Positions 1 through 64,000 of a stretch of 64,000 bases of DNA are shown piece by piece. The notes under the pieces were generated by a model. It ran no database searches and was not told where the DNA came from. It worked only from the letters and a program-made list of their open reading frames with translations. The first letter of the stretch is position 1; each line of letters starts with the position of its first letter. This DNA comes from Bacteroidales bacterium (GTDB taxonomy: Bacteria > Bacteroidota > Bacteroidia > Bacteroidales > UBA932): NCBI GenBank assembly GCA_017634595.1, contig JAGBNC010000036.1:62001-126000 (forward strand). The letters are read 5' to 3'. The position numbers were made by a program, and so were the translations under genes.

Positions 1-1
1 C

Positions 2-1150
2 TTCATCTACAACTACGTACAGACAATAAACAGCCGCCCCGGATTGAAGAAGGTAGACATAGTACTGTCCGGAGACATTAGGGAGCAGGACAAGACGGTT
101 TATACAATACCACGCAGCGATGCGCTTACGTTCTACATTTCATCCATCTCCGGCCTTGCCGACAATAGCGAGAAGTATCTGGAGAAAATCATATCCAGAC
201 GCGTAGAAGCAAATACGGCCAGCTATATTGAATTCCCTATGGGGAAATCGGACATCAACCCGCTATTGGGCAACAATCCTACTGAAATAGGCCGTATCAA
301 AGGGAATATAAGGGGCTTGATTGTGAACGAAATATACGAACTTGACTCTATTTCGGTTGTGGCATTCGCTTCGCCGGAAGGACAACAGAGAGCGAATGAG
401 AGACTCTCAGAAAGCCGTGCCAGGTGTGCGTCCCTGTATTTCCGGGACTTTGCAGGCGAACTGCGGGACTCGCTTGAAGCTGAACGCGGTACCTTTCTGT
501 CTCTGAATGAGGAAATAACCCAGGGTACTATTATACCCACGATAGGTTTCAACGGGCGCAGCGGCGGAGAGAACTGGCACATGCTTGATGTACTGGTTGA
601 TCAAGACAAGGACCTGGATCACGCGGCCAAAAGCCGCTACAAAGAACTAGTCACGCAGTTCGCTGATTACGATTCAAGGGAGAAAGAAATATCCAAAGAA
701 CCTTTCTACAAGCATCTGAGAGAGCATCTTTATCCCCGTTTGCGCATAGTTAAATTCAACTTTTACCTCCATCGGAAAAACATGGTGCAGGACACTTTGT
801 ACACCACTGAGCTTGACACTTGCTATATGAAAGGCGTCCAATACATAAAAGACAGAAACTATGAAGAGGCTCTCAAGCTTCTGCGCCCTTACAATGACTA
901 TAACACTGCGGTAGCATGCGTCGCCCTCGACCGTAACGCCTCAGCTATGCAGATTCTAAGTGGGCTGGAGAAAAACGCCCGTGTGAACTACCTGCTGGCG
1001 ATTCTTTATGCCCGCGATGGGGATGAACGCAATGCTGTAGAGCATTTTATCCATTCATGCCATCAGGAACCGGCATTCATACACAGAGGCAGCCTGGATC
1101 CGGAGATAAGCAGTCTGATACGCAAATATGAGCTTAAATTGGATAATTGA
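2..1150 (+). CDS. OmpA-like / TPR protein, 5' partial
   Basis: The reading frame is open from the window edge, so the true start lies upstream; the first in-frame start-like codon (TTG at 44) is probably internal. The middle of the visible part contains an OmpA-like stretch (ISVVAFASPEG followed by N-RLSESRA), the peptidoglycan-binding pattern in which an Asn and an Arg-Ala helix follow a beta strand. The last ~110 residues are helical with a TPR-like rhythm (YIKDRNYEEALKLLRPY, then LAILYARDGDERNAVEHF). Bacteroidales encode many such envelope proteins with OmpA and TPR parts. The role is inferred to be envelope structure or anchoring of a surface complex. No signal peptide can be judged because the N-terminus is missing. 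The next gene has its own promoter after this stop codon. Confidence 0.6.
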   Translation, partial: FIYNYVQTINSRPGLKKVDIVLSGDIREQDKTVYTIPRSDALTFYISSISGLADNSEKYLEKIISRRVEANTASYIEFPMGKSDINPLLGNNPTEIGRIKGNIRGLIVNEIYELDSISVVAFASPEGQQRANERLSESRARCASLYFRDFAGELRDSLEAERGTFLSLNEEITQGTIIPTIGFNGRSGGENWHMLDVLVDQDKDLDHAAKSRYKELVTQFADYDSREKEISKEPFYKHLREHLYPRLRIVKFNFYLHRKNMVQDTLYTTELDTCYMKGVQYIKDRNYEEALKLLRPYNDYNTAVACVALDRNASAMQILSGLEKNARVNYLLAILYARDGDERNAVEHFIHSCHQEPAFIHRGSLDPEISSLIRKYELKLDN

Positions 1151-1163
1151 CATTAGTTTTTAG

Positions 1164-1171
1164 TATTTTTG
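1164..1171 (+). promoter_or_regulatory. Bacteroidota -7 box (TATTTTTG) for the CoA-transferase gene
   Basis: Perfect match to TAnnTTTG, ending 8 nt before the ATG at 1180. No convincing -33 TTTG is seen at 19-20 bp spacing. The mRNA leader would be only a few bases long. Confidence 0.5.
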
Positions 1172-1179
1172 CAGCTACA

Positions 1180-2478
1180 ATGCAACAGATGAAGTTTGTC
1201 ACAGCCGACGAGGCGGTCAGCCACATCCCATCACACTGCCACATACATCTCAGCAGCGTGGCCAGCGTACCGCACTGCCTAATAGAGGCTTTGTGCCGCA
1301 GGGCAGACGCCGGAGACGTGACGGATCTTCATTTTCACCACTTCCACACAGAAGGACCAGCACCTTACAGCAAGCCTGAATACGAAGGCATCATGTTCGA
1401 CCAGGGTTTCTTCGTCGGCCCCAACGTAAGGGCGGAAGTTAACGCCGGATATGCTGATTATCTGCCGGTACACCTCAGCGAGACTCCTTTCCTGTACCGC
1501 AGCGGAGCCATTGAGCTTGGCGCAGCCCTTGTCAATGTATCCATGCCTGACAGCGAAGGAAGGGTATCACTCGGGACATCGGTGGACTGTTCCCCCGCAG
1601 CAATTCAATGCGCCCGCCTTGTCATAGGCGTAGTCAACCCCAACGTTCCCTTTTCTTATGGAGAGTTGATCCCCCTGAGCGCTTTCGACTATCTGGTGCG
1701 GGACGACCATCCGCTTGATACCGCAGGTTTTGTGGAGCCGAGCCCGGTGGAGATGGAAATCGGGCGCCACTGCGCTGAACTTGTAGAGGACGGAGCGTGC
1801 CTACAGATGGGCATAGGTTCCCTTCCCAATGCACTTTCGTCACAGCTGGACGGACACAAGAATCTCGGTCTCCATACTGAGATGTTCGCCGACGGTCTGC
1901 TGCGCCTCATCAAGAAAGGCGTCATCAACGGAGCCGCCAAGAATATTGACAATGGCAAGGTCACCGCTTCCTTCCTGCTCGGATCACAGGATGTGTATTC
2001 ATTCATCGACCACAACCCTGTGGTGCAGATGCGGGACATCGCATACGTCAACGATGTGCGTGTAATAGCGTCAAACCGCAAAGCCACAGCTATCAATTCT
2101 GCCATCGAAGTAGATCTCACCGGGCAGATCTGCGCCGACAGTATCGGCACACGTATCTTCAGCGGCACAGGAGGACAGTTGGACTTTGTCCGTGGGGCAA
2201 CACTATCTGAAGGTGGAAAGAGCATTACTGCATTTGCATCCCGGACACGCAAGGGCGCTTCCAAGATAGTACCCGCCATACATCCTGGCGGAGGTATAGT
2301 AACGCCACGCGCCGATGCTCACTGGATTGTAACCGAATATGGCTCCGTGAACTTGTACGGCAAGAGTCTTCAGGAGAGAGCCCGGCTGCTGATTTCCATT
2401 GCCCATCCTGAAGACAGGGAGGCCTTGGACCGTGCCGCATTCGAGCGCTTCGGTCCACATTTCCATTGTATTTTCTGA
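1180..2478 (+). CDS. Acetyl-CoA hydrolase/transferase family protein (4-hydroxybutyrate CoA-transferase-like)
   Basis: 432 residues from ATG 1180 (ATG 1189, starting MKFVTADEAV, is equally possible); an in-frame TTG at 1147 lies inside the promoter and is rejected. The protein is a full-length family I CoA-transferase of the AbfT/Cat2 type. It contains VNVSMPDSEGRVSLGTSVDC in the N-terminal half and GLHTEMFADGLL, whose Glu (about residue 234) is the expected catalytic glutamate that forms the CoA thioester. The C-terminal GGGIVTPRADAHWIVTEYG is typical of the second domain. Such cytosolic enzymes move CoA between acetate and 4-hydroxybutyrate, butyrate or a similar acid in fermentation; the exact substrate cannot be read from sequence. 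It stands alone, convergent with mltD (6-bp gap). Confidence 0.88.
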   Translation: MQQMKFVTADEAVSHIPSHCHIHLSSVASVPHCLIEALCRRADAGDVTDLHFHHFHTEGPAPYSKPEYEGIMFDQGFFVGPNVRAEVNAGYADYLPVHLSETPFLYRSGAIELGAALVNVSMPDSEGRVSLGTSVDCSPAAIQCARLVIGVVNPNVPFSYGELIPLSAFDYLVRDDHPLDTAGFVEPSPVEMEIGRHCAELVEDGACLQMGIGSLPNALSSQLDGHKNLGLHTEMFADGLLRLIKKGVINGAAKNIDNGKVTASFLLGSQDVYSFIDHNPVVQMRDIAYVNDVRVIASNRKATAINSAIEVDLTGQICADSIGTRIFSGTGGQLDFVRGATLSEGGKSITAFASRTRKGASKIVPAIHPGGGIVTPRADAHWIVTEYGSVNLYGKSLQERARLLISIAHPEDREALDRAAFERFGPHFHCIF

Positions 2479-2484
2479 GATCAG

Positions 2485-3873
2485 CTAATAGATATATATC
2501 TTTTGCCCTATACTCAGGCGGTCGCTGCGAAGGTGATTCCAACTCATAAGCTGTTTCACGCTGACCCTGTAGCGGCGAGCTATATGACTCAAAGTATCGC
2601 CGCTCCTGACTGTGTAGCAGGTACGCGATCCGCCTGTCGCACCGCTCTTTTTACCTTCGGAGATGTCTTTCATGACCTGCTCCGAGAGATATAGCTTGGC
2701 ATTATGCCCATACAGAGAATCGGGCTCTGCAGCAAGCCAGGCAGCGCTCCAACGGTAAGGCAGCTTGACAGAGCATTCGCCGCCGCTGCCGGGTATAATG
2801 CTATTGTAATACTTTGGATTGAGATATTCAATCTCTTCGAGCGGGATGCCCACAACCTCGCTGATCTGCTTGAAATGCAGATTTCTATGCACCCGAAAGG
2901 TATCGGTCTGTTCCGGAACGCCCACGGACGCTGCGCTCAGGCCGTAATCGCGGCTGTAGGCGAAGGCATACATCACGCCGACAAAAGCCGGCAGGTATCC
3001 CCTCGTCTCCGTAGGAAGATATGAATAAACCGACCAGAAATCCCTTTTCCCTCCAGCCCTTCTTATAGCTTTGTTCACATTGCCGGCGCCACAGTTGTAG
3101 GCGCTCACGGCCAGGGCCCAGTCGCCCAGCATGTTGTGAAGGTTCTTCAAGTAGCGTGCTGCAGCATCGGTGGATTTCTCCACATCCATACGCTCGTCGA
3201 TATAAGAGTCAATATGCAGGCCATACGAACGTGCGGTGCGGTACATGAACTGCCACAAGCCCTTTGCCCCGGCACGTGAAGTGGCTGTAGGCCTGAGCAT
3301 CGACTCGACCACGGCTAAATACTTCAGTTCCAGAGGTATGCCATACTTGCAAAACACCTCCTCGAAAATTGGGAAATAGTAGGAGCTCAATCCCATTGCC
3401 TGCTCCATGGCCACCCCCCTCTTCTCGGAATACAATATCATGTAATTCTTTACGACGTCGTTGAAAGGAAGGGTGAAATAAGGATTCAATGCAGCAAGGC
3501 GCGATATCATGACCGAATCGCTCACTGCGGATGTCAGCTTGACCGAATCCATATTAAAAGCCGGCATAACCGTTTCGCGGCCGAAATTGCTGTGATACCA
3601 CAGGGCCAGCAGGCTGTCAGTCACCTCAGGCGTATAGTCCATAGGATCGGGCGTCTCGAATGCTATTACTTCCTCTCCATCATCAGCAGTTTCCGATGAA
3701 ACGACAATCATACGCAGACTGTCCACAAGGGCCTTCAACGAATCAACACGGTGTTTAAGCTCTGCGTTCTCCTTCTCAAGCGTCTTGTTCTTGCCACGAG
3801 GAAGAAGCTGCGCCCCGGCAAAAGGCGAAGCACAAAGCAACAAGAGACACATAATGAGAAAGATTCTACGCAT
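2485..3873 (-). CDS. mltD: Membrane-bound lytic murein transglycosylase D-like, SLT plus LysM
   Basis: 462 residues. A signal peptide (MRRIFLIMCLLLLCASPFAGA) is followed by a short coiled coil (about 30-60), an SLT catalytic domain (about 165-310) and one C-terminal LysM repeat (about 417-462: YTVRSGDTLSHIARRY ... LSIGQKIYIY). The expected catalytic Glu is E190 in AVVESMLRP, followed by the family signatures GLWQFMYRTARSYGL and AVSAYNCGAGNVNKAI. The enzyme cleaves the MurNAc-GlcNAc bond of peptidoglycan in the periplasm, making 1,6-anhydro ends. It is the last gene of parA-parB-DUF5683-mltD (4-bp gap to the gene before), an order common in Bacteroidota that links chromosome partition with wall remodelling. 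Confidence 0.92.
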   Translation of the reverse strand: MRRIFLIMCLLLLCASPFAGAQLLPRGKNKTLEKENAELKHRVDSLKALVDSLRMIVVSSETADDGEEVIAFETPDPMDYTPEVTDSLLALWYHSNFGRETVMPAFNMDSVKLTSAVSDSVMISRLAALNPYFTLPFNDVVKNYMILYSEKRGVAMEQAMGLSSYYFPIFEEVFCKYGIPLELKYLAVVESMLRPTATSRAGAKGLWQFMYRTARSYGLHIDSYIDERMDVEKSTDAAARYLKNLHNMLGDWALAVSAYNCGAGNVNKAIRRAGGKRDFWSVYSYLPTETRGYLPAFVGVMYAFAYSRDYGLSAASVGVPEQTDTFRVHRNLHFKQISEVVGIPLEEIEYLNPKYYNSIIPGSGGECSVKLPYRWSAAWLAAEPDSLYGHNAKLYLSEQVMKDISEGKKSGATGGSRTCYTVRSGDTLSHIARRYRVSVKQLMSWNHLRSDRLSIGQKIYIY

Positions 3874-3877
3874 AAAC

Positions 3878-4747
3878 TCAGAATTTGAATCCCACGCTTA
3901 GTCCGAATGCAGGAGAAGGGTTGAAGGCCAGTTGGGTGTCCTGCATCAACACAGCAGGCTTGACCGTCATGGCCAGATCATCTGCGATCTCAAAATCATG
4001 CATGTAGGAGAATACGTTCGCATCAATTACCTGCAGGAGATACACCAGCGCTATAGCCAGCACTGAATAATCACGATAGCGCCTGAAGACGTCGCGGTAA
4101 TACAGAGCCTGCTCGGCGGTGATCGGGCCGTTGTATTCTACTTCAGTATTAGTCGCTTCCTTGTAGATACGGCGGTAACGCTGATAGTTGATGTTATTGG
4201 TATTGTAGAAATAGTAAGCGGCGCCGAGGCCCCCGAGGTAGATCGGGATTTTCCAATACTCTCCGTTGTATGCCTGCCCAAGTCCGGGAAGCAGCAGAGA
4301 ATAAAGCGTTGCACGTCCTGGAAGAGGATACACGGAGGATTTATAGCTCACGATACCATCCATCAATGTGCCCCAGTAAGCAAGTCCCGCGCCGATAAAA
4401 CAGTACTTCGCCGCATCGTGATTACCATGCGTATTGAGATACACGCCGGCACCGATAGGCCCGAGAATAGAGCCGTAAACTAATGGCAGTTTCCAATACT
4501 GCCGGTTGTAAATCTGCTCTCCGCCCACGCACACAAGGGAGCCGGCAAACATGGTCCCTATCTTGATCTCCTGCTTGTGCTGCAGGCCGGCAAAATATTC
4601 TTTGAACGAGAAAAGGACGTCCGTAGAATCCTTGCCTGTGGCCTTGTCGTCATTGTAAGACTGCTGGAAAGCCTCGGAGCGGAACTGCGCCGAAGCGATC
4701 AAGGTGCTGAACAGCAGCAGTATTGATAACAACGCCCTCTTCATCAT
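3878..4747 (-). CDS. DUF5683 domain protein
   Basis: 289 residues starting ATGATGAAG, overlapping the parB stop by 4 bp (ATGA), so translation is probably coupled. A signal peptide (MMKRALLSILLLFSTLIASAQ) is followed by several hydrophobic segments and two copies of a Tyr-Trp-Lys turn (NRQYWKLPLVYGSILGPIGAG and NGEYWKIPIYLGGLGAAYY), preceded by SLLLPGLGQAYNG. That GLGQ-Y-GEYWK pattern is the hallmark of DUF5683. The C-terminus (FNPSPAFGLSVGFKF) ends like an outer-membrane beta strand. The function is unknown. Its fixed place between parB and a lytic transglycosylase in many Bacteroidota suggests an envelope role tied to division; this is inference. Confidence 0.85.
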   Translation of the reverse strand: MMKRALLSILLLFSTLIASAQFRSEAFQQSYNDDKATGKDSTDVLFSFKEYFAGLQHKQEIKIGTMFAGSLVCVGGEQIYNRQYWKLPLVYGSILGPIGAGVYLNTHGNHDAAKYCFIGAGLAYWGTLMDGIVSYKSSVYPLPGRATLYSLLLPGLGQAYNGEYWKIPIYLGGLGAAYYFYNTNNINYQRYRRIYKEATNTEVEYNGPITAEQALYYRDVFRRYRDYSVLAIALVYLLQVIDANVFSYMHDFEIADDLAMTVKPAVLMQDTQLAFNPSPAFGLSVGFKF

Positions 4748-5673
4748 CTCTGCGAAGACTCAAGCGCTTTCAAGAACTCTTCAACCTCGGAGTCGGAACT
4801 GAAGCGCACAGTGAGGCAACCTTTTCCGGAAGCGTTGCGACGTACTGACACTTCCCTGCTGAAATACCTGCCTATGCATGACAGGAGACGGTCGTATTGC
4901 TCCGGCAGAGGTTCGGAAGCCCTGGGAGCATGGCGCCTGCCAGAGCCGGAATTCATCTGCCGCACCAGCTCTTCAAGTTCGCGCACCGAAAGTGAACGGG
5001 TAATTGCCGCATCGCACAGATTCTCCTGCAATTCGGGATCCTCAACACCCAGCAGAACCTTGGCGTGCCCGGTAGAAATCAGGCCTACTTTAAGATCGTG
5101 CTGAACTTTCACCGGCAGCTTGAGAAGACGGAGGCTGTTGGCCACGGTAGCCCTCTTCTTGCCCACACGGTCGGCCATCTGCTCCTGTGTAAGATGGCAC
5201 TCGTCAATCAGGCGCCTGTAGCTCATTGCCACCTCCACAGGGTCCAGATCCTGACGCTGGATATTCTCCACAATGGCCATTTCCAGCATGCCCTGATCAC
5301 CGGTCTCGCGCACATATGCGGGAATCATAGTCATCCCTGTCATACGGCACGCCCTGAAACGGCGCTCACCGCTTATGATCTGATAACGCCCGGAGTCCGT
5401 CCGTCTGACGGTAATCGGCTGAATGAGGCCAAGTGACCTGATAGATGCAGCTAGCTCTTCAAGTGCCTCCTGATCGAAATTGATACGCGGCTGGAAAGGG
5501 TTGGCATCTACCAAATCCATAGGGATACGCATGATATCTGCGTCAGATGCCTGTGCCGATCCTGCAATTTGCTTATTTATATAGCCTACGGGCTTCCTTA
5601 GCTGGTCGGCGCCGGGGACATTGCCCATCAGCGCTTCCAGGCCCTTGCCCAGGCCTCTGTTCTTTACACTCAT
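4744..5673 (-). CDS. parB: Chromosome partitioning protein ParB
   Basis: 309 residues. The N-terminus MSVKNRGLGKGLEALMG is the usual ParB opening that contacts ParA. The CTPase/ParB domain (about 45-135) carries NPFQPR and the CTP-binding GERRFRA motif (102-108), then IVENIQRQDLDPVEVA. A helix-turn-helix region (about 140-230; LTQEQMADRVGKKRATVANSLRLLKLP) reads parS. The C-terminal ~45 residues form the dimerisation segment after a Gly/Ser/Arg-rich linker. It loads on parS sites, spreads as a CTP-dependent clamp and recruits ParA and SMC. It overlaps parA by 4 bp and DUF5683 by 4 bp. I found no full parS site in the window. Confidence 0.96.
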   Translation of the reverse strand: MSVKNRGLGKGLEALMGNVPGADQLRKPVGYINKQIAGSAQASDADIMRIPMDLVDANPFQPRINFDQEALEELAASIRSLGLIQPITVRRTDSGRYQIISGERRFRACRMTGMTMIPAYVRETGDQGMLEMAIVENIQRQDLDPVEVAMSYRRLIDECHLTQEQMADRVGKKRATVANSLRLLKLPVKVQHDLKVGLISTGHAKVLLGVEDPELQENLCDAAITRSLSVRELEELVRQMNSGSGRRHAPRASEPLPEQYDRLLSCIGRYFSREVSVRRNASGKGCLTVRFSSDSEVEEFLKALESSQR

Positions 5674-6455
5674 GATTCTGCTGTTTTGTCGCCGTTACGC
5701 TCCAGCAATTCGGATGCCAGGTTGAGATAATTGGACGAGCCGGTGCAAGAAATCTCATACAGCAACACCGGCTTACCATGTGACGGAGCCTCACTCAAGC
5801 GTATATTACGCTGAATCACCGTCTTGAACACAAGATCCTTGAAGTGCTCGCGCAATTCTGCCAGCACCTGCTGATGGACCTTTGTGCGGCCGTCGAACAT
5901 TGTCACCACGAAGCCTTCGATAGTCAGCGAAGGATTAAGACCGTTCTGTATTATCCTTATGGTCTGAAGCAGTTTGCCCAAACCTTCAAGTGCAAAAAAT
6001 TCAGGCTGGACCGGAATGATTACCGAGTCGGCGGCAGTCAGTGTATTGACCGTGATGAGCCCCAGCGAAGGCGAACAGTCTATAATGATGTAGTCGTATT
6101 TGTCCCGGACCGGAGCTATAGCTTTCTTGAGCGCCGACTCACGGTCCTCCTCATTTATCATTTCTATTTCTATACCTACCAGATTGATGTGGGAAGGGAT
6201 CATGTGAAGGCCTTCCATTTCCGTCTGGATAAGGGTGTCTTCCACTGAGATAGAGCCCTCCATGAGCTCGTACAGACTGCGGTGGGAATCATCATCGGGA
6301 GAAAAATTGAGCCCCGAAGTAGTATTGGCCTGGGGATCGGCATCAATGATGAGTACTTTCTTTTCCAACGCGGCAAGCGAGGCGGCCAAATTAATGGCCG
6401 TAGTGGTCTTGCCCACACCACCCTTCTGATTGGCAATAGCTATAACTTTACCCAT
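5670..6455 (-). CDS. parA: Chromosome partitioning ATPase ParA (Soj)
   Basis: 261 residues from ATG at 6455 (MGKVIAIANQKGGVGKTTT). An upstream TTG at 6464 is rejected because it lies inside the -7 box. The deviant Walker A KGGVGKTT spans 11-18. The A' motif is VLIIDADPQANTTSGL and Walker B is YDYIIIDCSPSLGLIT. It is a cytosolic ATPase that binds DNA without sequence preference and moves ParB-parS complexes. It is the first gene of the partition operon. The start codon lies 6 nt after a perfect TAnnTTTG box, so the mRNA is probably leaderless. It is divergent from the lipid kinase gene at 6494. Confidence 0.97.
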   Translation of the reverse strand: MGKVIAIANQKGGVGKTTTAINLAASLAALEKKVLIIDADPQANTTSGLNFSPDDDSHRSLYELMEGSISVEDTLIQTEMEGLHMIPSHINLVGIEIEMINEEDRESALKKAIAPVRDKYDYIIIDCSPSLGLITVNTLTAADSVIIPVQPEFFALEGLGKLLQTIRIIQNGLNPSLTIEGFVVTMFDGRTKVHQQVLAELREHFKDLVFKTVIQRNIRLSEAPSHGKPVLLYEISCTGSSNYLNLASELLERNGDKTAES

Positions 6456-6461
6456 AGTATG

Positions 6462-6469
6462 CAAAAATA
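6462..6469 (-). promoter_or_regulatory. -7 box (TATTTTTG) of the parA operon
   Basis: Perfect TAnnTTTG read on the minus strand, 6 nt before the parA ATG. It lies 12 bp from the opposing -7 box at 6482-6489, so the two divergent promoters overlap and may exclude each other. Confidence 0.6.
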
Positions 6470-6481
6470 CGAAATAATTAT

Positions 6482-6489
6482 TACTTTTG
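6482..6489 (+). promoter_or_regulatory. -7 box (TACTTTTG) of the lipid kinase gene
   Basis: Perfect TAnnTTTG only 4 nt before the ATG at 6494. Initiation in the usual place would give a leaderless mRNA. Confidence 0.6.
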
Positions 6490-6493
6490 CACT

Positions 6494-7438
6494 ATGACTG
6501 AGCCTAAAACTGAATGGTACATCATAGTCAATCCCCGGGCAGGCTCGGGCAAGACTATGTCCCTATGGGTTCCGGCCGAGCAGAAACTCGAAAAACTCGG
6601 AGTCCCTTTTGTAACGGCCATGACTGACCACAAGCGCCACGCCACAGTTCTCGCACATGAAGCTTCCGCTGCAGGCTACAGAAGAATCATAGCCGTGGGT
6701 GGCGACGGTTCCCTTCACGAAACCCTGCAAGGCATTACTGCCTACTGTGACGAAAGCGGCACTCCGACAGAAGAATTCACCCTTGGCGTTTTCCCCATTG
6801 GTTCAGGCAACGACTGGATTAAATCCCTGGACGTCCCCAACGACATGGGCAAGGTCATAGATCTTATTCTCGACAATTCCTTTGGCAAAATGGACATTGT
6901 AAAGGTCCGCGGCGGGGGCGACAAAGTCTGCTACATGGCAAATGTCGGAGGTACGGGCTTCGACTCCCACGTATGCCATCGCGTCAATTTCCAGAAAGAA
7001 GGAGGCAAGAGGGGCAAGATGATTTATCTCAACGCCCTCAGATACACAATCACCCATATTGCTCCCATCTCCCTCAGGATTACTGCAGACTCGAAAGTCG
7101 TTTTCGAAGGCCATTGCTATTCAGTAGCCCTCGGCAACGGGCGCTTCAGCGGCTCGGGAATGAAACAGGTGCCACTGGCCGAAATCAATGATGGGATACT
7201 TGACTACATGATTGTGCCCAAGACTTCGGTGTACACCATTGTCAAACAGATCCCGAGACTGTTCAACGGCACCGTCAACGAGTCCCCGGCTGTCATATCC
7301 GGGCGCTGCAAGGACCTGCTGATCGAGCCCCTTAACGAAGCCTCGGAAGACATCTTCGAACTGGACGGCGAGATTGAGGGAAAGCTTCCCATGCACATAC
7401 AAATCGACGGCAGGACAATCAATGTAATCAAAGGCTGA
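6494..7438 (+). CDS. Diacylglycerol/lipid kinase family protein (DAGK catalytic domain)
   Basis: 314 residues, the usual length for bacterial DgkB/YegS/BmrU-type kinases. The N-terminal DAGK domain shows IIVNPRAGSGKT (nucleotide-binding strand) and AVGGDGSLHETLQGI, the GGDG signature. LGVFPIGSGNDWIKSL is the third family motif. The C-terminal beta-sandwich half has GGTGFDSHV and ALGNGRFSGSGMKQVPLAEINDGILD, the pattern of the lipid-binding lobe. It phosphorylates a lipid with a free hydroxyl, such as diacylglycerol, at the inner membrane face. The exact lipid is unknown; sphingoid bases are another possibility in Bacteroidales. Its 3' end overlaps the convergent barrel gene by 11 bp. Confidence 0.9.
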   Translation: MTEPKTEWYIIVNPRAGSGKTMSLWVPAEQKLEKLGVPFVTAMTDHKRHATVLAHEASAAGYRRIIAVGGDGSLHETLQGITAYCDESGTPTEEFTLGVFPIGSGNDWIKSLDVPNDMGKVIDLILDNSFGKMDIVKVRGGGDKVCYMANVGGTGFDSHVCHRVNFQKEGGKRGKMIYLNALRYTITHIAPISLRITADSKVVFEGHCYSVALGNGRFSGSGMKQVPLAEINDGILDYMIVPKTSVYTIVKQIPRLFNGTVNESPAVISGRCKDLLIEPLNEASEDIFELDGEIEGKLPMHIQIDGRTINVIKG

Positions 7439-8972
7439 GCTGATACTGAAGTTTTACTTCATATTTAGAAGCCTTTCCATCTGTCATCCAAGGATATTCA
7501 ACACAAGATAGGCGACAATAGAATCCATGCCTCCTGCTGGGTTTCCAGGCACATGACAAGGATGTTGCCCATCCCTTGCCGTAGTATGCCGGCACGTTGA
7601 ATGAACCCGGTGCATCCCTCTCGTAAACATATATTCTCCCGTCCCACTTATCAACCCTGAAAAGCGTCCACCGCAGCCACGCCCTAAAAGCTCCGCCGCC
7701 CCGTCCCGCTTCGGCATAAAAAAGCCACGAAGTATCATCTTTGCAATGCACCAGGTCAAGCCGGCCGGTGAGATCCCAACCGGAGTATTCCAGCCTGATG
7801 ACTCCCCTGCCCTCGACACGCCAAGTGTCTTTGCGCGTGGCTGCTAGACGTAGAACCGGATTAATACCAATAGGTCCAAGATGGAAATGAGTGGAATACT
7901 TTGCCATGCTCCGGAATTGCTTCGAAGACAAATAAGCCAGAGCTTCAAACGGGCCCGAAGACACTCCGGCAGCCGTTTCAGGTACTCCACTGCACCATTT
8001 AGCCATGGCTCCGATTTTGGTATCGTAGGCCGGAATCCACATCACCCCGGCCACAGCATCGAAGCGCCCGCGCCATACACATTCCCCCCACAAGCCTAAG
8101 CCGGGAAGGCCGAGTTTGATGTCCATCCCCACAGCTTCCCTGGAGGCATTTACTGCGGCCGTAAACCTCTGGCCGGTAAAGCATACCGAACCCATAGGCA
8201 TCTTGTCCGGGACAGAATATGCAGCGGCCAGCGACCAGCGTCCATACTCAAAATCAGCCGCAGCGCCACAGTATGACGGGCTGAAAGAGCCCGTCGGAGA
8301 AAAGCCGCTCCCACTGCGCCGGAGCGACTGAACAGAGCTCCATGGTTGCAGTGAAAAACCGCTCCACATACATAGCCCTTGCCCGAAACGGGCATTAAAA
8401 TGGCCCAGTATCAGTTTGCCGAGATGTTTCCGTCCATAATAAGCCCCGCTCAAAGTACCAAGTCCAAAGTGCGGGTCGGAATAACTGTTCCGCGAAGACC
8501 AGTACAACTCCGCAGTTTCGCCCAATTCTGCTTTATACTTAACCCCTGCAGCATATTCAAGCTCGCCCGACAGCCGGCCGGCACCGCGCAGCATCAAGTT
8601 CTGGTGGAGCTTGCGCGAGCGCCTCTTCCCGGGAGGCCCAGAAGAGCTCAGGCGCGTAAAAGGTTTCAAGGCTTCGGCATATTCTTCGCCAAAGCCGTCG
8701 ACAAGCGCCAGTTCGGTGTAAGAAAGAATATCCCCCGACCTTTCCCTCCAGTCTAATAGGGATGCGACTTGGAATGCGCTCATCAAGCCGCTTGAGAGCA
8801 GGCGGCTGCGGGTGCATAAGTTTAGTTCAAGAGGGCTGAGTTCCAAAGCACGGTAGCGTGAAATCACGCTTTCATCCAATTCTTCCATGGAAGAGACCCC
8901 GTTCAGGAATAGAACGGCCGATTCGAAAGAAGGGCCTGCAAAGCAGGCCAGCAAGATCAGAAGCAGTTTCAT
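7428..8972 (-). CDS. Helix-hairpin-helix protein with a predicted outer-membrane beta-barrel
   Basis: 514 residues from ATG at 8972 (MKLLLILLACFAG, signal peptide); a longer frame to 9035 runs into the divergent promoter. Residues ~30-110 hold ComEA-like helix-hairpin-helix repeats (SRLLSSGLMSAFQVASLLDWRERSGDILSYTELALVDGFGEEYAEALKPFTRL). The rest alternates aromatic and polar residues in amphipathic strands (ELYWSSRNSYSDPHFGLGTLSG, SLAAAYSVPDKM, YYGKGWATSLSCAW) and ends in VKLQYQLSL, as outer-membrane barrels do. HhH-plus-barrel proteins are known only as hypothetical families in Bacteroidota. A role in DNA binding or uptake at the outer membrane is conceivable but unproven. No sequence after the last strand suggests a further domain. 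Confidence 0.75.
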   Translation of the reverse strand: MKLLLILLACFAGPSFESAVLFLNGVSSMEELDESVISRYRALELSPLELNLCTRSRLLSSGLMSAFQVASLLDWRERSGDILSYTELALVDGFGEEYAEALKPFTRLSSSGPPGKRRSRKLHQNLMLRGAGRLSGELEYAAGVKYKAELGETAELYWSSRNSYSDPHFGLGTLSGAYYGRKHLGKLILGHFNARFGQGLCMWSGFSLQPWSSVQSLRRSGSGFSPTGSFSPSYCGAAADFEYGRWSLAAAYSVPDKMPMGSVCFTGQRFTAAVNASREAVGMDIKLGLPGLGLWGECVWRGRFDAVAGVMWIPAYDTKIGAMAKWCSGVPETAAGVSSGPFEALAYLSSKQFRSMAKYSTHFHLGPIGINPVLRLAATRKDTWRVEGRGVIRLEYSGWDLTGRLDLVHCKDDTSWLFYAEAGRGGGAFRAWLRWTLFRVDKWDGRIYVYERDAPGSFNVPAYYGKGWATSLSCAWKPSRRHGFYCRLSCVEYPWMTDGKASKYEVKLQYQLSL

Positions 8973-8990
8973 AGTCCATCGTTTTTCACC

Positions 8991-9019
8991 GCAATATACG
9001 TTTTTTTGCGTATATTTGC
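8991..9019. promoter_or_regulatory. Near-palindromic divergent promoter region between the HhH-barrel gene and fakA
   Basis: GCAATATACG at 8991-9000 is mirrored by CGTATATTTGC at 9009-9019 around a T-rich centre; the right arm has one extra T. The plus-strand arm carries the perfect -7 box TATATTTG (9011-9018), which ends 9 nt before the fakA ATG. The minus-strand arm gives TATATTGC, an imperfect -7 box 18-25 nt before the barrel gene. The symmetry could serve both promoters or a regulator. Confidence 0.45.
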
Positions 9020-9027
9020 ACTTTGTT

Positions 9028-10683
9028 ATGCACAATAAAAATGTACAAACCTACAACCTGGGAGGAGAGTTGTATCTAAAGATGCTTTCCCAAGGTTGCG
9101 CACGCCTCGGCAAGAACCGACAGGCAGTCAACGACTTGAATGTTTTCCCAATTCCAGATGGAGATACAGGTGATAATATGTGTCTTACTTTAGAGGCCGG
9201 CTATGCCCAGGCATCGCCCCTGCACGGAGCGTCCCTTGGAGAAATAGCCAGTGCCGCATCTTCCGGCATGCTGCTCGGCGCACGCGGCAACTCCGGCGTG
9301 ATCCTGTCTAGGATATTTGCCGGCCTGGCCAAAGGCTTGTCAGGCCGGAAAGACACGGATACGGACGGTTTTGCTACCGCCATGGCTGCTGCCGTCAAAG
9401 AAGCATACAGTGCAGTATCCAATCCCGTGGAAGGCACTATTCTAACTGTAGTCCGTGAAGGAGCCGATTACGCCGCGCCTCACAGCAAGGAGTCCATGGA
9501 GGACTATATTTCCGCACTTACCCACGCCATGGAGGATTCTCTTGAGAAGACTCCGGACAAGCTCAGCGTGCTCAAAGAAGCAGGTGTGGTGGACAGCGGC
9601 GGAGCCGGATTGCTCCAGATTTTCTACGGCTTCCAGGACGCCCTGCTGGGCATTGAAGAAGCGATGGCAGAGACTGTCGCCACAAATGCAGCACACAAAG
9701 TAGATCTGTCTGCATTTGATGAGAATACGGAGCTTAAATTCGGATATTGTACCGAGTTCCTCCTGCGCCTTCAGAGCAGCAAGGTAGATCTTGCCAGTTT
9801 CGACGAGAAAGTAATTGAAGACTACATTCTCGGGGCCGGCGATTCCGTGGTCTTTTTCCGTGAAGGGAGCATCATCAAGGTCCACGTCCATACCAAAACG
9901 CCCGGAGATATACTCAACACCTGCCAGAAATGGGGCGAGTTCTTGACAATCAAGATTGAGAACATGACCCTTCAGCATCACAGCTCTTCATTCGCGCCTG
10001 CCGCCGCTCAAGTAAAGCGCAAGGATTTCGGTATAGTCACCGTCGCCAATGGAGAAGGACTCGTTGAAGCATTCAAGGCTCTCGGATCTGATTACGTGGT
10101 ACAAGGCGGACAGACCATGAATCCTTCAGTCTCCGATTTTACTGCTGCTTTCGATGCCGTTCCCGCCAAAACGATTTTTGTTTTCCCTAACAATTCCAAC
10201 ATAATACTCACGGCGAATCAGGCAGCTGAAGTATATAAGGATGCCCGGATTATAGTCATCCCCACCAAGGACATCGGAGCCGGTTACGTTGCCATCGCCT
10301 CCCTCGATACATCTTCCGGTGACGCTGATGCGATAGCAGAATCAGCCACTCAGACTGCTTCTACAGTAGTCTGCGGGCTTGTATCCCCTGCAAGCCGGGA
10401 TGCTGTCAAAGATGGTGTAGAGGTCCATAAGGGTGGTTTTGTCGGATTCCGTGGCAGCGAGATCCTTTGCGGATGCAGCGGGCGTAACGAGGCGGCCCTC
10501 GAGCTCCTGGAAGCACTGGATGCATCCAAACGCGATGTCATCATAATGTTCAGCGGCGCCGACACCCCGGAAGCGGAAGCCTCGGAGCTCTGCCGGATGC
10601 TGGGCGAGAAATACCCTTCTACAGAAGTCATTTACAACCACGGCGGACAGGCCGTGTATAACTACACATTTATCTTATGCTAA
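9028..10683 (+). CDS. fakA: Fatty acid kinase catalytic subunit FakA-like (DhaL/DAK2 domain protein)
   Basis: 551 residues from ATG 9028, close to the ~550 of Firmicutes FakA. The frame stays open upstream to 8887, but that part lies over the promoter. The N-terminal DhaL kinase domain (about 1-200) has DLNVFPIPDGDTGDNM, the Asp-rich motif that binds Mg-ATP, and later ARGNSGVILSRI and DSGGAGLLQI. A middle domain (LKFGYCTEFLLRL ... KVHVHTKTPGDIL) and a C-terminal FakB-binding-like domain (FVFPNNSNIILTANQAAEVY) complete the family layout. FakA phosphorylates a fatty acid bound to FakB, making acyl-phosphate, the PlsX/PlsY substrate. The fakB-like gene overlaps by 7 bp, and plsX and an acp follow, which supports the call. 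Confidence 0.88.
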   Translation: MHNKNVQTYNLGGELYLKMLSQGCARLGKNRQAVNDLNVFPIPDGDTGDNMCLTLEAGYAQASPLHGASLGEIASAASSGMLLGARGNSGVILSRIFAGLAKGLSGRKDTDTDGFATAMAAAVKEAYSAVSNPVEGTILTVVREGADYAAPHSKESMEDYISALTHAMEDSLEKTPDKLSVLKEAGVVDSGGAGLLQIFYGFQDALLGIEEAMAETVATNAAHKVDLSAFDENTELKFGYCTEFLLRLQSSKVDLASFDEKVIEDYILGAGDSVVFFREGSIIKVHVHTKTPGDILNTCQKWGEFLTIKIENMTLQHHSSSFAPAAAQVKRKDFGIVTVANGEGLVEAFKALGSDYVVQGGQTMNPSVSDFTAAFDAVPAKTIFVFPNNSNIILTANQAAEVYKDARIIVIPTKDIGAGYVAIASLDTSSGDADAIAESATQTASTVVCGLVSPASRDAVKDGVEVHKGGFVGFRGSEILCGCSGRNEAALELLEALDASKRDVIIMFSGADTPEAEASELCRMLGEKYPSTEVIYNHGGQAVYNYTFILC

Positions 10684-11546
10684 CACTATTCACCGACACC
10701 GATTGCGACGTAACTCCCGCCATCGCGCAGGAATACGGTTTCAAAGTAATCCCCATGCCCTACGCAGTTGAGGGCAAACTATACCATCCTTACGTTGACG
10801 GACAGGACTACGACTTCAAGGCTTTTTACGGCATGCTCCGCGCTGGTACCATTCCAACCACCAGCGCAATCAGCGACGCAGTTTACATCAAGTATTTCGA
10901 GCCTGAATTCGCTGCCGGCAACGACATTTTCTATGTTCATTTCTCCTCTGGCATGTCCAACACTTTCGCCAACATGGACATGGCCGTCAAGGCGCTCAAG
11001 GAGAAGTATCCCGAACGCAAATTCTGGTCTGTCGATACCCTGGGCATCTCGGCCCAGTCTCTCAACATGGTATTCGAAATCGGCGACCTTTTCAAGGCCG
11101 GCAAGACCCCGGAGGAAGTCATGGAATGGGCCTCGGTCGAAGTCCAGAAATTCCCCTTGTATTTCATAGCTGACGACCTCAAGTTCTTCCGCCGCAGCGG
11201 ACGCGTAAGCGGGCTTGCCGCCACCATGGGCAACTTCATCGGCATCCGCCCCATCATCTACGTAAATGAGCAGGGCAAGATGGTTTCCATCGGCAAAGAA
11301 GTCGGACGGGACAAGGCCATCAGCCGTATGGTCCAGTATGTCGAAGAACTTGGCGAGGATGTCAAAGCGCACCGCGTTGTAATCGGGCATGCCGACTGCC
11401 AGGACCTTGTGGACATATTGGTATCGAAGCTCAAGGCAAAATTCGGCGACGACCTGAATATCTATGTCACTATGGTAAATCCCACCATAGGTAGCCACTG
11501 CGGTCCCAACGGCATGGGCGTATGTTTCCACGGCAAACACAGATAG
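10677..11546 (+). CDS. fakB: DegV family fatty-acid-binding protein (FakB-like)
   Basis: 289 residues, normal for DegV/FakB. Family motifs in order: LFTDTDCDVTPAIAQEYGFKVIPM (N-terminal domain), PTTSAIS (the position of the TSxPS carboxylate-binding loop), YVHFSSGMSNTFANM, RKFWSVDTLGISAQS, FFRRSGRVSGLAATMGNFIGIRPIIYV (lid) and a C-terminal GSHCGPNGMGVCFHG. The usual late H-x-GPG motif appears as HCGPNG. It holds a fatty acid for phosphorylation by FakA. Its start lies inside the fakA 3' end (7-bp overlap), so the two subunits are likely co-translated. Chain-length preference cannot be read by eye. Confidence 0.88.
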   Translation: MLTLFTDTDCDVTPAIAQEYGFKVIPMPYAVEGKLYHPYVDGQDYDFKAFYGMLRAGTIPTTSAISDAVYIKYFEPEFAAGNDIFYVHFSSGMSNTFANMDMAVKALKEKYPERKFWSVDTLGISAQSLNMVFEIGDLFKAGKTPEEVMEWASVEVQKFPLYFIADDLKFFRRSGRVSGLAATMGNFIGIRPIIYVNEQGKMVSIGKEVGRDKAISRMVQYVEELGEDVKAHRVVIGHADCQDLVDILVSKLKAKFGDDLNIYVTMVNPTIGSHCGPNGMGVCFHGKHR

Positions 11547-11549
11547 TGT

Positions 11550-12671
11550 ATGATTGAGGTAAGGGAAGTAAAAACACGTCGCGAACGCAAGGAGTTCGTG
11601 GATTTCCCCCTTAAACTCTATAAGGGCTGTCCATACTTCTGTCCCCCGCTGTATGGAGACGAAATGGCCATCTTCGGGAGCAAGAACATTTACAATGACA
11701 CTTGCGAGACCGTTTACTACAACGCCTACAAGGACGGAGTGATTACCGGACGCATATGCGGAATCATACAAAAGGCCGCCAACCAAAAGAACAATGAACG
11801 CAGGGTCCGCTTCGGCCGCTTCGATTCAATAGACGACCAGAGCGTGGCGGACGCATTGTTCCATGCAGTAGAGTCCTGGGCCAAGGCCAAAGGAATGGAT
11901 ACCGCCCACGGTCCACTCGGTTTCTCGGACCTTGAGCGGGAAGGACTCCTGATAGACGGATTCGAAGAGTACTCCACATTCGAAGAACAGTACAATTATC
12001 CTTATTACCAGAAGCTTATCGAAGCTAACGGCTACACAAAAGAGGTTGACTGGACCGAGAGCAAGCTCACCGTTCCTGAAGGATACGACGGAGACATAGA
12101 GAAGCTTGGCGATTTCGTAATGAAGCGCTACAAGCTGCATCTTGGACCGGCCAAGAACGTCGGAGATTTCATAAACAAGTACGCCGACGGCCTGTTCGAA
12201 CTCATTGACAAGTCATACAACAACCTTTACGGCACGGTCCCGTTTACCGACGCCATGAAGAAACAGATGATAGACGGATTCAAGTTCATTGTCGATCTGC
12301 GTTACGTAGCCGTAATACTGGACGAGAACGACAAGATGCTTGCTTTCGGCATCTGTTTTCCAAGCATAATCAACGCCCTGCGCCCCTCCAACGGGCACAT
12401 AACACCGGGCATGCTGCTCCGCTTCCTCAAAGCCAAGCGCCGCCCGCGGGTGATCGACCTCGGCCTGGTCGGCGTCGATCCGGATTATCTCAACATGGGC
12501 ATAAGTGCAGTTTTCGCAGCCGCCCTAATGAGGATGCTGCGCGAAGACGGCATAGAATATGCCGAGACCAACCTCAATCTTGAGGACAATTACGATATTC
12601 AGAACCTCTGGAAACACTTCGGACGCACGGTGCACAAGAGACGCCGTGCATTCGTAAAGAAACTGGTATGA
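11550..12671 (+). CDS. GNAT-fold acyltransferase-like protein (YghO-like)
   Basis: 373 residues, in the operon 3 bp after fakB and overlapping plsX by 4 bp (ATGA). The N-terminus (KTRRERKEFVDFPLKLYKGCPYFCPPLYGDE) and the central MDTAHGPLGFSDLEREGLLIDGFEE are features of a conserved bacterial family annotated as GNAT or YghO-like. The C-terminal half has a GNAT-type core (RVIDLGLVGVDPDYLNMGISAVFAAALMRMLREDGIEYAETNLNLEDN), where the acyl-CoA pyrophosphate loop would be VDPDYLNMGIS. The substrate is unknown. Its place between fakAB and plsX suggests that it acts on an acyl group or a lipid; this is inference from position only. Confidence 0.7.
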   Translation: MIEVREVKTRRERKEFVDFPLKLYKGCPYFCPPLYGDEMAIFGSKNIYNDTCETVYYNAYKDGVITGRICGIIQKAANQKNNERRVRFGRFDSIDDQSVADALFHAVESWAKAKGMDTAHGPLGFSDLEREGLLIDGFEEYSTFEEQYNYPYYQKLIEANGYTKEVDWTESKLTVPEGYDGDIEKLGDFVMKRYKLHLGPAKNVGDFINKYADGLFELIDKSYNNLYGTVPFTDAMKKQMIDGFKFIVDLRYVAVILDENDKMLAFGICFPSIINALRPSNGHITPGMLLRFLKAKRRPRVIDLGLVGVDPDYLNMGISAVFAAALMRMLREDGIEYAETNLNLEDNYDIQNLWKHFGRTVHKRRRAFVKKLV

Positions 12672-13687
12672 TTAGAATAGTACTCGACTGCTTCGGCGGC
12701 GACCACAGCCCCGAGGCCAACGTGGACGGAGCCCTTGCTGCTCTGGAACAGTTCCCCGACCTGAAGCTGATACTCAGCGGAGACGAGGAAGTGCTGCGCA
12801 AGTTGCTCCAGGGCCGGAACTTTGATGCCTCAAGGATAGAGTTTCTCCATGCGCCCCAGGTAATAGGCTGCGATGAAAGGCCGACTGACGTCATACGTCT
12901 CAAACGCGACAGCTCTATGATCAAGGCCATACGGCTGCTGCGCGATGACGACAGCGTGGCTGCCATGGTAAGCACCGGTTCCACCGGAGCCCTGGTTGCG
13001 GCGGCGCTGACCCGTATCGGACGCCTGCAAGGCATCATAAGACCGGCATTCTGCCCCATTATGCCCACCATGAACGGAGGGCTCGTAGGTGTATGCGACA
13101 GCGGCGCCAACGTGGAAGTCACCCCCGAACATCTCCGTCAGTTCGCTATCATGGCATCGCTGTACATGGAGAATGTGTACAACGTTTACAAGCCAAAGGT
13201 AGCCCTGCTCAACGTGGGCAAGGAAGCAGAGAAAGGAGACGAACTGCGCCAGACAGCATACAGACTGCTCAGCGAAACAGCAGAGATCAACTTTGTCGGA
13301 AACATGGAAAGCCGCGACCTGCTCAGCGGGAAATACGACGTAGTAGTGGCTGACGGCTTCAGCGGCAACGTACTTGTCAAGACTACGGAAGGCACAGCCC
13401 TGGAGCTTCTGGGCAAGCTCAAGAAGGACATTTACTCCAAGTTCATCTACAAAGTGGGCGCTGCATTGATGTCCAAAATGTTCCGCGACGAAAAAGAATT
13501 CATGAACTACCAGAACTACGGCGGAAGCGTACTGCTGGGTACTTCCAAGGTAGTAGTGAAGGGGCACGGCAGCAGCAAGGCACGGTCAGTGCAGAAATGC
13601 ATCGAACAGGCTTACAAGATGCAGCTTAGCAGCCTCGGAAGCAAGATAGAGGAAGTAATCTGCCGCTACGATCATTATGAACTTTAA
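12668..13687 (+). CDS. plsX: Phosphate acyltransferase PlsX
   Basis: 339 residues, the normal PlsX length. The N-terminal IVLDCFGGDHSPEANVDGAL (FGGD where most PlsX have MGGD) is followed by MVSTGSTGALVAAALTRIGRLQGIIRP and GVCDSGANVEVTPEHLRQFAIMA. Later come ALLNVGKEAEKGDEL and VVVADGFSGNVLVKTTEG, with GGSVLLGTSKVVVKGHGSS at the end. PlsX interconverts acyl-ACP and acyl-phosphate, the acyl donor for PlsY in phosphatidic acid synthesis. In this operon it would exchange acyl-phosphate from FakAB with an ACP encoded directly downstream. Confidence 0.95.
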   Translation: MIRIVLDCFGGDHSPEANVDGALAALEQFPDLKLILSGDEEVLRKLLQGRNFDASRIEFLHAPQVIGCDERPTDVIRLKRDSSMIKAIRLLRDDDSVAAMVSTGSTGALVAAALTRIGRLQGIIRPAFCPIMPTMNGGLVGVCDSGANVEVTPEHLRQFAIMASLYMENVYNVYKPKVALLNVGKEAEKGDELRQTAYRLLSETAEINFVGNMESRDLLSGKYDVVVADGFSGNVLVKTTEGTALELLGKLKKDIYSKFIYKVGAALMSKMFRDEKEFMNYQNYGGSVLLGTSKVVVKGHGSSKARSVQKCIEQAYKMQLSSLGSKIEEVICRYDHYEL

Positions 13688-13698
13688 TTCCATATAAT

Positions 13699-13926
13699 AT
13701 GTTTGAAGAAGTTAAAGCAATCTTAGCTAAACAACTCAGGCGCGATCCTGAGACCATCACCCTCGAATCCGAGATCAAAAAAGACCTCGGTGCCGACTCT
13801 TTGGACATCCTCCAGCTTCTCATGAGAGTTGAGGATGAATACGGTATCGTAATCCCGGACCAGGAACTGGCGGGGTTCAAAACCGTTGCCGATGTAGTGA
13901 ACTTTCTTGACAAACAAAAACAATAG
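13699..13926 (+). CDS. Acyl carrier protein
   Basis: 75 residues, full length. The phosphopantetheine site is Ser34 in DLGADSLD, followed by helix II (ILQLLMRVEDEYGIVIPDQEL). Strongly acidic helix II and length fit a fatty-acid-synthase-type ACP. The sequence after DSLD (ILQLLMRVEDEYGIVIP) differs from the DTVELVMEFE-type pattern I expect of the house-keeping Bacteroidota AcpP, so this may be a second, dedicated ACP. It lies 11 bp after plsX and 2 bp before hpt. With fakA, fakB and plsX it completes a route from free fatty acid to acyl-ACP. Confidence 0.9.
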   Translation: MFEEVKAILAKQLRRDPETITLESEIKKDLGADSLDILQLLMRVEDEYGIVIPDQELAGFKTVADVVNFLDKQKQ

Positions 13927-13928
13927 TA

Positions 13929-14471
13929 ATGGAAAAGATTCATCTTCACGACAAAACTTTCCGCAAATTCATCCTGCACGATCGCATTGAACAAGCAATC
14001 TCAGAAGTTGCAGACAAGATCAATCATGACTTCGAAGGATGCACCGACGTTCCCGTGGTCATCTGCACTCTCAACGGCGCCCTGCCATTTACCGGCGAGC
14101 TGTTCACGCGTCTTAGCTTTCCATGCGAACTTGGCAGCGTCAAGCTCAGCTCATACAGGGGCACGAGTTCCACAGGCACGGTGCTCACGCTCCAGGGACT
14201 TACGGAAGAAGTACGCGGCAAGCGCGTCATAGCTTGTGAAGATATTGTCGATACCGGCAATACCATCCTGGCGCTCAGGGAATTGCTTCTCGCCAACGGA
14301 GCTTCCGAAGTACGCATCTGCACCATGCTCCTGAAGCCGGAGATTTACGACAAAGACGTCAAGCTCGACTACGTGGGAATGGAGATTCCCAACGACTTCA
14401 TTGTCGGCTTCGGGCTGGACTACAACGGCTTAGGCCGCAATACCAAGGACATTTACGTTTTAGACAAATGA
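13929..14471 (+). CDS. hpt: Hypoxanthine phosphoribosyltransferase
   Basis: 180 residues. Type I PRTase features: VVICTLNGALPFTGELFTRL near the N-terminus, the flexible-loop region SYRGTSSTGTVLTLQGL, and the PRPP-binding motif VIACEDIVDTGNTILALRELL. The C-terminal DFIVGFGLDYNGLGRN is the usual purine-binding end of HPRT. It makes IMP (and often GMP) from PRPP and the free base in purine salvage, in the cytosol. It overlaps adk by 4 bp (ATGA), so salvage and adenylate balance are probably expressed together. Confidence 0.94.
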   Translation: MEKIHLHDKTFRKFILHDRIEQAISEVADKINHDFEGCTDVPVVICTLNGALPFTGELFTRLSFPCELGSVKLSSYRGTSSTGTVLTLQGLTEEVRGKRVIACEDIVDTGNTILALRELLLANGASEVRICTMLLKPEIYDKDVKLDYVGMEIPNDFIVGFGLDYNGLGRNTKDIYVLDK

Positions 14472-15043
14472 AATACTACATCCTGTTCGGCCCTCCGGGA
14501 GCCGGAAAAGGCACACACGCCGGTGCAATAGCACAGAAATACAATCTTAAACATCTCTCTACAGGAGAACTCCTCAGGGCCGAAATAGCTGCCGGCACCG
14601 AGCTGGGGCTCAAGGCCCGCGACCTAATAGCAGCCGGCAACCTTGTCCCCGACGAGATAGTGGAAGGCATGATAGAGAACGCTTTCGACACCATCAAGGG
14701 CGTTGACGGTTTCCTGCTGGACGGCTTTCCCCGTACCATTGCCCAGGCCGAAGCCCTGGAGCAGATGACTGCAGCACGCAACGATGAAGTCACCGGAGTC
14801 ATCTCCATAATGATCCCCGACGCTGTTGTGCACGAGCGCATTGCCCACAGGGCGGCTATCGAAGGCCGCGCCGACGATGCTTCTGACGCTACTATCACTC
14901 ATCGCATCGAGACTTACCACGCCCAGACCGAGCCGCTCATCGATTTCTACAAAGCCAAAGGCAAGTATCATGAGGTTTGCGGCTATCCGGGAAGCATCGA
15001 TGATGTACGCGAACGTGTCCTGTCACTGGTAGAAGAGTTCTAG
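14468..15043 (+). CDS. adk: Adenylate kinase (short form)
   Basis: 191 residues. P-loop GPPGAGKGTHA (7-17), AMP-binding STGELLRAEIAAGTELG, then FLLDGFPRTIAQAEAL, the adenylate kinase signature. The LID region (HRAAIEGRADDASDATITHRIETYHAQTEPLIDFY) is short and has no zinc Cys, which puts it in the short-LID class. It equilibrates ATP, AMP and ADP in the cytosol. It overlaps hpt by 4 bp and sits 2 bp before holA. Confidence 0.96.
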   Translation: MKYYILFGPPGAGKGTHAGAIAQKYNLKHLSTGELLRAEIAAGTELGLKARDLIAAGNLVPDEIVEGMIENAFDTIKGVDGFLLDGFPRTIAQAEALEQMTAARNDEVTGVISIMIPDAVVHERIAHRAAIEGRADDASDATITHRIETYHAQTEPLIDFYKAKGKYHEVCGYPGSIDDVRERVLSLVEEF

Positions 15044-15045
15044 CC

Positions 15046-16089
15046 ATGGCCGCCCGCCCCAAGGAAGATGCGGCAGCAATCAGCCGCAAGCTGATAGAAG
15101 ACGCCCGAGCCGGAGTCTTCAGGCCGGTCTATGTCCTGATGGGCGACGAGCCGTACTACCCCGACCTTGTCTGCAACGCCATCATTGACAACTGCATAGA
15201 CGAGTTCGGAAAAGATTTTAACGAAACGATATGCTACGGTGCGGACGTGACTGCCGAACAGGTGGTTACGGCCGCCCGTCGCTTTCCAATGATGGCCGAC
15301 AGGCAGCTGGTGGTGGTGAAGGAGGCGCAGCTGATGAAAAGCATTGAAGACATTGCCGTGTACTGCAACGAGCCTCTGGACTCCACTGTTCTGGTGCTCC
15401 TGCTCCACAAGGCTTCATTGGATAAAAGGAAAGCCCTTTACAAAGGGGCATCCAAGGTAGGTGTAGTCCTCGACAGCCCTGCCCTCCGTGATTATGAGAT
15501 GCCTGCGTGGATAAGCCGTTATTATGCTGAACGCGGCATTAATATTGATCCGGAAGCGGCGGCTCTGCTGGCCGAATCGGTCGGCACCGACCTGTCCACC
15601 ATTGCAGTCGAGACCGACAAACTGCTGAAAAACCTGCCGGAAGGGACCAGGTCCGTATCTATAGCAGACATTGAGAAGAATGTCGGTATCTCTCGCCAGT
15701 TCAGCATTTTCGAACTAACCAAAGAGCTCTCATACCGCAATTCACAGAAAGCTCTGTCTATTGCCGCGCATCTTGGCAATGCGGCACGCTTCAACATGCC
15801 GCAGGCCGTCAGCGCCCTGTACATGCATTTCTACCGCATCCTGAAATATGCTGCGCTTATATCACGCGGAGGCATGTCGCCGGAGGAAAAAGCCTCGGCC
15901 CTGGCCGGGGTCAATCCCTACTTCTACCGCGAATATGACACAGCGGTACGCAATTATCCCCTTCCCAAAGCAATGAATGTCATTTCGCTGCTCTGCGAAT
16001 ACGATTATCTGGGGAAAGGCGGAGACGGAGCAGCTACGAGCCCGGCAGACCTGATGGTAGAACTTACAGCCAGGATACTGAACACGTAG
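15046..16089 (+). CDS. holA: DNA polymerase III subunit delta
   Basis: 347 residues. The N-terminus has FRPVYVLMGDEPYYPDLVCNAI, the conserved opening of HolA, then DVTAEQVVTAARRFPMMADRQLVVVKEAQ, the typical strand-helix of domain I. Next come STVLVLLLHKASLDKRKALYKG and the helical domain III (ISRQFSIFELTKELSYRNSQKALSIAAHL). Delta opens the beta sliding clamp within the clamp loader. It is the last gene of the long plus-strand operon starting at fakA and is convergent with tmRNA (7-9 bp gap); I see no hairpin terminator between them. Confidence 0.93.
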   Translation: MAARPKEDAAAISRKLIEDARAGVFRPVYVLMGDEPYYPDLVCNAIIDNCIDEFGKDFNETICYGADVTAEQVVTAARRFPMMADRQLVVVKEAQLMKSIEDIAVYCNEPLDSTVLVLLLHKASLDKRKALYKGASKVGVVLDSPALRDYEMPAWISRYYAERGINIDPEAAALLAESVGTDLSTIAVETDKLLKNLPEGTRSVSIADIEKNVGISRQFSIFELTKELSYRNSQKALSIAAHLGNAARFNMPQAVSALYMHFYRILKYAALISRGGMSPEEKASALAGVNPYFYREYDTAVRNYPLPKAMNVISLLCEYDYLGKGGDGAATSPADLMVELTARILNT

Positions 16090-16096
16090 CATCGGA

Positions 16097-16494
16097 AGTG
16101 GAGCTGGCGGGATTCGAACCCGCGTCCAAACAAAGCACCGAAAAGCTTTCTACACGCTTATTCTTCCTTTAATTGTCGGCGGCGGAATGAGGGAAGACGC
16201 CCTGGTCCGCAGCTTATCCTCTAAATCTTGACGGAGCCTGGAGGCGGCAGCTCCGCGCATCCGCTTTGAATGATACCCCTTGGTCCGGACATAAGCGGCT
16301 TAAAGCCGGAGGGATATACGTCAGTGCCGCAGCCTTGGCGACTCTGATTAATGCCTTAGCTCTTGGAGCTTAGCAAGCGTATGAATAGTTGTAGTTGCCT
16401 ACTAATTGTTCGACGATTGGGATTAACGGGCCAACCACCAACGCCCGGCGTGCTTACCTCCCGTTGTCAATGCTGTCAAAACCAAAACAGCCCC
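16097..16494 (-). ncRNA. ssrA: Transfer-messenger RNA (tmRNA, ssrA)
   Basis: Read on the minus strand the RNA starts GGGGCTG at 16494 and its 3' side ends CAGCTCC at 16106-16100. These pair over seven base pairs as the acceptor stem. The T-arm GGGTTCGAATCCCGCC is present. CCA is not encoded at 16098-16096. The tag frame resumes after TTAGTA at 16399: codons GGC AAC TAC AAC TAT TCA TAC GCT TGC TAA give GNYNYSYAC, stopping at 16370, just before a hairpin. The Gly resume codon fits Bacteroidota, but the end -Tyr-Ala-Cys differs from the usual -Leu-Ala-Ala. tmRNA with SmpB rescues stalled ribosomes and tags the product for proteolysis. Confidence 0.95.
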
Positions 16495-16508
16495 AGGAAA
16501 TAGCGCTG

Positions 16509-16540
16509 CAAATATCTGCAATTATTTTTTTAAATCCAAA
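16509..16540 (-). promoter_or_regulatory. Promoter of tmRNA (-33 TTTG, 20 bp, -7 GATATTTG)
   Basis: On the minus strand TTTG (16540-16537) is followed after exactly 20 bp by GATATTTG (16516-16509), 7 of 8 matches to TAnnTTTG. The box ends 14 nt before the mature tmRNA 5' end, leaving a short leader for RNase P. Confidence 0.65.
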
Positions 16541-16547
16541 GTTATCT

Positions 16548-16555
16548 TATATTTG
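16548..16555 (+). promoter_or_regulatory. -7 box (TATATTTG) of the threonine aldolase gene
   Basis: Perfect TAnnTTTG, 6 nt before ATG 16562, and close to the divergent tmRNA promoter (16509-16540). Confidence 0.6.
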
Positions 16556-16561
16556 TGCGCC

Positions 16562-17593
16562 ATGAAATGCATATCTTTTACATGCGATTACAATGAAGGG
16601 GCGCATCCCAGAATACTTGAGCGTCTGTCGCAGACCAATTTAGATCAGGAACCCGGTTATGGGGATGACAGTTTCTGTGCGGCAGCACGTAACAAAATAA
16701 GGGAAGCTGTCAACTGTAAGGATGCAGATGTGTTTTTCCTTGTGGGTGGGACACAGACCAACGCTACCGTGATCGACGCCATGCTGCGCAGCTACGAAGG
16801 AGTAATTGCCGCCCATACGGGCCACATAGCAGTGCACGAAAGCGGAGCAATCGAAGCTGGCGGACATAAAGTCATAACCCTCCCCGGGAAGCATGGCAAG
16901 CTGGATGCCGGAAGCATCAGGGCTTACATGGATGCTTTCCTCGCCGATGAGGCCAAAGACCATATGGTCCAGCCCGGCATGATCTACATCTCATTTCCTA
17001 CTGAATACGGCACCCTTTACTCGGCCTCAGAGCTCTATGAAATCAAAGCAGTAAGCGAGCATTATTCGCTGCCGGTATTCATTGACGGAGCCCGTCTGGG
17101 TTACGGACTGGCAAGCCCGGAGTGCGACCTGACGCTTCCCACTCTTGCACAGCTCTGCGACGTGTTTTATATCGGAGGCACAAAGGTCGGTGCGCTGTGC
17201 GGAGAAGCTGTTGTGTTCCCGAAAGGCGACGCTCCCGCTCATTTCTTTACTACTATCAAGCAGCACGGAGCCTTGCTGGCAAAAGGACGTTTGCTCGGCA
17301 TCCAGTTCGACACACTATTCACTGACGGCCTGTACATGCAGATCAGCCGCAACGCCATTGAGCGCGCGATGGAACTTAGGCAGCTTTTTATTGACAAAGG
17401 CATACCTATGCTGCTGGACTCCCCCACCAATCAGCAGTTCCCTGTCATGAGCCGTGAGCAGCTAAAGCCCCTGGAGGGAAAGGTTCGATATGAGATATGG
17501 GAACAACTCCCCGACGGGCGCCTGGTAACTCGTTTCGCTACCAGCTGGGCCACCACCGGGGAGCAGATCAGGATGCTTGCGGAACTACTTTAG
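16562..17593 (+). CDS. Low-specificity threonine aldolase-like PLP enzyme (beta-eliminating lyase family)
   Basis: 343 residues from ATG 16562; a TTG at 16553 overlaps the -7 box and is rejected. PLP fold-type I layout: VGGTQTNATVIDAML near the N-terminus, the HIAVHESGAIEAGGHKV strand, FIDGARLGYGLAS with the PLP-pyridine Asp, and DVFYIGGTKVGALCGEAVVF, where the Lys of GGTK is the Schiff-base lysine. These are the motifs of low-specificity L-threonine aldolase, which cleaves threonine to glycine and acetaldehyde. A related beta-eliminating lyase cannot be fully excluded. The next two genes, kbl and tdh, form the other threonine-to-glycine route, so the region is a threonine catabolism locus. 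Its 3' end overlaps kbl by 9 bp. Confidence 0.88.
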   Translation: MKCISFTCDYNEGAHPRILERLSQTNLDQEPGYGDDSFCAAARNKIREAVNCKDADVFFLVGGTQTNATVIDAMLRSYEGVIAAHTGHIAVHESGAIEAGGHKVITLPGKHGKLDAGSIRAYMDAFLADEAKDHMVQPGMIYISFPTEYGTLYSASELYEIKAVSEHYSLPVFIDGARLGYGLASPECDLTLPTLAQLCDVFYIGGTKVGALCGEAVVFPKGDAPAHFFTTIKQHGALLAKGRLLGIQFDTLFTDGLYMQISRNAIERAMELRQLFIDKGIPMLLDSPTNQQFPVMSREQLKPLEGKVRYEIWEQLPDGRLVTRFATSWATTGEQIRMLAELL

Positions 17594-18775
17594 TACACCG
17601 AGCTGCTTTCCTACCTTGATGAAAGCATTGATGGCCTTGTCCAGCTGCTCACGCGTATGAGCGGCCGACAGCTGCACTCGAATACGGGCCTGTCCCTTGG
17701 GCACGACAGGATAGTAGAAACCGGTGACGAAGATTCCCTCTTCCGCCATAGCCGCGGCAAATTTCTGGCTAAGCGGAGCATCATATAGCATCACAGCGCA
17801 GATAGCGCTCTGAGTAGGTTTGATATCAAATCCGGCGGCTATCATCTTGTCACGGAAATAGTTAACATTCTCCTGCTGGCGGTCATGAAGTTCGTCGCTC
17901 TCTTCGAGCAGCTTGAAAAGCTCTATGCCGGCCGCGCATAGCATAGGCGGGAGCGAGTTGGAGAACAGGTACGGGCGCGATCTCTGGCGAAGCATATCAA
18001 TAATCTCCTGACGGCCGGTGGTAAAGCCTCCCACAGCTCCACCGAAGCTTTTGCCGAGCGTACCGGTGTGGATATCGATACGGCCATAAAGGTCAAAGAG
18101 TTCGGCAACTCCCCTACCTCTCTTGCCCACAACTCCGGCAGAGTGGCTTTCGTCCACCATCACAAGGGCGTCGTACTTCTCGGCAAGGTCGCATATCTTG
18201 TCCATAGGTGCCACGTTGCCGTCCATGGAAAATACACCGTCGGTTACAATGATACGGAAACGCTGTGCCTGAGCTTCCTTGAGGCAGCGCTCAAGGTCTT
18301 CCATATCCGCATTGGCATAGCGATAGCGTACAGCCTTGCACAGACGCACACCGTCGATGATTGAAGCATGGTTCAGAGCATCGGATATGATGGCATCCTC
18401 GGCGGTAAGCAAGGGCTCGAACACTCCCCCGTTGGCGTCGAAGCACGCAGCATAAAGAATTGTATCGTCAGTGTGGAAATATGCGGAAATAGCTTCCTCA
18501 AGCTGACGGTGCAGGTCTTGGCGGCCACAGATGAAGCGTACCGACGACATGCCGAAGCCACGCTCGTCCATGGCCTTCTTCGCAGCTGCGATCAGGCGGG
18601 GATTATCGGACAGGCCGAGGTAATTATTGGCGCAGAAATTAAGTGCCTTGCTACCGTCTTCCAGAGTGATCTCTGCACCCTGAGGAGAGCAAATAGTGCG
18701 TTCATGTTTGTAGAGTCCGGCCTCTTCAATGGCCTTCAGCTCCTGACGAAGATGGGATTGGAACTTTCCGTACAT
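17585..18775 (-). CDS. kbl: Glycine C-acetyltransferase (2-amino-3-ketobutyrate CoA ligase)
   Basis: 396 residues, the standard Kbl length. Alpha-oxoamine synthase motifs: FCANNYLGLSDNPRLIAAAK, SVRFICGRQDLHRQLE, ILYAACFDANGGVFEPLL, DALNHASIIDGVRLCKA, VMVDESHSAGVVGKRGRGVAE and TGTLGKSFGGAVGGFTTG, with the PLP Lys in the last. It converts 2-amino-3-ketobutyrate plus CoA to glycine plus acetyl-CoA, after Tdh. The start ATG at 18775 follows its -7 box by 32 nt. The leader holds one arm of the inverted repeat shared with tdh. Confidence 0.97.
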   Translation of the reverse strand: MYGKFQSHLRQELKAIEEAGLYKHERTICSPQGAEITLEDGSKALNFCANNYLGLSDNPRLIAAAKKAMDERGFGMSSVRFICGRQDLHRQLEEAISAYFHTDDTILYAACFDANGGVFEPLLTAEDAIISDALNHASIIDGVRLCKAVRYRYANADMEDLERCLKEAQAQRFRIIVTDGVFSMDGNVAPMDKICDLAEKYDALVMVDESHSAGVVGKRGRGVAELFDLYGRIDIHTGTLGKSFGGAVGGFTTGRQEIIDMLRQRSRPYLFSNSLPPMLCAAGIELFKLLEESDELHDRQQENVNYFRDKMIAAGFDIKPTQSAICAVMLYDAPLSQKFAAAMAEEGIFVTGFYYPVVPKGQARIRVQLSAAHTREQLDKAINAFIKVGKQLGVLK

Positions 18776-18787
18776 AATTTATGTGGC

Positions 18788-18836
18788 TTAATTGTAGTTT
18801 TCTCCTACAAAATTAATAAATTTGCACTACAATTAA
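18788..18836. promoter_or_regulatory. Divergent kbl/tdh promoters with an 11-bp inverted-repeat operator
   Basis: TTAATTGTAGT (18788-18798) and ACTACAATTAA (18826-18836) are perfect inverted repeats. Between them lie two perfect -7 boxes facing apart: TAATTTTG on the minus strand (18815-18808, kbl) and TAAATTTG on the plus strand (18817-18824, tdh). A third half-site CTACAA lies at 18805-18810. Each outer arm falls where transcription should begin for one gene, so a dimeric regulator bound here could repress both. The regulator is not identified. Confidence 0.6.
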
Positions 18837-18844
18837 TAGCACAA

Positions 18845-19798
18845 ATGAAAAATGTTTTAGTTATCGGAGCTACGGGCCAGATAGGGTCCGAACTCACAAT
18901 GAAACTCCGTAAAACTTATCGTCACGGCCGTATCGTCGCCGGATATATCCCCGGATCAGAGCCCAAAGGAGACTTGCTGGAAAGCGGCCCCGCCGAGCAG
19001 GCCAACGTATGCAACGGGAAACAGATTGCAGACATCGTTGACAAATACGACATTGACACAATATACAATCTCGCAGCCCTTCTTTCCGCTACGGCCGAGC
19101 GCCTGCCGCTCAAGGCCTGGGACATCCAGATGAACGGTCTCATCAATGTGCTTGAAGTTGCCCGCGAAAAGCGCTGCGCCGTGTTCACCCCGTCGTCGAT
19201 AGGGTCTTTCGGCCCCGACACCCCAAGAGACAATACGCCTCAGGACACTATTCAGCGCCCTACTTCAATGTACGGAGTAACAAAAGTAGCGACTGAACTC
19301 CTGTCGGATTATTACTTCCACAAATACGGCGTGGACACCCGTTCGGTGCGCTTCCCCGGCCTGATTTCGTACAAGACCCTCCCCGGCGGAGGCACCACGG
19401 ATTACGCAGTGGAGATTTACTATGCGGCTGTCCGGGGCGAGGAATTCGTGTGTCCCCTTGCTCACGGGACTTATCTGGATATGATGTACATGCCCGACGC
19501 CATCAAGGCGGCAGTCAACCTGATGGAAGCAGATCCAAGGTATCTCGTACACCGCAACTCTTTCAACATTGCATCGATGAGCTTCGATCCTGAAGAAGTG
19601 TATGAAGCCATACGCAAGCATGTTCCTAATTTCAAGATGCGTTACGAGGTTGATCCCGTACGCCAGGCTATAGCTGATTCGTGGCCCAACAAGATGGACG
19701 ATGTGTGTGCCCGCAAGGAATGGGGCTGGAGTCCGTCCTATAACCTTGAGACCATGACAAAGGACATGCTCAAGCATCTTAAGGAGAAGCTCCTGTAA
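18845..19798 (+). CDS. tdh: L-threonine 3-dehydrogenase, NAD-dependent epimerase (SDR) type
   Basis: 317 residues from ATG 18845. The Rossmann opening is VLVIGATGQIGSEL (GxxGxxG). The extended-SDR features are NLAALLSATAERLPLKAW, FTPSSIGSFGP and the catalytic YGVTK (Tyr-x-x-x-Lys) in PTSMYGVTKVATELLSDYY. This SDR-type Tdh is unrelated to the zinc enzyme of E. coli and is known from Bacteroidota, Flavobacterium and animals. It oxidises threonine to 2-amino-3-ketobutyrate, the Kbl substrate; kbl is divergent across a shared operator. It ends 4 nt before a strong hairpin. Confidence 0.95.
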   Translation: MKNVLVIGATGQIGSELTMKLRKTYRHGRIVAGYIPGSEPKGDLLESGPAEQANVCNGKQIADIVDKYDIDTIYNLAALLSATAERLPLKAWDIQMNGLINVLEVAREKRCAVFTPSSIGSFGPDTPRDNTPQDTIQRPTSMYGVTKVATELLSDYYFHKYGVDTRSVRFPGLISYKTLPGGGTTDYAVEIYYAAVRGEEFVCPLAHGTYLDMMYMPDAIKAAVNLMEADPRYLVHRNSFNIASMSFDPEEVYEAIRKHVPNFKMRYEVDPVRQAIADSWPNKMDDVCARKEWGWSPSYNLETMTKDMLKHLKEKLL

Positions 19799-19802
19799 AG
19801 AC

Positions 19803-19829
19803 TAAGGGCGGCCCCAGTGGCCGCCCTTA
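19803..19829. terminator. Bidirectional hairpin terminator between tdh and hpf
   Basis: TAAGGGCGGCC (19803-19813), a 5-nt loop, and GGCCGCCCTTA (19819-19829) form a perfect 11-bp stem between the convergent tdh and hpf genes. Flanking T/A runs are weak. Confidence 0.75.
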
Positions 19830-19851
19830 TAAATTACCGCAGTACAGCGGA

Positions 19852-20145
19852 TTATTTGTCGAACAGTTTTTCTTTGGCGCGTGTGAGTTTCTCCTTCATG
19901 GCGTCAACAGCTCCTGTGACAGCATTCTCAAATGTGTCTGCGATCTTCTCGATGATAAGGTCGTCACCGGGAATGTGGATGTGAAGCTTGGCTTTCTTGC
20001 CTTCTTTCACGTCTTCAAGAGTAACTTCCGTCTCCGGAGGAACCCCTGGAAGGAAAAATTTCTCCAGACGATTCACTTTTTTCTCGACGAACGCAGTGAG
20101 CTTCTCACCAGCGTCGAACTTGAGGGCTTTGAGTTTAATCTCCAT
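19852..20145 (-). CDS. hpf: Ribosome hibernation promoting factor (HPF/RaiA)
   Basis: 97 residues from ATG 20145 (MEIKLKALKFDAGEKLTAFVEKKVNRLEKFF). The pattern of alternating basic and acidic residues, the VTLEDVKEGKKAKLHIHIPGDDLI strand pair and the C-terminal helix fit the short HPF/RaiA fold that binds the small ribosomal subunit and silences ribosomes in stationary phase. The start lies inside the 3' end of the xer gene (11-bp overlap). Unusually for this order, a GGAGG (minus strand, 20155-20151) stands 5 nt before the ATG, a good Shine-Dalgarno sequence within the xer coding region. Confidence 0.9.
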   Translation of the reverse strand: MEIKLKALKFDAGEKLTAFVEKKVNRLEKFFLPGVPPETEVTLEDVKEGKKAKLHIHIPGDDLIIEKIADTFENAVTGAVDAMKEKLTRAKEKLFDK

Positions 20146-21055
20146 TTTTACCTCCGTTTTTGGCCCTTGGATGGGCGTTAGTATAAACTTTTTGCAGCCG
20201 TTCGACGGTATTGTGCGTATAGACCTGAGTAGCCGCCAGAGAACTGTGGCCGAGCAACTCCTTGATGGAGTTAAGGTCGGCTCCTTCCTGAAGGAGTTCT
20301 GTAGCCAGGGTGTGGCGCAGGACGTGCGGGGAGCGGCGGACCGTGATGTCCGGCACAGGCGCAAGCTCTGCTTTTACCACCCTGTCCACGAACACCGGAT
20401 AGAGACGTCCTCCGCCGGGAGTACGCAGTAAAGGTGCCGCAGGATCATAAGCATCATCCGTCAAAGAACTGACTGCACTCAAATATAATGAAATTTCTTC
20501 ACAAAGAGAAGGAATCAAAGGAATTTCGCGCATTTTATCACCTTTGCCACGGACCCTCAACACCTGCCGGGAGAAATCCACGTTCTCGACATTCAGGGAA
20601 ATAAGCTCCGACCGTCGCAGGCCGCACGAAGCAAGCATGCTGATTATAAGCCGGTTCAGTTTCTGTTTATATGTTCCGAACTCAGGATCGCCCTTGGTGC
20701 CTTCAAAATATGCATCCATTGACTTCTCCTTATAGAAAAGAGGCAGGCGCTTTTCGGTCTTCGGGCGCTTGACAAGATGCACTGGATTGCTCTGTAGTAC
20801 GCCCTGCTTCATAAGGAAACGGCAGAAGCCGCTCAACACGCTCAGATGCTGCATGACTGTGCGCGCCGACATTTTCCGTTCGTCCAGAAGATGCACCTCA
20901 TAAGCACGTATTGTATTGACCGTCATCAGCTTGCCAAAGTCCTCAGAGCCATCGCAGAAGCGCACAAAATCATCCAGCACCTCCGCATAAATATCACAGG
21001 TGCGCTGAGAATAACGGCGGACATCCCGCACATATGTGATGTACTTATTTCGCAT
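20135..21055 (-). CDS. Tyrosine recombinase, XerC/XerD-like
   Basis: 306 residues from ATG 21055. The N-terminal SAM-like core-binding domain spans about 1-100. The catalytic domain has the full tyrosine-recombinase set: Arg in MLASCGLRRSELISL, the beta-strand Lys in VRGKGDKMREIPL, HVLRHTLA (His and Arg), GHSSLAATQVYTH with the late His, and the nucleophile Tyr. Length and lack of extra domains fit a house-keeping Xer protein that resolves chromosome dimers at dif. Whether it is XerC or XerD cannot be told. It overlaps cca and hpf by 11 bp each, so it belongs to their operon; no mobile element surrounds it. Confidence 0.9.
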   Translation of the reverse strand: MRNKYITYVRDVRRYSQRTCDIYAEVLDDFVRFCDGSEDFGKLMTVNTIRAYEVHLLDERKMSARTVMQHLSVLSGFCRFLMKQGVLQSNPVHLVKRPKTEKRLPLFYKEKSMDAYFEGTKGDPEFGTYKQKLNRLIISMLASCGLRRSELISLNVENVDFSRQVLRVRGKGDKMREIPLIPSLCEEISLYLSAVSSLTDDAYDPAAPLLRTPGGGRLYPVFVDRVVKAELAPVPDITVRRSPHVLRHTLATELLQEGADLNSIKELLGHSSLAATQVYTHNTVERLQKVYTNAHPRAKNGGKNGD

Positions 21056-22457
21056 GCAGCCCAAGTTCTGGCGCGTGTTTACGCATATATTCGTCGGCTT
21101 CTTCGAAATTGTTGCCTATTATGCCGTCGAGAATAGCTTCCTTGACCATTTCTTTCAGGGTACCGATTTCATGGCACGGCGGGATTCCATATACCTGCAT
21201 GACATACTCTCCCGTGATAGGATTTTTGAAGTTGCGTATCCGGTCCTTCTCCTCAACCACCTGCATCTTCTGCTTCACCAGTTCAAAATTGGAACGAATG
21301 CGAGCCACCTTTGCAGGATTCTTGGAAGTGATATCGGCATTACACAGAATCATCAGGGAATCAATATCGTCGCCGGCATCGAAGAGCAAACGACGCACGG
21401 CACTGTCGGTCACTTCTTCATCTACCAGGGAAATGGGACGCATGTGCAGCCAAACCATCTTGCGCACGAATTTCATTTCATCCTGCGAAAGTCTCAGCCG
21501 GTTGAATATCCCCGGCACCATCTTGCTGCCCAGCACGTCATGCCCATGGAAAGTCCAGCCGATGGCGGGGTCGTAGCGCTTGCTGGCAGCCTTGCCCACG
21601 TCGTGAAGCAGTGCAGCCCAGCGCAATGGAATACTGTCCGAAACTGCGGCCACATTGTCAAGCACCGCAAGCGTATGGGCAAAATTGTCCTTGTGTCCCC
21701 TGCCATCCACGGTCTCCACGCCTTTGAGCGCCGATAGTTCGGGAAGGATATGCGGCAGGAGCCCGGCCTCGTCCATCAGGCGGAATGCCATCGACGGGCG
21801 CGGAGTAGCAAGCATCTTCACAAGCTCTTCGGCGATACGTTCCACCGACAGTATGCTCAGGCGCCCGGCAAGCCTGCGCATTGAATCCATCGACTCCGGG
21901 ACAATCTGGAATTCAAGCTCCGGGGTGCTGAGTTTGGAAGCAAAGCGCACAGCTCTCAGCATACGCAAAGGGTCGTCGGAATAAGTAGTATCAGGGTCAA
22001 GAGGCGTACGGATAATGCCGGCAGCCAGATCCCTCACACCCCCGAAAGGATCTACGATCTCGCCGAAGTTATCAGGCATAAGGCTGAGTGCCAGCGCATT
22101 AATTGTGAAATCGCGGCGCTGCTGATCATCCTCGAGAGTACCATTCTCTACTATCGGCTTACGCGACTCCCGACGGTAAGACTCTTTGCGGGCCCCCACG
22201 AACTCAATCTCGTCTCCGTGAAACTTAAGCATCGCGGTGCCGAAACTGGGAAAATACGAAACCGGCCGGCCGCAACTCTCTCCCACTGCACGGGCGAAGT
22301 CTATACCGCTTCCTTCTACTACTATGTCGATGTCCGTACACTCCCGCCCCAAGAGGCAGTCGCGCACATATCCGCCGATGACAAAAGCTTTGACGCCTCT
22401 CTGTCCGGCAATCTCTCCGACAAGCTTGAAAATGGGCCTGTCCAGAAACTGTGACAT
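21045..22457 (-). CDS. cca: CCA tRNA nucleotidyltransferase with HD domain
   Basis: 470 residues from ATG 22457, whose first base is shared with the stop of the gene before (TAATG); an in-frame ATG at 22469 would add four residues. Class II polymerase head: VIGGYVRDCLLGRECTDIDIVVEGSG, with the catalytic Asp pair in TDIDIV, then DFTINALALSL, DPFGGVRDLAAGIIRTPLDPDTTYSDDPLRMLRAVRFA. An HD phosphohydrolase motif (AALLHDVGKAASK) lies in the C-terminal half. It adds or repairs the 3' CCA of tRNAs. This matters here because tRNA-Asp and tmRNA do not encode CCA while tRNA-Val does. Confidence 0.95.
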   Translation of the reverse strand: MSQFLDRPIFKLVGEIAGQRGVKAFVIGGYVRDCLLGRECTDIDIVVEGSGIDFARAVGESCGRPVSYFPSFGTAMLKFHGDEIEFVGARKESYRRESRKPIVENGTLEDDQQRRDFTINALALSLMPDNFGEIVDPFGGVRDLAAGIIRTPLDPDTTYSDDPLRMLRAVRFASKLSTPELEFQIVPESMDSMRRLAGRLSILSVERIAEELVKMLATPRPSMAFRLMDEAGLLPHILPELSALKGVETVDGRGHKDNFAHTLAVLDNVAAVSDSIPLRWAALLHDVGKAASKRYDPAIGWTFHGHDVLGSKMVPGIFNRLRLSQDEMKFVRKMVWLHMRPISLVDEEVTDSAVRRLLFDAGDDIDSLMILCNADITSKNPAKVARIRSNFELVKQKMQVVEEKDRIRNFKNPITGEYVMQVYGIPPCHEIGTLKEMVKEAILDGIIGNNFEEADEYMRKHAPELGLHAK

Positions 22458-22864
22458 TATTGTGGACATATCATTTCTTCATATAGCGGCACCGAAGGCC
22501 ACGGCTTGAAAACACTGCCGTCCCTTCGGAATACCAAAGTTTTAACTCCGTTGGTCAACATGAGCCAGCGGACATCCAGCACCATATTATATCGAAGCGC
22601 CTGGCTAGCCACCGAGCTGTCAATGCTGACATCGGGACGCTTACATTCCACTACAGCCAGAGGCGCTCCGGAGCGGTCGTAAACGAGGATATCTGTACGC
22701 CACCTCTTGGATCCGAACTGCAGAGGCGCCTCGCTCATCATCAGGTGGGCAGGGACACGGGAGCCGTTCATCAAGACACTAATGAACCACTGGCGCACGC
22801 GCTCCTCGGGCGTATCCGCCACTTCCTTGCGGCGCAGAGGGTCATATAAGGTCTCAGTTGACAT
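22457..22864 (-). CDS. Stand-alone HsdR_N (type I restriction enzyme R N-terminal) nuclease-fold protein
   Basis: 135 residues. The sequence matches the small HSDR_N_2-type domain: EERVRQWFISVLMNGSRVPAHLMMSEAPLQFG, then RTDILVYDRSGAPLAVVECKRPDVSID, which supplies the PD-(D/E)xK elements (Asp in TDILVYD, Glu and Lys in VECKRP). The C-terminal strands (VRWLMLTNGVKTLVFRRDGSVFKPWPSVP) also fit. No methylase, specificity or helicase subunit is nearby. Such lone proteins are common in Bacteroidota next to house-keeping genes, and their role is unknown; a DNA or RNA nuclease is plausible. It overlaps the phosphoesterase gene by 11 bp and cca by 1 bp. Confidence 0.82.
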   Translation of the reverse strand: MSTETLYDPLRRKEVADTPEERVRQWFISVLMNGSRVPAHLMMSEAPLQFGSKRWRTDILVYDRSGAPLAVVECKRPDVSIDSSVASQALRYNMVLDVRWLMLTNGVKTLVFRRDGSVFKPWPSVPLYEEMICPQ

Positions 22865-25800
22865 TGCCCTGTTTCATGTATGCAGGATACCAGCAGTCAG
22901 TGCTGATGATCTCCGTGCTGCTGTAACTGTTGCCGTATCCGTCAGTCGCCACCACGCGCACGTCTGCATCGGGATTCTTAAGCGTATAGGTAAACATATG
23001 GTACATGCTGGTATAGTAGGAGGTATTGCTGCGCCCCCTTCCTCGCACTCCTATATGATAGCCTATGGCCCACCAGTCCTGACTGGAGCTGGCATTCACT
23101 TCATAAGTAGATCCGCTGCTGACAGAACTAAAGGTCTGCCGGTTTTGCGTCATGAGGGTGGCATTGCCGCTGAGCGTTCCGTTCTCATACACCTGCACTT
23201 TCCAGCGGCTGTCTCCATTGAACACGTTGATCATCAGGCGCGAAGCATCGCGATTCCAGTTAAACTTGGCATAGGAGCCACCTGTGATGATATTGCCGCG
23301 ATAGATACGCATCTGATAATCACGGCTGTCCATGTGGCTGTTGAAACCCATCGTGTACTCATCCTTGACGGTAGTACCGTTGATACGGTACACGGTATAG
23401 CCGTTAGGATTGCCGTCTCCTTCTATATTGCTCCACCACCACTGACCGCACACGGCGCCATGGATGTGCTCGTTGATGCCGCCTACGCTGGGCGCATATC
23501 GCTTATAATGAGTGTGGCCCGAGAATATTTTAGCTGCTTTGTACTGCTTTAGCAATGACAGTATGTCGCTGACATGCTGGTTGCTTGTCCTGCCGGCCAG
23601 AGGAATATGGCCACAAAGTATGACCATCTTGGTCTTAGGCACGTTTGCCAGGTCAGCCTGCAGCCATGCCCACTGCTCGTCAGTGTAGCCGCAATGGTAG
23701 TCGGAAGCATCGGTAGTGCTGTCATATATAATATTGCGCATGCAGACCACATGTACATCGCCACGGTTGAATGACAGATTCACAGGGCCAAATGCCTGCT
23801 CAAAGCTGCGTTGGGCCTTGAGATACAAAGTGCTGCTGCGGTTATCCGTCGTCAGAGGTGTATTGGTGTGGAAGAAAGTATAATCGTGGTTACCCATGGT
23901 CTGGAACAGCGGCATATCCAACTCGGCACAATGGCGCACCATTACGGCCAAGCCGGGGTTGGAGTTGCGCCCGTCTTCGGAATACACAATATCGCCAAGT
24001 GTCACTCCGTAGCACGGCAGAGACAAGGACGCAATATGGCTGTTAATACCTGGAACCGCCTCCTGCAGGAACCGGTCAGTATCTGCTATGTTCTGACCGC
24101 CGCGCTTAGCATAATGAGCCTGAGGATCGGCAAGAGCGAAGAGCATGAACTCATTCTCAACGGCCTGACGCTTAAATGTAAAATTGTACGAAGAGCCAGA
24201 ATCTTCGTAAGGGAGGAAGAAATCAGGACGGCCGTCAGGCTTCTTTTCTATTACGGCATCGGACGGCATGGACACATAAATATACCAGCTGTCGGGTGTG
24301 GTCTCGAGATGATACTTGCCGTCCGCATCGGTCACTGCCACAGAGAAGCCGTCGCTGACGCTTATGCCCGAAGCCGGAGTGCCGTCTGAATACTTGACGG
24401 TTCCCTCGGCATACATAGTCCCGTAAGGAGCCTCGGTATTGCAATACGCGTGAATGACGTGGGTAGTAGAAGCATAGGAGGTACCGGAAAGGTATTTGCT
24501 GAAATTGAGCTTGTTCAACTCGACGCTTGTACCCCCGAAGGTAACGTTTCCTTTCACCTCGATGGGCTCATCCGGAGTGCCAAGTACTACGTTCTTGCTG
24601 GTTTCTTTATTATAAGTCCCGAGCACCATTCCCACTCCACTGCGGTCGGCACCCCCGCTGATTACGTCGCAAAGCACCTTGCAGGACGCCGAAGATGTGA
24701 GATTTACGCCTCCGTGGCAGCCAATCAGGCCACCAAGGCCGAAGATAGTGATATCGGACACCACATTGCCGGTATTCACGCATCCCGACAGACTGTGGTC
24801 CTGGGAATGGAAGGCATTGATACCGCCTATACAGGAGCCAGGATCGGAAGATTTGATGTACAGCCGTCCGCTATTGGAGCAGTTTTCTAAGGCGCCAGTA
24901 CCGCCCATGATACCACCCAGACGAACTTTTCCTGCGCCGGACATAGTTATGCTGCCGCTGTTGACGCACCCCGAAGTCTTACATGCAATCTGTTCATGCT
25001 CGCCGCTGGGCCATCCGACTATGCCTCCTATAGGAGAATTGGATTTGTTGGCATCAAAGGCTACATCTATGTCGCCCTCGTTGGTACAGTCAATGATGCT
25101 GGTATGGTCGTTCAGGTCCTGGTACGCGCCCGTCTCATGAAAACTGCCGCCGCTTATGCCGCCGACATCCAGGATATAGTTCTTGGCCGAAAAAGCACTG
25201 CGGGTAGTGGTTACAGCACGTATGTTAAGTTTACCGGAATTGTGACAGTCCTTGACGTCTCCATATGGTGAACCGACTATGCCTCCTATCTGGTTGCGCT
25301 GATATTGATCGGGACATTTTTCAATAGCATCATTGACAAAAACAACATCACCAGAATTGGAGCAGGATGTCATGCTGAATCCATCGAATGCCGCTCCTAC
25401 GACTCCGCCAATATTAGTCGCTGAGGAAGCGATGCGGCCCAGTGCGCACATTCCGCTTCCGTACTGAAACTGAAGTGAAACTTCTGCAGTGTTTGAGCAG
25501 TTGCTCAATGCCCCTTCGCTGTATCCGGCTACTCCGCCCAGCGCTGCTCCTTTGATGGAAGAAGAGCTGGAAAACGATACTACGCCCTCATTGATACAGT
25601 GGTTCATTGTGCCGTAGTTGTATGCCGCCACGCCGCCCAAAACAATAGGAGCGGTGAGCGCCTCGGTCTTGCTCACGCTGACAGACGCTTTATTCCTTAT
25701 TGAGGCAAGGGTTCCGTTGTTAGTAAGCACAAGCGGAGCCGATTCAAGCGAGGCAGGCGTGAATGTCCCTTCAAGTACGATACCCGAGATCACGCCGCCG

Positions 25801-26711
25801 TTTGAGTAGAACAACGGCGAAGTGGCTCCTGTTATATTAATTGAATGTCCGTTGCCATTAAGCGTTCCGCCAAAGCCTGCAGCAGGGGCGAACTCCACTC
25901 CTGTCATATCCAAATCATTGACGATTACGGCATTAGACTTATCAGAGCTGGAGATTGTACCAAGGAACGAGACAAGTTCCTCGGGAGTGCTGATAACAAT
26001 AACATGATCGCCGGACGACAACTCGCCCAAGGAGAGACTGTGTCCTTCTTCAAGCTCCAGGAGATTGGTTGACTCCATGGAAAAATCACCCTCCGAAGTA
26101 CGGACATACACAGTCAGCATACTATAATAACCGGCAGGTACAGCAACGGAATAGTTGCCAGTCCGGCCGGGGAGATTCATGGTAAACTGCTCGCTGTCAA
26201 GATTAAAGATGACGCTGTTTACGCCATCGGGCACAGAGAACCTGAGTAGGGAAACACAATTGCCGAAAACAAGGCTGCTGCCTGAAGCGGAACCGGAGTA
26301 CATGACCAACGCACCGGGGTCAGCACCAGGTCCGGATGCAGTCTGCACAACAGGAACCGAATATGACAATTTACCGCTTTCCAGCGTCGCGGCAGAAAAA
26401 GGATAAACTGCCGATAAGGATTCGGCTCCTGCCGCAACGGATCCGGAGAAAACTGCTTTTGCCGTACCCGCCCCAGACATGAGGGTAAACTCCCTCAAAG
26501 CTTCTCCGTCATAAACTGCAATCTTGTCCCCTTCTTCCCAAAAGGGATGCAACTGAGTCTCATCCAGGTTCACTTTTGTTTTCTCGATGGTTGCAGTCAA
26601 CTGCTTTTCGACCATAAGGCTGCCGTCGGGGACATCCGTACCCATCTCTTGGGCGCACGAGCACAAAATTGCTCCCAGCACCGCCAGCGACAATATGTAA
26701 TTAGTTTTCAT
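22854..26711 (-). CDS. Large calcineurin-like phosphoesterase lipoprotein with fimbrillin-like and GLUG-type repeats
   Basis: 1285 residues from ATG 26711; a longer frame to 26840 is rejected because it runs over the promoter and kdtA. A lipoprotein signal ends near Cys19 (AILCSC). Residues ~30-270 resemble the N-terminal domain of fimbrillin-like proteins (HPFWEEGDKIAVYDGEALREF, SAVYPFSAA). Residues ~280-780 hold repeated GG-V-G...NCSN/GCVNTG units, GLUG-like. Then comes a carboxypeptidase-regulatory-like domain (DGTPASGISVSDGFSVAVTDADGKYHLET). The metallophosphatase core follows (LADPQAHY, GDIVYSEDGRN, MGNHDYTFF, CGHIPLAG, FSGHTHYKRY) and a C-terminal domain ends at QGNVN. It is probably surface-exposed; the substrate is unknown. 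Confidence 0.85.
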   Translation of the reverse strand: MKTNYILSLAVLGAILCSCAQEMGTDVPDGSLMVEKQLTATIEKTKVNLDETQLHPFWEEGDKIAVYDGEALREFTLMSGAGTAKAVFSGSVAAGAESLSAVYPFSAATLESGKLSYSVPVVQTASGPGADPGALVMYSGSASGSSLVFGNCVSLLRFSVPDGVNSVIFNLDSEQFTMNLPGRTGNYSVAVPAGYYSMLTVYVRTSEGDFSMESTNLLELEEGHSLSLGELSSGDHVIVISTPEELVSFLGTISSSDKSNAVIVNDLDMTGVEFAPAAGFGGTLNGNGHSINITGATSPLFYSNGGVISGIVLEGTFTPASLESAPLVLTNNGTLASIRNKASVSVSKTEALTAPIVLGGVAAYNYGTMNHCINEGVVSFSSSSSIKGAALGGVAGYSEGALSNCSNTAEVSLQFQYGSGMCALGRIASSATNIGGVVGAAFDGFSMTSCSNSGDVVFVNDAIEKCPDQYQRNQIGGIVGSPYGDVKDCHNSGKLNIRAVTTTRSAFSAKNYILDVGGISGGSFHETGAYQDLNDHTSIIDCTNEGDIDVAFDANKSNSPIGGIVGWPSGEHEQIACKTSGCVNSGSITMSGAGKVRLGGIMGGTGALENCSNSGRLYIKSSDPGSCIGGINAFHSQDHSLSGCVNTGNVVSDITIFGLGGLIGCHGGVNLTSSASCKVLCDVISGGADRSGVGMVLGTYNKETSKNVVLGTPDEPIEVKGNVTFGGTSVELNKLNFSKYLSGTSYASTTHVIHAYCNTEAPYGTMYAEGTVKYSDGTPASGISVSDGFSVAVTDADGKYHLETTPDSWYIYVSMPSDAVIEKKPDGRPDFFLPYEDSGSSYNFTFKRQAVENEFMLFALADPQAHYAKRGGQNIADTDRFLQEAVPGINSHIASLSLPCYGVTLGDIVYSEDGRNSNPGLAVMVRHCAELDMPLFQTMGNHDYTFFHTNTPLTTDNRSSTLYLKAQRSFEQAFGPVNLSFNRGDVHVVCMRNIIYDSTTDASDYHCGYTDEQWAWLQADLANVPKTKMVILCGHIPLAGRTSNQHVSDILSLLKQYKAAKIFSGHTHYKRYAPSVGGINEHIHGAVCGQWWWSNIEGDGNPNGYTVYRINGTTVKDEYTMGFNSHMDSRDYQMRIYRGNIITGGSYAKFNWNRDASRLMINVFNGDSRWKVQVYENGTLSGNATLMTQNRQTFSSVSSGSTYEVNASSSQDWWAIGYHIGVRGRGRSNTSYYTSMYHMFTYTLKNPDADVRVVATDGYGNSYSSTEIISTDCWYPAYMKQGNVN

Positions 26712-26717
26712 ATCAAG

Positions 26718-26725
26718 CAAAAGTA
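26718..26725 (-). promoter_or_regulatory. -7 box (TACTTTTG) of the phosphoesterase lipoprotein operon
   Basis: Perfect TAnnTTTG on the minus strand, 6 nt before the ATG at 26711, in the 34-bp gap after kdtA. It separates this gene from the uvrA-kdtA operon. Confidence 0.55.
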
Positions 26726-26745
26726 AAAATTTCCGTACAAAAAAA

Positions 26746-27921
26746 CTATTTGCATCCAAGAATAATGTCAGCAATAACTTCGGCCGCCTCCCCGCTCTTG
26801 TGACAATAAGCGTAAGCAGCCTTCCCCATCGCCTCCGCATAAGTCTGATCGGATTTCAGTTTGGAATACCATTCACAGAACCCGCGCCTGTCTTCAACCG
26901 CCACTGCCGCTCCCGCTTCTATCATAGGCCGGCAATGCATCTGCGTTCCGAAAATGGGGCCGAACGAAACAGGAATCCCATACGCGGCCGGTTCAATGAT
27001 GCTGTGCGGAGATTCCCCGCTGAAGCCGGACCCGACCAGCGCTGCAAAGCCGTATCGGTAGAGTCGGGAAAGCATGCCCACTGTATCTACGATCAGCATC
27101 TGAGCCCGCTCCGGTTCGGAACCAGGATTGGTGTACAGCACCGCCCCTCCCTTAACCGACTGCAGCAAGTGCGAGAGCTGGGCCTTTCCTTGCTCATGGG
27201 GAATGACAAGGAATTTATCGTCCGGATTGGCGTTGGCTGCGGCAATCACACACTCATCATCCTCGTCTGGCAGGGTGCTTCCGGCAACGAAAACCTTACG
27301 TCCTCGGCACCAGCGGTCAACCAACGGATCGCTCCATTCTTCGGAGGCGATTGCATTTACCCTGTCCATACGCGGATCTCCCGCAAGTGCGGCATTAGTT
27401 ACCCCGTTCTTCTCAAGCAGCTTCAGCGAAGGTTCAGCATTGACTATTATTTTGGTAAAGCAAGTTTTGAATGCATCCAGATAAGCCTTGCCTACCGGCT
27501 TGAAATACACCATGCCGGGCAGGAAGCGGGCGGAGATAAGATACGCCGGAATCTGGCGCGAGCGAATTTCCTTCAAAAAATTGAGCCAATAGTCGCTTAT
27601 AGATACTATCACCTTCACGGGACGGACCAGGTCAAGGAAGCGTTTCGCGTTTGACTTTGTATCAATTGGCAGGTAGAACACGAAATCAGCAATCGGATCG
27701 TTCTGCAAATATTCATACCCAGAAGGAGAAAAGAAAGTCACGAGGAACTTGTATTCCGGTTCCCTTTTCTTCATGGCGGCAATCACAGGGCGGGCCTCTT
27801 CAAACTCTCCGTATGAAGCAGCATGCACCCAGACAATGTTATCCACACCCGTGCAGGCTTCTTCTATACGCTTGAACTGGCCGCAGCGGCCCTTGATGAA
27901 TTTGTACAGTTTAGAACTCAT
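26746..27921 (-). CDS. kdtA: 3-deoxy-D-manno-octulosonic acid transferase (Kdo transferase)
   Basis: 391 residues, slightly short of the usual ~410-430. The GT30 N-terminal domain shows VWVHAASYGEFEEARPVIAAMKK, with the Glu of the GE pair as catalytic base (the common form is GE-V/T), then FFSPSGYE and ISDYWLNFLKEIRSRQIPAYLISARF. The C-terminal GT-B half has VFVAGSTLPDEDD, VIPHEQGKA and AALVGSGFSGESPHSIIEPAAYGIPVSFGP, the nucleotide-sugar site. It adds Kdo from CMP-Kdo to lipid A precursor at the inner membrane. It lacks an obvious N-terminal membrane anchor. It overlaps uvrA by 4 bp. Confidence 0.93.
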   Translation of the reverse strand: MSSKLYKFIKGRCGQFKRIEEACTGVDNIVWVHAASYGEFEEARPVIAAMKKREPEYKFLVTFFSPSGYEYLQNDPIADFVFYLPIDTKSNAKRFLDLVRPVKVIVSISDYWLNFLKEIRSRQIPAYLISARFLPGMVYFKPVGKAYLDAFKTCFTKIIVNAEPSLKLLEKNGVTNAALAGDPRMDRVNAIASEEWSDPLVDRWCRGRKVFVAGSTLPDEDDECVIAAANANPDDKFLVIPHEQGKAQLSHLLQSVKGGAVLYTNPGSEPERAQMLIVDTVGMLSRLYRYGFAALVGSGFSGESPHSIIEPAAYGIPVSFGPIFGTQMHCRPMIEAGAAVAVEDRRGFCEWYSKLKSDQTYAEAMGKAAYAYCHKSGEAAEVIADIILGCK

Positions 27922-30689
27922 AAATACTTGGCTGTAAACGTGGATGCAGATTTAATATCTTCAGGCGTCCCCTCGAAGACCACCTCTCCCCCTTCATCTC
28001 CGGCATCGGGGCCGAGATCGATGATCCAGTCGGCGCTTCGTATCACGTCGGGATTGTGTTCTACCACGATAAGCGAATGGCCGGCCTCCAGCAGGGCATC
28101 GAAACTCTTGAGCAGCTTCTCCACATCATAGAAATGCAGTCCGGTGGTCGGTTCATCGAATATGAAAAGGATCCTCTCCCCTTTCTTGTCCCTGCGGCTG
28201 AGGTTCAGAAACCACGCAAGCTTGATGCGCTGGCTCTCGCCGCCGGAAAGGGTGCTGCTGCTTTGGCCGAGCCTGATATAGCCCAGGCCCACATCGAGCA
28301 GCGGCTGCAGGCGCTCCACCACTTCACGGGCCTCAGGCTCAGTGCCTTGGGCGAAAAACTCTGAAGCTTCCGACACACTCATATTTAGTATGTCGTCGAT
28401 GTTCTTACCCCTATACCGTACCTCCAGCACATCGGGTTTGAAGCGTTTTCCGCCGCACTCGTCGCATACCATGGTCACATCGGCCATAAACTGCATTTCG
28501 ATTTTCACCACGCCTTCTCCCTGACATTCCGGACAGCGACCGCCATCCTGGTTGAAGCTGAAATAGTTGGGACCGAAGCCATTGATTTTGGCATATTGCT
28601 GGGCTGCAAGCAACTCACGGATAGGGTCATAGGCCTTAAGGTAAGTGACAGCATTTGAACGGCTGCTGCGCCCGATTGGATTCTGGTCCACGTACTCCAC
28701 ACGCTGTATTCTGTCCAGGTTCCCGCTCAAGCCGCGGAACACGCCAGGAAGGTCTCCGGACTCATTCAGGCGCCGGTTCAAGGCAGGATAGAGGATATCG
28801 CCTACAAGGCTTGACTTACCGGAGCCGCTGACACCTGTAACAACGGTCAGGACGCCCAGCGGGAAACGTACGTCTATGTCTTTCAAATTATGTTCATGAG
28901 CGCCCTCAACGGTGATGCTGTACTGCCATGAACGGCGTGTCCTCACATACCGGTGACGCACTCCGTCAAGGTACTGAAGAGTAAGGGAGGTCTCCAACTG
29001 ATCGTTTGAATAATTGCCGGGATAGCCTTCGAAGATAACCTTGCCGCCGAATTCACCGGCACGCGGCCCCATGTCAATAAGCCAGTCCGCGGCGCGTATG
29101 ATCTCCTCATCATGTTCCACTACAATCACCGTGTTGCCAAGGTCGCGGAGACGCTTGAGCACTTTGATAAGGCGCTCTGTATCACGTGGATGAAGGCCGA
29201 TACTTGGTTCATCCAGTATGTACATCGATCCCACAAGGCTGGAGCCTATGGCAGTCACAAGGTTGATGCGCTGGCTCTCACCACCGGACAAGGTATTGCA
29301 GGCGCGGTTGAGCGTAAGGTAGCCCAAACCCACATCGTCAATACAGCGCAGCCTCGATATTATCTCCGCCCTCGGCTCCGAGGTGAGCTTGGCTTCTGCC
29401 TCTGTAAGTTCAAGATTCTCAATAAAAGCAAGGAGATCCTTTACATTCATGTCCAGAAGCTCAGCTATATTATGACCGCCCACTTTGACCCACAGCGCTT
29501 CTTTCCTTAGTCTCGATCCCTTGCAGGCATGGCAGGTCGTACGCCCGCTAAAGCGGCTCAGCATATATTTATACTGTATCTTATAGCGCTGAGTCTCAAC
29601 CCATTCAAAAAACTCGTTAATACCTACGAGCGAATTCTCATCGTCGCGTACGCTCCTGGCATTCCATATTGTATCTTTCTCTTTCTCGCTCAGTTCGCAC
29701 CAGGGCTTGAAAGCATCGATTCCGTACTCGGGGGCCAGGCGAACCAGATGGTCCTTGAACCAGCCCATCTTCTCTCCGCGCCAGCAGGCTATCGCGCCGT
29801 CGTATATGCTCTTGGTTTTGTCCGGCACCACCAGGTCTTCACTTATACCGATTATCTTGCCCAAGCCGCCGCATACAGGGCATGCTCCGAGCGGACTGTT
29901 GAAACTGAACAGATAGTCGTCGGGCTCAATGAATTTGATTCCGTCAAGTTCAAAACGCTGGCTGAACCGCCTCGCAATGCCACCGTCACCGGCTACGGCC
30001 ACCAGCCCGTTGCCGCGCGAAAAAGCATCTGAAATGCTGGCAAGTGCTCGAGGCCTGTCGTCCAGGTCACGGAAACGGTCAACAAGCAGCCAGGCATCGG
30101 AGGGCTCGTCGCCCTGCAGCACATCATCAATTTTGACCGGCTTGTCATCTACCCACAGGCGGTTGTATCCGTCTTCTTTGAGTTGGAGCAGTAGTTCAGT
30201 GCGATCGCTCCGTGTCTTCCAGTCCAGATCAGCAAGAATATAATATGCTCCTGCAGACGAATCATCCGAGAATTGCCCTTCGAGCCACCCGACAACATCT
30301 CCCACGCCTTCTTTCACCACTTCCCTGCCGCTGACAGGGCTGTATGTCTTGCCGATGCGCGCAAAAATAAGGCGCAGATAATCATAAACTTCAGTTGTCG
30401 TCGCTACCGTAGACCGCGGATTGCGGATATTGACCTTCTGCTCAATCGCAATTGCCGGGGGTATGTCTTCTATGGCATCCACATCCGGTTTAGTCATACG
30501 CCCGAGAAACTGGCGGGCATACGAACTGAGGCTCTCGGCAAATCGCCTCTGTCCCTCGGCGAACAGAGTGTCGAAGGCAAGGCTGGATTTGCCGCTGCCC
30601 GAAATACCGGTAACGACCACCAGTTTCCCCCGTGGGATTTCAATGGTTATATTCTTAAGATTGTTTACTCTTGCACCTTTTATCAGCAT
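27918..30689 (-). CDS. uvrA: Excinuclease ABC subunit A
   Basis: 923 residues. Tandem ABC ATPase layout: first Walker [29 protein letters not shown] near residue 30, second [15 protein letters not shown] near 620. Two ABC signatures ([27 protein letters not shown]) and two Walker B regions ([28 protein letters not shown]) are present. Zinc-binding Cys pairs are [14 protein letters not shown], and CPECQGEG with CDECGGKR. UvrA finds bulky DNA lesions and loads UvrB in nucleotide excision repair. It sits between DUF2264 (3-bp gap) and kdtA (4-bp overlap). Confidence 0.97.
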
Positions 30690-30692
30690 CTC

Positions 30693-31901
30693 TCAATCCT
30701 TAATGGCGTGATCGCCCTCTAAATAATCACCGTTCCATGCTTTTACTGAAGTCCAGGGCCTGTCCGGTCCGCTCCAGAAAGGATGATCCGACGGCAAGCC
30801 GAGCGGCAGGAAAACGGTCAGGCAATGGTATAGAGAACCGGTGTTGACATATTTCTCGGCCATCTGCGGCTGCGATCCGACAAAACCCACTTTGAGCCAG
30901 CCGTCCGGGTCAAAGCCATCCTTGCGGTCAAGCTGCCTGCGTATTACGGCTGTCAGAGCCGCTCTCACTCCTGACGGTTCTAAGTCTTCCGGAAGCGTAC
31001 CGAGCAAGGCATCCTGCGCCAGGCAGTGGAATACTCCTGTCCGGCATGCCGTGATAGAACGGCCAAGCACAGGATAAGCTCCTTCAGGTGAAATCATTCT
31101 TTCCAGAATTGCAGAATAGCGTGTATGCCGGACTCGCTCAGTATCAATGAATTCAAAGCCTTTTATGCCATGGGATTGCATCACGGCAAGCACATCCAGG
31201 AGCATGGGATGGATCACATAACTATTGTAATAGTCCATATGGAAGGCTGCCCCGTCGCCGTACAATCCGTCACCTTTGTAGAAACTGTCACGGAACCGTT
31301 CAACACCGTACACCAGTCGCGCAGTGTCGCATTCGCCGGTAAACTCCAGCAGAGTCGCTTCTACTTGCGAAGCGAAGAGCAACCAATTACTCTCATACGG
31401 CTTAATACGCCTGGTGGCCTTAAGGGCTGCAATGAGATTCGCCTGGTCCGAATCAGGAAGGCGTTCCCATAGCTGTACCGGGGCCCGCAAAATACCCTCA
31501 GCAAGATATGCAGCATCAACAAGAGGCTGGGAACCGTTTACAAAGTTCATGTAATCTGGATTCTGCGGATTTACAGCATTAGACAGGGCCTGACGGCACT
31601 TGTGCCGGTACTCCTCCTGCAAACGCAGCTCTTTGGGATTGGCTATGTCTTCATTTTCCAGCCACGGGGCTATTCCGCATACAGTACGTCCCAGAGCCTC
31701 CAGGTAGGAATAACTGCGGCGCTTCCCCGACGTATCCGGAGATTCATATGGCATTGCACTCTTAAGTGTCCCCGCTGCCGCATTATCTATCACCGGACGG
31801 GCGACCTTGTCAAGTATCGCCACCCATTCGGCACGGGGTTCAAGCCTTGCGCATCCAGCTGCCAGGCTCAGCAATGCTATTGCTAAAACAAACTTTTTCA
31901 T
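30693..31901 (-). CDS. DUF2264 family lipoprotein
   Basis: 402 residues. The N-terminus [23 protein letters not shown] is a lipoprotein signal with the lipobox LAAGC (Cys17). The rest is an alpha/alpha-barrel-like sequence typical of DUF2264: [93 protein letters not shown] and [29 protein letters not shown]. The family often accompanies polysaccharide-degrading genes, and a glycoside hydrolase or lyase activity is suspected but, as far as I know, not settled. It overlaps the acyltransferase gene by 4 bp. Confidence 0.88.
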
Positions 31902-32920
31902 CCTTTAAAGTATTTCATGACCTTGTTCCATCCCGGCCCCCGCTGCGACAGTTTGTTTGCAAGCATGACCTGCAGGAATACTATCAAGGACGGCACTATC
32001 AGGAACAAAACAAATTTCCAAATGTAAGGTACAGCATCGGAACGATAATAGGGGTAGCCGAACACTATGTGCCAGAGATAAATCCAACAGGTGTTGCTGC
32101 CGATAAAAAGGAACGGCTTCCAGTTCAGCACCGGGACCCACAGCTTGCGCCCCGCCCAAAGTACCACGCTCATAAGTGCCCCCCAGAGCAAATAATACAC
32201 TCCTGGAGGATACTTGAAGCTTTGCATCTTCAGCCAACTGCCTTTGGATGCGGCGACACCGAATGCCATGGGAATGAAGGCCGCGGCCAGCACTGCTATT
32301 ATCGCAAGAAGTTGCATGGGCTTGGAGCGTCGCACCGCAAGACCTAGGTAAAACACACTTCCGTATCCAAAGGCGTACAGGACCCAGTCGTCTATAAACC
32401 AGCCGGCCTTAAGAGGTTTCAGAGTGAGAATCGATACATGCTGCACCGCCAGCATAAGCGCAAAAACGAGAACGGCCGGGAGCCATCCTTTGACGCGCTT
32501 GTCAAGAGCGACAAGTGGCGGAGTAAGAAGCATCACAATCAGGAACACCCTGAAGATCCACACAAAATTAATCGACGGCTTGAGCCGTAACATATATGAG
32601 CCGACTATCTTTTCCTGCGGTACCGGATCCGTCCAACCAGCTGCAGCAGTAGCCCAATGGATAAGGAAAAAAACCGTAAGGAACAAATAGACAGGGACAA
32701 GAATTCTGGCTGCACGCTTGGCCACAAATGCGGGATAACTCTGGATACTGCGCCCGGAATACGACAAACCGGATACGAACACCATCAAAGGTACGTCAAA
32801 AGTCCTGAGTTGGAACCAGATGTTATCGGCCGGCAGATTGAGATGTGCGACCATTATTAGAACCAGTCCTAAGAAACGCATAAGGTCGATGGCCGGTTCT
32901 CTTGTTCCGATTGACTCCAT
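31898..32920 (-). CDS. Acyltransferase family 3 membrane protein
   Basis: 340 residues with about ten hydrophobic segments. The N-terminus EPAIDLMRFLGLVLIMVAHLNLP carries the family pattern: Arg near the first segment (DLMRFLG) and the catalytic-type His in MVAHL. VPLMVFVSGLSYSGRS and FVAKRAARILVPVYLFL are also typical of the NodX/OafA-like group. These inner-membrane enzymes transfer acetyl or other acyl groups to envelope sugars. It begins an operon with DUF2264, uvrA and kdtA. Its ATG lies only 4 nt after a perfect -7 box. Confidence 0.87.
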   Translation of the reverse strand: MESIGTREPAIDLMRFLGLVLIMVAHLNLPADNIWFQLRTFDVPLMVFVSGLSYSGRSIQSYPAFVAKRAARILVPVYLFLTVFFLIHWATAAAGWTDPVPQEKIVGSYMLRLKPSINFVWIFRVFLIVMLLTPPLVALDKRVKGWLPAVLVFALMLAVQHVSILTLKPLKAGWFIDDWVLYAFGYGSVFYLGLAVRRSKPMQLLAIIAVLAAAFIPMAFGVAASKGSWLKMQSFKYPPGVYYLLWGALMSVVLWAGRKLWVPVLNWKPFLFIGSNTCWIYLWHIVFGYPYYRSDAVPYIWKFVLFLIVPSLIVFLQVMLANKLSQRGPGWNKVMKYFKG

Positions 32921-32924
32921 TCTA

Positions 32925-32932
32925 CAAATATA
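32925..32932 (-). promoter_or_regulatory. -7 box (TATATTTG) of the acyltransferase-DUF2264-uvrA-kdtA operon
   Basis: Perfect TAnnTTTG on the minus strand, 4 nt before the ATG at 32920; this predicts a leaderless mRNA. Confidence 0.6.
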
Positions 32933-32945
32933 ATCAAAAAAGTGT

Positions 32946-32953
32946 TACCTTTG
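32946..32953 (+). promoter_or_regulatory. -7 box (TACCTTTG) of the GH88 gene
   Basis: Perfect TAnnTTTG, 24 nt before ATG 32978, divergent from the box at 32925-32932. Confidence 0.55.
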
Positions 32954-32977
32954 AAGAAAGATTAATAATTACCCTAT

Positions 32978-34150
32978 ATGAGATTCCGCTGTATTACGTT
33001 CATTGCCGCTCTCATCCTTGCAGCCTCCTGCGGCGAGTCCGACGAGTCTATGTGCACCAGGGTTTTCAACCTGGCACTCACACAGTATAAAGCCATGGAC
33101 ACTCTGCTCGGAGAGTCGGAACTGCCACGAACCACAGAGAACGACTCTCTCATAACTTCCAAACCGTCCTGGTGGTGTGCAGGTTTCTATCCCGGAAGCC
33201 TCTGGTACATTTATCTCCAGACTGGAGATACAGAAGTGAAGGCCCTTGCCGAGAAGAATACCCATAAGTTGTATCAGGAGACGCAAAAGGCCAGGAGCCA
33301 CGACATAGGTTTCGTCACGAACTGCAGCTACGGCAACGCCTGGCGCATTACAGGTGACACATGCTGGCGGAAACCCGTTATCGATGCGGCACGCGCCCTT
33401 TGCTCACGTTTCAATCCGGCAGTCGGAGCGACCATGAGCTGGAATACCTCGCCCAAGCGTCCCCAGTGGAAATACCCTGTCATCATAGATAACATGATGA
33501 ACCTGGAGTTGCTCATGGAGGCACACAAGCTATGCGGCACCGATTCTCTGCGTGAGATTGCCATTACGCATGCCCGCACTACGGCCAAGAACCATTTCCG
33601 TCCCGACTTCACCTGCTGGCACGTCGTTGACTACGACCCTGATAACGGCTCCGTGCGCATGAAATGCACTCACCAGGGTTATTCCGACGACTCAGCATGG
33701 GCCCGCGGCCAATCCTGGGGGCTCTACGGCTATACCATGATGTATCGCGAAAGCGGCGAGCCAGAGTTCCTCAAGCAGGCAGAGAGCATTGCGGGTGCTC
33801 TTATCCCCCGGCTCCCGGAAGACGGGATACCGTACTGGGACTACGACGATCCTGCTGCGCCCAGCACCTACCGAGACGCTTCAGCAGGCGCCATCATGGC
33901 TTCCGCCTTGCTTGAACTGTCAAGGTTAAGCACCGATACAGTCTTGGCAGATTTGTGCCAAAAGACAGCCCGCAGGCAGCTAAAGACCTTATGCAGTGCA
34001 GATTATCTCGCACCGGAGGGCAGCAACGGCCACTTCCTGCTTCGGCACAGCGTAGGCAATATGCCTGGCGGCAGCGAGGTCGATGTGCCGCTGACTTACG
34101 CTGACTATTACCTGCTCGAGGCGCTCCTCAGGCTGTCCGGGAAGCTCTGA
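32978..34150 (+). CDS. Glycoside hydrolase family 88 unsaturated glucuronyl hydrolase, lipoprotein
   Basis: 390 residues. The lipoprotein signal ends at Cys18 (LILAASCGES). The alpha6/alpha6-barrel GH88 signatures are WWCAGFYPGSLWYIYLQTGD, ARSHDIGFVTNCSYGNAWR with the expected catalytic Asp109, VIIDNMMNLELLMEA with the second conserved Asp171, and DDSAWARGQSWGLYGYTMMYRE. GH88 enzymes hydrate the 4,5-unsaturated uronate left by polysaccharide lyases. The cell therefore probably uses glycosaminoglycan, ulvan or pectin fragments, although no lyase or SusCD pair lies in the window. The lipid anchor places it in the periplasm or on the surface. Confidence 0.93.
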   Translation: MRFRCITFIAALILAASCGESDESMCTRVFNLALTQYKAMDTLLGESELPRTTENDSLITSKPSWWCAGFYPGSLWYIYLQTGDTEVKALAEKNTHKLYQETQKARSHDIGFVTNCSYGNAWRITGDTCWRKPVIDAARALCSRFNPAVGATMSWNTSPKRPQWKYPVIIDNMMNLELLMEAHKLCGTDSLREIAITHARTTAKNHFRPDFTCWHVVDYDPDNGSVRMKCTHQGYSDDSAWARGQSWGLYGYTMMYRESGEPEFLKQAESIAGALIPRLPEDGIPYWDYDDPAAPSTYRDASAGAIMASALLELSRLSTDTVLADLCQKTARRQLKTLCSADYLAPEGSNGHFLLRHSVGNMPGGSEVDVPLTYADYYLLEALLRLSGKL

Positions 34151-34184
34151 TATTTCATGGGAGAGCAAAAAAATGAAAATATTT

Positions 34185-34215
34185 TTTGCAAATAAAGAAA
34201 AAGTATCTATATTTG
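34185..34215 (+). promoter_or_regulatory. tRNA-Asp promoter (-33 TTTG, 19 bp, -7 TATATTTG)
   Basis: TTTG at 34185-34188, a 19-bp spacer, and TATATTTG at 34208-34215, 30 nt before the tRNA. The -33 box lies in the right arm of an A/T inverted repeat (34165-34172 with 34182-34189) that may terminate GH88 transcription. Confidence 0.65.
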
Positions 34216-34245
34216 CATCCGCGTTTGACGCAGACCAGCGCACCT

Positions 34246-34319
34246 GGTGCGGTAGTTCAGCTGGTTAGAATGCCGGCCTGTCACGCCGGAGGTCGAGGGT
34301 TCGAGTCCCTTCCGCACCG
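34246..34319 (+). tRNA. tRNA-Asp (anticodon GTC)
   Basis: Acceptor GGTGCGG (34246-34252) pairs with CCGCACC (34312-34318), with discriminator G at 34319 and no encoded CCA. The D-arm (GTTCAGCTGGTTAGAAT), anticodon loop CTGTCAC and T-arm GGGTTCGAGTCCC are all regular. Just upstream, CGCACC (34239-34244) copies the 3' acceptor strand. Confidence 0.96.
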
Positions 34320-34328
34320 CTTAAAACA

Positions 34329-34357
34329 GCCTTCTACATACGTAGGAGGCGTTTTTT
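34329..34357 (+). terminator. Intrinsic terminator after tRNA-Asp
   Basis: GCCTTCTAC and GTAGGAGGC (one G-T pair) form a 9-bp stem with a 4-nt loop, followed by G and six T. Confidence 0.85.
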
Positions 34358-34359
34358 GT

Positions 34360-34635
34360 ATCAGAGCTTTGATAATAATATGATAATCGGTATAATGGAC
34401 ATTTTCGGTTGGCAAAACACCATATAACCATTTAATATATTGATATTTATGGCTACCTTATTGGAATCCCTTCTCCGTTAGGCTGGCTGGGCACGTGGCT
34501 GGCGACCTTGTGGAGAATCTGGAAGGACAACCACCATCGGTGGTTTCCTGGCAGCGGCGGGCCCGAGTTTGCCGTTTACGGGCCAGATTGAAGGTTTCCG
34601 GGCATCGGCATTATAATTGCAGCCGAATTGGCCAT
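34360..34635. other. Noncoding stretch between tRNA-Asp terminator and the TonB-like gene
   Basis: 276 bases. The first ~90 are A/T-rich. The rest is G/C-rich with a short hairpin (ACCACC, ATC, GGTGGT near 34530-34545). Frames through it give W- and R-rich or stop-broken peptides resembling no family I know. TATAATTG at 34611-34618 is a one-mismatch -7 box 17 nt before the next ATG. The stretch could be a remnant of DNA gained at the tRNA; there is no integrase or repeat to prove it. Confidence 0.4.
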
Positions 34636-35007
34636 ATGAAAATCCGAGCTGTCATACTGTCTTTGGTTTTGTTGCTACCTCTTGTTCCGGTTAAGGCCCA
34701 AGAACAGACGGAGGAACCGATTCTTATCTGCTATCAAGAGAAGAAGCCCAGCTTCAATGGTGGTGATGCCAATGAGTTCTCGAAATGGGTCAACGAGCAC
34801 AAATGTTACCCGGAATATACTCAATTCACCATCACGAAAGAGGGGAAACTCGTCAACGTGAGGATTCTCAGGGGTGTTCACCCTCTGCTTGATGAAGAAG
34901 CTATCCGGGTAATTGAATCGGCACCTCAAATCTGGAAACCCGGCGAGAATCACAAAGGAGAGCCGATGGCCCTTTCACTGCTTATACCGGTCAATTTCAA
35001 CCTTTAA
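34636..35007 (+). CDS. Short TonB C-terminal-domain-like exported protein
   Basis: 123 residues from ATG 34636; a longer open frame starting at 34495 has no sensible start. The signal peptide is MKIRAVILSLVLLLPLVPVKAQ. The body is a TonB_C-type sequence: KPSFNGGDANEFSKWVNEHKCYPE, FTITKEGKLVNVRILRGVHPLLDEEAIRVIESAPQIWKPGENHKGEPM and a final LSLLIPVNFNL. Compared with usual Bacteroidota TonB C-termini, the segment of ~14 residues between YPE and the next strand (normally A-x-E-x-GIxGxV) is missing. There is no Pro-rich spacer or N-terminal membrane anchor, so it cannot energise a receptor like TonB itself. It is probably a periplasmic relic or adaptor. Confidence 0.7.
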   Translation: MKIRAVILSLVLLLPLVPVKAQEQTEEPILICYQEKKPSFNGGDANEFSKWVNEHKCYPEYTQFTITKEGKLVNVRILRGVHPLLDEEAIRVIESAPQIWKPGENHKGEPMALSLLIPVNFNL

Positions 35008-35029
35008 TGTTCAGCAACGATCTAATTAT

Positions 35030-35377
35030 ATGGATATAAAGAAGAAACAATTGATTGCCATTTGCGGACTGGACTGCGAAAAGTGTGACGCCTACATCGC
35101 TACTAAGAACAATGACCAGGCACTGCGGGAGAAGACTGCCAAACGATGGGCAGAACTGAACAATGCGCCCATTCTTCCGGAACACATCAATTGCGATGGT
35201 TGCCGTATGGACGGGGCCAAGACCGTATTCTGCAGTTCTTTGTGCGAGATCCGAAAGTGTGCTGTAACCAAGGGATTCAAGACCTGCGGAGAATGCCCCG
35301 AGAAGGATACTTGCCCGAAGGTCGGTGCCATTTGGCAGCATAATCAACAGGCTAAGAAAAACCTGAAATCTCTATAA
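35030..35377 (+). CDS. DUF3795 cysteine-rich protein
   Basis: 115 residues from ATG 35030. CGLDCEKCDAYIAT near the N-terminus and CDGCRMDG, FCSSLCEIRKCAVTKGFKTCGECPEKDTCPKV further on are the Cys pattern of DUF3795, small cytosolic proteins thought to bind zinc or an iron-sulfur cluster. The function is unknown. It is 22 bp after the TonB-like gene and may share its transcript. The gene pair is bracketed by the tRNA-Asp terminator and the promoter of the ABC transporter operon. Confidence 0.88.
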   Translation: MDIKKKQLIAICGLDCEKCDAYIATKNNDQALREKTAKRWAELNNAPILPEHINCDGCRMDGAKTVFCSSLCEIRKCAVTKGFKTCGECPEKDTCPKVGAIWQHNQQAKKNLKSL

Positions 35378-35504
35378 TATCACTAAGTTCTGGGTGATTT
35401 CTGAATGCGTTTTACCGGGTCGATGGCTCCCGAGGGACAAACAGGCGGCAGAGGCGGCGGCATACGTCCTTTGCAGTAAACGTAAAAAAAATATCTAAAA
35501 GGTA

Positions 35505-35563
35505 TTGCATGTTTCAAAAATTGTAGTACCTTTGCGGTGTACTATTGAACTAATACACTACAA
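35505..35563 (+). promoter_or_regulatory. Promoter and GntR(YtrA)-type operator of the ABC transporter operon
   Basis: TTG (35505-35507), a 19-bp spacer, and TACCTTTG (35527-35534) form the promoter. Directly downstream, 35537-35558 is a pseudo-palindrome with arms GTGTACTA and TAATACAC, the type of site bound by YtrA-like GntR repressors. It lies within a wider inverted repeat TTGTAGT (35521-35527) / ACTACAA (35557-35563). The repressor is very likely the GntR protein at 37200. Confidence 0.65.
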
Positions 35564-35567
35564 AGCG

Positions 35568-36398
35568 ATGATACAAATTCAGAATCTGGCATTCAGCTAC
35601 GGCACTAAAGAGGTGCTGCGCAACATCTCAATGAAGCTCGAGCCCGGCAAGATTTACGGGCTGCTGGGCGAAAACGGAGTGGGCAAAACCACTCTACTCA
35701 CACTCCTGTGCGGCCTCAAGAAGGCCCAGGCCGGCAGCATTTCCGTTGACGGACACATTCCATTCAATCGCCAACCGCTACTGCTCCAGGACCAGTACTA
35801 TCTCCCGGACGAAGTGGCTCCGCTCTCTGACAAAGCCATCAGCTGGGGACGTGCTACCGGCAAGTTCTGGCCTCATTTCTCTCTGGATAAATACGAAGCC
35901 ATCTTGAAAGAATTTGAAGTACAGACAGATCAGAAGATGAACGCCATGTCCGCCGGGCAGTTAAAGAAGACATACATTGCGTTCGCATTGGCCAGCGGCG
36001 TCCGTTACCTCTACCTTGATGAGCCGACCAACGGCCTGGACATTCCGTCCAAAGCCCAGTTCCGCTCCGCCCTGATGAAATATACGTCAGAAGACGCCAC
36101 CATAGTGATCTCCACTCATCAGGTAAGGGATCTCGAGAACATCATCGACCCTATCATTATCCTGGACACCCACGAAGTACTGCTTAACGCCTCGCTCGAG
36201 CAGATTGCAGACAAACTTTACTTCGACTACGGCACCACCCTGCACCACGAAAGCCTCTATTCCGAGCAGCTGCCCGGAGGTTTCATCCAGGTCCTGTCCA
36301 ACACCCAGGGACGCGACAGCAAGGTGAACATCGAAGCCCTTTTCAACACCGTCCACAAGCACAAAGAACTCGTCAAAAAACTCTTCAGCAATGAATAA
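35568..36398 (+). CDS. ABC transporter ATP-binding protein (YtrB-like)
   Basis: 276 residues from ATG 35568, 5 nt after the operator; upstream in-frame codons lie in the promoter. The ABC domain has GLLGENGVGKTTLLTLLCGL (Walker A), an NAMSAGQLKKTYIAFAL signature (weak C-loop, LSGGQ replaced by MSAGQ), RYLYLDEPTNGLDIPSK (Walker B) and ISTHQVRDLE (switch His). The Gln-loop region reads LLLQDQYYLPDEV. It powers the membrane protein encoded by the next gene (8-bp overlap). Members of this GntR-linked group respond to envelope-active drugs; the substrate here is unknown. Confidence 0.9.
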   Translation: MIQIQNLAFSYGTKEVLRNISMKLEPGKIYGLLGENGVGKTTLLTLLCGLKKAQAGSISVDGHIPFNRQPLLLQDQYYLPDEVAPLSDKAISWGRATGKFWPHFSLDKYEAILKEFEVQTDQKMNAMSAGQLKKTYIAFALASGVRYLYLDEPTNGLDIPSKAQFRSALMKYTSEDATIVISTHQVRDLENIIDPIIILDTHEVLLNASLEQIADKLYFDYGTTLHHESLYSEQLPGGFIQVLSNTQGRDSKVNIEALFNTVHKHKELVKKLFSNE

Positions 36399-37194
36399 CA
36401 TATTCGATATCAAGCGCTTCGGGAACTATTTCCTGTATGACCTACGCCGCGCCAAGAACAACTTCGGCCTCAGCCTGCTCATTATGGGCCTGATCCCGGT
36501 CATCCTGTATGTGGTCTATCTCCTGCTCAGCCTGCTCAGTGGTAAGGGCGTAAATCTGATGCCTGACGCGATGAAGTTCGCCGGCGTATTGGCAGTCCTG
36601 TTCGTCGTCATCTTCGGTGCCGGCGCGAAAATGTACGGCTTCGTGACCGAAAAACGCGCCGGTTCCGACTTCCTGATGCTGCCGGCCTCCACCACGGAAA
36701 AATGGCTGTCGCTGGTCCTGATGGTCTGCATTGTCCTGCCGGTGGTCTTCTTTGTCCTGCTGCTGCTCTCCGACGGCCTGATGTCCCTGATATTCCCGAA
36801 CACCTACGGCAACCGTCTTCTCGACCCGGGTTTCACCCGCGATATGCTGTCCGGGATGCTGGATGAGGATGGGGTCGGCCTCAACCTGCCCGCCCTCCTG
36901 TTTTGCAGCTGGTGCGAAAACATCCTGGCCTTCACCCTTGGTGCCCTCTGCTTCAAGCGGGCCAAGGTCGCCAAGACACTCCTCTGCCTCTTCGTTTTCG
37001 GAATGGTCCTTTCGACGCTGCTCGTAATCACCAGCGGGACCAGCCACATCGACACGGACCGTCTGATGACCTTCTTCGACAATCCGGACACGGCCCTCAG
37101 TTTCGTAAACTGGACCATCAATATCATCTATGCGCTCATCATAGGCGGCCTGCTATGGGGCACCTGGTACCGACTCCGCACAATTAAACACTAA
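36391..37194 (+). CDS. ABC transporter permease, six predicted membrane segments
   Basis: 267 residues. Hydrophobic segments occur near LSLLIMGLIPVILYVVYLLLSLL, FAGVLAVLFVVIFGAGAKMYGF, WLSLVLMVCIVLPVVFFVLLLL, LLFCSWCENILAFTLGALCF, LLCLFVFGMVLSTLLVI and IIYALIIGGLLWGTW. EKRAGSDFLMLPASTTEKWLSLVL is a typical coupling segment in ABC-2 permeases of Bacteroidota. It works with the ATPase encoded upstream. No substrate-binding protein is present, which favours export or lipid-linked sensing. Confidence 0.85.
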   Translation: MNNIFDIKRFGNYFLYDLRRAKNNFGLSLLIMGLIPVILYVVYLLLSLLSGKGVNLMPDAMKFAGVLAVLFVVIFGAGAKMYGFVTEKRAGSDFLMLPASTTEKWLSLVLMVCIVLPVVFFVLLLLSDGLMSLIFPNTYGNRLLDPGFTRDMLSGMLDEDGVGLNLPALLFCSWCENILAFTLGALCFKRAKVAKTLLCLFVFGMVLSTLLVITSGTSHIDTDRLMTFFDNPDTALSFVNWTINIIYALIIGGLLWGTWYRLRTIKH

Positions 37195-37199
37195 CAGCA

Positions 37200-37538
37200 A
37201 TGGACTTTGACAACAACAAACCAATCTATATACAGATTGCAGACAATCTCTGCGACCGCATCCTCTCCGGTGAATTCAAGGCCGGCAGCAGGATACCCTC
37301 AGTGCGGGAATGGGGCTCCAAAATTGGAGTCAATCCCAACACCGTGGCCCGATCCTACGACATTCTCACAGACCGGAAGATAATCTTCAATCAGCGCGGC
37401 ATAGGTTTCTTCGTCTCGGACAACGCCAACGAGCTTATCCTGGAATCGGAGCGCCGAAAGTTCATCGAAGAGGAACTTCCCCTTTTCCTGGGCAGGGCGG
37501 CCCTGCTCGGCATCGACCTTACAAATTACATCGCATAA
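37200..37538 (+). CDS. GntR family transcriptional regulator, YtrA subfamily
   Basis: 112 residues, the short YtrA form. The winged helix is NKPIYIQIADNLCDRILSGEFKAGSRIPSVREWGSKIGVNPNTVARSYDILTDRKIIFNQRGIGFFVSD, the full GntR DNA-binding signature. The short C-terminal helical tail (ERRKFIEEELPLFLGRAALLGID) has no ligand domain. It probably represses its own operon through the palindrome at 35537-35558. It sits 5 bp after the permease gene. Confidence 0.93.
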   Translation: MDFDNNKPIYIQIADNLCDRILSGEFKAGSRIPSVREWGSKIGVNPNTVARSYDILTDRKIIFNQRGIGFFVSDNANELILESERRKFIEEELPLFLGRAALLGIDLTNYIA

Positions 37539-37553
37539 AACACGCAAAACAAT

Positions 37554-38291
37554 ATGAAACGCTATTTTACCCTTCTCGCAGCCACCATGCTGCTCATACT
37601 CCCCTCCTGCCGCTTTATCCGTATCAGCGACGGGCTCAAGAAACAGCTGAAAGAACAAGGAATAGAATATAACGCCAACGCAAATGGAGACAAGATTACC
37701 GCCAGCGAGGTTATGGCCACTCGCGAAAAGCAGCCTGGCGATTTCTCGTCACTTATCTGTATGCTTCCCTGTGACATGACATACCTTCCGGGCGACTGCA
37801 AGGTCACCATCAACGGACCCGACAATGTCCTCGAGCACATTGAGCTTGCCAACGACGGCGGGACACTCACCATCAAGAGCGACGGGACCAATTTCCGCAA
37901 GCTAAAAGATTTGGATATTATCCTGTCTGCACCAGTATTGAAAGACCTAACCGTCAATGGAGCCATGGACTTCAGCGCTCCTAAAGGCATCAGTTCGACA
38001 GACTTCTCCGTCACCGTCAACGGAGCTGGAGATATTGACATCCAGGGGCTTAAGGCCAGGCTCGCATCAGTATCCATCAATGGTGCAGGAGACTTGACCA
38101 TAAACGGGATTGACACTGAAGAACTGTCCGTTGAAATAAACGGCGCAGGTGACGCGACCTTGTCTGGCAGCACCGGCAAAGCCACTCTGAATATCAGCGG
38201 AGCCGGAGACATAGATGCCGCAGGCCTCAAAGCAGATGTGCTCGACACCAAGTCCCACGGCATTGGCAGGATCAAGCGCCCCAAGCATTAA
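37554..38291 (+). CDS. GIN-domain (DUF2807) lipoprotein
   Basis: 245 residues. The lipoprotein signal ends at Cys19 (LLILPSCRF). From about residue 95 on the sequence is a right-handed beta-repeat with NGAMDFSAPKG, VTVNGAGDIDIQGL, VSINGAGDLTINGI, VEINGAGDATLSGS and NISGAGDIDAAGLKAD, the NGAGD repeat of the GIN domain (DUF2807, once called auto-transporter adhesin head). It is the last gene of the GntR-controlled ABC operon and so probably belongs to an envelope stress response. The partner is unknown. Confidence 0.9.
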   Translation: MKRYFTLLAATMLLILPSCRFIRISDGLKKQLKEQGIEYNANANGDKITASEVMATREKQPGDFSSLICMLPCDMTYLPGDCKVTINGPDNVLEHIELANDGGTLTIKSDGTNFRKLKDLDIILSAPVLKDLTVNGAMDFSAPKGISSTDFSVTVNGAGDIDIQGLKARLASVSINGAGDLTINGIDTEELSVEINGAGDATLSGSTGKATLNISGAGDIDAAGLKADVLDTKSHGIGRIKRPKH

Positions 38292-38323
38292 GTCCATCGT
38301 TTTCAGGTCTTTATATCCTGTCT

Positions 38324-38490
38324 ATGCACACTATCGATTGTATTTGTTCCGGCAAAACGTGCCGGGTGACTGCATTCGCGAAATGGATAAACTGCTCACC
38401 GACACGCAGCACATCCTGGAATGGAACAGCGGAAACCACTTCAAGGATGCCGACATACGCACGGCAAAAGCATTCGCCTGGTGCTTCTAA
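38324..38490 (+). pseudogene. Possible gene remnant
   Basis: The frame reading LFRQNVPGDCIREMDKLLTDTQHILEWNSGNHFKDADIRTAKAFAWCF ends at 38490, overlapping the convergent AlkZ-related gene by 4 bp. It has protein-like composition but no start codon with a promoter and no family I recognise. It may be the tail of a decayed gene, or chance. Confidence 0.2.
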
Positions 38491-39188
38491 CCCAGCAGTT
38501 TCATAAGGAGCTTATCAGGGACATCTCCGCACACCCTGCGCACCGTCTGTTTAAGATAATCCAATGACTCTGACGGGGTTAAGTTAGATTTTAAAGAACG
38601 CGGGATATAACCGGGAAAAGGGAAATCCATACCCTCGAACAGAGCGTCCGGCGAGCAGAAACTGCTGCGCTGCCAGCCCGAATAACGCAAGTCTGCGCCC
38701 CTGTACACCCTGGTTATATCCCCAGTTACGACACGGGTCTGCATTTGAAGCCTTGCCAGCACAGAATCGGCAGCGCCCTTGTTGATACCGAGCAGATGCC
38801 TCACATCCGCCACGGTGATACTCCCCTGCTCCCGCATATAGTCAAGCACCTTCTGCTGCTCCGCTTTCGGTTGATATTTGGGTAAAGAACGCCGCCAGTT
38901 CATGATTTCCTTGTACACGGCCACGGTTGCGAAAGCAGCCTTACCGCCCCACAAGAACTTACCGTACGCCACGTCTCCACTTTGCACACAATCTATCTTC
39001 CAGTCCCACGGACCAAGATAATCATCATCAAACCATAGTTCCACAGGAGTATGCTCCTCAACTGAAAACCCCGGCAAAGGATTGACGAAAAAAGGAATCA
39101 GATGATACTCTTTAATGAGTTCAAGCATTGTCTCCCAGCTCCTTACAACTGGTGACGCGGTCTGTCCCTGTGTGCGGTTCAATGGCAT
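38487..39188 (-). CDS. AlkZ-related winged-helix protein
   Basis: 233 residues from ATG 39188; a TTG at 39194 lies in the U-tract of the upstream terminator. The opening VVRSWETMLELIKEYHLIPFFVNPLPGFSVEEHTP, the acidic WFDDDYLGPWDWKIDCVQSGDVAYGKFLWGGKAAFATVAVYKEIMNWRR, and a winged-helix part (KVLDYMREQGSITVADVRHLLGINKGAADSVLARLQMQTRVVTGDITRVYRG) match the Bacteroidota family I know as AlkZ-related. That family is distantly like the DNA glycosylase AlkZ but lacks its full C-terminal part. No catalytic QxQ motif is visible, so glycosylase activity is doubtful. It begins directly after a strong terminator, so its promoter is unclear. Confidence 0.65.
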   Translation of the reverse strand: MPLNRTQGQTASPVVRSWETMLELIKEYHLIPFFVNPLPGFSVEEHTPVELWFDDDYLGPWDWKIDCVQSGDVAYGKFLWGGKAAFATVAVYKEIMNWRRSLPKYQPKAEQQKVLDYMREQGSITVADVRHLLGINKGAADSVLARLQMQTRVVTGDITRVYRGADLRYSGWQRSSFCSPDALFEGMDFPFPGYIPRSLKSNLTPSESLDYLKQTVRRVCGDVPDKLLMKLLG

Positions 39189-39192
39189 AGGC

Positions 39193-39233
39193 AAAAAAAG
39201 ATCCCCGGCTTTGTAGTGTACTCCACCGGGGAT
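39193..39233 (-). terminator. Intrinsic terminator of the hypB-flavoprotein-hypA-DUF5692 operon
   Basis: On the minus strand ATCCCCGG (39233-39226) pairs perfectly with CCGGGGAT (39208-39201), followed by C and seven T. The T-tract ends 4 nt before the ATG of the next gene (39188). Confidence 0.88.
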
Positions 39234-39251
39234 TTTGATATTGTAATAAGA

Positions 39252-40343
39252 TTAGCTCATGTCAGCACGTGCAAGGGCATCCTTGTAGTACTTCTGGTTC
39301 ACGAATACATCCTCCTTGTAAGGGTTGATGTGACGCTTCCTGGACTGGACAATGATGTAGCACAGAGCCACAGCGTTGGTAATCAATGCAAGAGCGCTGA
39401 TTACAGTCATAGCTGTAGGATTGGCAGCAACTGTATCGACGGTTGTCCCGACGGCAGCGGCATCTCCGCCTGCGGCTGCATAGATCTGCTTGATAGTCTC
39501 AACTCCCTCGGGATACTGAACGGGAAGGGTAACCCAGTTGAACTTGAAGAAGCCGTCTTTGAAGACTTCCTGGAACAGAGGGAATACCTGTGCGAACATG
39601 CACCAGATAGCAAGAGTGTTGGCACGGTTCTGAATCCAGCCGCCACGGTTCCAAAGCAGAGCTGCGATGGTAGGAGCAAGAAGCAGGGCGATACCGCAAT
39701 ACCAGCTATGCGTAGGCAGGCAGTTGTAGGTATAAGCGAAGTTCCAGATATCATAAACCAAGATGTACACCCAGGTCATGTCGGCCCAGATCATGTCTTT
39801 CTTGTCCTTGGAAGGGAACACGTTCCACCATGCGGTCATACAGAAGATGTTGAGGATACCGGCAATGCCATTCATCACATTGTGCCAGCCGCCGTAGAGC
39901 CACACGCCCTCGCTGGAGAGCCACCACTTGTTCCAGCCCATGACGGCTGACTCGAAGTCGGAGACCACAGCAATAAGGATGTTGATAGCCACGATGATAA
40001 ACGGGAAAGGTTTGAACCAGTGCTTGGCTCCGATACCCCATTTGTACTTGATCATCATGAAGCCGATACATCCGGTAAGGGCTGCATAGAGCTTGGCATA
40101 GTGGAACCAGCCGTTCATGTACATGTGAGTCTGGTTCTTGAGTGCCCACTCTGCACCGGATGCTGCTCCGATAGCTATAGCCACGAAGTATGCTGTAAGT
40201 GCCAGAGGAACGGCAAAGAACATTATGCAGCCGCCTGCCTTGGTACGGCGTGCAAATTCATTGAGGAGAATGAGTCCGGCAAGGACTACCAGAAGCATTC
40301 CCCACTGTGCAAGGGCGTTAGGCCCATAAACTTGGAAAAACAT
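39252..40343 (-). CDS. DUF5692 family polytopic membrane protein
   Basis: 363 residues with about eight or nine hydrophobic segments and an unusually high count of Trp and Tyr in loops (EWALKNQTHMYMNGWFHYAKLYAAL, VMGWNKWWLSSEGVWLYGGWHNVMNG, WADMTWVYILVYDIWNFAYTYNCLPTHSWYCG). This is the pattern of DUF5692, a membrane family of anaerobes with no known function. It is the last gene before the terminator at 39193-39233. Conserved polar and His residues within the membrane region could bind a metal or a small molecule. Being encoded with HypA, HypB and an Fe-S flavoprotein suggests a redox or nickel link; this is inference. Confidence 0.8.
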   Translation of the reverse strand: MFFQVYGPNALAQWGMLLVVLAGLILLNEFARRTKAGGCIMFFAVPLALTAYFVAIAIGAASGAEWALKNQTHMYMNGWFHYAKLYAALTGCIGFMMIKYKWGIGAKHWFKPFPFIIVAINILIAVVSDFESAVMGWNKWWLSSEGVWLYGGWHNVMNGIAGILNIFCMTAWWNVFPSKDKKDMIWADMTWVYILVYDIWNFAYTYNCLPTHSWYCGIALLLAPTIAALLWNRGGWIQNRANTLAIWCMFAQVFPLFQEVFKDGFFKFNWVTLPVQYPEGVETIKQIYAAAGGDAAAVGTTVDTVAANPTAMTVISALALITNAVALCYIIVQSRKRHINPYKEDVFVNQKYYKDALARADMS

Positions 40344-40374
40344 AAATAATAAATATTGGTTTTAAATTAAGTGG

Positions 40375-40725
40375 TTACTTGGTCTGATATCGAACGGTCT
40401 TTCGATCTTTCAGAAGCGATGACACGGCCCATAAGGCAGTGACAGCTAAAGCCATGGGCACTCCCACGACCAGCATTTCATGCCACATGACTTCCCATCC
40501 GCCGGTCTGTCCAAGGGCGGTGAAAAAAGGATACTTCCAACTTAACTCTCCGTTGATTATATGGTCAATTATAAGCATAACGGAGCCTCCCCACAACATT
40601 TTTTCCAATGCAGGGACATTGCGTTTAAGAGCCGGAGCATCGGACTGTTTAATTGTTGCGGAGTTAAGCTTGCGGTAAACTGAAACCGCAGCAGCCTCTA
40701 CTAGAGGGACAATAAAACAACACAT
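40375..40725 (-). CDS. Small membrane protein, unknown
   Basis: 116 residues starting ATG 40725, 1 bp after the hypA stop. Hydrophobic segments: MCCFIVPLVEAAAVSVY, MLWGGSVMLIIDHIINGE and MLVVGVPMALAVTALWAVSSLL, with a polar stretch SWKYPFFTALGQTGGWEVMWHE between. No family is certain. The two adjacent Cys at positions 2-3 and the His in IIDHIINGE and MWHEML could be functional. It lies 31 bp before DUF5692 and is probably its membrane partner. Confidence 0.75.
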   Translation of the reverse strand: MCCFIVPLVEAAAVSVYRKLNSATIKQSDAPALKRNVPALEKMLWGGSVMLIIDHIINGELSWKYPFFTALGQTGGWEVMWHEMLVVGVPMALAVTALWAVSSLLKDRKTVRYQTK

Positions 40726-40726
40726 A

Positions 40727-41071
40727 TTATGTAACTTCTATTTCTTTGATTTCCACTTCGTTGCCACGAAGCAGCCAGGTGCTTTCACTGCCGCAGTGAG
40801 GACACTTTTTACCGTATTTTACGGTCTCATATTCGCCGGAACAAGCATCACAATGCGTTACGGCCGGTATGATGTTTATCCTCAACTCGCAGCCCTTCAG
40901 GAGTTCCTCCTTGTCGGCAGCCCAGCGCCAGCAGTCGGTAAGATACTCAGGGATAATGGTCGAGACTTCCCCTATGTTCATGACGACTGCCGAAACATGA
41001 CCGGCATGATTGCGCTCAGCGGCTTCCTTGACGTCGCGGATTATGTAAAAGACTATGCCTAATTCGTGCAT
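40727..41071 (-). CDS. hypA: Hydrogenase/urease nickel incorporation protein HypA
   Basis: 114 residues, exact family length. MHELGI at the N-terminus provides the nickel-binding His2 (and Glu3). The zinc site is two Cys pairs, HCDACSGEYE and KCPHCGSES. The middle strand VVMNIGEVSTIIPEYL is also standard. HypA hands Ni(II) to HypB and to the apo-enzyme during [NiFe]-hydrogenase (or urease) maturation. It is encoded 6 bp after the large flavoprotein gene and within the same operon as hypB, but no hydrogenase, urease or hypCDEF gene lies in the window. Confidence 0.95.
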   Translation of the reverse strand: MHELGIVFYIIRDVKEAAERNHAGHVSAVVMNIGEVSTIIPEYLTDCWRWAADKEELLKGCELRINIIPAVTHCDACSGEYETVKYGKKCPHCGSESTWLLRGNEVEIKEIEVT

Positions 41072-41077
41072 GGAGTT

Positions 41078-43903
41078 TTACTTCTTCTTGAAAAGTATCT
41101 TTCCCGTGCGCTTGATCATGTAGGGCAATATCCCGCTGAATTTGTCTTCCGATGTCCTCAGGTGACTTGCCTCGGGATGCACCCTGTGCAGATGTATCGC
41201 ATCGAATCCGCACTTGGTAGTACAGATGCCGCAGCCGATGCAGCGGTTCTCATCCACCACGGATGCGCCGCATGACAGACAGCGTGCCGTTTCCTTGCGC
41301 ACCTGCTCTTCTGTCAGAGTCCCGTGATACTCATGGAACTTGTCCACAGCCGGGCTTACGCCAGGATCCTGGCGGGAGGAATTATCGTAGGACTCTACAA
41401 GGATGTCTTTCTTGTCCAGCTCGATGAAGTCGCGGCGGTTGCGCCCTATGGTCATGTGGCCGTGCTGCACGAAGCGGTGCAGCGACTCGGCTGCCTCCTT
41501 TCCGGCGGCAATGGCGTCTATTGCGAATTTGGGACCGGTAAACACATCTCCGCCTACGAATATGTCGGGTTCCGCAGTCTGGTATGTAAGCTTGTCAGCA
41601 ACAGGATATACGCCACGGAAGAACTCCACCTTGGTATCTTTGAGCAGGTCTTTCAGGACTACGGTCTGGCCGATAGCAAAAATGACCATGTCGGCATCGA
41701 GCGTAATGAGTTCGTTCTCATCGTATTGGGGAGCAAATTTGTGGTCGGCATTGAACACCGACGTACACTTCTTGAATACGATACCGCTTACTTTGTCTTC
41801 GCCGAGCACTTCCTTCGGGCCCCAGCCCGGATTGATCACAACTCCGTCCTCACGGGCCTCGGCGCGTTCCTCAAGGGATGCGGGCATGATATCTTCGGTC
41901 TCCAGCGAGAGCATGGTGACCTCGGAAGCGCCACTGCGCATAGCCACACGTGCCGCGTCAATAGCGACATTGCCGCCGCCCACTACTACCACCTTGCCGC
42001 TCACTTTAACCTTTCCGCAGTTGGCATCGTGCAGGAAGTCGATGGCCGTCGTGGTACCGGGCAGAGTCTCGCCTGAGATACCGGGCAGACGGCCTCCCTG
42101 ACAACCGATAGCTACATAGAAGCCCTTGTAGCCCTGTTCGCGGAGTTGCGCAATAGTTATATCCTTGCCCACTTCTACGCCGGTCTTGATATCGACGCCG
42201 ATCTCTTTCATAATATCGATCTCAGCCTTGATGACATCTTTCTCCAGTTTGTAAGAAGGTATGCCGTAACGCAGCATTCCACCGGGCTCTTCGTTCTTCT
42301 CGAACACTGTGGGCTTGTATCCCATGGTAGCCAGATAGTAGGCGCAGCTCAGGCCTGCGGGGCCGCCGCCGATGATTGCTATCTTCTCTTCCCAACGGTC
42401 CTGCACATTGGAGCAGATGTTGACCTCGGGCACGAAACGAGTCTCAGCGTGCATATCCTGCTCGGCGATGAATTTCTTGACAGCATCGATGGCTATTGGC
42501 TGGTCTATCGTACCTCTGGTGCAGGCATCCTCGCAACGGCGGTTGCAGATACGTCCGCACACGGCCGGGAATGGATTCTCCCTCTTGATCAGCTCCAGTG
42601 CCTCTTTGTACTTGCCCTCGGCAGCCTTCTTAAGATAGCCTTGGACGGCAATATGCGCCGGGCAGGCGGTCTTGCAGGGAGCGGTACCGGTAGGATAGCA
42701 GTTGATGCGATTGCGGTCGCGGTAGTCTTCATTCCACTTCTCCGGCCCCCATTTGACTGCGTCGGGAAGCTCCTGCTTAGGATAGGTCTGCTCTCCGTGC
42801 TTGGTGCAGAGTTTCTGCCCAAGCTTCACGGCCCCTGCAGGGCAGTACTCCACGCAGCGCCCACAAGCCACGCACTTGGATTTCTCGACTTCAGCCACGT
42901 AGGCACTGCGGGACATATTGGGCGTATTGAACAACTGCGAAGTACGCAGTGCGTTGCAGATCTTGACGTTGCAGTTGCAGATGGCGAATATCTTGCCCTC
43001 GCCGTCGATATTGGTAATCTGATGCACGAATCCATGATCCTCAGCCTTCTTGAGGATAGCCATGGCCTCATCGTACGTGATGTCGTGGCCGCGGCCTGTT
43101 TCTCTCAGATAATCAGCCATGTCGCCCACGCCGATGCACCAGTCGCGGTAGTCGTCGGCACAGCCTTCGTCGAGTTTCTTGCGCCCGTAGCGGCAGGAGC
43201 AGATACCCACGCCGATATGGCCCTCATAACGTTTGAGCCAGTATGAAATGTGCTCTATATCAACGGACTGATTCTCCAGTGAGATAGCTTTCTCCACCGG
43301 AATGACGTGCATACCTATGCCTGAACCTCCCATAGGGACCATGGGCGTAATCTTCTCCAACGGGAGGAAAGTCATTCGCTCGAAGAACATGGCCAGTTCG
43401 GGATGCTTGTCCATAAGGTCGGTATTCATATTGGTATATTCTGCCGAGCCGGGGACGAACATAGGCACCCAATACTCCCGGTCTTCCCTGTTGTAGGTCG
43501 TGCCGGGCACGGGACCGTCTTTGGTATATTTGTCACCGTAGTCGTATTCCAGAAGACCGAAATACGCTATCTTGTCGAGCAAGGCATCGAATGCCTCGTC
43601 AGTAGATGCGTAGTGCTTTTTGTGGTTCCATTCCACCAGTTCTTTGTAGGGATGGTGCTCACGGACAGTGAGGGGCTTTTTGGATACTACATCCAGGAGC
43701 AGATCCAGAGAGGCCTCCCTCGTTATGGGGTCCATCTCATCCTCGAAAATACACGCGAGGCCCCAGTATTCGGGGTCGTCTGTGGTCATTTTGATCTTTC
43801 CGGGAATACGGTCCGTTACTTTCCTTACGAATTTGATAATCTTGGGATTGGGATTCTTGTCGCCCTTATGCTTAGGGACGAACTTGCTTGACATTTCAGG
43901 CAT
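41078..43903 (-). CDS. Multi-cluster Fe-S flavoprotein, glutamate-synthase-small-subunit (GltD/NfnB)-like with N- and C-terminal ferredoxin parts
   Basis: 941 residues. Order: an N-terminal domain of ~340 residues with CSCR (C235, C237), C248, C256, CNC (C309, C311) and C316; a ferredoxin motif CVACGRCVEYC (344-354); a GltD-type Fe-S domain (CKTAC 410-414; C449, C453, C457, C461); an FAD Rossmann fold (GGGPAG 512-517, then EEPGGMLRYGIPSYKL); an NAD(P) Rossmann fold (VVVGGGNVAIDAARVA ~639-653); IFVGGDVFTGPKFAIDAIAAGKEAA; and a C-terminal ferredoxin CxxC...CIGCGICTTKC (875-898). GltD-type proteins pass electrons between NAD(P)H, FAD and ferredoxin. It has no glutamate synthase partner here; hypA and hypB flank it. 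Confidence 0.85.
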   Translation of the reverse strand: MPEMSSKFVPKHKGDKNPNPKIIKFVRKVTDRIPGKIKMTTDDPEYWGLACIFEDEMDPITREASLDLLLDVVSKKPLTVREHHPYKELVEWNHKKHYASTDEAFDALLDKIAYFGLLEYDYGDKYTKDGPVPGTTYNREDREYWVPMFVPGSAEYTNMNTDLMDKHPELAMFFERMTFLPLEKITPMVPMGGSGIGMHVIPVEKAISLENQSVDIEHISYWLKRYEGHIGVGICSCRYGRKKLDEGCADDYRDWCIGVGDMADYLRETGRGHDITYDEAMAILKKAEDHGFVHQITNIDGEGKIFAICNCNVKICNALRTSQLFNTPNMSRSAYVAEVEKSKCVACGRCVEYCPAGAVKLGQKLCTKHGEQTYPKQELPDAVKWGPEKWNEDYRDRNRINCYPTGTAPCKTACPAHIAVQGYLKKAAEGKYKEALELIKRENPFPAVCGRICNRRCEDACTRGTIDQPIAIDAVKKFIAEQDMHAETRFVPEVNICSNVQDRWEEKIAIIGGGPAGLSCAYYLATMGYKPTVFEKNEEPGGMLRYGIPSYKLEKDVIKAEIDIMKEIGVDIKTGVEVGKDITIAQLREQGYKGFYVAIGCQGGRLPGISGETLPGTTTAIDFLHDANCGKVKVSGKVVVVGGGNVAIDAARVAMRSGASEVTMLSLETEDIMPASLEERAEAREDGVVINPGWGPKEVLGEDKVSGIVFKKCTSVFNADHKFAPQYDENELITLDADMVIFAIGQTVVLKDLLKDTKVEFFRGVYPVADKLTYQTAEPDIFVGGDVFTGPKFAIDAIAAGKEAAESLHRFVQHGHMTIGRNRRDFIELDKKDILVESYDNSSRQDPGVSPAVDKFHEYHGTLTEEQVRKETARCLSCGASVVDENRCIGCGICTTKCGFDAIHLHRVHPEASHLRTSEDKFSGILPYMIKRTGKILFKKK

Positions 43904-43921
43904 ATAATTATGTGGAATTTG

Positions 43922-44593
43922 TTATTGTTTCCAGATACTAACTTGGTCCAGAAGCCAGGATGCGAATGCATCCACTCCCTCGCCGGTACGAGCACAGATG
44001 GGTATGACTTCAGCGTGGGGATTGCGCATCCGCACGTACTCCTTGCATTTTCCGAGATTGAAATCAAAATACGGCAGCACATCTATCTTATTGACTACCA
44101 CCACGTCGCATACTGAGAACATCAGAGGATACTTCAACGGTTTGTCGTCACCCTCGGGCACCGACAGTATCATAGCGTTGCGCACCGCACCGGTATCGAA
44201 TTCCGCCGGACATACCAGGTTGCCGACATTCTCAAGGATCACCAGGTCAGTACCGTCGAGGTCAAGATTGTCAAGGCCCTGGCGGGTCATCTCGGCATCC
44301 AGATGGCACATGCCGCCGGTATGCAGCTGAATGGACTGAATGCCGGTCGCTTCCTTGATTTTGATTGCATCCACATCGCTGTCGATATCGGCCTCCATGA
44401 CCGCTATTCGCAGCTTGTCCTTCAGCAGGTTAATAGTTTTAATAAGTGTGGTTGTTTTGCCGCTGCCGGGCGAAGACATCAGATTCAGAAGGTACACGCC
44501 CTTGCTTTTCAATTCTCCACGCAGCCTTTCGGCATCTTTGTCGTTGTTCTCGAAGACACTCTTCTTGATCTCGACTATTTTGACTTTATCCAT
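43922..44593 (-). CDS. hypB: Hydrogenase nickel incorporation GTPase HypB
   Basis: 223 residues. Walker A is LLNLMSSPGSGKTTTLIKT. Later motifs are VMEADIDSDVDAIKIKEATGIQSIQLHTGGMCHLDAEM and LVILENVGNLVCPAEFD, with the Cys and upstream His/Asp of the G-domain metal site. VVVNKIDVLPYFDF is the NKxD guanine motif. There is no His-rich N-terminal storage tail. HypB dimers use GTP to release nickel to HypA and the target enzyme. It is 11 bp after the small membrane protein gene and 18 bp before the flavoprotein gene. Confidence 0.95.
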   Translation of the reverse strand: MDKVKIVEIKKSVFENNDKDAERLRGELKSKGVYLLNLMSSPGSGKTTTLIKTINLLKDKLRIAVMEADIDSDVDAIKIKEATGIQSIQLHTGGMCHLDAEMTRQGLDNLDLDGTDLVILENVGNLVCPAEFDTGAVRNAMILSVPEGDDKPLKYPLMFSVCDVVVVNKIDVLPYFDFNLGKCKEYVRMRNPHAEVIPICARTGEGVDAFASWLLDQVSIWKQ

Positions 44594-44604
44594 TAAAGGT
44601 CTGA

Positions 44605-45036
44605 TTAAATCTCTTCAAGACTGGGGACGACAACGGGCAGATCAGACGATGCAGCGCTCTCTCCTACAGACAAAATCTCATACACGATATAGTGCTGCAT
44701 GCCTCTCCAAGGCAACATTCCGTTGTATTCTTTGTATTTAAGCTCGACGTTTTTGCCACTGCACCTCATCAGGGAGTCGGCCACGGCCTTGTCGACAACC
44801 GAGAAATTGAACTCGTTGGACTGGATACCGGAGCCCTGCTTGGCACCCTTGAATCCGGTCTGTATCAAGCGGCCTTCATATGTTTTCCATACCCAGCCTT
44901 TGTACACTATCTGATTGAGTTCGCCGGCCTTGACGCCCTCGCCAAGTACGAAATAAAACTTAAAATACACAAATGCCGCGGCTGCAAGCAGCAGAATGGC
45001 CAAAATAAAACTGACAACCTTGGTGCTAGTCTTCAT
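44605..45036 (-). CDS. Single-pass membrane-anchored protein, unknown
   Basis: 143 residues from ATG 45036; a longer frame to 45099 overlaps the divergent promoters. One N-terminal membrane segment (VVSFILAILLLAAAAFVYFKFYFVL) is followed by a beta-rich soluble part (VYKGWVWKTYEGRLIQTGFKGAKQGSGIQSNEFNFSVVDKAVADSLMRCSGKNVELKYKEYNGMLPWRGMQHYIVYEIL). This resembles a short conserved Bacteroidales family that databases sometimes mislabel as 6-phosphogluconate dehydrogenase; no dehydrogenase motif is present. It is the first gene behind the promoter at 45057-45064 and so leads the hyp operon, although it may have no part in its chemistry. Confidence 0.75.
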   Translation of the reverse strand: MKTSTKVVSFILAILLLAAAAFVYFKFYFVLGEGVKAGELNQIVYKGWVWKTYEGRLIQTGFKGAKQGSGIQSNEFNFSVVDKAVADSLMRCSGKNVELKYKEYNGMLPWRGMQHYIVYEILSVGESAASSDLPVVVPSLEEI

Positions 45037-45056
45037 AAGTATTACAATTAATCTCA

Positions 45057-45064
45057 CAAATATA
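45057..45064 (-). promoter_or_regulatory. -7 box (TATATTTG) of the six-gene hyp/DUF5692 operon
   Basis: Perfect TAnnTTTG on the minus strand, 20 nt before ATG 45036. With the terminator at 39193-39233 it frames a transcription unit of about 5.8 kb. Confidence 0.6.
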
Positions 45065-45075
45065 ATAATTTGTTT

Positions 45076-45083
45076 TAAATTTG
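45076..45083 (+). promoter_or_regulatory. -7 box (TAAATTTG) of the SGNH-SGNH-MBOAT operon
   Basis: Perfect TAnnTTTG, 9 nt before ATG 45093, divergent from the hyp operon promoter. Confidence 0.55.
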
Positions 45084-45092
45084 CCCTCTGAT

Positions 45093-46490
45093 ATGGCAAG
45101 ACATAAGGTTTTAATCTTTATATTTTCAGTTTTCGCACTTCTTGCCGGGATAAGTTACCTCTTCCCGGAAGAAGGTGTAAACTTGTTGGGCACTACTCTC
45201 AACTTCCCTACAATCAAGGAAATAAGCGCATCGCTTTTCAAGTCTGAAAAGGAAGCGGCAGGTCCTTCACCGGAGGAATTACTACAGCAGCGCATGGCCG
45301 ACATCAGGCAGGCGGAGCAAGACCGCTTCGAGTCATATTTTAACGAGAATCCCGCCAGAATTCATTTCCCCGATTCGGACATAAGCCTATTCGATCCTTT
45401 CTTCAAGTCGCTTGACAATGCCCGCAACAAGAAAGTCCGCATCCTTCACTACGGCGACAGCCAGCTGGAGGAGGACCGCATATCCTCTACCATCAGAGCA
45501 GGGCTTCAGAGCAAATTTGGCGGCGGTGGTCCGGGACTGCTTCCTTTCGGGCGTCCATATTACACACTCTGCGTATCGGAATCATCGACGGCCAACCTGA
45601 GCAGGGCCCTCGTTTTCGGCGAGGGAGGACGCAGGAGCGGCGGCAGATACGGCATCATGGGGCAGTGCGCCAGGATGGACACAAGTGTATATACCACAGT
45701 TAGTTCCGTCAAGAGCAACCGTAGCCCGAGCCGTCATTTCCAGCGTCTGACTCTCATGGCCGGCAACGTGGGCGGAAGCCTCAACGTAAAGTGCAACGGC
45801 AAACAGTACAAGCTCTCCCCCGTCACCGACCCTTCCGGCGTAGGACGCATAGTTGTAGATCTGCCCGACAGCAGCACCTCGGTGCGCTTCTCCGCCTGGG
45901 GCAGCGCCGACATATATGGCATGCAGCTCGACGATACGCTGGGCGTAAGCCTCGACAACATCCCCATGCGCGGGTGCTCCGGCACCGTTTTCACCCGGAT
46001 GAATTCCGCCCAGATAAAGGATTTCGTCGAAGAAGAGAACGTGAAGATGATAATCCTGCAGTTCGGCGGCAATTCAATGCCCTACCGCAAGACCCCAAAA
46101 GCTATATCCGAGTACAAAACTTCCGTTGAGAATCAGATACGGCACATACGTTCTCTGGCACCGGGAGCGGCCATCCTCTTCATTGGCCCGTCCGACATGT
46201 CGGTCAACGTTAAAGGCAAGATGGTCACCTATCCCCATCTTCCCATGATGGTAGATTCGCTCAAAGCGGCCGCCAACAACACTGGAGCGGCTTACTGGGA
46301 CTTGTACCAGGCCATGGGCGGCAACGGATCAATGGTGGAATGGGTAAAGGCCAGACCTTCGCTTGCCGGCACAGACTATGTTCACTTCACGCCACGCGGA
46401 GCTGAAGCAATGGGCAACATGCTTTTTGAGTCCCTGATGCTTTACTACGACTACTACTGCTGGCGTAAAAAAGGCGATTCGCAGCGATGA
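45093..46490 (+). CDS. SGNH/GDSL-type protein, probable polysaccharide O-acetylation partner (1)
   Basis: 465 residues from ATG 45093; an in-frame start 12 bp upstream falls by the promoter. One N-terminal membrane anchor (VLIFIFSVFALLAGISYLF). The SGNH core has block I ILHYGDSQLEEDR (Gly-Asp-Ser), block III MIILQFGGNSMPYR (the GxN element) and block V TDYVHFTPRGAEAMGNMLFESL (Asp-x-x-His). An inserted beta domain lies between blocks I and III. Such anchored SGNH proteins work with MBOAT proteins to move acetyl groups to or from envelope polysaccharides, as AlgJ/AlgX or PatB do with AlgI/PatA. The next two genes are a second SGNH and an MBOAT, overlapping or 4 bp apart, which supports this. 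Confidence 0.82.
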   Translation: MARHKVLIFIFSVFALLAGISYLFPEEGVNLLGTTLNFPTIKEISASLFKSEKEAAGPSPEELLQQRMADIRQAEQDRFESYFNENPARIHFPDSDISLFDPFFKSLDNARNKKVRILHYGDSQLEEDRISSTIRAGLQSKFGGGGPGLLPFGRPYYTLCVSESSTANLSRALVFGEGGRRSGGRYGIMGQCARMDTSVYTTVSSVKSNRSPSRHFQRLTLMAGNVGGSLNVKCNGKQYKLSPVTDPSGVGRIVVDLPDSSTSVRFSAWGSADIYGMQLDDTLGVSLDNIPMRGCSGTVFTRMNSAQIKDFVEEENVKMIILQFGGNSMPYRKTPKAISEYKTSVENQIRHIRSLAPGAAILFIGPSDMSVNVKGKMVTYPHLPMMVDSLKAAANNTGAAYWDLYQAMGGNGSMVEWVKARPSLAGTDYVHFTPRGAEAMGNMLFESLMLYYDYYCWRKKGDSQR

Positions 46491-47683
46491 GAAAGGCAGC
46501 GGTTCTGGTTTTGGCGTTGTTGTGTTGCATGAGCATGCACGCCCAGTTTGTTGATGTGCCGGCAGACAGTTCAGTCCTGCACTTCCCCGGCGACCATAGT
46601 TCCATCGAGCGCTTCGCCGCCAGGCTAAAGGCCTGCAAGGAGTCCCCGGACAGCAGTGTAACCATCTGGCATATAGGAGGTTCTCATGTACAGGCCGGAT
46701 GGTTTTCTTCGCGCATGAGACACAACTTCGATTCTCTGGGACACTATCCTTGCGGAGGGCGCGGGTATATCTTCCCCTATCCCCTCGCCAAGACGAATTA
46801 CGACCATTCGTACAACGTGTCCTACACGGGAGAGTGGATCGGCAGCCTGAGTTCAAGGCCTAACCGCAAGATGCCTGTGAAGCCATATTACGGCATTACT
46901 GGCATAGCGGCCTATACAGCCGACAGCACTGCATCGTTCAGCCTCAAAATGCCCGGCGGTTTCTCGGGAATACACATACTCGGACAAGCTTCCGAAGATG
47001 CAGAAGCTCCATGCGTGATTGCCGGCACCGACACTCTCCGATGCACTGCAGACCCTATGCTGAACGGTTTCGTGGCATCGTTCCCTGCTGAAGTGGACAG
47101 CATTATTTTCGAGCCTCGGCTCAAAGAGGGACAGTATTTTATGGTTACCGGCATTTTGCCTGAATACACACCTGGCGGCGTTCATTACATATCCACCGGC
47201 GTCAACGGCGCCAGGACCACAACCTGGACCGAACGTTGCCCTGAGTTTGTAAGGGAGCTTTCAAGGGTCCATCCCGACCTGGCCATACTCGGGCTCGGCA
47301 TCAATGATTCAGCTTGTCCAGCCAAGGACTTCGACCCGGAACGTTTCAAATCCCATTACCGTAAGCTGCTGGGGCTCATCCTGGAGCAGTCTCCCGACTG
47401 CTGCTTTGTCTTTATTACCAACAACGACTCCTGGCGCTGGAGCCGCCGTCACATGGTGCACAATGACAATGGCAAAGCAGTGCGTCAGGCTATGTTCGAC
47501 CTTGCCCAGGAGTACAACGGCGCCGTCTGGGACCTGTTTTCCCTCATGGGCGGGAACTGCAGCGCCGAGGCATGGCGCGACGCCGGACTGATGAAGAACG
47601 ACCGACTGCATTTTACAAAGGAAGGTTACCAGCTTCTGGGAGACTTGTTATATACCGCACTAATGCGGGAATGTGAAGGATAG
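46487..47683 (+). CDS. SGNH/GDSL-like protein, probable polysaccharide O-acetylation partner (2)
   Basis: 398 residues, overlapping the gene before by 4 bp (ATGA). Signal peptide MRKAAVLVLALLCCMSMHAQ. Block I is degenerate: IWHIGGSHVQAGW, with Gly-Gly-Ser in place of Gly-Asp-Ser, but the nucleophile Ser and following His remain. Block III is LAILGLGINDSACP and block V NDRLHFTKEGYQLLGDLLYTAL (Asp-x-x-His), so the triad is complete. It is not an exact copy of its neighbour; the two probably differ in acceptor or act as transferase and esterase. Confidence 0.8.
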   Translation: MRKAAVLVLALLCCMSMHAQFVDVPADSSVLHFPGDHSSIERFAARLKACKESPDSSVTIWHIGGSHVQAGWFSSRMRHNFDSLGHYPCGGRGYIFPYPLAKTNYDHSYNVSYTGEWIGSLSSRPNRKMPVKPYYGITGIAAYTADSTASFSLKMPGGFSGIHILGQASEDAEAPCVIAGTDTLRCTADPMLNGFVASFPAEVDSIIFEPRLKEGQYFMVTGILPEYTPGGVHYISTGVNGARTTTWTERCPEFVRELSRVHPDLAILGLGINDSACPAKDFDPERFKSHYRKLLGLILEQSPDCCFVFITNNDSWRWSRRHMVHNDNGKAVRQAMFDLAQEYNGAVWDLFSLMGGNCSAEAWRDAGLMKNDRLHFTKEGYQLLGDLLYTALMRECEG

Positions 47684-47687
47684 TGTG

Positions 47688-49625
47688 ATGGAGAAACTAT
47701 TTGCATTCGACCCCGGCTCTCCGCTCGTTTTCACCCAATTCTACTTCTGGGCCTTCTTTGGTGTTGTCTATGCCATCTTCGCGTTGGTGGGAAGCAGGCG
47801 TCATCTGCGCAATGTATTCCTGTTCTTCGCAAGCCTTTTCTTCTATTACAAGACCAGCGGCCTGTCCATACTGATACTGCTTTTCGTAATCTGCTCCGAC
47901 TTTTTCATTGCACGGCGCATGTCCCGGAAAGCCGAAGGCAGCGCCGGGCGCAAGGCATGGCTGATCCTCAGCATTTGCATCGACCTCGGCCTGCTCTGCT
48001 ATTTCAAATACGCTTATTTCCTTGCAGACGTCCTGCACAGCCTCACAGGAAACGAGTTTAAAGTAGTGGATGTGTTCGCCCAACTGGGCAACATGATTAC
48101 CGGCAGCGAGCGCTTCGACGTGGACAAAATAGTGCTGCCGGTGGGCATATCGTTCTTTATCTTCCAGATTATCAGCTACAGCGTTGACGTGTACCGAGGA
48201 GACGTGAAGCCGGTAAAGAACATACTGGACTTCGGTTTCTACGTTAGCTTCTTCCCCCAGCTGGTAGCCGGACCTATTGTGAGGGCGTCGGAATTCATCC
48301 CGCAGCTCTACAAGAGCTTCTCGCTGAGCAGGAGGCAGTTCGGAGTGGCAGTGTTCTGGATATTGAACGGACTTGCCAAGAAGATAATCCTGAGTGACTA
48401 CATTGCTGTCAATTTCATTGACCGCGTATTCGATAATCCGCTGCTGTTCACCGGCTTTGAGAACCTTGCCGCCTTGTTTGCGTATTCGCTGCAAGTCTAT
48501 GCAGACTTCTCCGGATATACCGATATCGCTATAGGCGTGGCCATGCTGATGGGTTTCTATCTCCCGGTCAACTTCAACTCCCCTTACAAGGCCCCCAATC
48601 CTCAGGACTTTTGGCGACGCTGGCACATGTCGCTCAGCCGTTGGCTCAGATCCTATCTGTACATTCCCCTTGGAGGCAACAGGAATGCCACTTTCGGCAC
48701 CTACTTCTGGATCATCCTGTTCGCTCTTATCGCACTTATCCTCTCCGGCAGCTGGGTGGTCTCAGTAGTTCTGGTGACCTGCGGAGGAGTGATGCTGCTC
48801 CTGGCCCATTTCAAGGAAGGCAGCCGCAAGAAACTGTTCTCAAACATCAACCGTTTCATCACCATGCTCTTCGGAGGTATGTGGCACGGTGCAAGCTGGA
48901 ATTTCATTATCTGGGGAGGCCTGAACGGAATCGGGATGGTCATATACATTCTGTGGAAAGACATGAAATGGGGCATACGTTTGCTGCTCACCGGCATATG
49001 CGCCATCGGGCTAGCAGCACTTTGCCACTTCGAGCCCCAGCCAGTATGGCGCATCTTGTCAGTATGGATGGCCGTCGTATTTGCAGGCACTATGGTCCGC
49101 TTCATATACCACCTGTTCAGGCCCGACGCCATGGGAGCTCCTTCAAGCGGCATGGACAGCATCAAGATGCGCATCGGAGGGACGCCTGTCAAAGGTTTCA
49201 AGAGGGTCACAATTACAAAGCGGAGGGACGCCGCCACAGCCTGGCTTGGCACTGTCTGGGCCATTGCACAGACCTTCACATTCATCACCTTCACCCGTTT
49301 GTTCTTCCGCAGCGGATCCAACCTCGACCCGGCTACGGCTAACCAGGTGGCCTGGGAGACAGCCCGCAACATGGTCACGCAGATTGGTTCACATTGGGAC
49401 CTGTCAGTGATACCCGATGTGTGCGCAGGATACTGGAAAGTGTTTGCACTCGTAGTCGCGGGCATGATTATTCATCTCGTGCCGGCCAGGTGGAAGAGAC
49501 GTTACCGCCTTGGATTCGCTTCCCTTCCGTTGCCGGTCATGGCTGTTGTCTCAGCTTTGATAGTTTTCATCCTGTATCAATTCGTCACTGCTGATACACA
49601 ACCATTTATCTACTTCCAATTCTAA
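47688..49625 (+). CDS. MBOAT family membrane-bound O-acyltransferase (AlgI/PatA-like)
   Basis: 645 residues from ATG 47688, 4 bp after the previous stop; an upstream GTG at 47673 is possible. About 12 membrane segments. Family motifs: PVGISFFIFQIISYSVDVYRGDVKP, FPQLVAGPIVRASEFIPQL, YADFSGYTDIAIGVAMLMGFYLPVNFNSPYKAPNPQDFWRRWHMSLSRWLRSYLYIPLGGN and MLFGGMWHGASWNFIIWGGLNG, whose His is the catalytic one. The C-terminal ~170 residues form a long extra part. It would bring acetyl groups across the inner membrane to the SGNH proteins for modification of surface polysaccharide. Confidence 0.94.
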   Translation: MEKLFAFDPGSPLVFTQFYFWAFFGVVYAIFALVGSRRHLRNVFLFFASLFFYYKTSGLSILILLFVICSDFFIARRMSRKAEGSAGRKAWLILSICIDLGLLCYFKYAYFLADVLHSLTGNEFKVVDVFAQLGNMITGSERFDVDKIVLPVGISFFIFQIISYSVDVYRGDVKPVKNILDFGFYVSFFPQLVAGPIVRASEFIPQLYKSFSLSRRQFGVAVFWILNGLAKKIILSDYIAVNFIDRVFDNPLLFTGFENLAALFAYSLQVYADFSGYTDIAIGVAMLMGFYLPVNFNSPYKAPNPQDFWRRWHMSLSRWLRSYLYIPLGGNRNATFGTYFWIILFALIALILSGSWVVSVVLVTCGGVMLLLAHFKEGSRKKLFSNINRFITMLFGGMWHGASWNFIIWGGLNGIGMVIYILWKDMKWGIRLLLTGICAIGLAALCHFEPQPVWRILSVWMAVVFAGTMVRFIYHLFRPDAMGAPSSGMDSIKMRIGGTPVKGFKRVTITKRRDAATAWLGTVWAIAQTFTFITFTRLFFRSGSNLDPATANQVAWETARNMVTQIGSHWDLSVIPDVCAGYWKVFALVVAGMIIHLVPARWKRRYRLGFASLPLPVMAVVSALIVFILYQFVTADTQPFIYFQF

Positions 49626-49631
49626 CATCGG

Positions 49632-50111
49632 ATGAGCAAGACAAATGTAGAGAAGACAAATGCTGCACGCCTGTTGGACGCCGCCGGCATCAAGTATTCA
49701 CTAGTCACATACGAGGTTGACGAAGAGCATCTTGACGCCGGCCATGTAGCCGCCCAGCTGGGTGAAGACATAGACATGGTATTCAAGACTCTTGTGCTCC
49801 GGGGCGACAAGACCGGTCTTTTCGTGTGCGTTATTCCGGGTTCGCTGGAGGTCGATCTTAAAGTGGCGGCCAGAATTTCCGGCAACAAAAGCTGCGCGAT
49901 GATTCATGTGAAAGAACTGCTGCCACTGACCGGATACATTCGCGGCGGCTGCTCCCCCATCGGCATGAAGAAACCACTCCCCACCTTTATCCACGAGAGC
50001 GCTCTGCTGTACGACAGCATCTATATCAGCGCAGGCGTCCGCGGATTGCAGCTGTGCATTGCCCCGTCCGACTTGTTTGAATTCACCGGTGCCGGGACTT
50101 ACCCTGTCTAG
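49632..50111 (+). CDS. ybaK: Cys-tRNA(Pro)/Cys-tRNA(Cys) deacylase YbaK/EbsC
   Basis: 159 residues. YbaK motifs: TNAARLLDAAGIKYSLVTYE, AAQLGEDIDMVFKTLVLRGDKTGLFVCVIPGSLEVDLK with the conserved Lys (VFKTLV), RISGNKSCAMIHVKELLPLTGYIRGGCSPIGMKK, and SAGVRGLQLCIAPSDL. It removes cysteine mischarged on tRNA-Pro, in the cytosol. It starts 6 bp after the MBOAT gene, probably on the same transcript without a shared function. Its 3' end overlaps the convergent btuB by 4 bp. Confidence 0.94.
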   Translation: MSKTNVEKTNAARLLDAAGIKYSLVTYEVDEEHLDAGHVAAQLGEDIDMVFKTLVLRGDKTGLFVCVIPGSLEVDLKVAARISGNKSCAMIHVKELLPLTGYIRGGCSPIGMKKPLPTFIHESALLYDSIYISAGVRGLQLCIAPSDLFEFTGAGTYPV

Positions 50112-52012
50112 AATTTGAAATCCAGAGTTGCCGAGACCGAACGTCCCGGCATGGGATAGCCCTGGACCACCTGATAATGCAAGCCGAATACATTTGAGCA
50201 GCGCAAGGAAATGTTGAGTTCGGCCCCCGACTTGAGGGCAACACGCCTCGACAAGGCCACGTCGCTTATGCTCCAGGAAGGTATATGATAATCCTGGATG
50301 TTAGCACTGCGAGACCAACGCTCGCCGGTAAACAGTGTTTCCCAAAACAAGCGCCACCCCTTCCATTCAAAGTCTAAATCAGCCGTTGCGCTATGCTTGG
50401 GAACATAAGGGAGCTGGTTCCCGAAGGTAAGGGATCCGGGGACGCTATGGTCAAGCGCCTGCTGGAAGCTATAGCGCAGCACTCCGCGCAACTTCCAACG
50501 CCCTGCCGAGAACGAAGCTACGGACCTGACATCCAGGCCTGTAATATCGGCCAGCCCAATATTCAGCATGGTCCATCGGAACTGTGAGATTGTGGGAATT
50601 GCTACTATTTTATCAGACACCCGGTTGAAATACGGAGAAAGTCTCAGCTCCAGCGCCAGCCCTTCCGCCATGGACTCATTGGACAATCTCAAGTCTGCGC
50701 CCAATTGAAGGGCTGATTCGGGATTCAGCGAAGTGTTGCCTGCCAGAGTGTAATAAAGGTCGTTGAAAGACGGTAGCCGGTAGCTTCGGCGCGCATAAGC
50801 GTCCAGCCCGAGCCAGGGGCGTGGCTCCCAGGTAAGACCAATAGATGGCATCCAGGCATCGCGCCACGAAGGATAATGATCATAAGCGCCTTGCCAGGCC
50901 AGCGTGCCGGCAATACGCAGCGGACCGGCGTCAAACTTCAGCGCCAACGCCGATGTCACCGTGAGCCGGGACGGACTGTTCCCATGCACAGGAGAGTCCA
51001 GCCAGTTGCCCTGCAGGTCGCACGACATGTCTGCAGAAAGCGAGCTGGTGAACGCAAAGCTCTGGGCTGCAGAACAATAAGCAGAATACTGGCGGTAGCG
51101 TAAATCATAGGGCAGAGCCATGGGATTCTTCTCCGGATGTGTGGCATAGTGCGTATAATTATAAGCGCACTTGGCCCTGAGAGCAATAGAATAACGATTG
51201 CTCCAATCTTTTGTCCAGGCTCCCTGAACGGACAAGTCCTGATCTGATTGCCTTTCAGCGCTGAACGGAAAACCTGCAGCCCTGCGTATCACCGGTCCCG
51301 GAAGTCCCCTTTCGGAGCCGTAGGTATATAGCATCATGTTCCATTCACCTCCGTCCATTTTGCCGTACAGCCGAGTCTGCAGTCGCAAGCTGCGTATGTC
51401 AGCATTTTCACGCACCAGGCAGGTATCGAAATATGGATACTTATAACGTCCGTCGCTATAAACAAAAGAAGCTGAGGAGCTTGCACGCACCCTTGCTCCC
51501 AGTTTGTCAAGGCGTATCGATGGCGACACCGTCCCGAAAGGACCGCCACGCAACTTGACGCTGATGCGGTCTGAGGCGGGAGCGGCTGTCCTTAAGTAAA
51601 GAGAGGCGCCGGCGGCATATTCTTTGGCCGTCTGAAGCCGCAGAACCTTCTGCCCGGTAAACAGCGCTATACCGTCAATATCATCCGCCGAGAAGCGCCC
51701 CAGATCCACCTGCATGTTCTGGGCGTTTTCTATCTGGATTCCATCCAGGAACACGCCCACGTGCTCGCTCCCGAGGCTCCTGACATTTACTGTCTTAAGT
51801 CCTCCGGCACCTCCGTAATCTTTAAGCTGGACTCCCGTAAAGCGGCGAAGCACATCGTCAAGCCCCGCAGATGCTGCGGCTTCCTTCCGCAAGTCGGCCT
51901 CTTCATAAGGAAGCAACACCGGGCGCTCGCGGGTGCCGCTCACCCGCGAGGCCTTCAGTGTGTCCGCCTCTTGTATAAACAGAAAGGCGCTGCAGAGCAG
52001 CGGGAGGATCAT
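50108..52012 (-). CDS. btuB: TonB-dependent outer-membrane receptor, cobalamin (BtuB-like)
   Basis: 634 residues. Short signal peptide (MILPLLCSAFLFIQEA). The plug domain contains DDVLRRFTGVQLKDYGGAGGLKTVNVRSLGSEHVGVFLDGIQIENAQNMQVDLGRF. The remaining ~480 residues are barrel strands ending in VSATLDFKF with a terminal Phe. It lies 3 bp after btuG and behind a cobalamin riboswitch, which is what identifies vitamin B12 as the cargo; the receptor sequence alone would not. It imports corrinoids with TonB energy. No N-terminal carboxypeptidase-like domain is present, so it is not SusC-like. Confidence 0.92.
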   Translation of the reverse strand: MILPLLCSAFLFIQEADTLKASRVSGTRERPVLLPYEEADLRKEAAASAGLDDVLRRFTGVQLKDYGGAGGLKTVNVRSLGSEHVGVFLDGIQIENAQNMQVDLGRFSADDIDGIALFTGQKVLRLQTAKEYAAGASLYLRTAAPASDRISVKLRGGPFGTVSPSIRLDKLGARVRASSSASFVYSDGRYKYPYFDTCLVRENADIRSLRLQTRLYGKMDGGEWNMMLYTYGSERGLPGPVIRRAAGFPFSAERQSDQDLSVQGAWTKDWSNRYSIALRAKCAYNYTHYATHPEKNPMALPYDLRYRQYSAYCSAAQSFAFTSSLSADMSCDLQGNWLDSPVHGNSPSRLTVTSALALKFDAGPLRIAGTLAWQGAYDHYPSWRDAWMPSIGLTWEPRPWLGLDAYARRSYRLPSFNDLYYTLAGNTSLNPESALQLGADLRLSNESMAEGLALELRLSPYFNRVSDKIVAIPTISQFRWTMLNIGLADITGLDVRSVASFSAGRWKLRGVLRYSFQQALDHSVPGSLTFGNQLPYVPKHSATADLDFEWKGWRLFWETLFTGERWSRSANIQDYHIPSWSISDVALSRRVALKSGAELNISLRCSNVFGLHYQVVQGYPMPGRSVSATLDFKF

Positions 52013-52015
52013 TGC

Positions 52016-53206
52016 CTACCAGATGGCGAAATGGCCGGGACAGACTCCGGCTGTGACGCTCCAGAGCTTGGTCTCATTCGCGAGGTCGTATGCGCTCACA
52101 GTACCCGGGTTGAAATAATCGCCGGCATCTCCAAGCACAAGACATTTATTATTACTGTTGTCGCTAAGCAAGTACATCCCGTAAGGGACACCGGTAAATG
52201 TCTGAGGATACAAATCAACCCGGAAAGAGTCCTTGCTGTTTTCGTTAAGCTTGCATGACCATAGATAGTAAGTATGAGAGGCTTTCCAATCATACTCGTC
52301 AGCCGTACCGATGCAATACACAGTACCGTCCGATATACACGAACAACTCACATGTACGGCCTCAGGCTTTAAAGGCTGGCCACCCACAGCCATAGGCTTC
52401 GACGGGTCGGAAGCAAGAAGGCAATATAGACCGGTGTGGACATCGAAGAAATTGCCCATCGACGTCACATATATTGCTCCATTACCATCAGAATACACGC
52501 TTTTAAGATTGACTGCAACTTCAACTGTCTGAACAAGTTTGAAACTTGAGACGTCGATAATGCTCACCGTATTGTCATAAGCATAAGCGGGCGGTAGCTG
52601 GCTAGAGATTCCGCCGGAATTTGCAACATACAGTTTCCCGTCATAATATGCTATGCCTTCAGGCTGATAGCCGACCTCGACCGACCCCTCCACCTTCTTT
52701 GTAGCAAGATCGATACGGTATACATGTCCCTTAGGATTGGAGTAATCGGTAGAAGATGCAAAGGCCCCGGACCAAGATGTGACGTAGGCGTATTTATCGT
52801 CGAACGCAATATTGCGAGGCGTAGGGACCTGAGTCGCGGCCAGTTCTCTTTCATCCTCAGCCGAGACCACCTCCACTATGCCGGAATTATTGACCGCTAT
52901 CCAAAGTTCGTTGCCGTTGACGACTATGTCATTCCCCACATCGCCCAGGCCTCCGGCTACGTCGGGGTTCATTTTCCGGAAGGCGCCCCGGACATAGTTA
53001 CCGTCGGTAAAGCGCAGGAAATCGAGGCTTGAATTGTTTGAGCCATAGCCTCCTTCGTTCAGGACGAACAGTTTCCTGCAGGAACGGGAATAAGCTCCCA
53101 CATCTACTTTGTCGCCGTCCAGCAGAATATCCCTGGACGGTTCAAGGTCTTTTGTACACGCGAAGGCTAAAGCTGCGGTGCACAGAAAAAGCAATGCTTT
53201 TTTCAT
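52016..53206 (-). CDS. btuG: Surface beta-propeller lipoprotein, cobalamin-binding BtuG-like
   Basis: 396 residues. Lipoprotein signal with lipobox ALAFAC (Cys17). The body is a YncE/YVTN-like seven-bladed propeller: KLFVLNEGGYGSNNSSLDFL, NDIVVNGNELWIAVNNSGIVEVV, RNIAFDDKYAYVTSWSG, PEGIAYYDGKLYVANSGG, VSIIDVSSFKLVQTVEVA and SAYDLANETKLWSVTAG. The FVLNEG opening and lipid anchor, directly before btuB and behind a B12 riboswitch, match BtuG of Bacteroides, which captures B12 with very high affinity and docks on BtuB. A short palindrome (53207-53219) adjoins the start codon and may affect initiation. Confidence 0.9.
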   Translation of the reverse strand: MKKALLFLCTAALAFACTKDLEPSRDILLDGDKVDVGAYSRSCRKLFVLNEGGYGSNNSSLDFLRFTDGNYVRGAFRKMNPDVAGGLGDVGNDIVVNGNELWIAVNNSGIVEVVSAEDERELAATQVPTPRNIAFDDKYAYVTSWSGAFASSTDYSNPKGHVYRIDLATKKVEGSVEVGYQPEGIAYYDGKLYVANSGGISSQLPPAYAYDNTVSIIDVSSFKLVQTVEVAVNLKSVYSDGNGAIYVTSMGNFFDVHTGLYCLLASDPSKPMAVGGQPLKPEAVHVSCSCISDGTVYCIGTADEYDWKASHTYYLWSCKLNENSKDSFRVDLYPQTFTGVPYGMYLLSDNSNNKCLVLGDAGDYFNPGTVSAYDLANETKLWSVTAGVCPGHFAIW

Positions 53207-53249
53207 CGTAAAACGTTTTTACCGGGACTTGCCCCCGAGCCCCTCTGTT

Positions 53250-53412
53250 AAACTTGTCTGCGGCAGGTCTTCTGACTTCTCCCGGCGCAGGCCTTCTCGG
53301 AGCCTCTGCTCCAATGGCATTGTATGCGCCGTTAAGGATGATACAGCTGCGGGCACAGTTCCGGATTCACACCGGCTTCCCTTTCAATGCCCTCTCCCGG
53401 GCAACCGCAAAC
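53250..53412 (-). promoter_or_regulatory. Cobalamin riboswitch controlling btuG-btuB
   Basis: On the minus strand the RNA contains the core GAAGCCGGTG-GAATCCGG, a CCCGCAGCTGTA segment, and the B12 box AGTCAGAAGACCTGCCG (53277-53261), all in the right order. A perfect -7 box TATCTTTG (53425-53418) stands just upstream. Between the B12 box and the ATG (53206) is a G/C-rich stretch (GAGGGGCTCGGGGG ... CCCGG, 53242-53221) that can act as the expression platform. Bound cobalamin should reduce expression. Confidence 0.95.
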
Positions 53413-53446
53413 CACTGCAAAGATACAAAAGAAATGGATACAAATT

Positions 53447-53496
53447 GTTCTCACCAAAACAGGCAACCCTTCCGGATTGCCTGTTTTGGTGAGAAC
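53447..53496 (-). terminator. Terminator hairpin after the tRNA cluster, 20-bp perfect stem reaching into tRNA-Val
   Basis: Positions 53447-53466 and 53477-53496 are perfect inverted repeats around a 10-nt loop. The inner part (CAGGCAA / TTGCCTG followed by TTTT on the minus strand) is a normal terminator. The outer part of the upstream arm is the tRNA-Val 3' end itself (GTTCTC-A-CCA). Confidence 0.8.
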
Positions 53497-53564
53497 TATC
53501 AGATTTGAACTGATGACCTCCTGCCTGTCAAGCAGGCGCTCTAAACCAACTGAGCTAAGCCCTC
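53487..53564 (-). tRNA. tRNA-Val (anticodon GAC)
   Basis: Minus strand. Acceptor GAGGGCT (53564-53558) pairs with AGTTCTC with two G-U pairs. D-loop AGTTGGTTTA, anticodon arm CCTGC-TTGACAG-GCAGG, T-arm ATCAG-TTCAAAT-CTGAT. Discriminator A and an encoded CCA follow (53490-53487). It is the last tRNA of the cluster; its 3' end is half of a 20-bp inverted repeat. Confidence 0.93.
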
Positions 53565-53571
53565 AGTTAAG

Positions 53572-53644
53572 TGCTCCCTTAGGGGCTCGAACCCTAGACA
53601 CCCTGATTAAGAGTCAGGTGCTCTACCAACTGAGCTAAGGAAGC
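53572..53644 (-). tRNA. tRNA-Lys (anticodon CTT)
   Basis: Minus strand. Acceptor GCTTCCT pairs with AGGGAGC, discriminator A. The anticodon arm is CCTGA-CTCTTAA-TCAGG and the T-arm is TAGGG-TTCGAGC-CCCTA. It lies 15 bp downstream of tRNA-Lys(TTT) and 7 bp before tRNA-Val; CCA is not encoded. Confidence 0.95.
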
Positions 53645-53659
53645 AATATTTCAATTTTG

Positions 53660-53732
53660 TGACCCGTTCGGGGCTCGAACCCGAGACCCCCACATTAAAA
53701 GTGTGATGCTCTACCAACTGAGCTAACGAGTC
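53660..53732 (-). tRNA. tRNA-Lys (anticodon TTT)
   Basis: Minus strand. Acceptor GACTCGT pairs with ACGGGTC (one T-G), discriminator A. The anticodon arm is TCACA-CTTTTAA-TGTGG and the T-arm is CTCGG-GTTCGAG-CCCGA-type. It is the first tRNA behind the promoter at 53753-53783. Confidence 0.95.
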
Positions 53733-53752
53733 CTCCTCTGTGTTTGGGATTG

Positions 53753-53783
53753 CAAAGATAGAACCTTTTCCTAAAAATGCAAA
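53753..53783 (-). promoter_or_regulatory. Promoter of the tRNA-Lys/Lys/Val cluster (-33 TTTG, 19 bp, -7 TATCTTTG)
   Basis: On the minus strand TTTG (53783-53780), 19 bp, then TATCTTTG (53760-53753), 20 nt before the first tRNA. The -33 box lies within the last codons of the mannose-1-phosphate guanylyltransferase gene. Confidence 0.75.
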
Positions 53784-54631
53784 ATTTTTCCGCGAATTTT
53801 TTCAATTGCTTCAAAACTTCCCAGATCGCTCCACTCCCAGTCGGCAGCCAGCACGTACACTTTCGACGACTTCTCCATCACAGCATAATCAATGCTAATC
53901 TTTTCACACTGAGGGAACAACTCAGCAAGAGTCTGCCCCTCCGACGGCGTAAAAAGCGCTGGAGCCATCCTGTCCATCATCGAAGTGATGCCTGGAGCAA
54001 ATTTTCTCAATTCTTGCTCTACGGTAGCCAGATTCCATACGAAGATGCCTGCATTCCACCAGTATCCCCCCTCCGCAAGATAACGTTCCGCTGTCTGCTT
54101 GTCCGGCTTTTCCTTGAAAGATTCCACCTTCACCACAGTCCCTGCATCTCCGGGGGCTTGAATGTAACCATATCCGGTATGTGGAGACGACGGGCGTATG
54201 CCTATGCACACTATTGCATCCTGCGACGCTGTAAAGTCAAGCGCCGTACGTGCGGTGCTCGCGAACGCCTGCACATCCGGCACATAGGCGTCGGAGGGCG
54301 TCACTATGATATTGGCATCGGGGTACTTCTTGTGTATCTTCCAGCAGGCAAGCGCAATACAGGGTGCAGTGTTGCGTGCTGCCGGTTCAGCAATTATCTG
54401 TTCTGAAGGGATCTCAGGTATCTGCTCGTTTACGAAATGTACATACGCCGCAGAAGTAACCACCCAGAAACGGGCCTCCGGATTAACGGCCAGGAAGCGC
54501 TCATAAGTGAGGCGTATAAGAGTCTTGCCGCAGTCTAATAAATCCAGAAACTGCTTTGGATGTTCAGGGGTACTCAAGGGGTAGAGCCGGCTTCCGACAC
54601 CCCCTGCCATTATTACAATATGCTCTGTCAC
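53771..54631 (-). CDS. Mannose-1-phosphate guanylyltransferase, C-terminally short
   Basis: 286 residues starting with GTG at 54631, the only start that keeps the N-terminal motif. The nucleotidyltransferase signature IVIMAGGVGSRLYPLSTPEHPKQFLDL, AEPAARNTAPCIALACWKI, IIVTPSDAYVPD, GIRPSSPHTGYGYI, VESFKEKPDKQTAERYLAEGGYWWNAGIFVW and ISIDYAVMEKS ... WEWSDLGSFEAI are all present. It makes GDP-mannose from mannose 1-phosphate and GTP for surface glycans. The usual enzyme runs ~60-70 residues past the WSDLGS motif; here it stops after about 14 (KIRGKILHF), at the tRNA promoter. No frameshifted continuation is seen. The catalytic core is intact, so it is probably active. Confidence 0.9.
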   Translation of the reverse strand: MTEHIVIMAGGVGSRLYPLSTPEHPKQFLDLLDCGKTLIRLTYERFLAVNPEARFWVVTSAAYVHFVNEQIPEIPSEQIIAEPAARNTAPCIALACWKIHKKYPDANIIVTPSDAYVPDVQAFASTARTALDFTASQDAIVCIGIRPSSPHTGYGYIQAPGDAGTVVKVESFKEKPDKQTAERYLAEGGYWWNAGIFVWNLATVEQELRKFAPGITSMMDRMAPALFTPSEGQTLAELFPQCEKISIDYAVMEKSSKVYVLAADWEWSDLGSFEAIEKIRGKILHF

Positions 54632-54635
54632 GTCA

Positions 54636-54643
54636 CAAAATTA
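54636..54643 (-). promoter_or_regulatory. -7 box (TAATTTTG) of the mannose-1-phosphate guanylyltransferase gene
   Basis: Perfect TAnnTTTG, 4 nt before the GTG start at 54631. It predicts a leaderless mRNA beginning with or beside a GTG codon. Confidence 0.55.
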
Positions 54644-54654
54644 ACAAATTTTAT

Positions 54655-54662
54655 TATATTTG
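54655..54662 (+). promoter_or_regulatory. -7 box (TATATTTG) of the seven-gene run 54671-60239
   Basis: Perfect TAnnTTTG, 8 nt before ATG 54671. It is the only promoter I see before the terminator at 60257. Confidence 0.55.
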
Positions 54663-54670
54663 TGACTCAT

Positions 54671-55225
54671 ATGGACATCCAGAGACTCAACAGTTTCGAG
54701 AGCACGTTGCAGGACGGGCTGCTGAAACTCTGCAGGAGCGCCGGTTTCTGCGGCGACACCTTGCTCTCCTCCCCTGACCTTGAGGGCCGATGGGCGGCCT
54801 TCGCCAAAGATTACATTGCCGACGCAGTCGAGAATTTCAATTCATATCCCGAAGCGGCCATAGCCTGGGCTGCTTTTCTTGGAATGGGCGTAGCCCACGA
54901 CTGGGACACCGACTGGGATAATTGCAAAGACAAGCCTTACAAGAGCTACTACGGTCCTCGCGGCTGGGACGATATGGATGAATATATCCTGGGCCCGTAC
55001 CTGCATCTTCAACCGGTTTTTTCCAAAAAGCTGTCCGACACTATGGACAGCTGCGCTCTCGCAGCCATGGGGCTTATGCGCCATGAGGGCATAGAGACCT
55101 GGAGCAAAGACGGCTTTTACGCACTTGCCCGCATCTATGGCACAATGTTCAGAATAGGAGCATGCTGCGAACTCCACCGCCTTGGATACAAAATGTCTCC
55201 GGTACCCGAGATTATATCTAATTAA
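54671..55225 (+). CDS. Conserved hypothetical protein
   Basis: 184 residues from ATG 54671; a longer frame runs into the divergent gene. Soluble, no signal peptide, rich in Trp, Tyr, Asp and Gly: AAIAWAAFLGMGVAHDWDTDWDNCKDKPYKSYYGPRGWDDMDEYILGPYL, then a helical C-terminus (ALARIYGTMFRIGACCELHRLGYKM). It reminds me of a short Bacteroidales family without a name. It precedes the exported gene cluster by 9 bp and so is probably co-transcribed, although its lack of a signal peptide sets it apart. Confidence 0.75.
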   Translation: MDIQRLNSFESTLQDGLLKLCRSAGFCGDTLLSSPDLEGRWAAFAKDYIADAVENFNSYPEAAIAWAAFLGMGVAHDWDTDWDNCKDKPYKSYYGPRGWDDMDEYILGPYLHLQPVFSKKLSDTMDSCALAAMGLMRHEGIETWSKDGFYALARIYGTMFRIGACCELHRLGYKMSPVPEIISN

Positions 55226-55234
55226 TTTATACCT

Positions 55235-56788
55235 ATGATGAGAAACACTCTTCTTTCCGTTCTTTCTTTGGTCTTGGTCTGTTGGAGCGCATCTGCTCAG
55301 GAGAAGATCAAGGAAGTTGTAACCAGCAATTACAATCGCAACAGCGTCTCGATTGTGAACATCCAGCGAGGTGACTCTTACGACAGCAACACCCAACGTG
55401 CTGTCAGCGGATTCAGCCTTGGCGACAAGTACGACATCAACAACATACGTACAAAGTCGCTGCGCATGCCCAAGACCCGCACCGAGGGCGTGTCGCAGAC
55501 TGAAGTTGACGAGGTGGTAGCGAATACCGCCTTCGCACGCGAGATCCTCGCATCCATCTTCAACCGCGACTCCAATGGCATGATGGACGACAAGACTGTA
55601 CGTTACCGCGGCAACTATGACGCCAAGGATCAGGATGTCATCAATGCACGCGCAGCACGCGTGGGAACTGATGCACTGGGCGACCTTGGTCACGGGCTCG
55701 TGAGCGGCAGCTACATCGTCCTCACCGACTTCTACAAGATAGAGCGCAACACCGACTCCAAGGGCAATGTTTACTGGACCACTAACGCCCAGGCTTATGC
55801 ATACAAAATCGGCATGGATCGTGACGCACTCGACAGTTTCTATGAGCAGTGCTGGATCTATGACGATGACGACCAGGCCGCACGCGAAGCCAAGAATCGT
55901 GCATTCAGGAATCTTGACATTCCCATGATTCCCGTAGCAAGGGCTACATCTGCCGGCACCGGCAGCAGCGTCGAAGAGGCTGCCGAATCATGTATGGGCA
56001 ACCTCATCACCGGCCTTGAGAACCGCATTCCGGCATGGGAAGTCGCAGTCTCCATCATCGGCAAACGTCCGCTCAGAGCCAAGATCGGTACTAAAGAAGG
56101 GCTCAAAAACGGCGACCGCTACAGGGCATATTCATACACCGAAGACAGGAACGGCAACCTCAAGTCGGTAAAGCGCGGCTTCCTGCGCGCCACCGAGATT
56201 TCCAGCAATACCGGCATGTCTATCGGCGAGACGGAGCCATCCAAGTTCTATCAGATTTCCGGCATAGCCAATATCGACGAAGGCTGGACCATCAAGCAGT
56301 CCAATGACGCAGGTATCGGTGTCGCCCTCGGGCCCAAGTTCCTCGGACTCGGCAACAGCGTCGGAATCGGGCTTGATCTTGACTACCTCATGAACGTCAG
56401 CAACGTCGGTTCCATGTCATACTTCCTCCTGTCCGGCAGCATCGACCTGGGCAAGTCCGATTACCTGCCCCTGTTCGTCGGACTCGGCTTCGGGTATGGT
56501 CTCCACCTCACCAGGATGTTTGAAATCATGCCTTACGCAATGATAGGCGGCGAGCATATGGGCTACTCCAACAGCGACAAATCCAACGACCGCTTCCTAC
56601 GCGAGTCCGCACTTGTGCTGGAGCCCGGTGTAAGGGCAGCCGTCAATGTGGCATACCCCTTGCAAGTGTTTGCCAAGGCATACTTTGACGTACTTACCCT
56701 GCAGGGGCCTTTGTACAAAATGTATAACGAGCAAGTCGGCCACAAAAGCGGACTGGGCATCCAGTTCGGATTGAAATGGACATTCTAA
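55235..56788 (+). CDS. Exported protein with CsgG/FlgT-like N-terminal part and predicted C-terminal beta-barrel
   Basis: 517 residues. Signal peptide MMRNTLLSVLSLVLVCWSASAQ. Residues ~85-300 read like a CsgG/TolB-N-type fold: VVANTAFAREILASIFNRDSNG, ARAARVGTDALGDLGHGLVSGSYIVLTDFYKIE. The stretch AKIGTKEGLKNGDRYRAYSYTEDRNGNLKSVKRGFLRATEISSNTG resembles the C-terminal SH3-like domain of FlgT. From ~345 to the end come amphipathic strands (FLLSGSIDLGKSDYLPLFVGLGFGYGLHL ... GLGIQFGLKWTF) with a terminal aromatic, as in outer-membrane barrels. No family name is certain. It leads the six exported proteins. Confidence 0.78.
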   Translation: MMRNTLLSVLSLVLVCWSASAQEKIKEVVTSNYNRNSVSIVNIQRGDSYDSNTQRAVSGFSLGDKYDINNIRTKSLRMPKTRTEGVSQTEVDEVVANTAFAREILASIFNRDSNGMMDDKTVRYRGNYDAKDQDVINARAARVGTDALGDLGHGLVSGSYIVLTDFYKIERNTDSKGNVYWTTNAQAYAYKIGMDRDALDSFYEQCWIYDDDDQAAREAKNRAFRNLDIPMIPVARATSAGTGSSVEEAAESCMGNLITGLENRIPAWEVAVSIIGKRPLRAKIGTKEGLKNGDRYRAYSYTEDRNGNLKSVKRGFLRATEISSNTGMSIGETEPSKFYQISGIANIDEGWTIKQSNDAGIGVALGPKFLGLGNSVGIGLDLDYLMNVSNVGSMSYFLLSGSIDLGKSDYLPLFVGLGFGYGLHLTRMFEIMPYAMIGGEHMGYSNSDKSNDRFLRESALVLEPGVRAAVNVAYPLQVFAKAYFDVLTLQGPLYKMYNEQVGHKSGLGIQFGLKWTF

Positions 56789-56801
56789 TAATCAGTGCTA
56801 T

Positions 56802-57317
56802 ATGAGAAAAACTCTTATGATCGCGCTCACGCTGCTGATGACATTCTCGGCAGTGAGTGCCAACGCCCAGAGCAAAGACCGCAGAAAGTCATTCAAGAGC
56901 TGGGATAACTACGAAATCACCACCGAAAAAGTAGGCGTTGACGGAACAAAATTCGTCAAGGTATGGGGCTTCGGCAGGACTGTGGACGCAGCTACTATGG
57001 CCGCCAAAGAGAATGCCGTACACGCTTGCATCTTCAGGGGTCTTCCCGGAAGCGCGACAGCAATGAGTACGCCTCCCATCTGCCCGAATCCCGACACTCT
57101 TGCCTCCCACGAGGATTATTTCCAGACCTTCTTTGCTGCCGGCGGTCCGTATCTCGCATATGTGAGCATGACTACCGACGGTGTGCCCTCCGGCACTGAC
57201 AGGCGCAAAGTCAAGGGAGGCTATAAAGTCGGCATATACGTACAAGTCATGTACGACAACCTCAAGCGCAAGCTCGAAGCCGACGGCATCGCACGTAAAC
57301 TTAGTTCCGGATTCTAG
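56802..57317 (+). CDS. Exported LPP20/FlgP-like protein (paralogue 1)
   Basis: 171 residues. Signal peptide ending SAVSANAQ. The core FVKVWGFGRTVDAATMAAKENAVHACIFRGLPG followed by HEDYFQTFFAAGGPYLAYVSM and YKVGIYVQVMYDNLKRKLEADGI aligns residue for residue with the protein at 59269, so the two are paralogues. The pattern of a strand, then A-x-x-x-A-K-x-x-A-V helix, resembles LPP20/FlgP-type envelope proteins. The middle carries an extra Pro/Cys loop (PPICPNPDTLAS). The function is unknown. Confidence 0.75.
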   Translation: MRKTLMIALTLLMTFSAVSANAQSKDRRKSFKSWDNYEITTEKVGVDGTKFVKVWGFGRTVDAATMAAKENAVHACIFRGLPGSATAMSTPPICPNPDTLASHEDYFQTFFAAGGPYLAYVSMTTDGVPSGTDRRKVKGGYKVGIYVQVMYDNLKRKLEADGIARKLSSGF

Positions 57318-57320
57318 AAT

Positions 57321-58286
57321 ATGAAAAAATCTCTTGCAATTGCAGCACTGCTGCTCGCCTGCCAGTTCATGGGCTGGTCCCAGGCCAAGAAACCTACCAT
57401 CATGGTTGTACCGGCCGATGCTTTCTGCGAACGTTACGGCTATGTGCAACAGGTTAATACTATGGGCGAGACGGTTTCGTCTCCCGACTATTCAAGGGCG
57501 ATGAAGGAGAATGCCGACATACGCACTTTGGTTTCCGCCATGGCTGATTTCATGGCCAAGAACGATTTCCCTATCCAGAGCCTCGAGCAGGAGCTCAAGC
57601 GGCTCCAGACCGAAGATGCTGAAATGGCCATGATGACCGGACGTTCCGGCGGCGAGATTGAGGAGACTCCTCTCGAAAGACTCCGCCGTACCGCCAGGGC
57701 CGACATCATCCTTGATCTCGACTACGAAATCCACCGCGTTGGGCCCCAGAAGCAGGTCAGTTTCAACCTTCAGGCCATCGATGCATATTCTTCCAAAATC
57801 ATCTCCGGCAACACCGGCGTAAGTTCAGCAGCCAACGTGCCCCTGACTTCCCTTCTGGAAGAATGCGTCCTTAGCTTCAAAGACAACTTCCTCAGCGGAC
57901 TCCAGCACCACTTTGACGACCTGTTCGCCAACGGCCGCGAGATCACCATTACCTTCCTCCGTTACGACAACTGCCCCTTCTACTTCGACGACGACATCGA
58001 GATTGACGGCGAAGATTATGAATTCGGCGAGTGGATTGAGGAATGGCTGCAGGACAACACCGTAGAGGGACGTTTCACCACCGGTGCAAGTTCAGCCAAC
58101 CGTCTCCGTTTCAACCAGGTACGCATCCCTCTGTACGCTCAGAACCGCAAAGGCCGCGACGTTGCCATCGATGCAGACGACTTCGTGAAGCCTCTCGTAC
58201 GTGAACTCAGGAAGAAACTCAATGTAACCGTGGGCGCTTCTCCAAGAGGCCTCGGCGATGTATGGATCACCGTCGGTGACAAATAG
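57321..58286 (+). CDS. DUF6175-like exported protein (CsgG/FlgO-like)
   Basis: 321 residues, 3 bp after the preceding gene. Signal peptide ending FMGWSQ. PTIMVVPADAFCERYGYVQ opens a CsgG/FlgO-like fold; helices NADIRTLVSAMADFMAKNDFPIQSLEQELKRL and a strand ARADIILDLDYEIHRVGPQKQVSFNLQAIDAYSSKIIS follow. A strongly acidic strand (YFDDDIEIDGEDYEFGEWIEEWLQD) and GASPRGLGDVWITVGDK close the protein. This matches what I remember of DUF6175, a Bacteroidota family of unknown function. Like FlgO it may form a periplasmic or outer-membrane ring with its neighbours; this is inference. Confidence 0.75.
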   Translation: MKKSLAIAALLLACQFMGWSQAKKPTIMVVPADAFCERYGYVQQVNTMGETVSSPDYSRAMKENADIRTLVSAMADFMAKNDFPIQSLEQELKRLQTEDAEMAMMTGRSGGEIEETPLERLRRTARADIILDLDYEIHRVGPQKQVSFNLQAIDAYSSKIISGNTGVSSAANVPLTSLLEECVLSFKDNFLSGLQHHFDDLFANGREITITFLRYDNCPFYFDDDIEIDGEDYEFGEWIEEWLQDNTVEGRFTTGASSANRLRFNQVRIPLYAQNRKGRDVAIDADDFVKPLVRELRKKLNVTVGASPRGLGDVWITVGDK

Positions 58287-58295
58287 TAAAAGCTT

Positions 58296-59264
58296 ATGAA
58301 AAAGATTTTTGCAAGTATTATTCTCGCTTCGCTTTGCGTGCTTTCCATTGCCCAGAACAACAAGGGCAAGATGGATGACATGGGCCGCATAGCACTCACT
58401 CCGGTCATACTGGAGAATAGCTACATACCTGCTGCAGCCTCCAACGTGGTGCTGAACAAGCTTACCCAGATCGTGACCCAAAACGGTCTCGCCGGAGACA
58501 GCTTCGATCCACGTTTTATTATCACAGCCAACATGGTGGAACTTGGGCATGACGTCACCGCCACCACTCCCCCCATGCAGACTTACACTCTGAGCCCTAC
58601 CCTGTACATAGGCGATGCAGCTACCGGCACCCTCTATGCATCATGCACCCTCAACCCGGTAAAGGGAGCCGGCACAAATACCACCAAAGCATATATGCAG
58701 GCAGTCAAGATGCTCAAGGCTAACACTCCTGAAGTGCAGCGCTTCATTGAGACAGGAAAGACCCGCATCATCGAGTGGTACAACACCCAGATCGACTTCC
58801 TCATCAGCGAGGCCAATGCTCTCGCCGGGCAGGATAAATATGACGAGGCCATCGCCCTGCTCTTCACCGTCCCTACCGTCTGCAAAGATGCATTCGACAA
58901 GGCTATGAGGGCCGCCGAGCAGATCTTCCAGCAGAAGATTGACATCGAAGGCGCACAGCTTTTGAACATGGCAACCCACGTATGGAACGCCAACCAGCAC
59001 TGGAGCGGAGCCAATGAGGCAGCCGGCTATCTCTCACAGATTCACCCCCTTTCTTCCGCTGTGCCTGGGGCAATGGCTCTTTCACAGACCATCGCAACCC
59101 GCGTCAAGGAACTCGACAACAGGGAGTGGAATTTTGCAATGAAGCAGTTTGATGCTTCCGTAAGCCTCGAAAGCCAGAGAATCGCAGCAATGGGCGAGAT
59201 CGGCAAGGCTATGGCCAAGCGTCCTGTCAATTATTACAATATGAACAGCTTCGGCTGGTGGTGA
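58296..59264 (+). CDS. Exported protein, CsgG-like N-terminus with helical C-terminus
   Basis: 322 residues. Signal peptide ending LCVLSIAQ. The N-terminal half has RIALTPVILENSYIPAAASNVVLNKLTQIVTQNGLAG and RFIITANMVELGHDVTAT ... TLSPTLYIGDAATGTLYASCTLNPVKGAGTNTTKAYMQAVKML, the alternation seen in CsgG/FlgO-type domains. The C-terminal half is helical and TPR-like (DFLISEANALAGQDKYDEAIALLFTVPTVCKDAFDKAMRAAEQIFQQK). No family is named. It lies 9 bp after the DUF6175-like gene and 4 bp before the second LPP20-like gene. Confidence 0.75.
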   Translation: MKKIFASIILASLCVLSIAQNNKGKMDDMGRIALTPVILENSYIPAAASNVVLNKLTQIVTQNGLAGDSFDPRFIITANMVELGHDVTATTPPMQTYTLSPTLYIGDAATGTLYASCTLNPVKGAGTNTTKAYMQAVKMLKANTPEVQRFIETGKTRIIEWYNTQIDFLISEANALAGQDKYDEAIALLFTVPTVCKDAFDKAMRAAEQIFQQKIDIEGAQLLNMATHVWNANQHWSGANEAAGYLSQIHPLSSAVPGAMALSQTIATRVKELDNREWNFAMKQFDASVSLESQRIAAMGEIGKAMAKRPVNYYNMNSFGWW

Positions 59265-59268
59265 TAAT

Positions 59269-59709
59269 ATGAAAAAGTTAGTTTTTGCAATGCTCGCGCT
59301 GCTCCTGACCGCAGGAGCCTTTGCGCAGGAGACCGAATGCATCAGCAAGGAGATGGACGGCAGCCTCACGCTTCGCGTGTGGGGAACCGGCCGCAACAAG
59401 ACCGATGCACTGGAGCAGGCCAAGAAACAGGCCGTATATGATGTGTTGTTCAAGGGCATCACCCGGGGCAACACCGACTACAACATGCGTCCTATCATGA
59501 CCGAAGTCAACGCTCGTCAGCGTTACCAGGACTACTTCGACATTTTCTTCATGGACCGCGGCGAATACCGCAAATATATCAGCATGGAGGACAAGCGTGC
59601 CGGTTCTACCCGCACCCGCCGCAATTACCGCGACGTAACCGTAGGAACAACTGTGCGAGTGCTGGTACCCCAGCTTCGCGCAAGGCTTAAGGAGGACGGA
59701 CTGTTATGA
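59269..59709 (+). CDS. Exported LPP20/FlgP-like protein (paralogue 2)
   Basis: 146 residues. Signal peptide MKKLVFAMLALLLTAGAFAQ. Core LTLRVWGTGRNKTDALEQAKKQAVYDVLFKGITRG, then QRYQDYFDIFFMDRGEYRKYISM and VGTTVRVLVPQLRARLKEDGL. All three blocks match the product of 56802. The ALEQAKKQAVYDVLFKG helix is close to the conserved helix of LPP20-type proteins. It overlaps the next gene by 4 bp. Confidence 0.78.
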   Translation: MKKLVFAMLALLLTAGAFAQETECISKEMDGSLTLRVWGTGRNKTDALEQAKKQAVYDVLFKGITRGNTDYNMRPIMTEVNARQRYQDYFDIFFMDRGEYRKYISMEDKRAGSTRTRRNYRDVTVGTTVRVLVPQLRARLKEDGLL

Positions 59710-60239
59710 AAAGGATGATTCTTTTCGTCAGCCTCGCGCTGATGCTTATTCCCGCTTCTTTGATGGGACAGGCCAAGCACCAGGACTATAACCTTCCCGA
59801 GGTCCCAAACAGGGCTAAGTACATCGACTTCCCCAGCCTCGACAGAGGTCTCTGGTTCGCCACCCAGCTCACTCCCGGATACAACATGACCCAGGGTTTC
59901 TTCGCCCAGGCAGACCTTATCGCCGGCTACCGCTTCGGCGAGTTTATCAAGGTCGGTGCTGGCCTGTCTCCCAGGTACGGTGCTGCAGGTTTCGCTCTGC
60001 CCATTTATCTTGACGCCCGCGGAAACATCATTTCCCAGGAGTCCAGGATGGCTGTTCCCTACTGGAACTTGGACGCTGGCTACACCATCAAACAGGGTCT
60101 TTACCTGTCTCCTACCATTGGTGTTCGTGTCGGCGAGCCCCGCAACAATTTCCTTGCAGGTGCTACCTACATTCTCCAACAGCTGGGCCCTGGCGTATTC
60201 TCGCACGCCATAGGCATCCGCCTAGGCTACGAGTTCTAA
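59706..60239 (+). CDS. Small predicted outer-membrane beta-barrel protein
   Basis: 177 residues. Signal peptide ending SLMGQ. The rest alternates polar and hydrophobic residues with aromatic girdles: LWFATQLTPGYNMTQGFFAQADLIAGYRFGEFIKVGAGLSPRYG, VPYWNLDAGYTIKQGLYLSPTIGVRVGEP, AIGIRLGYEF with a terminal Phe. About eight strands, as in small OmpA/OmpX-like barrels. It closes the cluster and overlaps the LPP20-like gene by 4 bp. It could anchor the other exported proteins in the outer membrane. Confidence 0.78.
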   Translation: MKRMILFVSLALMLIPASLMGQAKHQDYNLPEVPNRAKYIDFPSLDRGLWFATQLTPGYNMTQGFFAQADLIAGYRFGEFIKVGAGLSPRYGAAGFALPIYLDARGNIISQESRMAVPYWNLDAGYTIKQGLYLSPTIGVRVGEPRNNFLAGATYILQQLGPGVFSHAIGIRLGYEF

Positions 60240-60256
60240 GGTAAGCGCAATATATT

Positions 60257-60302
60257 AATGGAGCGCCGGTACCGCGAACAAGCGGAATGCCGGCGCTCCA
60301 TT
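60257..60302. terminator. Bidirectional terminator hairpin
   Basis: AATGGAGCGCCGG (60257-60269) and CCGGCGCTCCATT (60290-60302) form a perfect 13-bp stem, with an inner CCGC/GCGG pair in the loop. T runs follow on the plus strand. It lies between the convergent exported cluster and the M16 peptidase gene. Confidence 0.85.
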
Positions 60303-60323
60303 TTAAATACCCGTCGAGCTATT

Positions 60324-63206
60324 CTAGTATCCGAATATCTCTTCGAGAGAAACGATCTTCACAGGGCCGAGGGTCTTGAGATAGTCGGTATCCAGATCCT
60401 TGATGTCGCCCAAGATTGCATAAGCATAGGTTCTATCCTTAACCCACTGCTGCTGAGCTGCTTTCACATCCTCGAGAGTGAGAGAAGGCAGGGCCTCGTA
60501 CACAGCACGGTCAAGAGGCTCCTGAAGGCCCATACGACGGCACTGACGATAGCTCCAGAGCACGCTCCTGCCGGTGGTGCGCTGCGTGCGATAGCGGCTG
60601 TCAAGGGCGTCCTTGGCCACTGCAAATGCAGCATCGGACTCCGGCATGTTGTTGATAATCTCGTCAAATGCTTCGACGGCCTGGCGCATCTTGTCGTTCT
60701 GGGTGGCGATGAATGCGCTGAAGGACACGGTCCCATCTGCGAAAGAAGGATTGCGGAGCCTTGACGAGGCGCTGTACGCCAGACCGCGGGCTTCACGCAT
60801 CTCCTGGAATACGATGGCATTCATTCCGCCTCCGAAATACTCATTGTAGAGGGTCCTTACAGGTTCACTGGCGGCATCGAACTTCTCGCCGCGGTTGGAA
60901 TACTGCTGGTAATAGATCTGAGGTGCGTCATACTGGGCCATATAAACCACGGGCTCAGGAGTGGTCAGCATCTGAGGATAACGCTCGGGAAGCTGCGTGA
61001 ACGAGCCTTCGAAAGGAACTGCAGCCTTAAATTCAGCCTCGCTCATGGGGCCGTAATACAAAACCTCGCAACCGTTGGCAATAACATCCTTGACCTTCTG
61101 AAGCAGCTCTTCGGACTTAACCGCGGCAAGTGCAGCATCGCTGAGACTGATCTTCTTGATAAATTCGGGGCCGTAAGTCACATAGTTGACCAAAGCCGAG
61201 TAGCAACTACGCTGGCTCTTCTTGCCGTCGATGCGTGACTTGAAAGCATCTGCCTTAAGGTTGGCAAGTATTGCTTCGTTACCGACAGCGTTGGATGCCA
61301 GATCACGTACGATAGCGAGGGCCTCGGCCATATTCTCGCTCAGGCCGCTGATGCTGATGGTTGACTGGTTGGAACCGGCAGATGCTCGGAAATCGCAGGC
61401 AAGCTCATACATACGTGCAGCTATCTCTTCTGCGCTCTTGTCGGCGGTACCGAGATAAGGCAGGTAATCGAAAGCCATGCCGAGCTCAGGGTCGTCTTCA
61501 GTTCCGATATTGTACACAAAATCAAGCGAGAACACGTCATTGATCTCGTTTTTCTTGTAGAGCACGTCAACTCCTTCGGCAAGCTTGAAAGTGGACATGT
61601 CTTTGCTGAAGTCCACGAAAACAGGCTCGATAGGTTTCACCTTGGTGTTCTTGATCTCCACCAGGAAATCACTCTGGGCATCACGGTTGGACACGATAGG
61701 AGTAATCTTGGGTGCGGAAATCTTCTGTATGCTGGTATCTTCACCCTGGTGCTTATACACTACGGCGTAATTGTTATCGGATATAAACTCCTTGGCCCAT
61801 GCAACGATATCATCCTTAGTCACGGCCTCGTAACGTTCTATCTCGCTGGCTGCATCTTTCCAGTCGATGCCGCTGATGAAAGCATTGACATAGCTCATAG
61901 CGCGGGCGCTGTTGCTTTCAAGCTGTCTCATCTTGCCCAGCTTAATATTATTGATAGTAGCACTGATAATGGACTCGTCGAACTCGCCTGCTGCAAGTTT
62001 GGCGACCTCCTCAAGAGCCAAAGCACGAAGCTCATCGAGAGTCTGTCCCTGCTTGGGACGTGCCATCATGATAAACTGGCCATAATCAGGCTGAATGCTG
62101 GCAGCAGCATACATGAAGAGAGCTTTCTGCTGCTGGTTGATATCAAGGTCGATAAGACCGGCCTGTCCATTGTAGAGGACGGAACCGGCTATCTCAGCCA
62201 CTGCACAGTTCTTTAAGTCGGCAGCGCCGGGGAGCCTCCATGCAAGGGCTATATTCTCAGCCTCCTTGCCATATACATCTTTGATGATAGGCTCGGTAAT
62301 GGGCTGCTCGGGCTCGAACTCAAGCACTGGGATAGAAGGATTGGCCTTCCAGTCGCCGAAATACTTCTCGAGCGCTTTGACCATCTCGTCGGGATTGAAG
62401 TCACCGGACACGCACACAGCAATATTGTTAGGAACATAGTACTGGTCGTGATACTTCTTCACATTGGTGATTGAAGGATTCTTAAGGTGCTCCTGGCTGC
62501 CGAGGGTCGTCTGCTTGCCATAAGGATGGTGGGGATAAAGAGCCTGGTCTATTGCCTCCCAAACTTTGCGGCTGTCCTGAGTCAGAGACATATTCTTCTC
62601 CTCATAGATGGTCTCCAGCTCGGTATGGAAACCGCGGATGACACCGTGACGGAAACGGTCGGCCTGGATACGCGCCCAGTTGTCGATCTGATTCGAAGGT
62701 ATATCTTCTACATATACAGTCTCATCGGCGCTGGTGAAGGCGTTGGTACCGTCGGCACCTATCATCGACATCAACTTGTCATACTCATTGGGGATGGCAA
62801 GTTTAGACGCTTCGTAGCTTACTGAGTCGATACGGTGATATATAGCTTCGCGCTCCGCAGGGTCCGTAGTTTTGCGGTACAATTCGAAAAGCTGCTCTAT
62901 TTCGTCAAGCAAGGGTTTCTCGGCGGCATAATCGGTGGTTCCGAAATGCTCGGTGCCCTTGAACATCAAATGCTCGAAATAGTGGGCAAGACCTGTAGTC
63001 TCGGAAGGATCGTTCTTGCTTCCGACCTTGACCGCGATGTAAGTCTGGATGCGGGGCTGCTCTTTGTTGACGGACATGAAAACTTTCATGCCGTTGTCAA
63101 GAGTGTAGATCTTGGTCCCCAAAGGATCATTCGGCACAGTCTGATACTTGCTGCAGGACACTACAGCAAGCACAAGCGCAATTGTGGTGATAATCAAACG
63201 TTTCAT
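60324..63206 (-). CDS. M16 family zinc peptidase lipoprotein (pitrilysin-like, tandem domains)
   Basis: 960 residues from ATG 63206; the open frame up to 63302 has no good start. Lipobox near Cys18 (LAVVSC). The inverted zinc site is H75-YFE-H79 in GLAHYFEHLMFKGTEHFG, with the third ligand expected in ELETIYEEKNMS downstream. A second, inactive M16 half follows; the C-terminal part has YFGGGMNAIVFQEMREARGLAYSASS, the conserved Arg/Tyr region that completes the substrate chamber. Such envelope proteases degrade peptides in the periplasm; in Bacteroidota they are usually essential-looking, stand-alone genes. Confidence 0.94.
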   Translation of the reverse strand: MKRLIITTIALVLAVVSCSKYQTVPNDPLGTKIYTLDNGMKVFMSVNKEQPRIQTYIAVKVGSKNDPSETTGLAHYFEHLMFKGTEHFGTTDYAAEKPLLDEIEQLFELYRKTTDPAEREAIYHRIDSVSYEASKLAIPNEYDKLMSMIGADGTNAFTSADETVYVEDIPSNQIDNWARIQADRFRHGVIRGFHTELETIYEEKNMSLTQDSRKVWEAIDQALYPHHPYGKQTTLGSQEHLKNPSITNVKKYHDQYYVPNNIAVCVSGDFNPDEMVKALEKYFGDWKANPSIPVLEFEPEQPITEPIIKDVYGKEAENIALAWRLPGAADLKNCAVAEIAGSVLYNGQAGLIDLDINQQQKALFMYAAASIQPDYGQFIMMARPKQGQTLDELRALALEEVAKLAAGEFDESIISATINNIKLGKMRQLESNSARAMSYVNAFISGIDWKDAASEIERYEAVTKDDIVAWAKEFISDNNYAVVYKHQGEDTSIQKISAPKITPIVSNRDAQSDFLVEIKNTKVKPIEPVFVDFSKDMSTFKLAEGVDVLYKKNEINDVFSLDFVYNIGTEDDPELGMAFDYLPYLGTADKSAEEIAARMYELACDFRASAGSNQSTISISGLSENMAEALAIVRDLASNAVGNEAILANLKADAFKSRIDGKKSQRSCYSALVNYVTYGPEFIKKISLSDAALAAVKSEELLQKVKDVIANGCEVLYYGPMSEAEFKAAVPFEGSFTQLPERYPQMLTTPEPVVYMAQYDAPQIYYQQYSNRGEKFDAASEPVRTLYNEYFGGGMNAIVFQEMREARGLAYSASSRLRNPSFADGTVSFSAFIATQNDKMRQAVEAFDEIINNMPESDAAFAVAKDALDSRYRTQRTTGRSVLWSYRQCRRMGLQEPLDRAVYEALPSLTLEDVKAAQQQWVKDRTYAYAILGDIKDLDTDYLKTLGPVKIVSLEEIFGY

Positions 63207-63227
63207 AAATACACTAACTAGTTTTCG

Positions 63228-63235
63228 CAAAGTTA
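63228..63235 (-). promoter_or_regulatory. -7 box (TAACTTTG) of the M16 peptidase gene
   Basis: Perfect TAnnTTTG on the minus strand, 21 nt before ATG 63206. Confidence 0.55.
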
Positions 63236-63324
63236 AAAAAAATATCCTACAAAATTGTGCTGTTGTAAAAATTATCTTTATATTAGCAGCGAAGTTTTTC
63301 ATAGTTTAAGTTTAGGTTAAGTAG

Positions 63325-63364
63325 CGGGGCGCTCGCAGTGATGCAAGCGCCCCGTGAATTTTTG
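63325..63364 (+). terminator. Orphan intrinsic terminator
   Basis: CGGGGCGCT (63325-63333) and AGCGCCCCG (63346-63354) form a perfect 9-bp stem, extended inside by GCA/TGC across one mismatch, followed by TGAATTTTT. No plus-strand gene lies directly upstream. TATCTTTA at 63280-63287 is a one-mismatch -7 box, which together would give an RNA of about 70 nt. Confidence 0.55.
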
Positions 63365-63424
63365 CTAAATTTTAAAGCCCTGTGACGAAAATTGTCATAT
63401 CTTAGCGGCAAAACTTATTGTACT

Positions 63425-64000
63425 ATGAAAAAGATTTTGTTCTTATGCATTGCGGCCATTCCACTTCTGGCCTCTTGTGAAGCCCTTATGTTGCCTTTCA
63501 ACAGACAGGGTATCCTCCAAATCCGTTTCGCCGAAGGCACCGTGCCCCCCACCAGGGCTGCTTTCCCCGACACAAACGACTTTCTTCTTACCGTCACCGA
63601 TGCCAAAGGCAAGAAAATCTATGACGGGACGTACGGCGCCTCAAAAGAGAGTTTCACACTCGATGAAGGTACATATACTATATGCGCGCGCTCATGCGAT
63701 TTCTCTGAGCCTTTGTTCGACTCTCCTCAATTCGGAGACACTCAGGTCGCAGCCGTCAAATCGGGCAAGACGACGATCGTAACTCTCACGTGCGTACAAA
63801 TAAATGCCGGGATCAGGCTACGCATATCCCCCACATTTCTAAATGCCTACCCTGGGGCCACCCTTTTTCTGAAATCCACCGCCGGACGGCTTATGTACGG
63901 CTACAAGGAAACGCGCATTGCGTATTTCCTGCCGGGTGCAATCAACCTGGAGATGTCGGACGGAGGCGTAGAGAAGACCTTGTTTACCCGTAAGCTGGAG
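63425..64000 (+). CDS. DUF4493-like lipoprotein, 3' partial
   Basis: 192 codons are open from ATG 63425 to the window edge. The signal is a lipoprotein one: MKKILFLCIAAIPLLASC, Cys18. Then GILQIRFAEGTVPPTRAAFPDTNDFLLTVTDAKGKKIYDGTYGASKESFTLDEGTYTICARSC follows the layout of DUF4493 proteins (basic residues, D-x-DF-L-VTDAKGK-IYDGTYG, EGTYT). These are surface lipoproteins of unknown function in gut Bacteroidales, often with adhesin-like or fimbrillin-like sandwich domains. The rest of the gene lies beyond the window. Confidence 0.75.
   Translation, partial: MKKILFLCIAAIPLLASCEALMLPFNRQGILQIRFAEGTVPPTRAAFPDTNDFLLTVTDAKGKKIYDGTYGASKESFTLDEGTYTICARSCDFSEPLFDSPQFGDTQVAAVKSGKTTIVTLTCVQINAGIRLRISPTFLNAYPGATLFLKSTAGRLMYGYKETRIAYFLPGAINLEMSDGGVEKTLFTRKLE

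Follow-up and report, generated by a model that had tools for sequence, protein, structure and literature searches.

HypA and HypB are nickel-insertion factors for [NiFe]-hydrogenase or urease. Genes for both proteins also accompany those for a family of large Fe-S flavoproteins that includes IsrA (VUZ27132.1), which in Acetobacterium wieringae is a putative reductase of isoprene (PMC10134865). Published neighbour scores for 988 IsrA homologues are 0.73 for HypA, 0.56 for HypB and 0.40 for DUF5692, and six cysteines of IsrA (the cluster V site) have been proposed as nickel ligands (PMC10134865). The isr operon of A. wieringae is induced by isoprene (PMC10134865; PMC9765523), and strain Y, which carries isrA, is reported to reduce butadiene and isoprene but to leave ethene, propene and fumarate unreduced (PMC9765523). 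Terpenes are proposed for the family by Kronen et al., who also discuss bifurcation and describe an oleate hydratase gene adjoining the IsrA homologue of A. woodii (PMC10134865).

Conjugated dienes are also reduced by a gut anaerobe. The rumenate (CLA) reductase of Butyrivibrio fibrisolvens is described as membrane-associated and as using conjugated diene and NADH in a ratio of 1:1 (PMC4478896; PMC12254105). A sequence for a Butyrivibrio CLA reductase dates from a report of 2007 (cited in PMC4478896), and as of 2015 the enzyme was not searchable in genome databases (PMC4478896).

Organization of the operon

The window, by which we mean the whole 64-kb stretch of Bacteroidales DNA that was analysed, contains a run of six ORFs on the minus strand with successive gaps of 11, 18, 6, 1 and 31 bp (Table 1). 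This bears out the close packing of same-strand genes, 1-31 bp apart, that a preliminary description of this DNA had claimed. The strong terminator claimed there also holds, as the hairpin has a folding energy of -17.7 kcal/mol (z -3.6, equalled by 0 of 200 shuffles) and seven T follow the stem; it is absent from a consensus terminator scan restricted to loops of 3-8. At the other end the expected promoter-like box is present as TATATTTG, which we take from its consensus to be a Bacteroidetes-type -7 box. The pattern TAnnTTTG occurs 38 times in the window against 25 expected, and thus a match to this box alone is weak evidence.

Table 1. Positions of the genes and signals of the operon within the window
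Feature	Coordinates	Strand	Basis
-7 box TATATTTG	45057..45064	-	motif present
Membrane-anchored protein, 143 aa (first of the six ORFs)	44605..45036	-	no family match
hypB, 223 aa, GTPase nickel chaperone	43922..44593	-	TIGR00073
IsrA-like Fe-S flavoprotein, 941 aa	41078..43903	-	PF07992, PF14691, Fer4
hypA, 114 aa	40727..41071	-	PF01155
p116, 116-aa predicted membrane protein	40375..40725	-	conserved start and core
DUF5692 membrane protein, 363 aa	39252..40343	-	PF18948
Intrinsic terminator hairpin	39193..39233	-	folding energy and seven T

The proposed six-gene unit stands only in part. Six ORFs do lie in the run, but of the 41 Bacteroidales loci whose flanks are complete, one (L036) has the gene for the 143-aa protein in the neighbourhood of IsrA, and L038 has it as well; this gene lies outside the conserved gene set and is probably incidental. 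These loci, like the 11 Firmicutes loci with full flanks considered below, were drawn from the best 80 of 191 relatives. Searches of Pfam and NCBIfam at E 0.01 gave no match for the 143-aa or the 116-aa protein.

Relationship of the flavoprotein to IsrA

By its sequence, the 941-aa flavoprotein matches IsrA, and the combination of genes around it is one already known. Its FAD/NAD(P) domain spans residues 507-801, and the six-Cys site is formed by C235, C237, C256, C309, C311 and C316, with more conserved cysteines at 344-354, 410-461 and 875-898. The CxC motifs fall at the positions given for IsrA plus a constant offset of 55, and the spacing of 74 residues between C235/C237 and C309/C311 is that between Cys180 and Cys254 of IsrA (PMC10134865). 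In our alignment of 123 IsrA sequences, six of which end short of the C-terminus, the six cysteines and H294 are kept in all 123, and H199 is replaced by R in 13. A length near 900 aa, FAD/NAD(P) and DPD-like 4Fe-4S domains, two CxC motifs, the six-Cys site and neighbouring hypA and hypB genes are all features of IsrA clade 9 that the window protein shares, the FastTree tree of IsrA comprising relatives of the window protein only.

Clade 9 includes the proteins of A. wieringae ISORED-2 and strain Y (PMC10134865; PMC9765523). As in the published descriptions of those systems, HypA and HypB are encoded in the same operon as the flavoprotein and a [NiFe]-hydrogenase is not found. However, the five-gene isr operon carries two HypA genes and a gene for the ferredoxin ENOG4105DQ9, whereas the operon in the window (39252-45036) carries one HypA gene and no separate ferredoxin gene and adds DUF5692 and p116. 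The preliminary description had suggested that this may be an undescribed membrane-coupled redox module. That term fails because the HypA/HypB/DUF5692 neighbourhood of IsrA homologues has been in print since 2023 (PMC10134865). What is new here is the invariance of the six-Cys site, the co-occurrence of HypA with IsrA, the occurrence of DUF5692 without IsrA and the linkage to PAI-type isomerases.

Nickel chaperones with no hydrogenase found

HypB scores 71.6 bits against PF02492 and 239 bits against TIGR00073 (cut-off 121), and is devoid of an N-terminal CCxxC. HypA scores 107 bits against PF01155, begins with MHE and has two CxxC motifs; its score against TIGR00100, 73.7 bits, is under the cut-off of 88.1. 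Both thus carry Pfam or NCBIfam signatures of [NiFe]-hydrogenase maturation proteins. The difference from that system lies in the remainder of the genome (97.28% complete), where searches found no [NiFe]-hydrogenase large subunit (PF00374), HypD (PF01924), urease alpha subunit or LarA, and a single HypA, the operon copy. In these searches, as in the preliminary description, neither hydrogenase nor urease was seen. HypD was likewise found in 0 of 20 Bacteroidales IsrA carriers, and in 4 of 14 carriers from the Firmicutes. Near IsrA, hypA is present at all 41 of the Bacteroidales loci and hypB at 40.

We then compared genomes with and without IsrA in the Firmicutes order of a Butyrivibrio genome, where 69 of 392 genomes have IsrA. 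HypA exceeds the cut-off in 68 of the 69, as against 7 of 80 genomes sampled at random from the 323 without IsrA (Fisher p 5e-33, uncorrected for kinship; the counts are not independent events). At E 0.001 HypA is matched in 30 of these 80, 23 of the 30 being under the cut-off. IsrA copies can be missed, since few candidates were scored per genome (three in the order of the window genome, two in the Butyrivibrio order). From this co-occurrence, HypAB probably serve IsrA.

Of the IsrA genomes, 29 lack HypD; HypA is present in 28 of these and lies within 3.5 kb of IsrA in 27. Over all 97 IsrA copies in the 69 genomes, 29 have no HypA within that distance, contig ends included. Two IsrA loci without HypAB, L107 and L109, belong to genomes with HypD, as if a hydrogenase system could stand in for dedicated chaperones. 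As a general rule, that dedicated HypAB are needed only where a hydrogenase system is missing, this idea failed (Fisher p 0.18 per locus, 0.69 per genome), and HypA-IsrA adjacency is independent of HypD. The test used 111 HypA rows of at least 76 bits; 16 weaker rows, two of them over the cut-off, were left out, and none of the 16 is near an IsrA copy.

The earlier suggestion that HypAB serve a different nickel protein is most likely correct. The recipient is likely to be the IsrA-family flavoprotein and not, as had been considered possible, DUF5692, since HypA follows IsrA across genomes whereas most genomes with DUF5692 in the order of the window genome show no IsrA. We consider the operon to be a self-contained maturation and enzyme unit of the IsrA family, encoding a nickel-dependent conjugated-diene reductase that in the gut would most likely act on conjugated fatty acids, a reading to which, taken as a whole, we give a probability of roughly 45%. 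HypB and HypA would hand nickel to the six-Cys site that the flavoprotein bears in its N-terminal third, electrons from NAD(P)H would pass through FAD to a chain of [4Fe-4S] clusters, and a conjugated diene would be reduced at the nickel/iron-sulphur site. Nickel enzymes are few, and hydrogenation of a plain carbon-carbon double bond is not known to us for any of them. If true, this assignment would explain HypAB genes in bacteria that have no hydrogenase.

Isomerase linkage and the candidate substrate

A PAI-type homologue, related to the linoleate isomerase of P. acnes, lies beside IsrA at 7 of 40 Firmicutes loci, in six genomes and about three lineages; the 40 loci (37 genomes) were picked by hand, not at random, from the 97 IsrA matches. 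Homologues at L162, L170 and L160 match PDB 2b9w with E values of 7.8e-63, 3.1e-21 and 4.6e-110, respectively. This entry, titled 'putative aminooxidase', is presumably the P. acnes isomerase. The latter is described as the sole linoleate isomerase with a crystal structure (PMC3390286; PMC12254105), and its relatives may act on other substrates. At L160 the isomerase, hypB, hypA and isrA form an array on one strand with gaps of 3, 0 and 12 bp as called; the linkage offers a reductase candidate together with a small testable array. No PAI homologue is present in the 64-kb window, in the 80 loci of the best relatives or in the flanks of the other 33 Firmicutes loci.

In the gut, the substrate is most likely a conjugated polyunsaturated fatty acid, whose reduction would constitute the reduction step of biohydrogenation. 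In the rumen, this process acts on plant fatty acids and shapes the fat of milk and meat. The proposed role resembles the activity known as the CLA reductase of B. fibrisolvens in its setting, its reaction and its proposed place at the membrane; the sequence reported in 2007 may be unrelated to IsrA. A wider proposal, which we make tentatively, would have IsrA modules throughout gut Bacteroidales and the Butyrivibrio order act as nickel-dependent hydrogenases for conjugated polyunsaturated fatty acids. The PAI isomerase would supply the conjugated substrate in some lineages, and in other lineages DUF5692 might take part at the membrane, as an isomerase or as a handler of the substrate. Against a fatty-acid substrate, the substrates reported for the IsrA-bearing strain are small hydrocarbons. 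Listings of one open-access library gave no report tying IsrA or HypAB to fatty-acid biohydrogenation, and the terms linole, isomerase, rumen and gut do not occur in the main text of PMC10134865. Record titles of close relatives name the rumen, other parts of the ruminant gut or horse faeces in many cases.

The nickel reductase may instead act on other conjugated hydrocarbons such as terpenes, isoprene or plant compounds, with fatty acids irrelevant. Isoprene induction, the activities of strain Y and the terpene proposal of Kronen et al. all favour this alternative, which we nevertheless regard as somewhat unlikely given the isomerase linkage in about three IsrA lineages and the oleate hydratase in A. 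woodii.

Comparison with Nfn-type flavoproteins

The model of the IsrA-like protein has a mean pLDDT of 66.7, with values below 50 at 317-413 and 877-921 and of 52-62 at 290-320. Foldseek matches it to Nfn, DPD and GltD proteins over approximately 430-510 columns, and among the matches listed its C-terminal half most resembles structures of Nfn-ABC, Stn and GltD. With these (PDB 9n5u, 9bov, 8oh5 and 5jca) it shares the C-terminal FAD/NAD(P) and DPD-like Fe-S domains. Unlike them, it has an additional N-terminal third bearing the six-Cys site, and its operon has HypAB in place of an Nfn partner subunit. The structural likeness, together with the published discussion of bifurcation, is what speaks for a bifurcating or transhydrogenase-like carrier that is not itself the terminal reductase, with HypAB maturing something else. 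This is improbable, because searches of the genome for nickel enzymes (PF00374, urease alpha, LarA) gave no match and because HypA tracks IsrA.

DUF5692 and p116

DUF5692 (PF18948, 434 bits) is modelled as a multi-helix bundle (pLDDT 84.8), and Trp, Tyr, His and Cys residues are invariant in an alignment of 26 sequences. Its linkage is recurrent, with DUF5692 near IsrA at 39 of the 41 Bacteroidales and 6 of the 11 Firmicutes loci. This linkage and the invariant His and Cys residues of the helix bundle would suit DUF5692 as the nickel protein and the flavoprotein as its electron donor, a very remote prospect given that, of the 13 genomes matching DUF5692 in the order of the window genome, 11 show no IsrA (4 of the 6 with strong matches), that a Latilactobacillus plasmid carries DUF5692 with no IsrA or HypAB within 7 kb, and that hypA stands without DUF5692 among the nearest genes at 16 of the 40 hand-picked Firmicutes IsrA loci, one of them cut by a contig end. 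In the IsrA reductase that we propose, DUF5692, joined in Bacteroidales by p116, would be its partner at the membrane, either handling the lipophilic substrate or giving the enzyme a docking site. p116 lies near IsrA at 36 of the 41 Bacteroidales and none of the 11 Firmicutes loci, and an alignment of 13 sequences reveals a conserved M-x-C start and an MLWGGS..DH..GE core.

Organization and identity of the operon

In the window, the core of the operon consists of five tightly spaced minus-strand genes in the order hypB, flavoprotein gene, hypA, p116 (a predicted membrane protein of 116 residues) and DUF5692. The unit ends with a strong hairpin followed by seven T residues, which is absent from the list produced by a consensus terminator scan.

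Features of the operon in the window
Feature	Position	Strand	Source
143-aa protein, upstream of hypB in the same run	44605-45036	-	window
hypB	43922-44593	-	window
941-aa IsrA-like Fe-S flavoprotein	41078-43903	-	window
hypA	40727-41071	-	window
p116, 116-aa predicted membrane protein	40375-40725	-	window
DUF5692 membrane protein	39252-40343	-	window
TATATTTG box	45057-45064	-	sequence scan of window

Divergent TAnnTTTG boxes occupy 45057-45083, between the operon and a GDSL-lipase-like gene at 45093. Beyond the operon terminator, an AlkZ-related protein (PF24741) is encoded on the same strand at 38487-39161. The window also carries a tmRNA gene (ARAGORN, 16098-16494), whose tag, GNYNYSYAC, seems unusual.

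The flavoprotein has the same architecture as IsrA, the putative isoprene reductase of Acetobacterium wieringae. The isoprene-induced operon of that organism is described as encoding IsrA (a 901-aa FAD/Fe-S oxidoreductase), two HypA proteins, one HypB and a ferredoxin, and the reported neighbourhood co-occurrence among 988 IsrA homologues is 0.73 for HypA, 0.56 for HypB and 0.40 for DUF5692 (Kronen et al., 2023; PMC10134865). Adding a constant offset of 55 to the CxC pairs printed for IsrA, Cys180/182 and Cys254/256, gives C235/237 and C309/311 of the window protein; the first ferredoxin motif (289-300 in IsrA, C344-C354 here) fits this offset too. Because architecture and cysteine positions are shared, the operon is a real, conserved member of a recently described family of putative function, and not the undescribed module that the preliminary description suggested it might be.

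Distribution of the gene set

A scan of species genomes gave 191 relatives, of which the best 80 loci were kept; the titles of many of these name the rumen, other parts of the ruminant gut or horse faeces. The Bacteroidales set comprised 67 loci (66 from these best 80, plus locus L022), and flanks of 3.5 kb or more were available on each side for 41 of them. Among these 41, hypA was present in all, hypB in 40, DUF5692 in 39 and p116 in 36; the 143-aa protein was found in one. DUF5692 lies on the opposite strand in 6/41, so its linkage survives rearrangement. Fully flanked Firmicutes loci (11 of 14 among the best 80) carry hypA in nine, hypB in six and DUF5692 in six, with p116 in none. The linkage of DUF5692 first noted in the window is thus recurrent in both groups.

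Several loci show variant arrangements. Tandem hypB pairs follow isrA-hypA at L092:13137-14478 and L100:10615-11968, and L175 has a tandem isrA pair (G516:C13), one copy adjoining hypA. In Subdoligranulum variabile, hypB-isrA-hypA-DUF5692 resides on a 266,993 bp record (L182, OY725877.1) labelled as a mobilizable plasmid, a label that hints at horizontal transfer of the module.

The predicted recipient of nickel

The preliminary description had seen neither hydrogenase nor urease. The source assembly (2.59 Mb in 36 contigs; 97.28% complete) likewise yielded no match to the large subunit of [NiFe]-hydrogenase, to HypD, to urease alpha or to LarA. The sole HypA of this genome is the operon copy. 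When 34 of 81 carrier loci were searched, HypD was found for 0/20 Bacteroidales carriers and 4/14 Firmicutes carriers. Kronen et al. (2023) likewise remark on the absence of [NiFe]-hydrogenase and hypCDEF, and propose nickel at a six-cysteine site.

IsrA occurs in 69 of 392 sampled genomes from the order to which a Butyrivibrio genome belongs. HypA exceeded its curated cut-off in 68 of these 69, versus 7 of 80 randomly drawn genomes lacking IsrA (at E 0.001, 30 of the 80 gave a HypA match, 23 of them below the cut-off). HypA was present in 28 of the 29 HypD-negative IsrA genomes, and within 3.5 kb of IsrA in 27. None of the 123 IsrA sequences aligned departs from the six-cysteine site (C235, C237, C256, C309, C311 and C316) or from H294, and the ferredoxin-type cysteines examined are kept in every sequence that reaches them.

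DUF5692, previously raised as a possible nickel target, behaves differently. Of 247 genomes belonging to the same order as the window, 13 have a DUF5692 match (six strongly, the others more weakly); IsrA at E 1e-100 occurs in only two of the 247, both within the 13. On a Latilactobacillus curvatus plasmid, DUF5692 (L181:6926-7855) has neither IsrA nor HypAB within 7 kb. Taken together, the tracking of IsrA by HypA, the frequent occurrence of DUF5692 without IsrA and the invariant six-cysteine site support IsrA, rather than DUF5692, as the putative nickel recipient.

A more stringent expectation, namely that IsrA lacks a neighbouring HypA only in genomes with a hydrogenase system, failed: HypA was not adjacent to 29 of 97 IsrA copies, and the genomes that hold these copies had HypD in 21 cases and lacked it in 8 (P = 0.18).

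Isomerase neighbours and candidate substrates

Strain Y, which has the same isr operon, is reported to reduce isoprene and butadiene, both conjugated dienes, and not ethene, propene or fumarate (PMC9765523). In 7 of 40 wider-flank Firmicutes loci, hand-chosen from 97 IsrA matches, IsrA genes adjoin a flavoprotein of the Propionibacterium acnes linoleate isomerase (PAI) family; these seven lie in six genomes. The seven PAI-type proteins form three groups, with 25-31% identity between groups where compared, and their IsrA partners fall in three places in the tree. At L160:3435-8816, isomerase, hypB, hypA and isrA run head to tail on one strand with gaps, as called, of 3, 0 and 12 bp; this isomerase matches PDB 2b9w with E 4.6e-110, and its IsrA belongs to a part of the tree that also contains the Bacteroidales clade. 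With six PAI-type proteins as tblastn queries against 180 partly overlapping loci (2.4 Mb) and the 64-kb window, members of the family turned up at these seven loci alone and not in the window.

A linoleate-conjugating isomerase beside a conjugated-diene reductase family matches the logic of biohydrogenation. We therefore propose, as a new and testable idea, that members of the IsrA family reduce conjugated fatty acids; by homology, the window operon may act on such a substrate as well. The main text of Kronen et al. (2023) makes no mention of linoleic acid or an isomerase, and describes an oleate hydratase adjoining the Acetobacterium woodii IsrA homologue.

At six of six loci (L162, L163, L166, L170, L171 and L172), the isomerase homologue is paired with a helix-turn-helix protein of 333-355 aa. 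The one scanned matched the NCBIfam IS481 transposase model below cut-off; these partners are perhaps regulators derived from a transposase.

DUF5692

The predicted structure of DUF5692 is a helical bundle (pLDDT 84.8), and comparison of this bundle revealed no recognisable relative. Some of its polar and aromatic residues are invariant, which points to a putative ligand site. Membrane-bound linoleate isomerases have been reported from Butyrivibrio and Lactobacillus reuteri (PMC12254105); DUF5692 would be a speculative candidate for such an activity. DUF5692 occurs in three of the seven loci with an isomerase homologue and also in loci without one, and so is not merely a substitute for the isomerase. 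At three Bacteroidota loci with flanks devoid of IsrA (L026, L027 and L028), a shorter, distant DUF5692-like protein of about 275 aa adjoins a TetR-type regulator.
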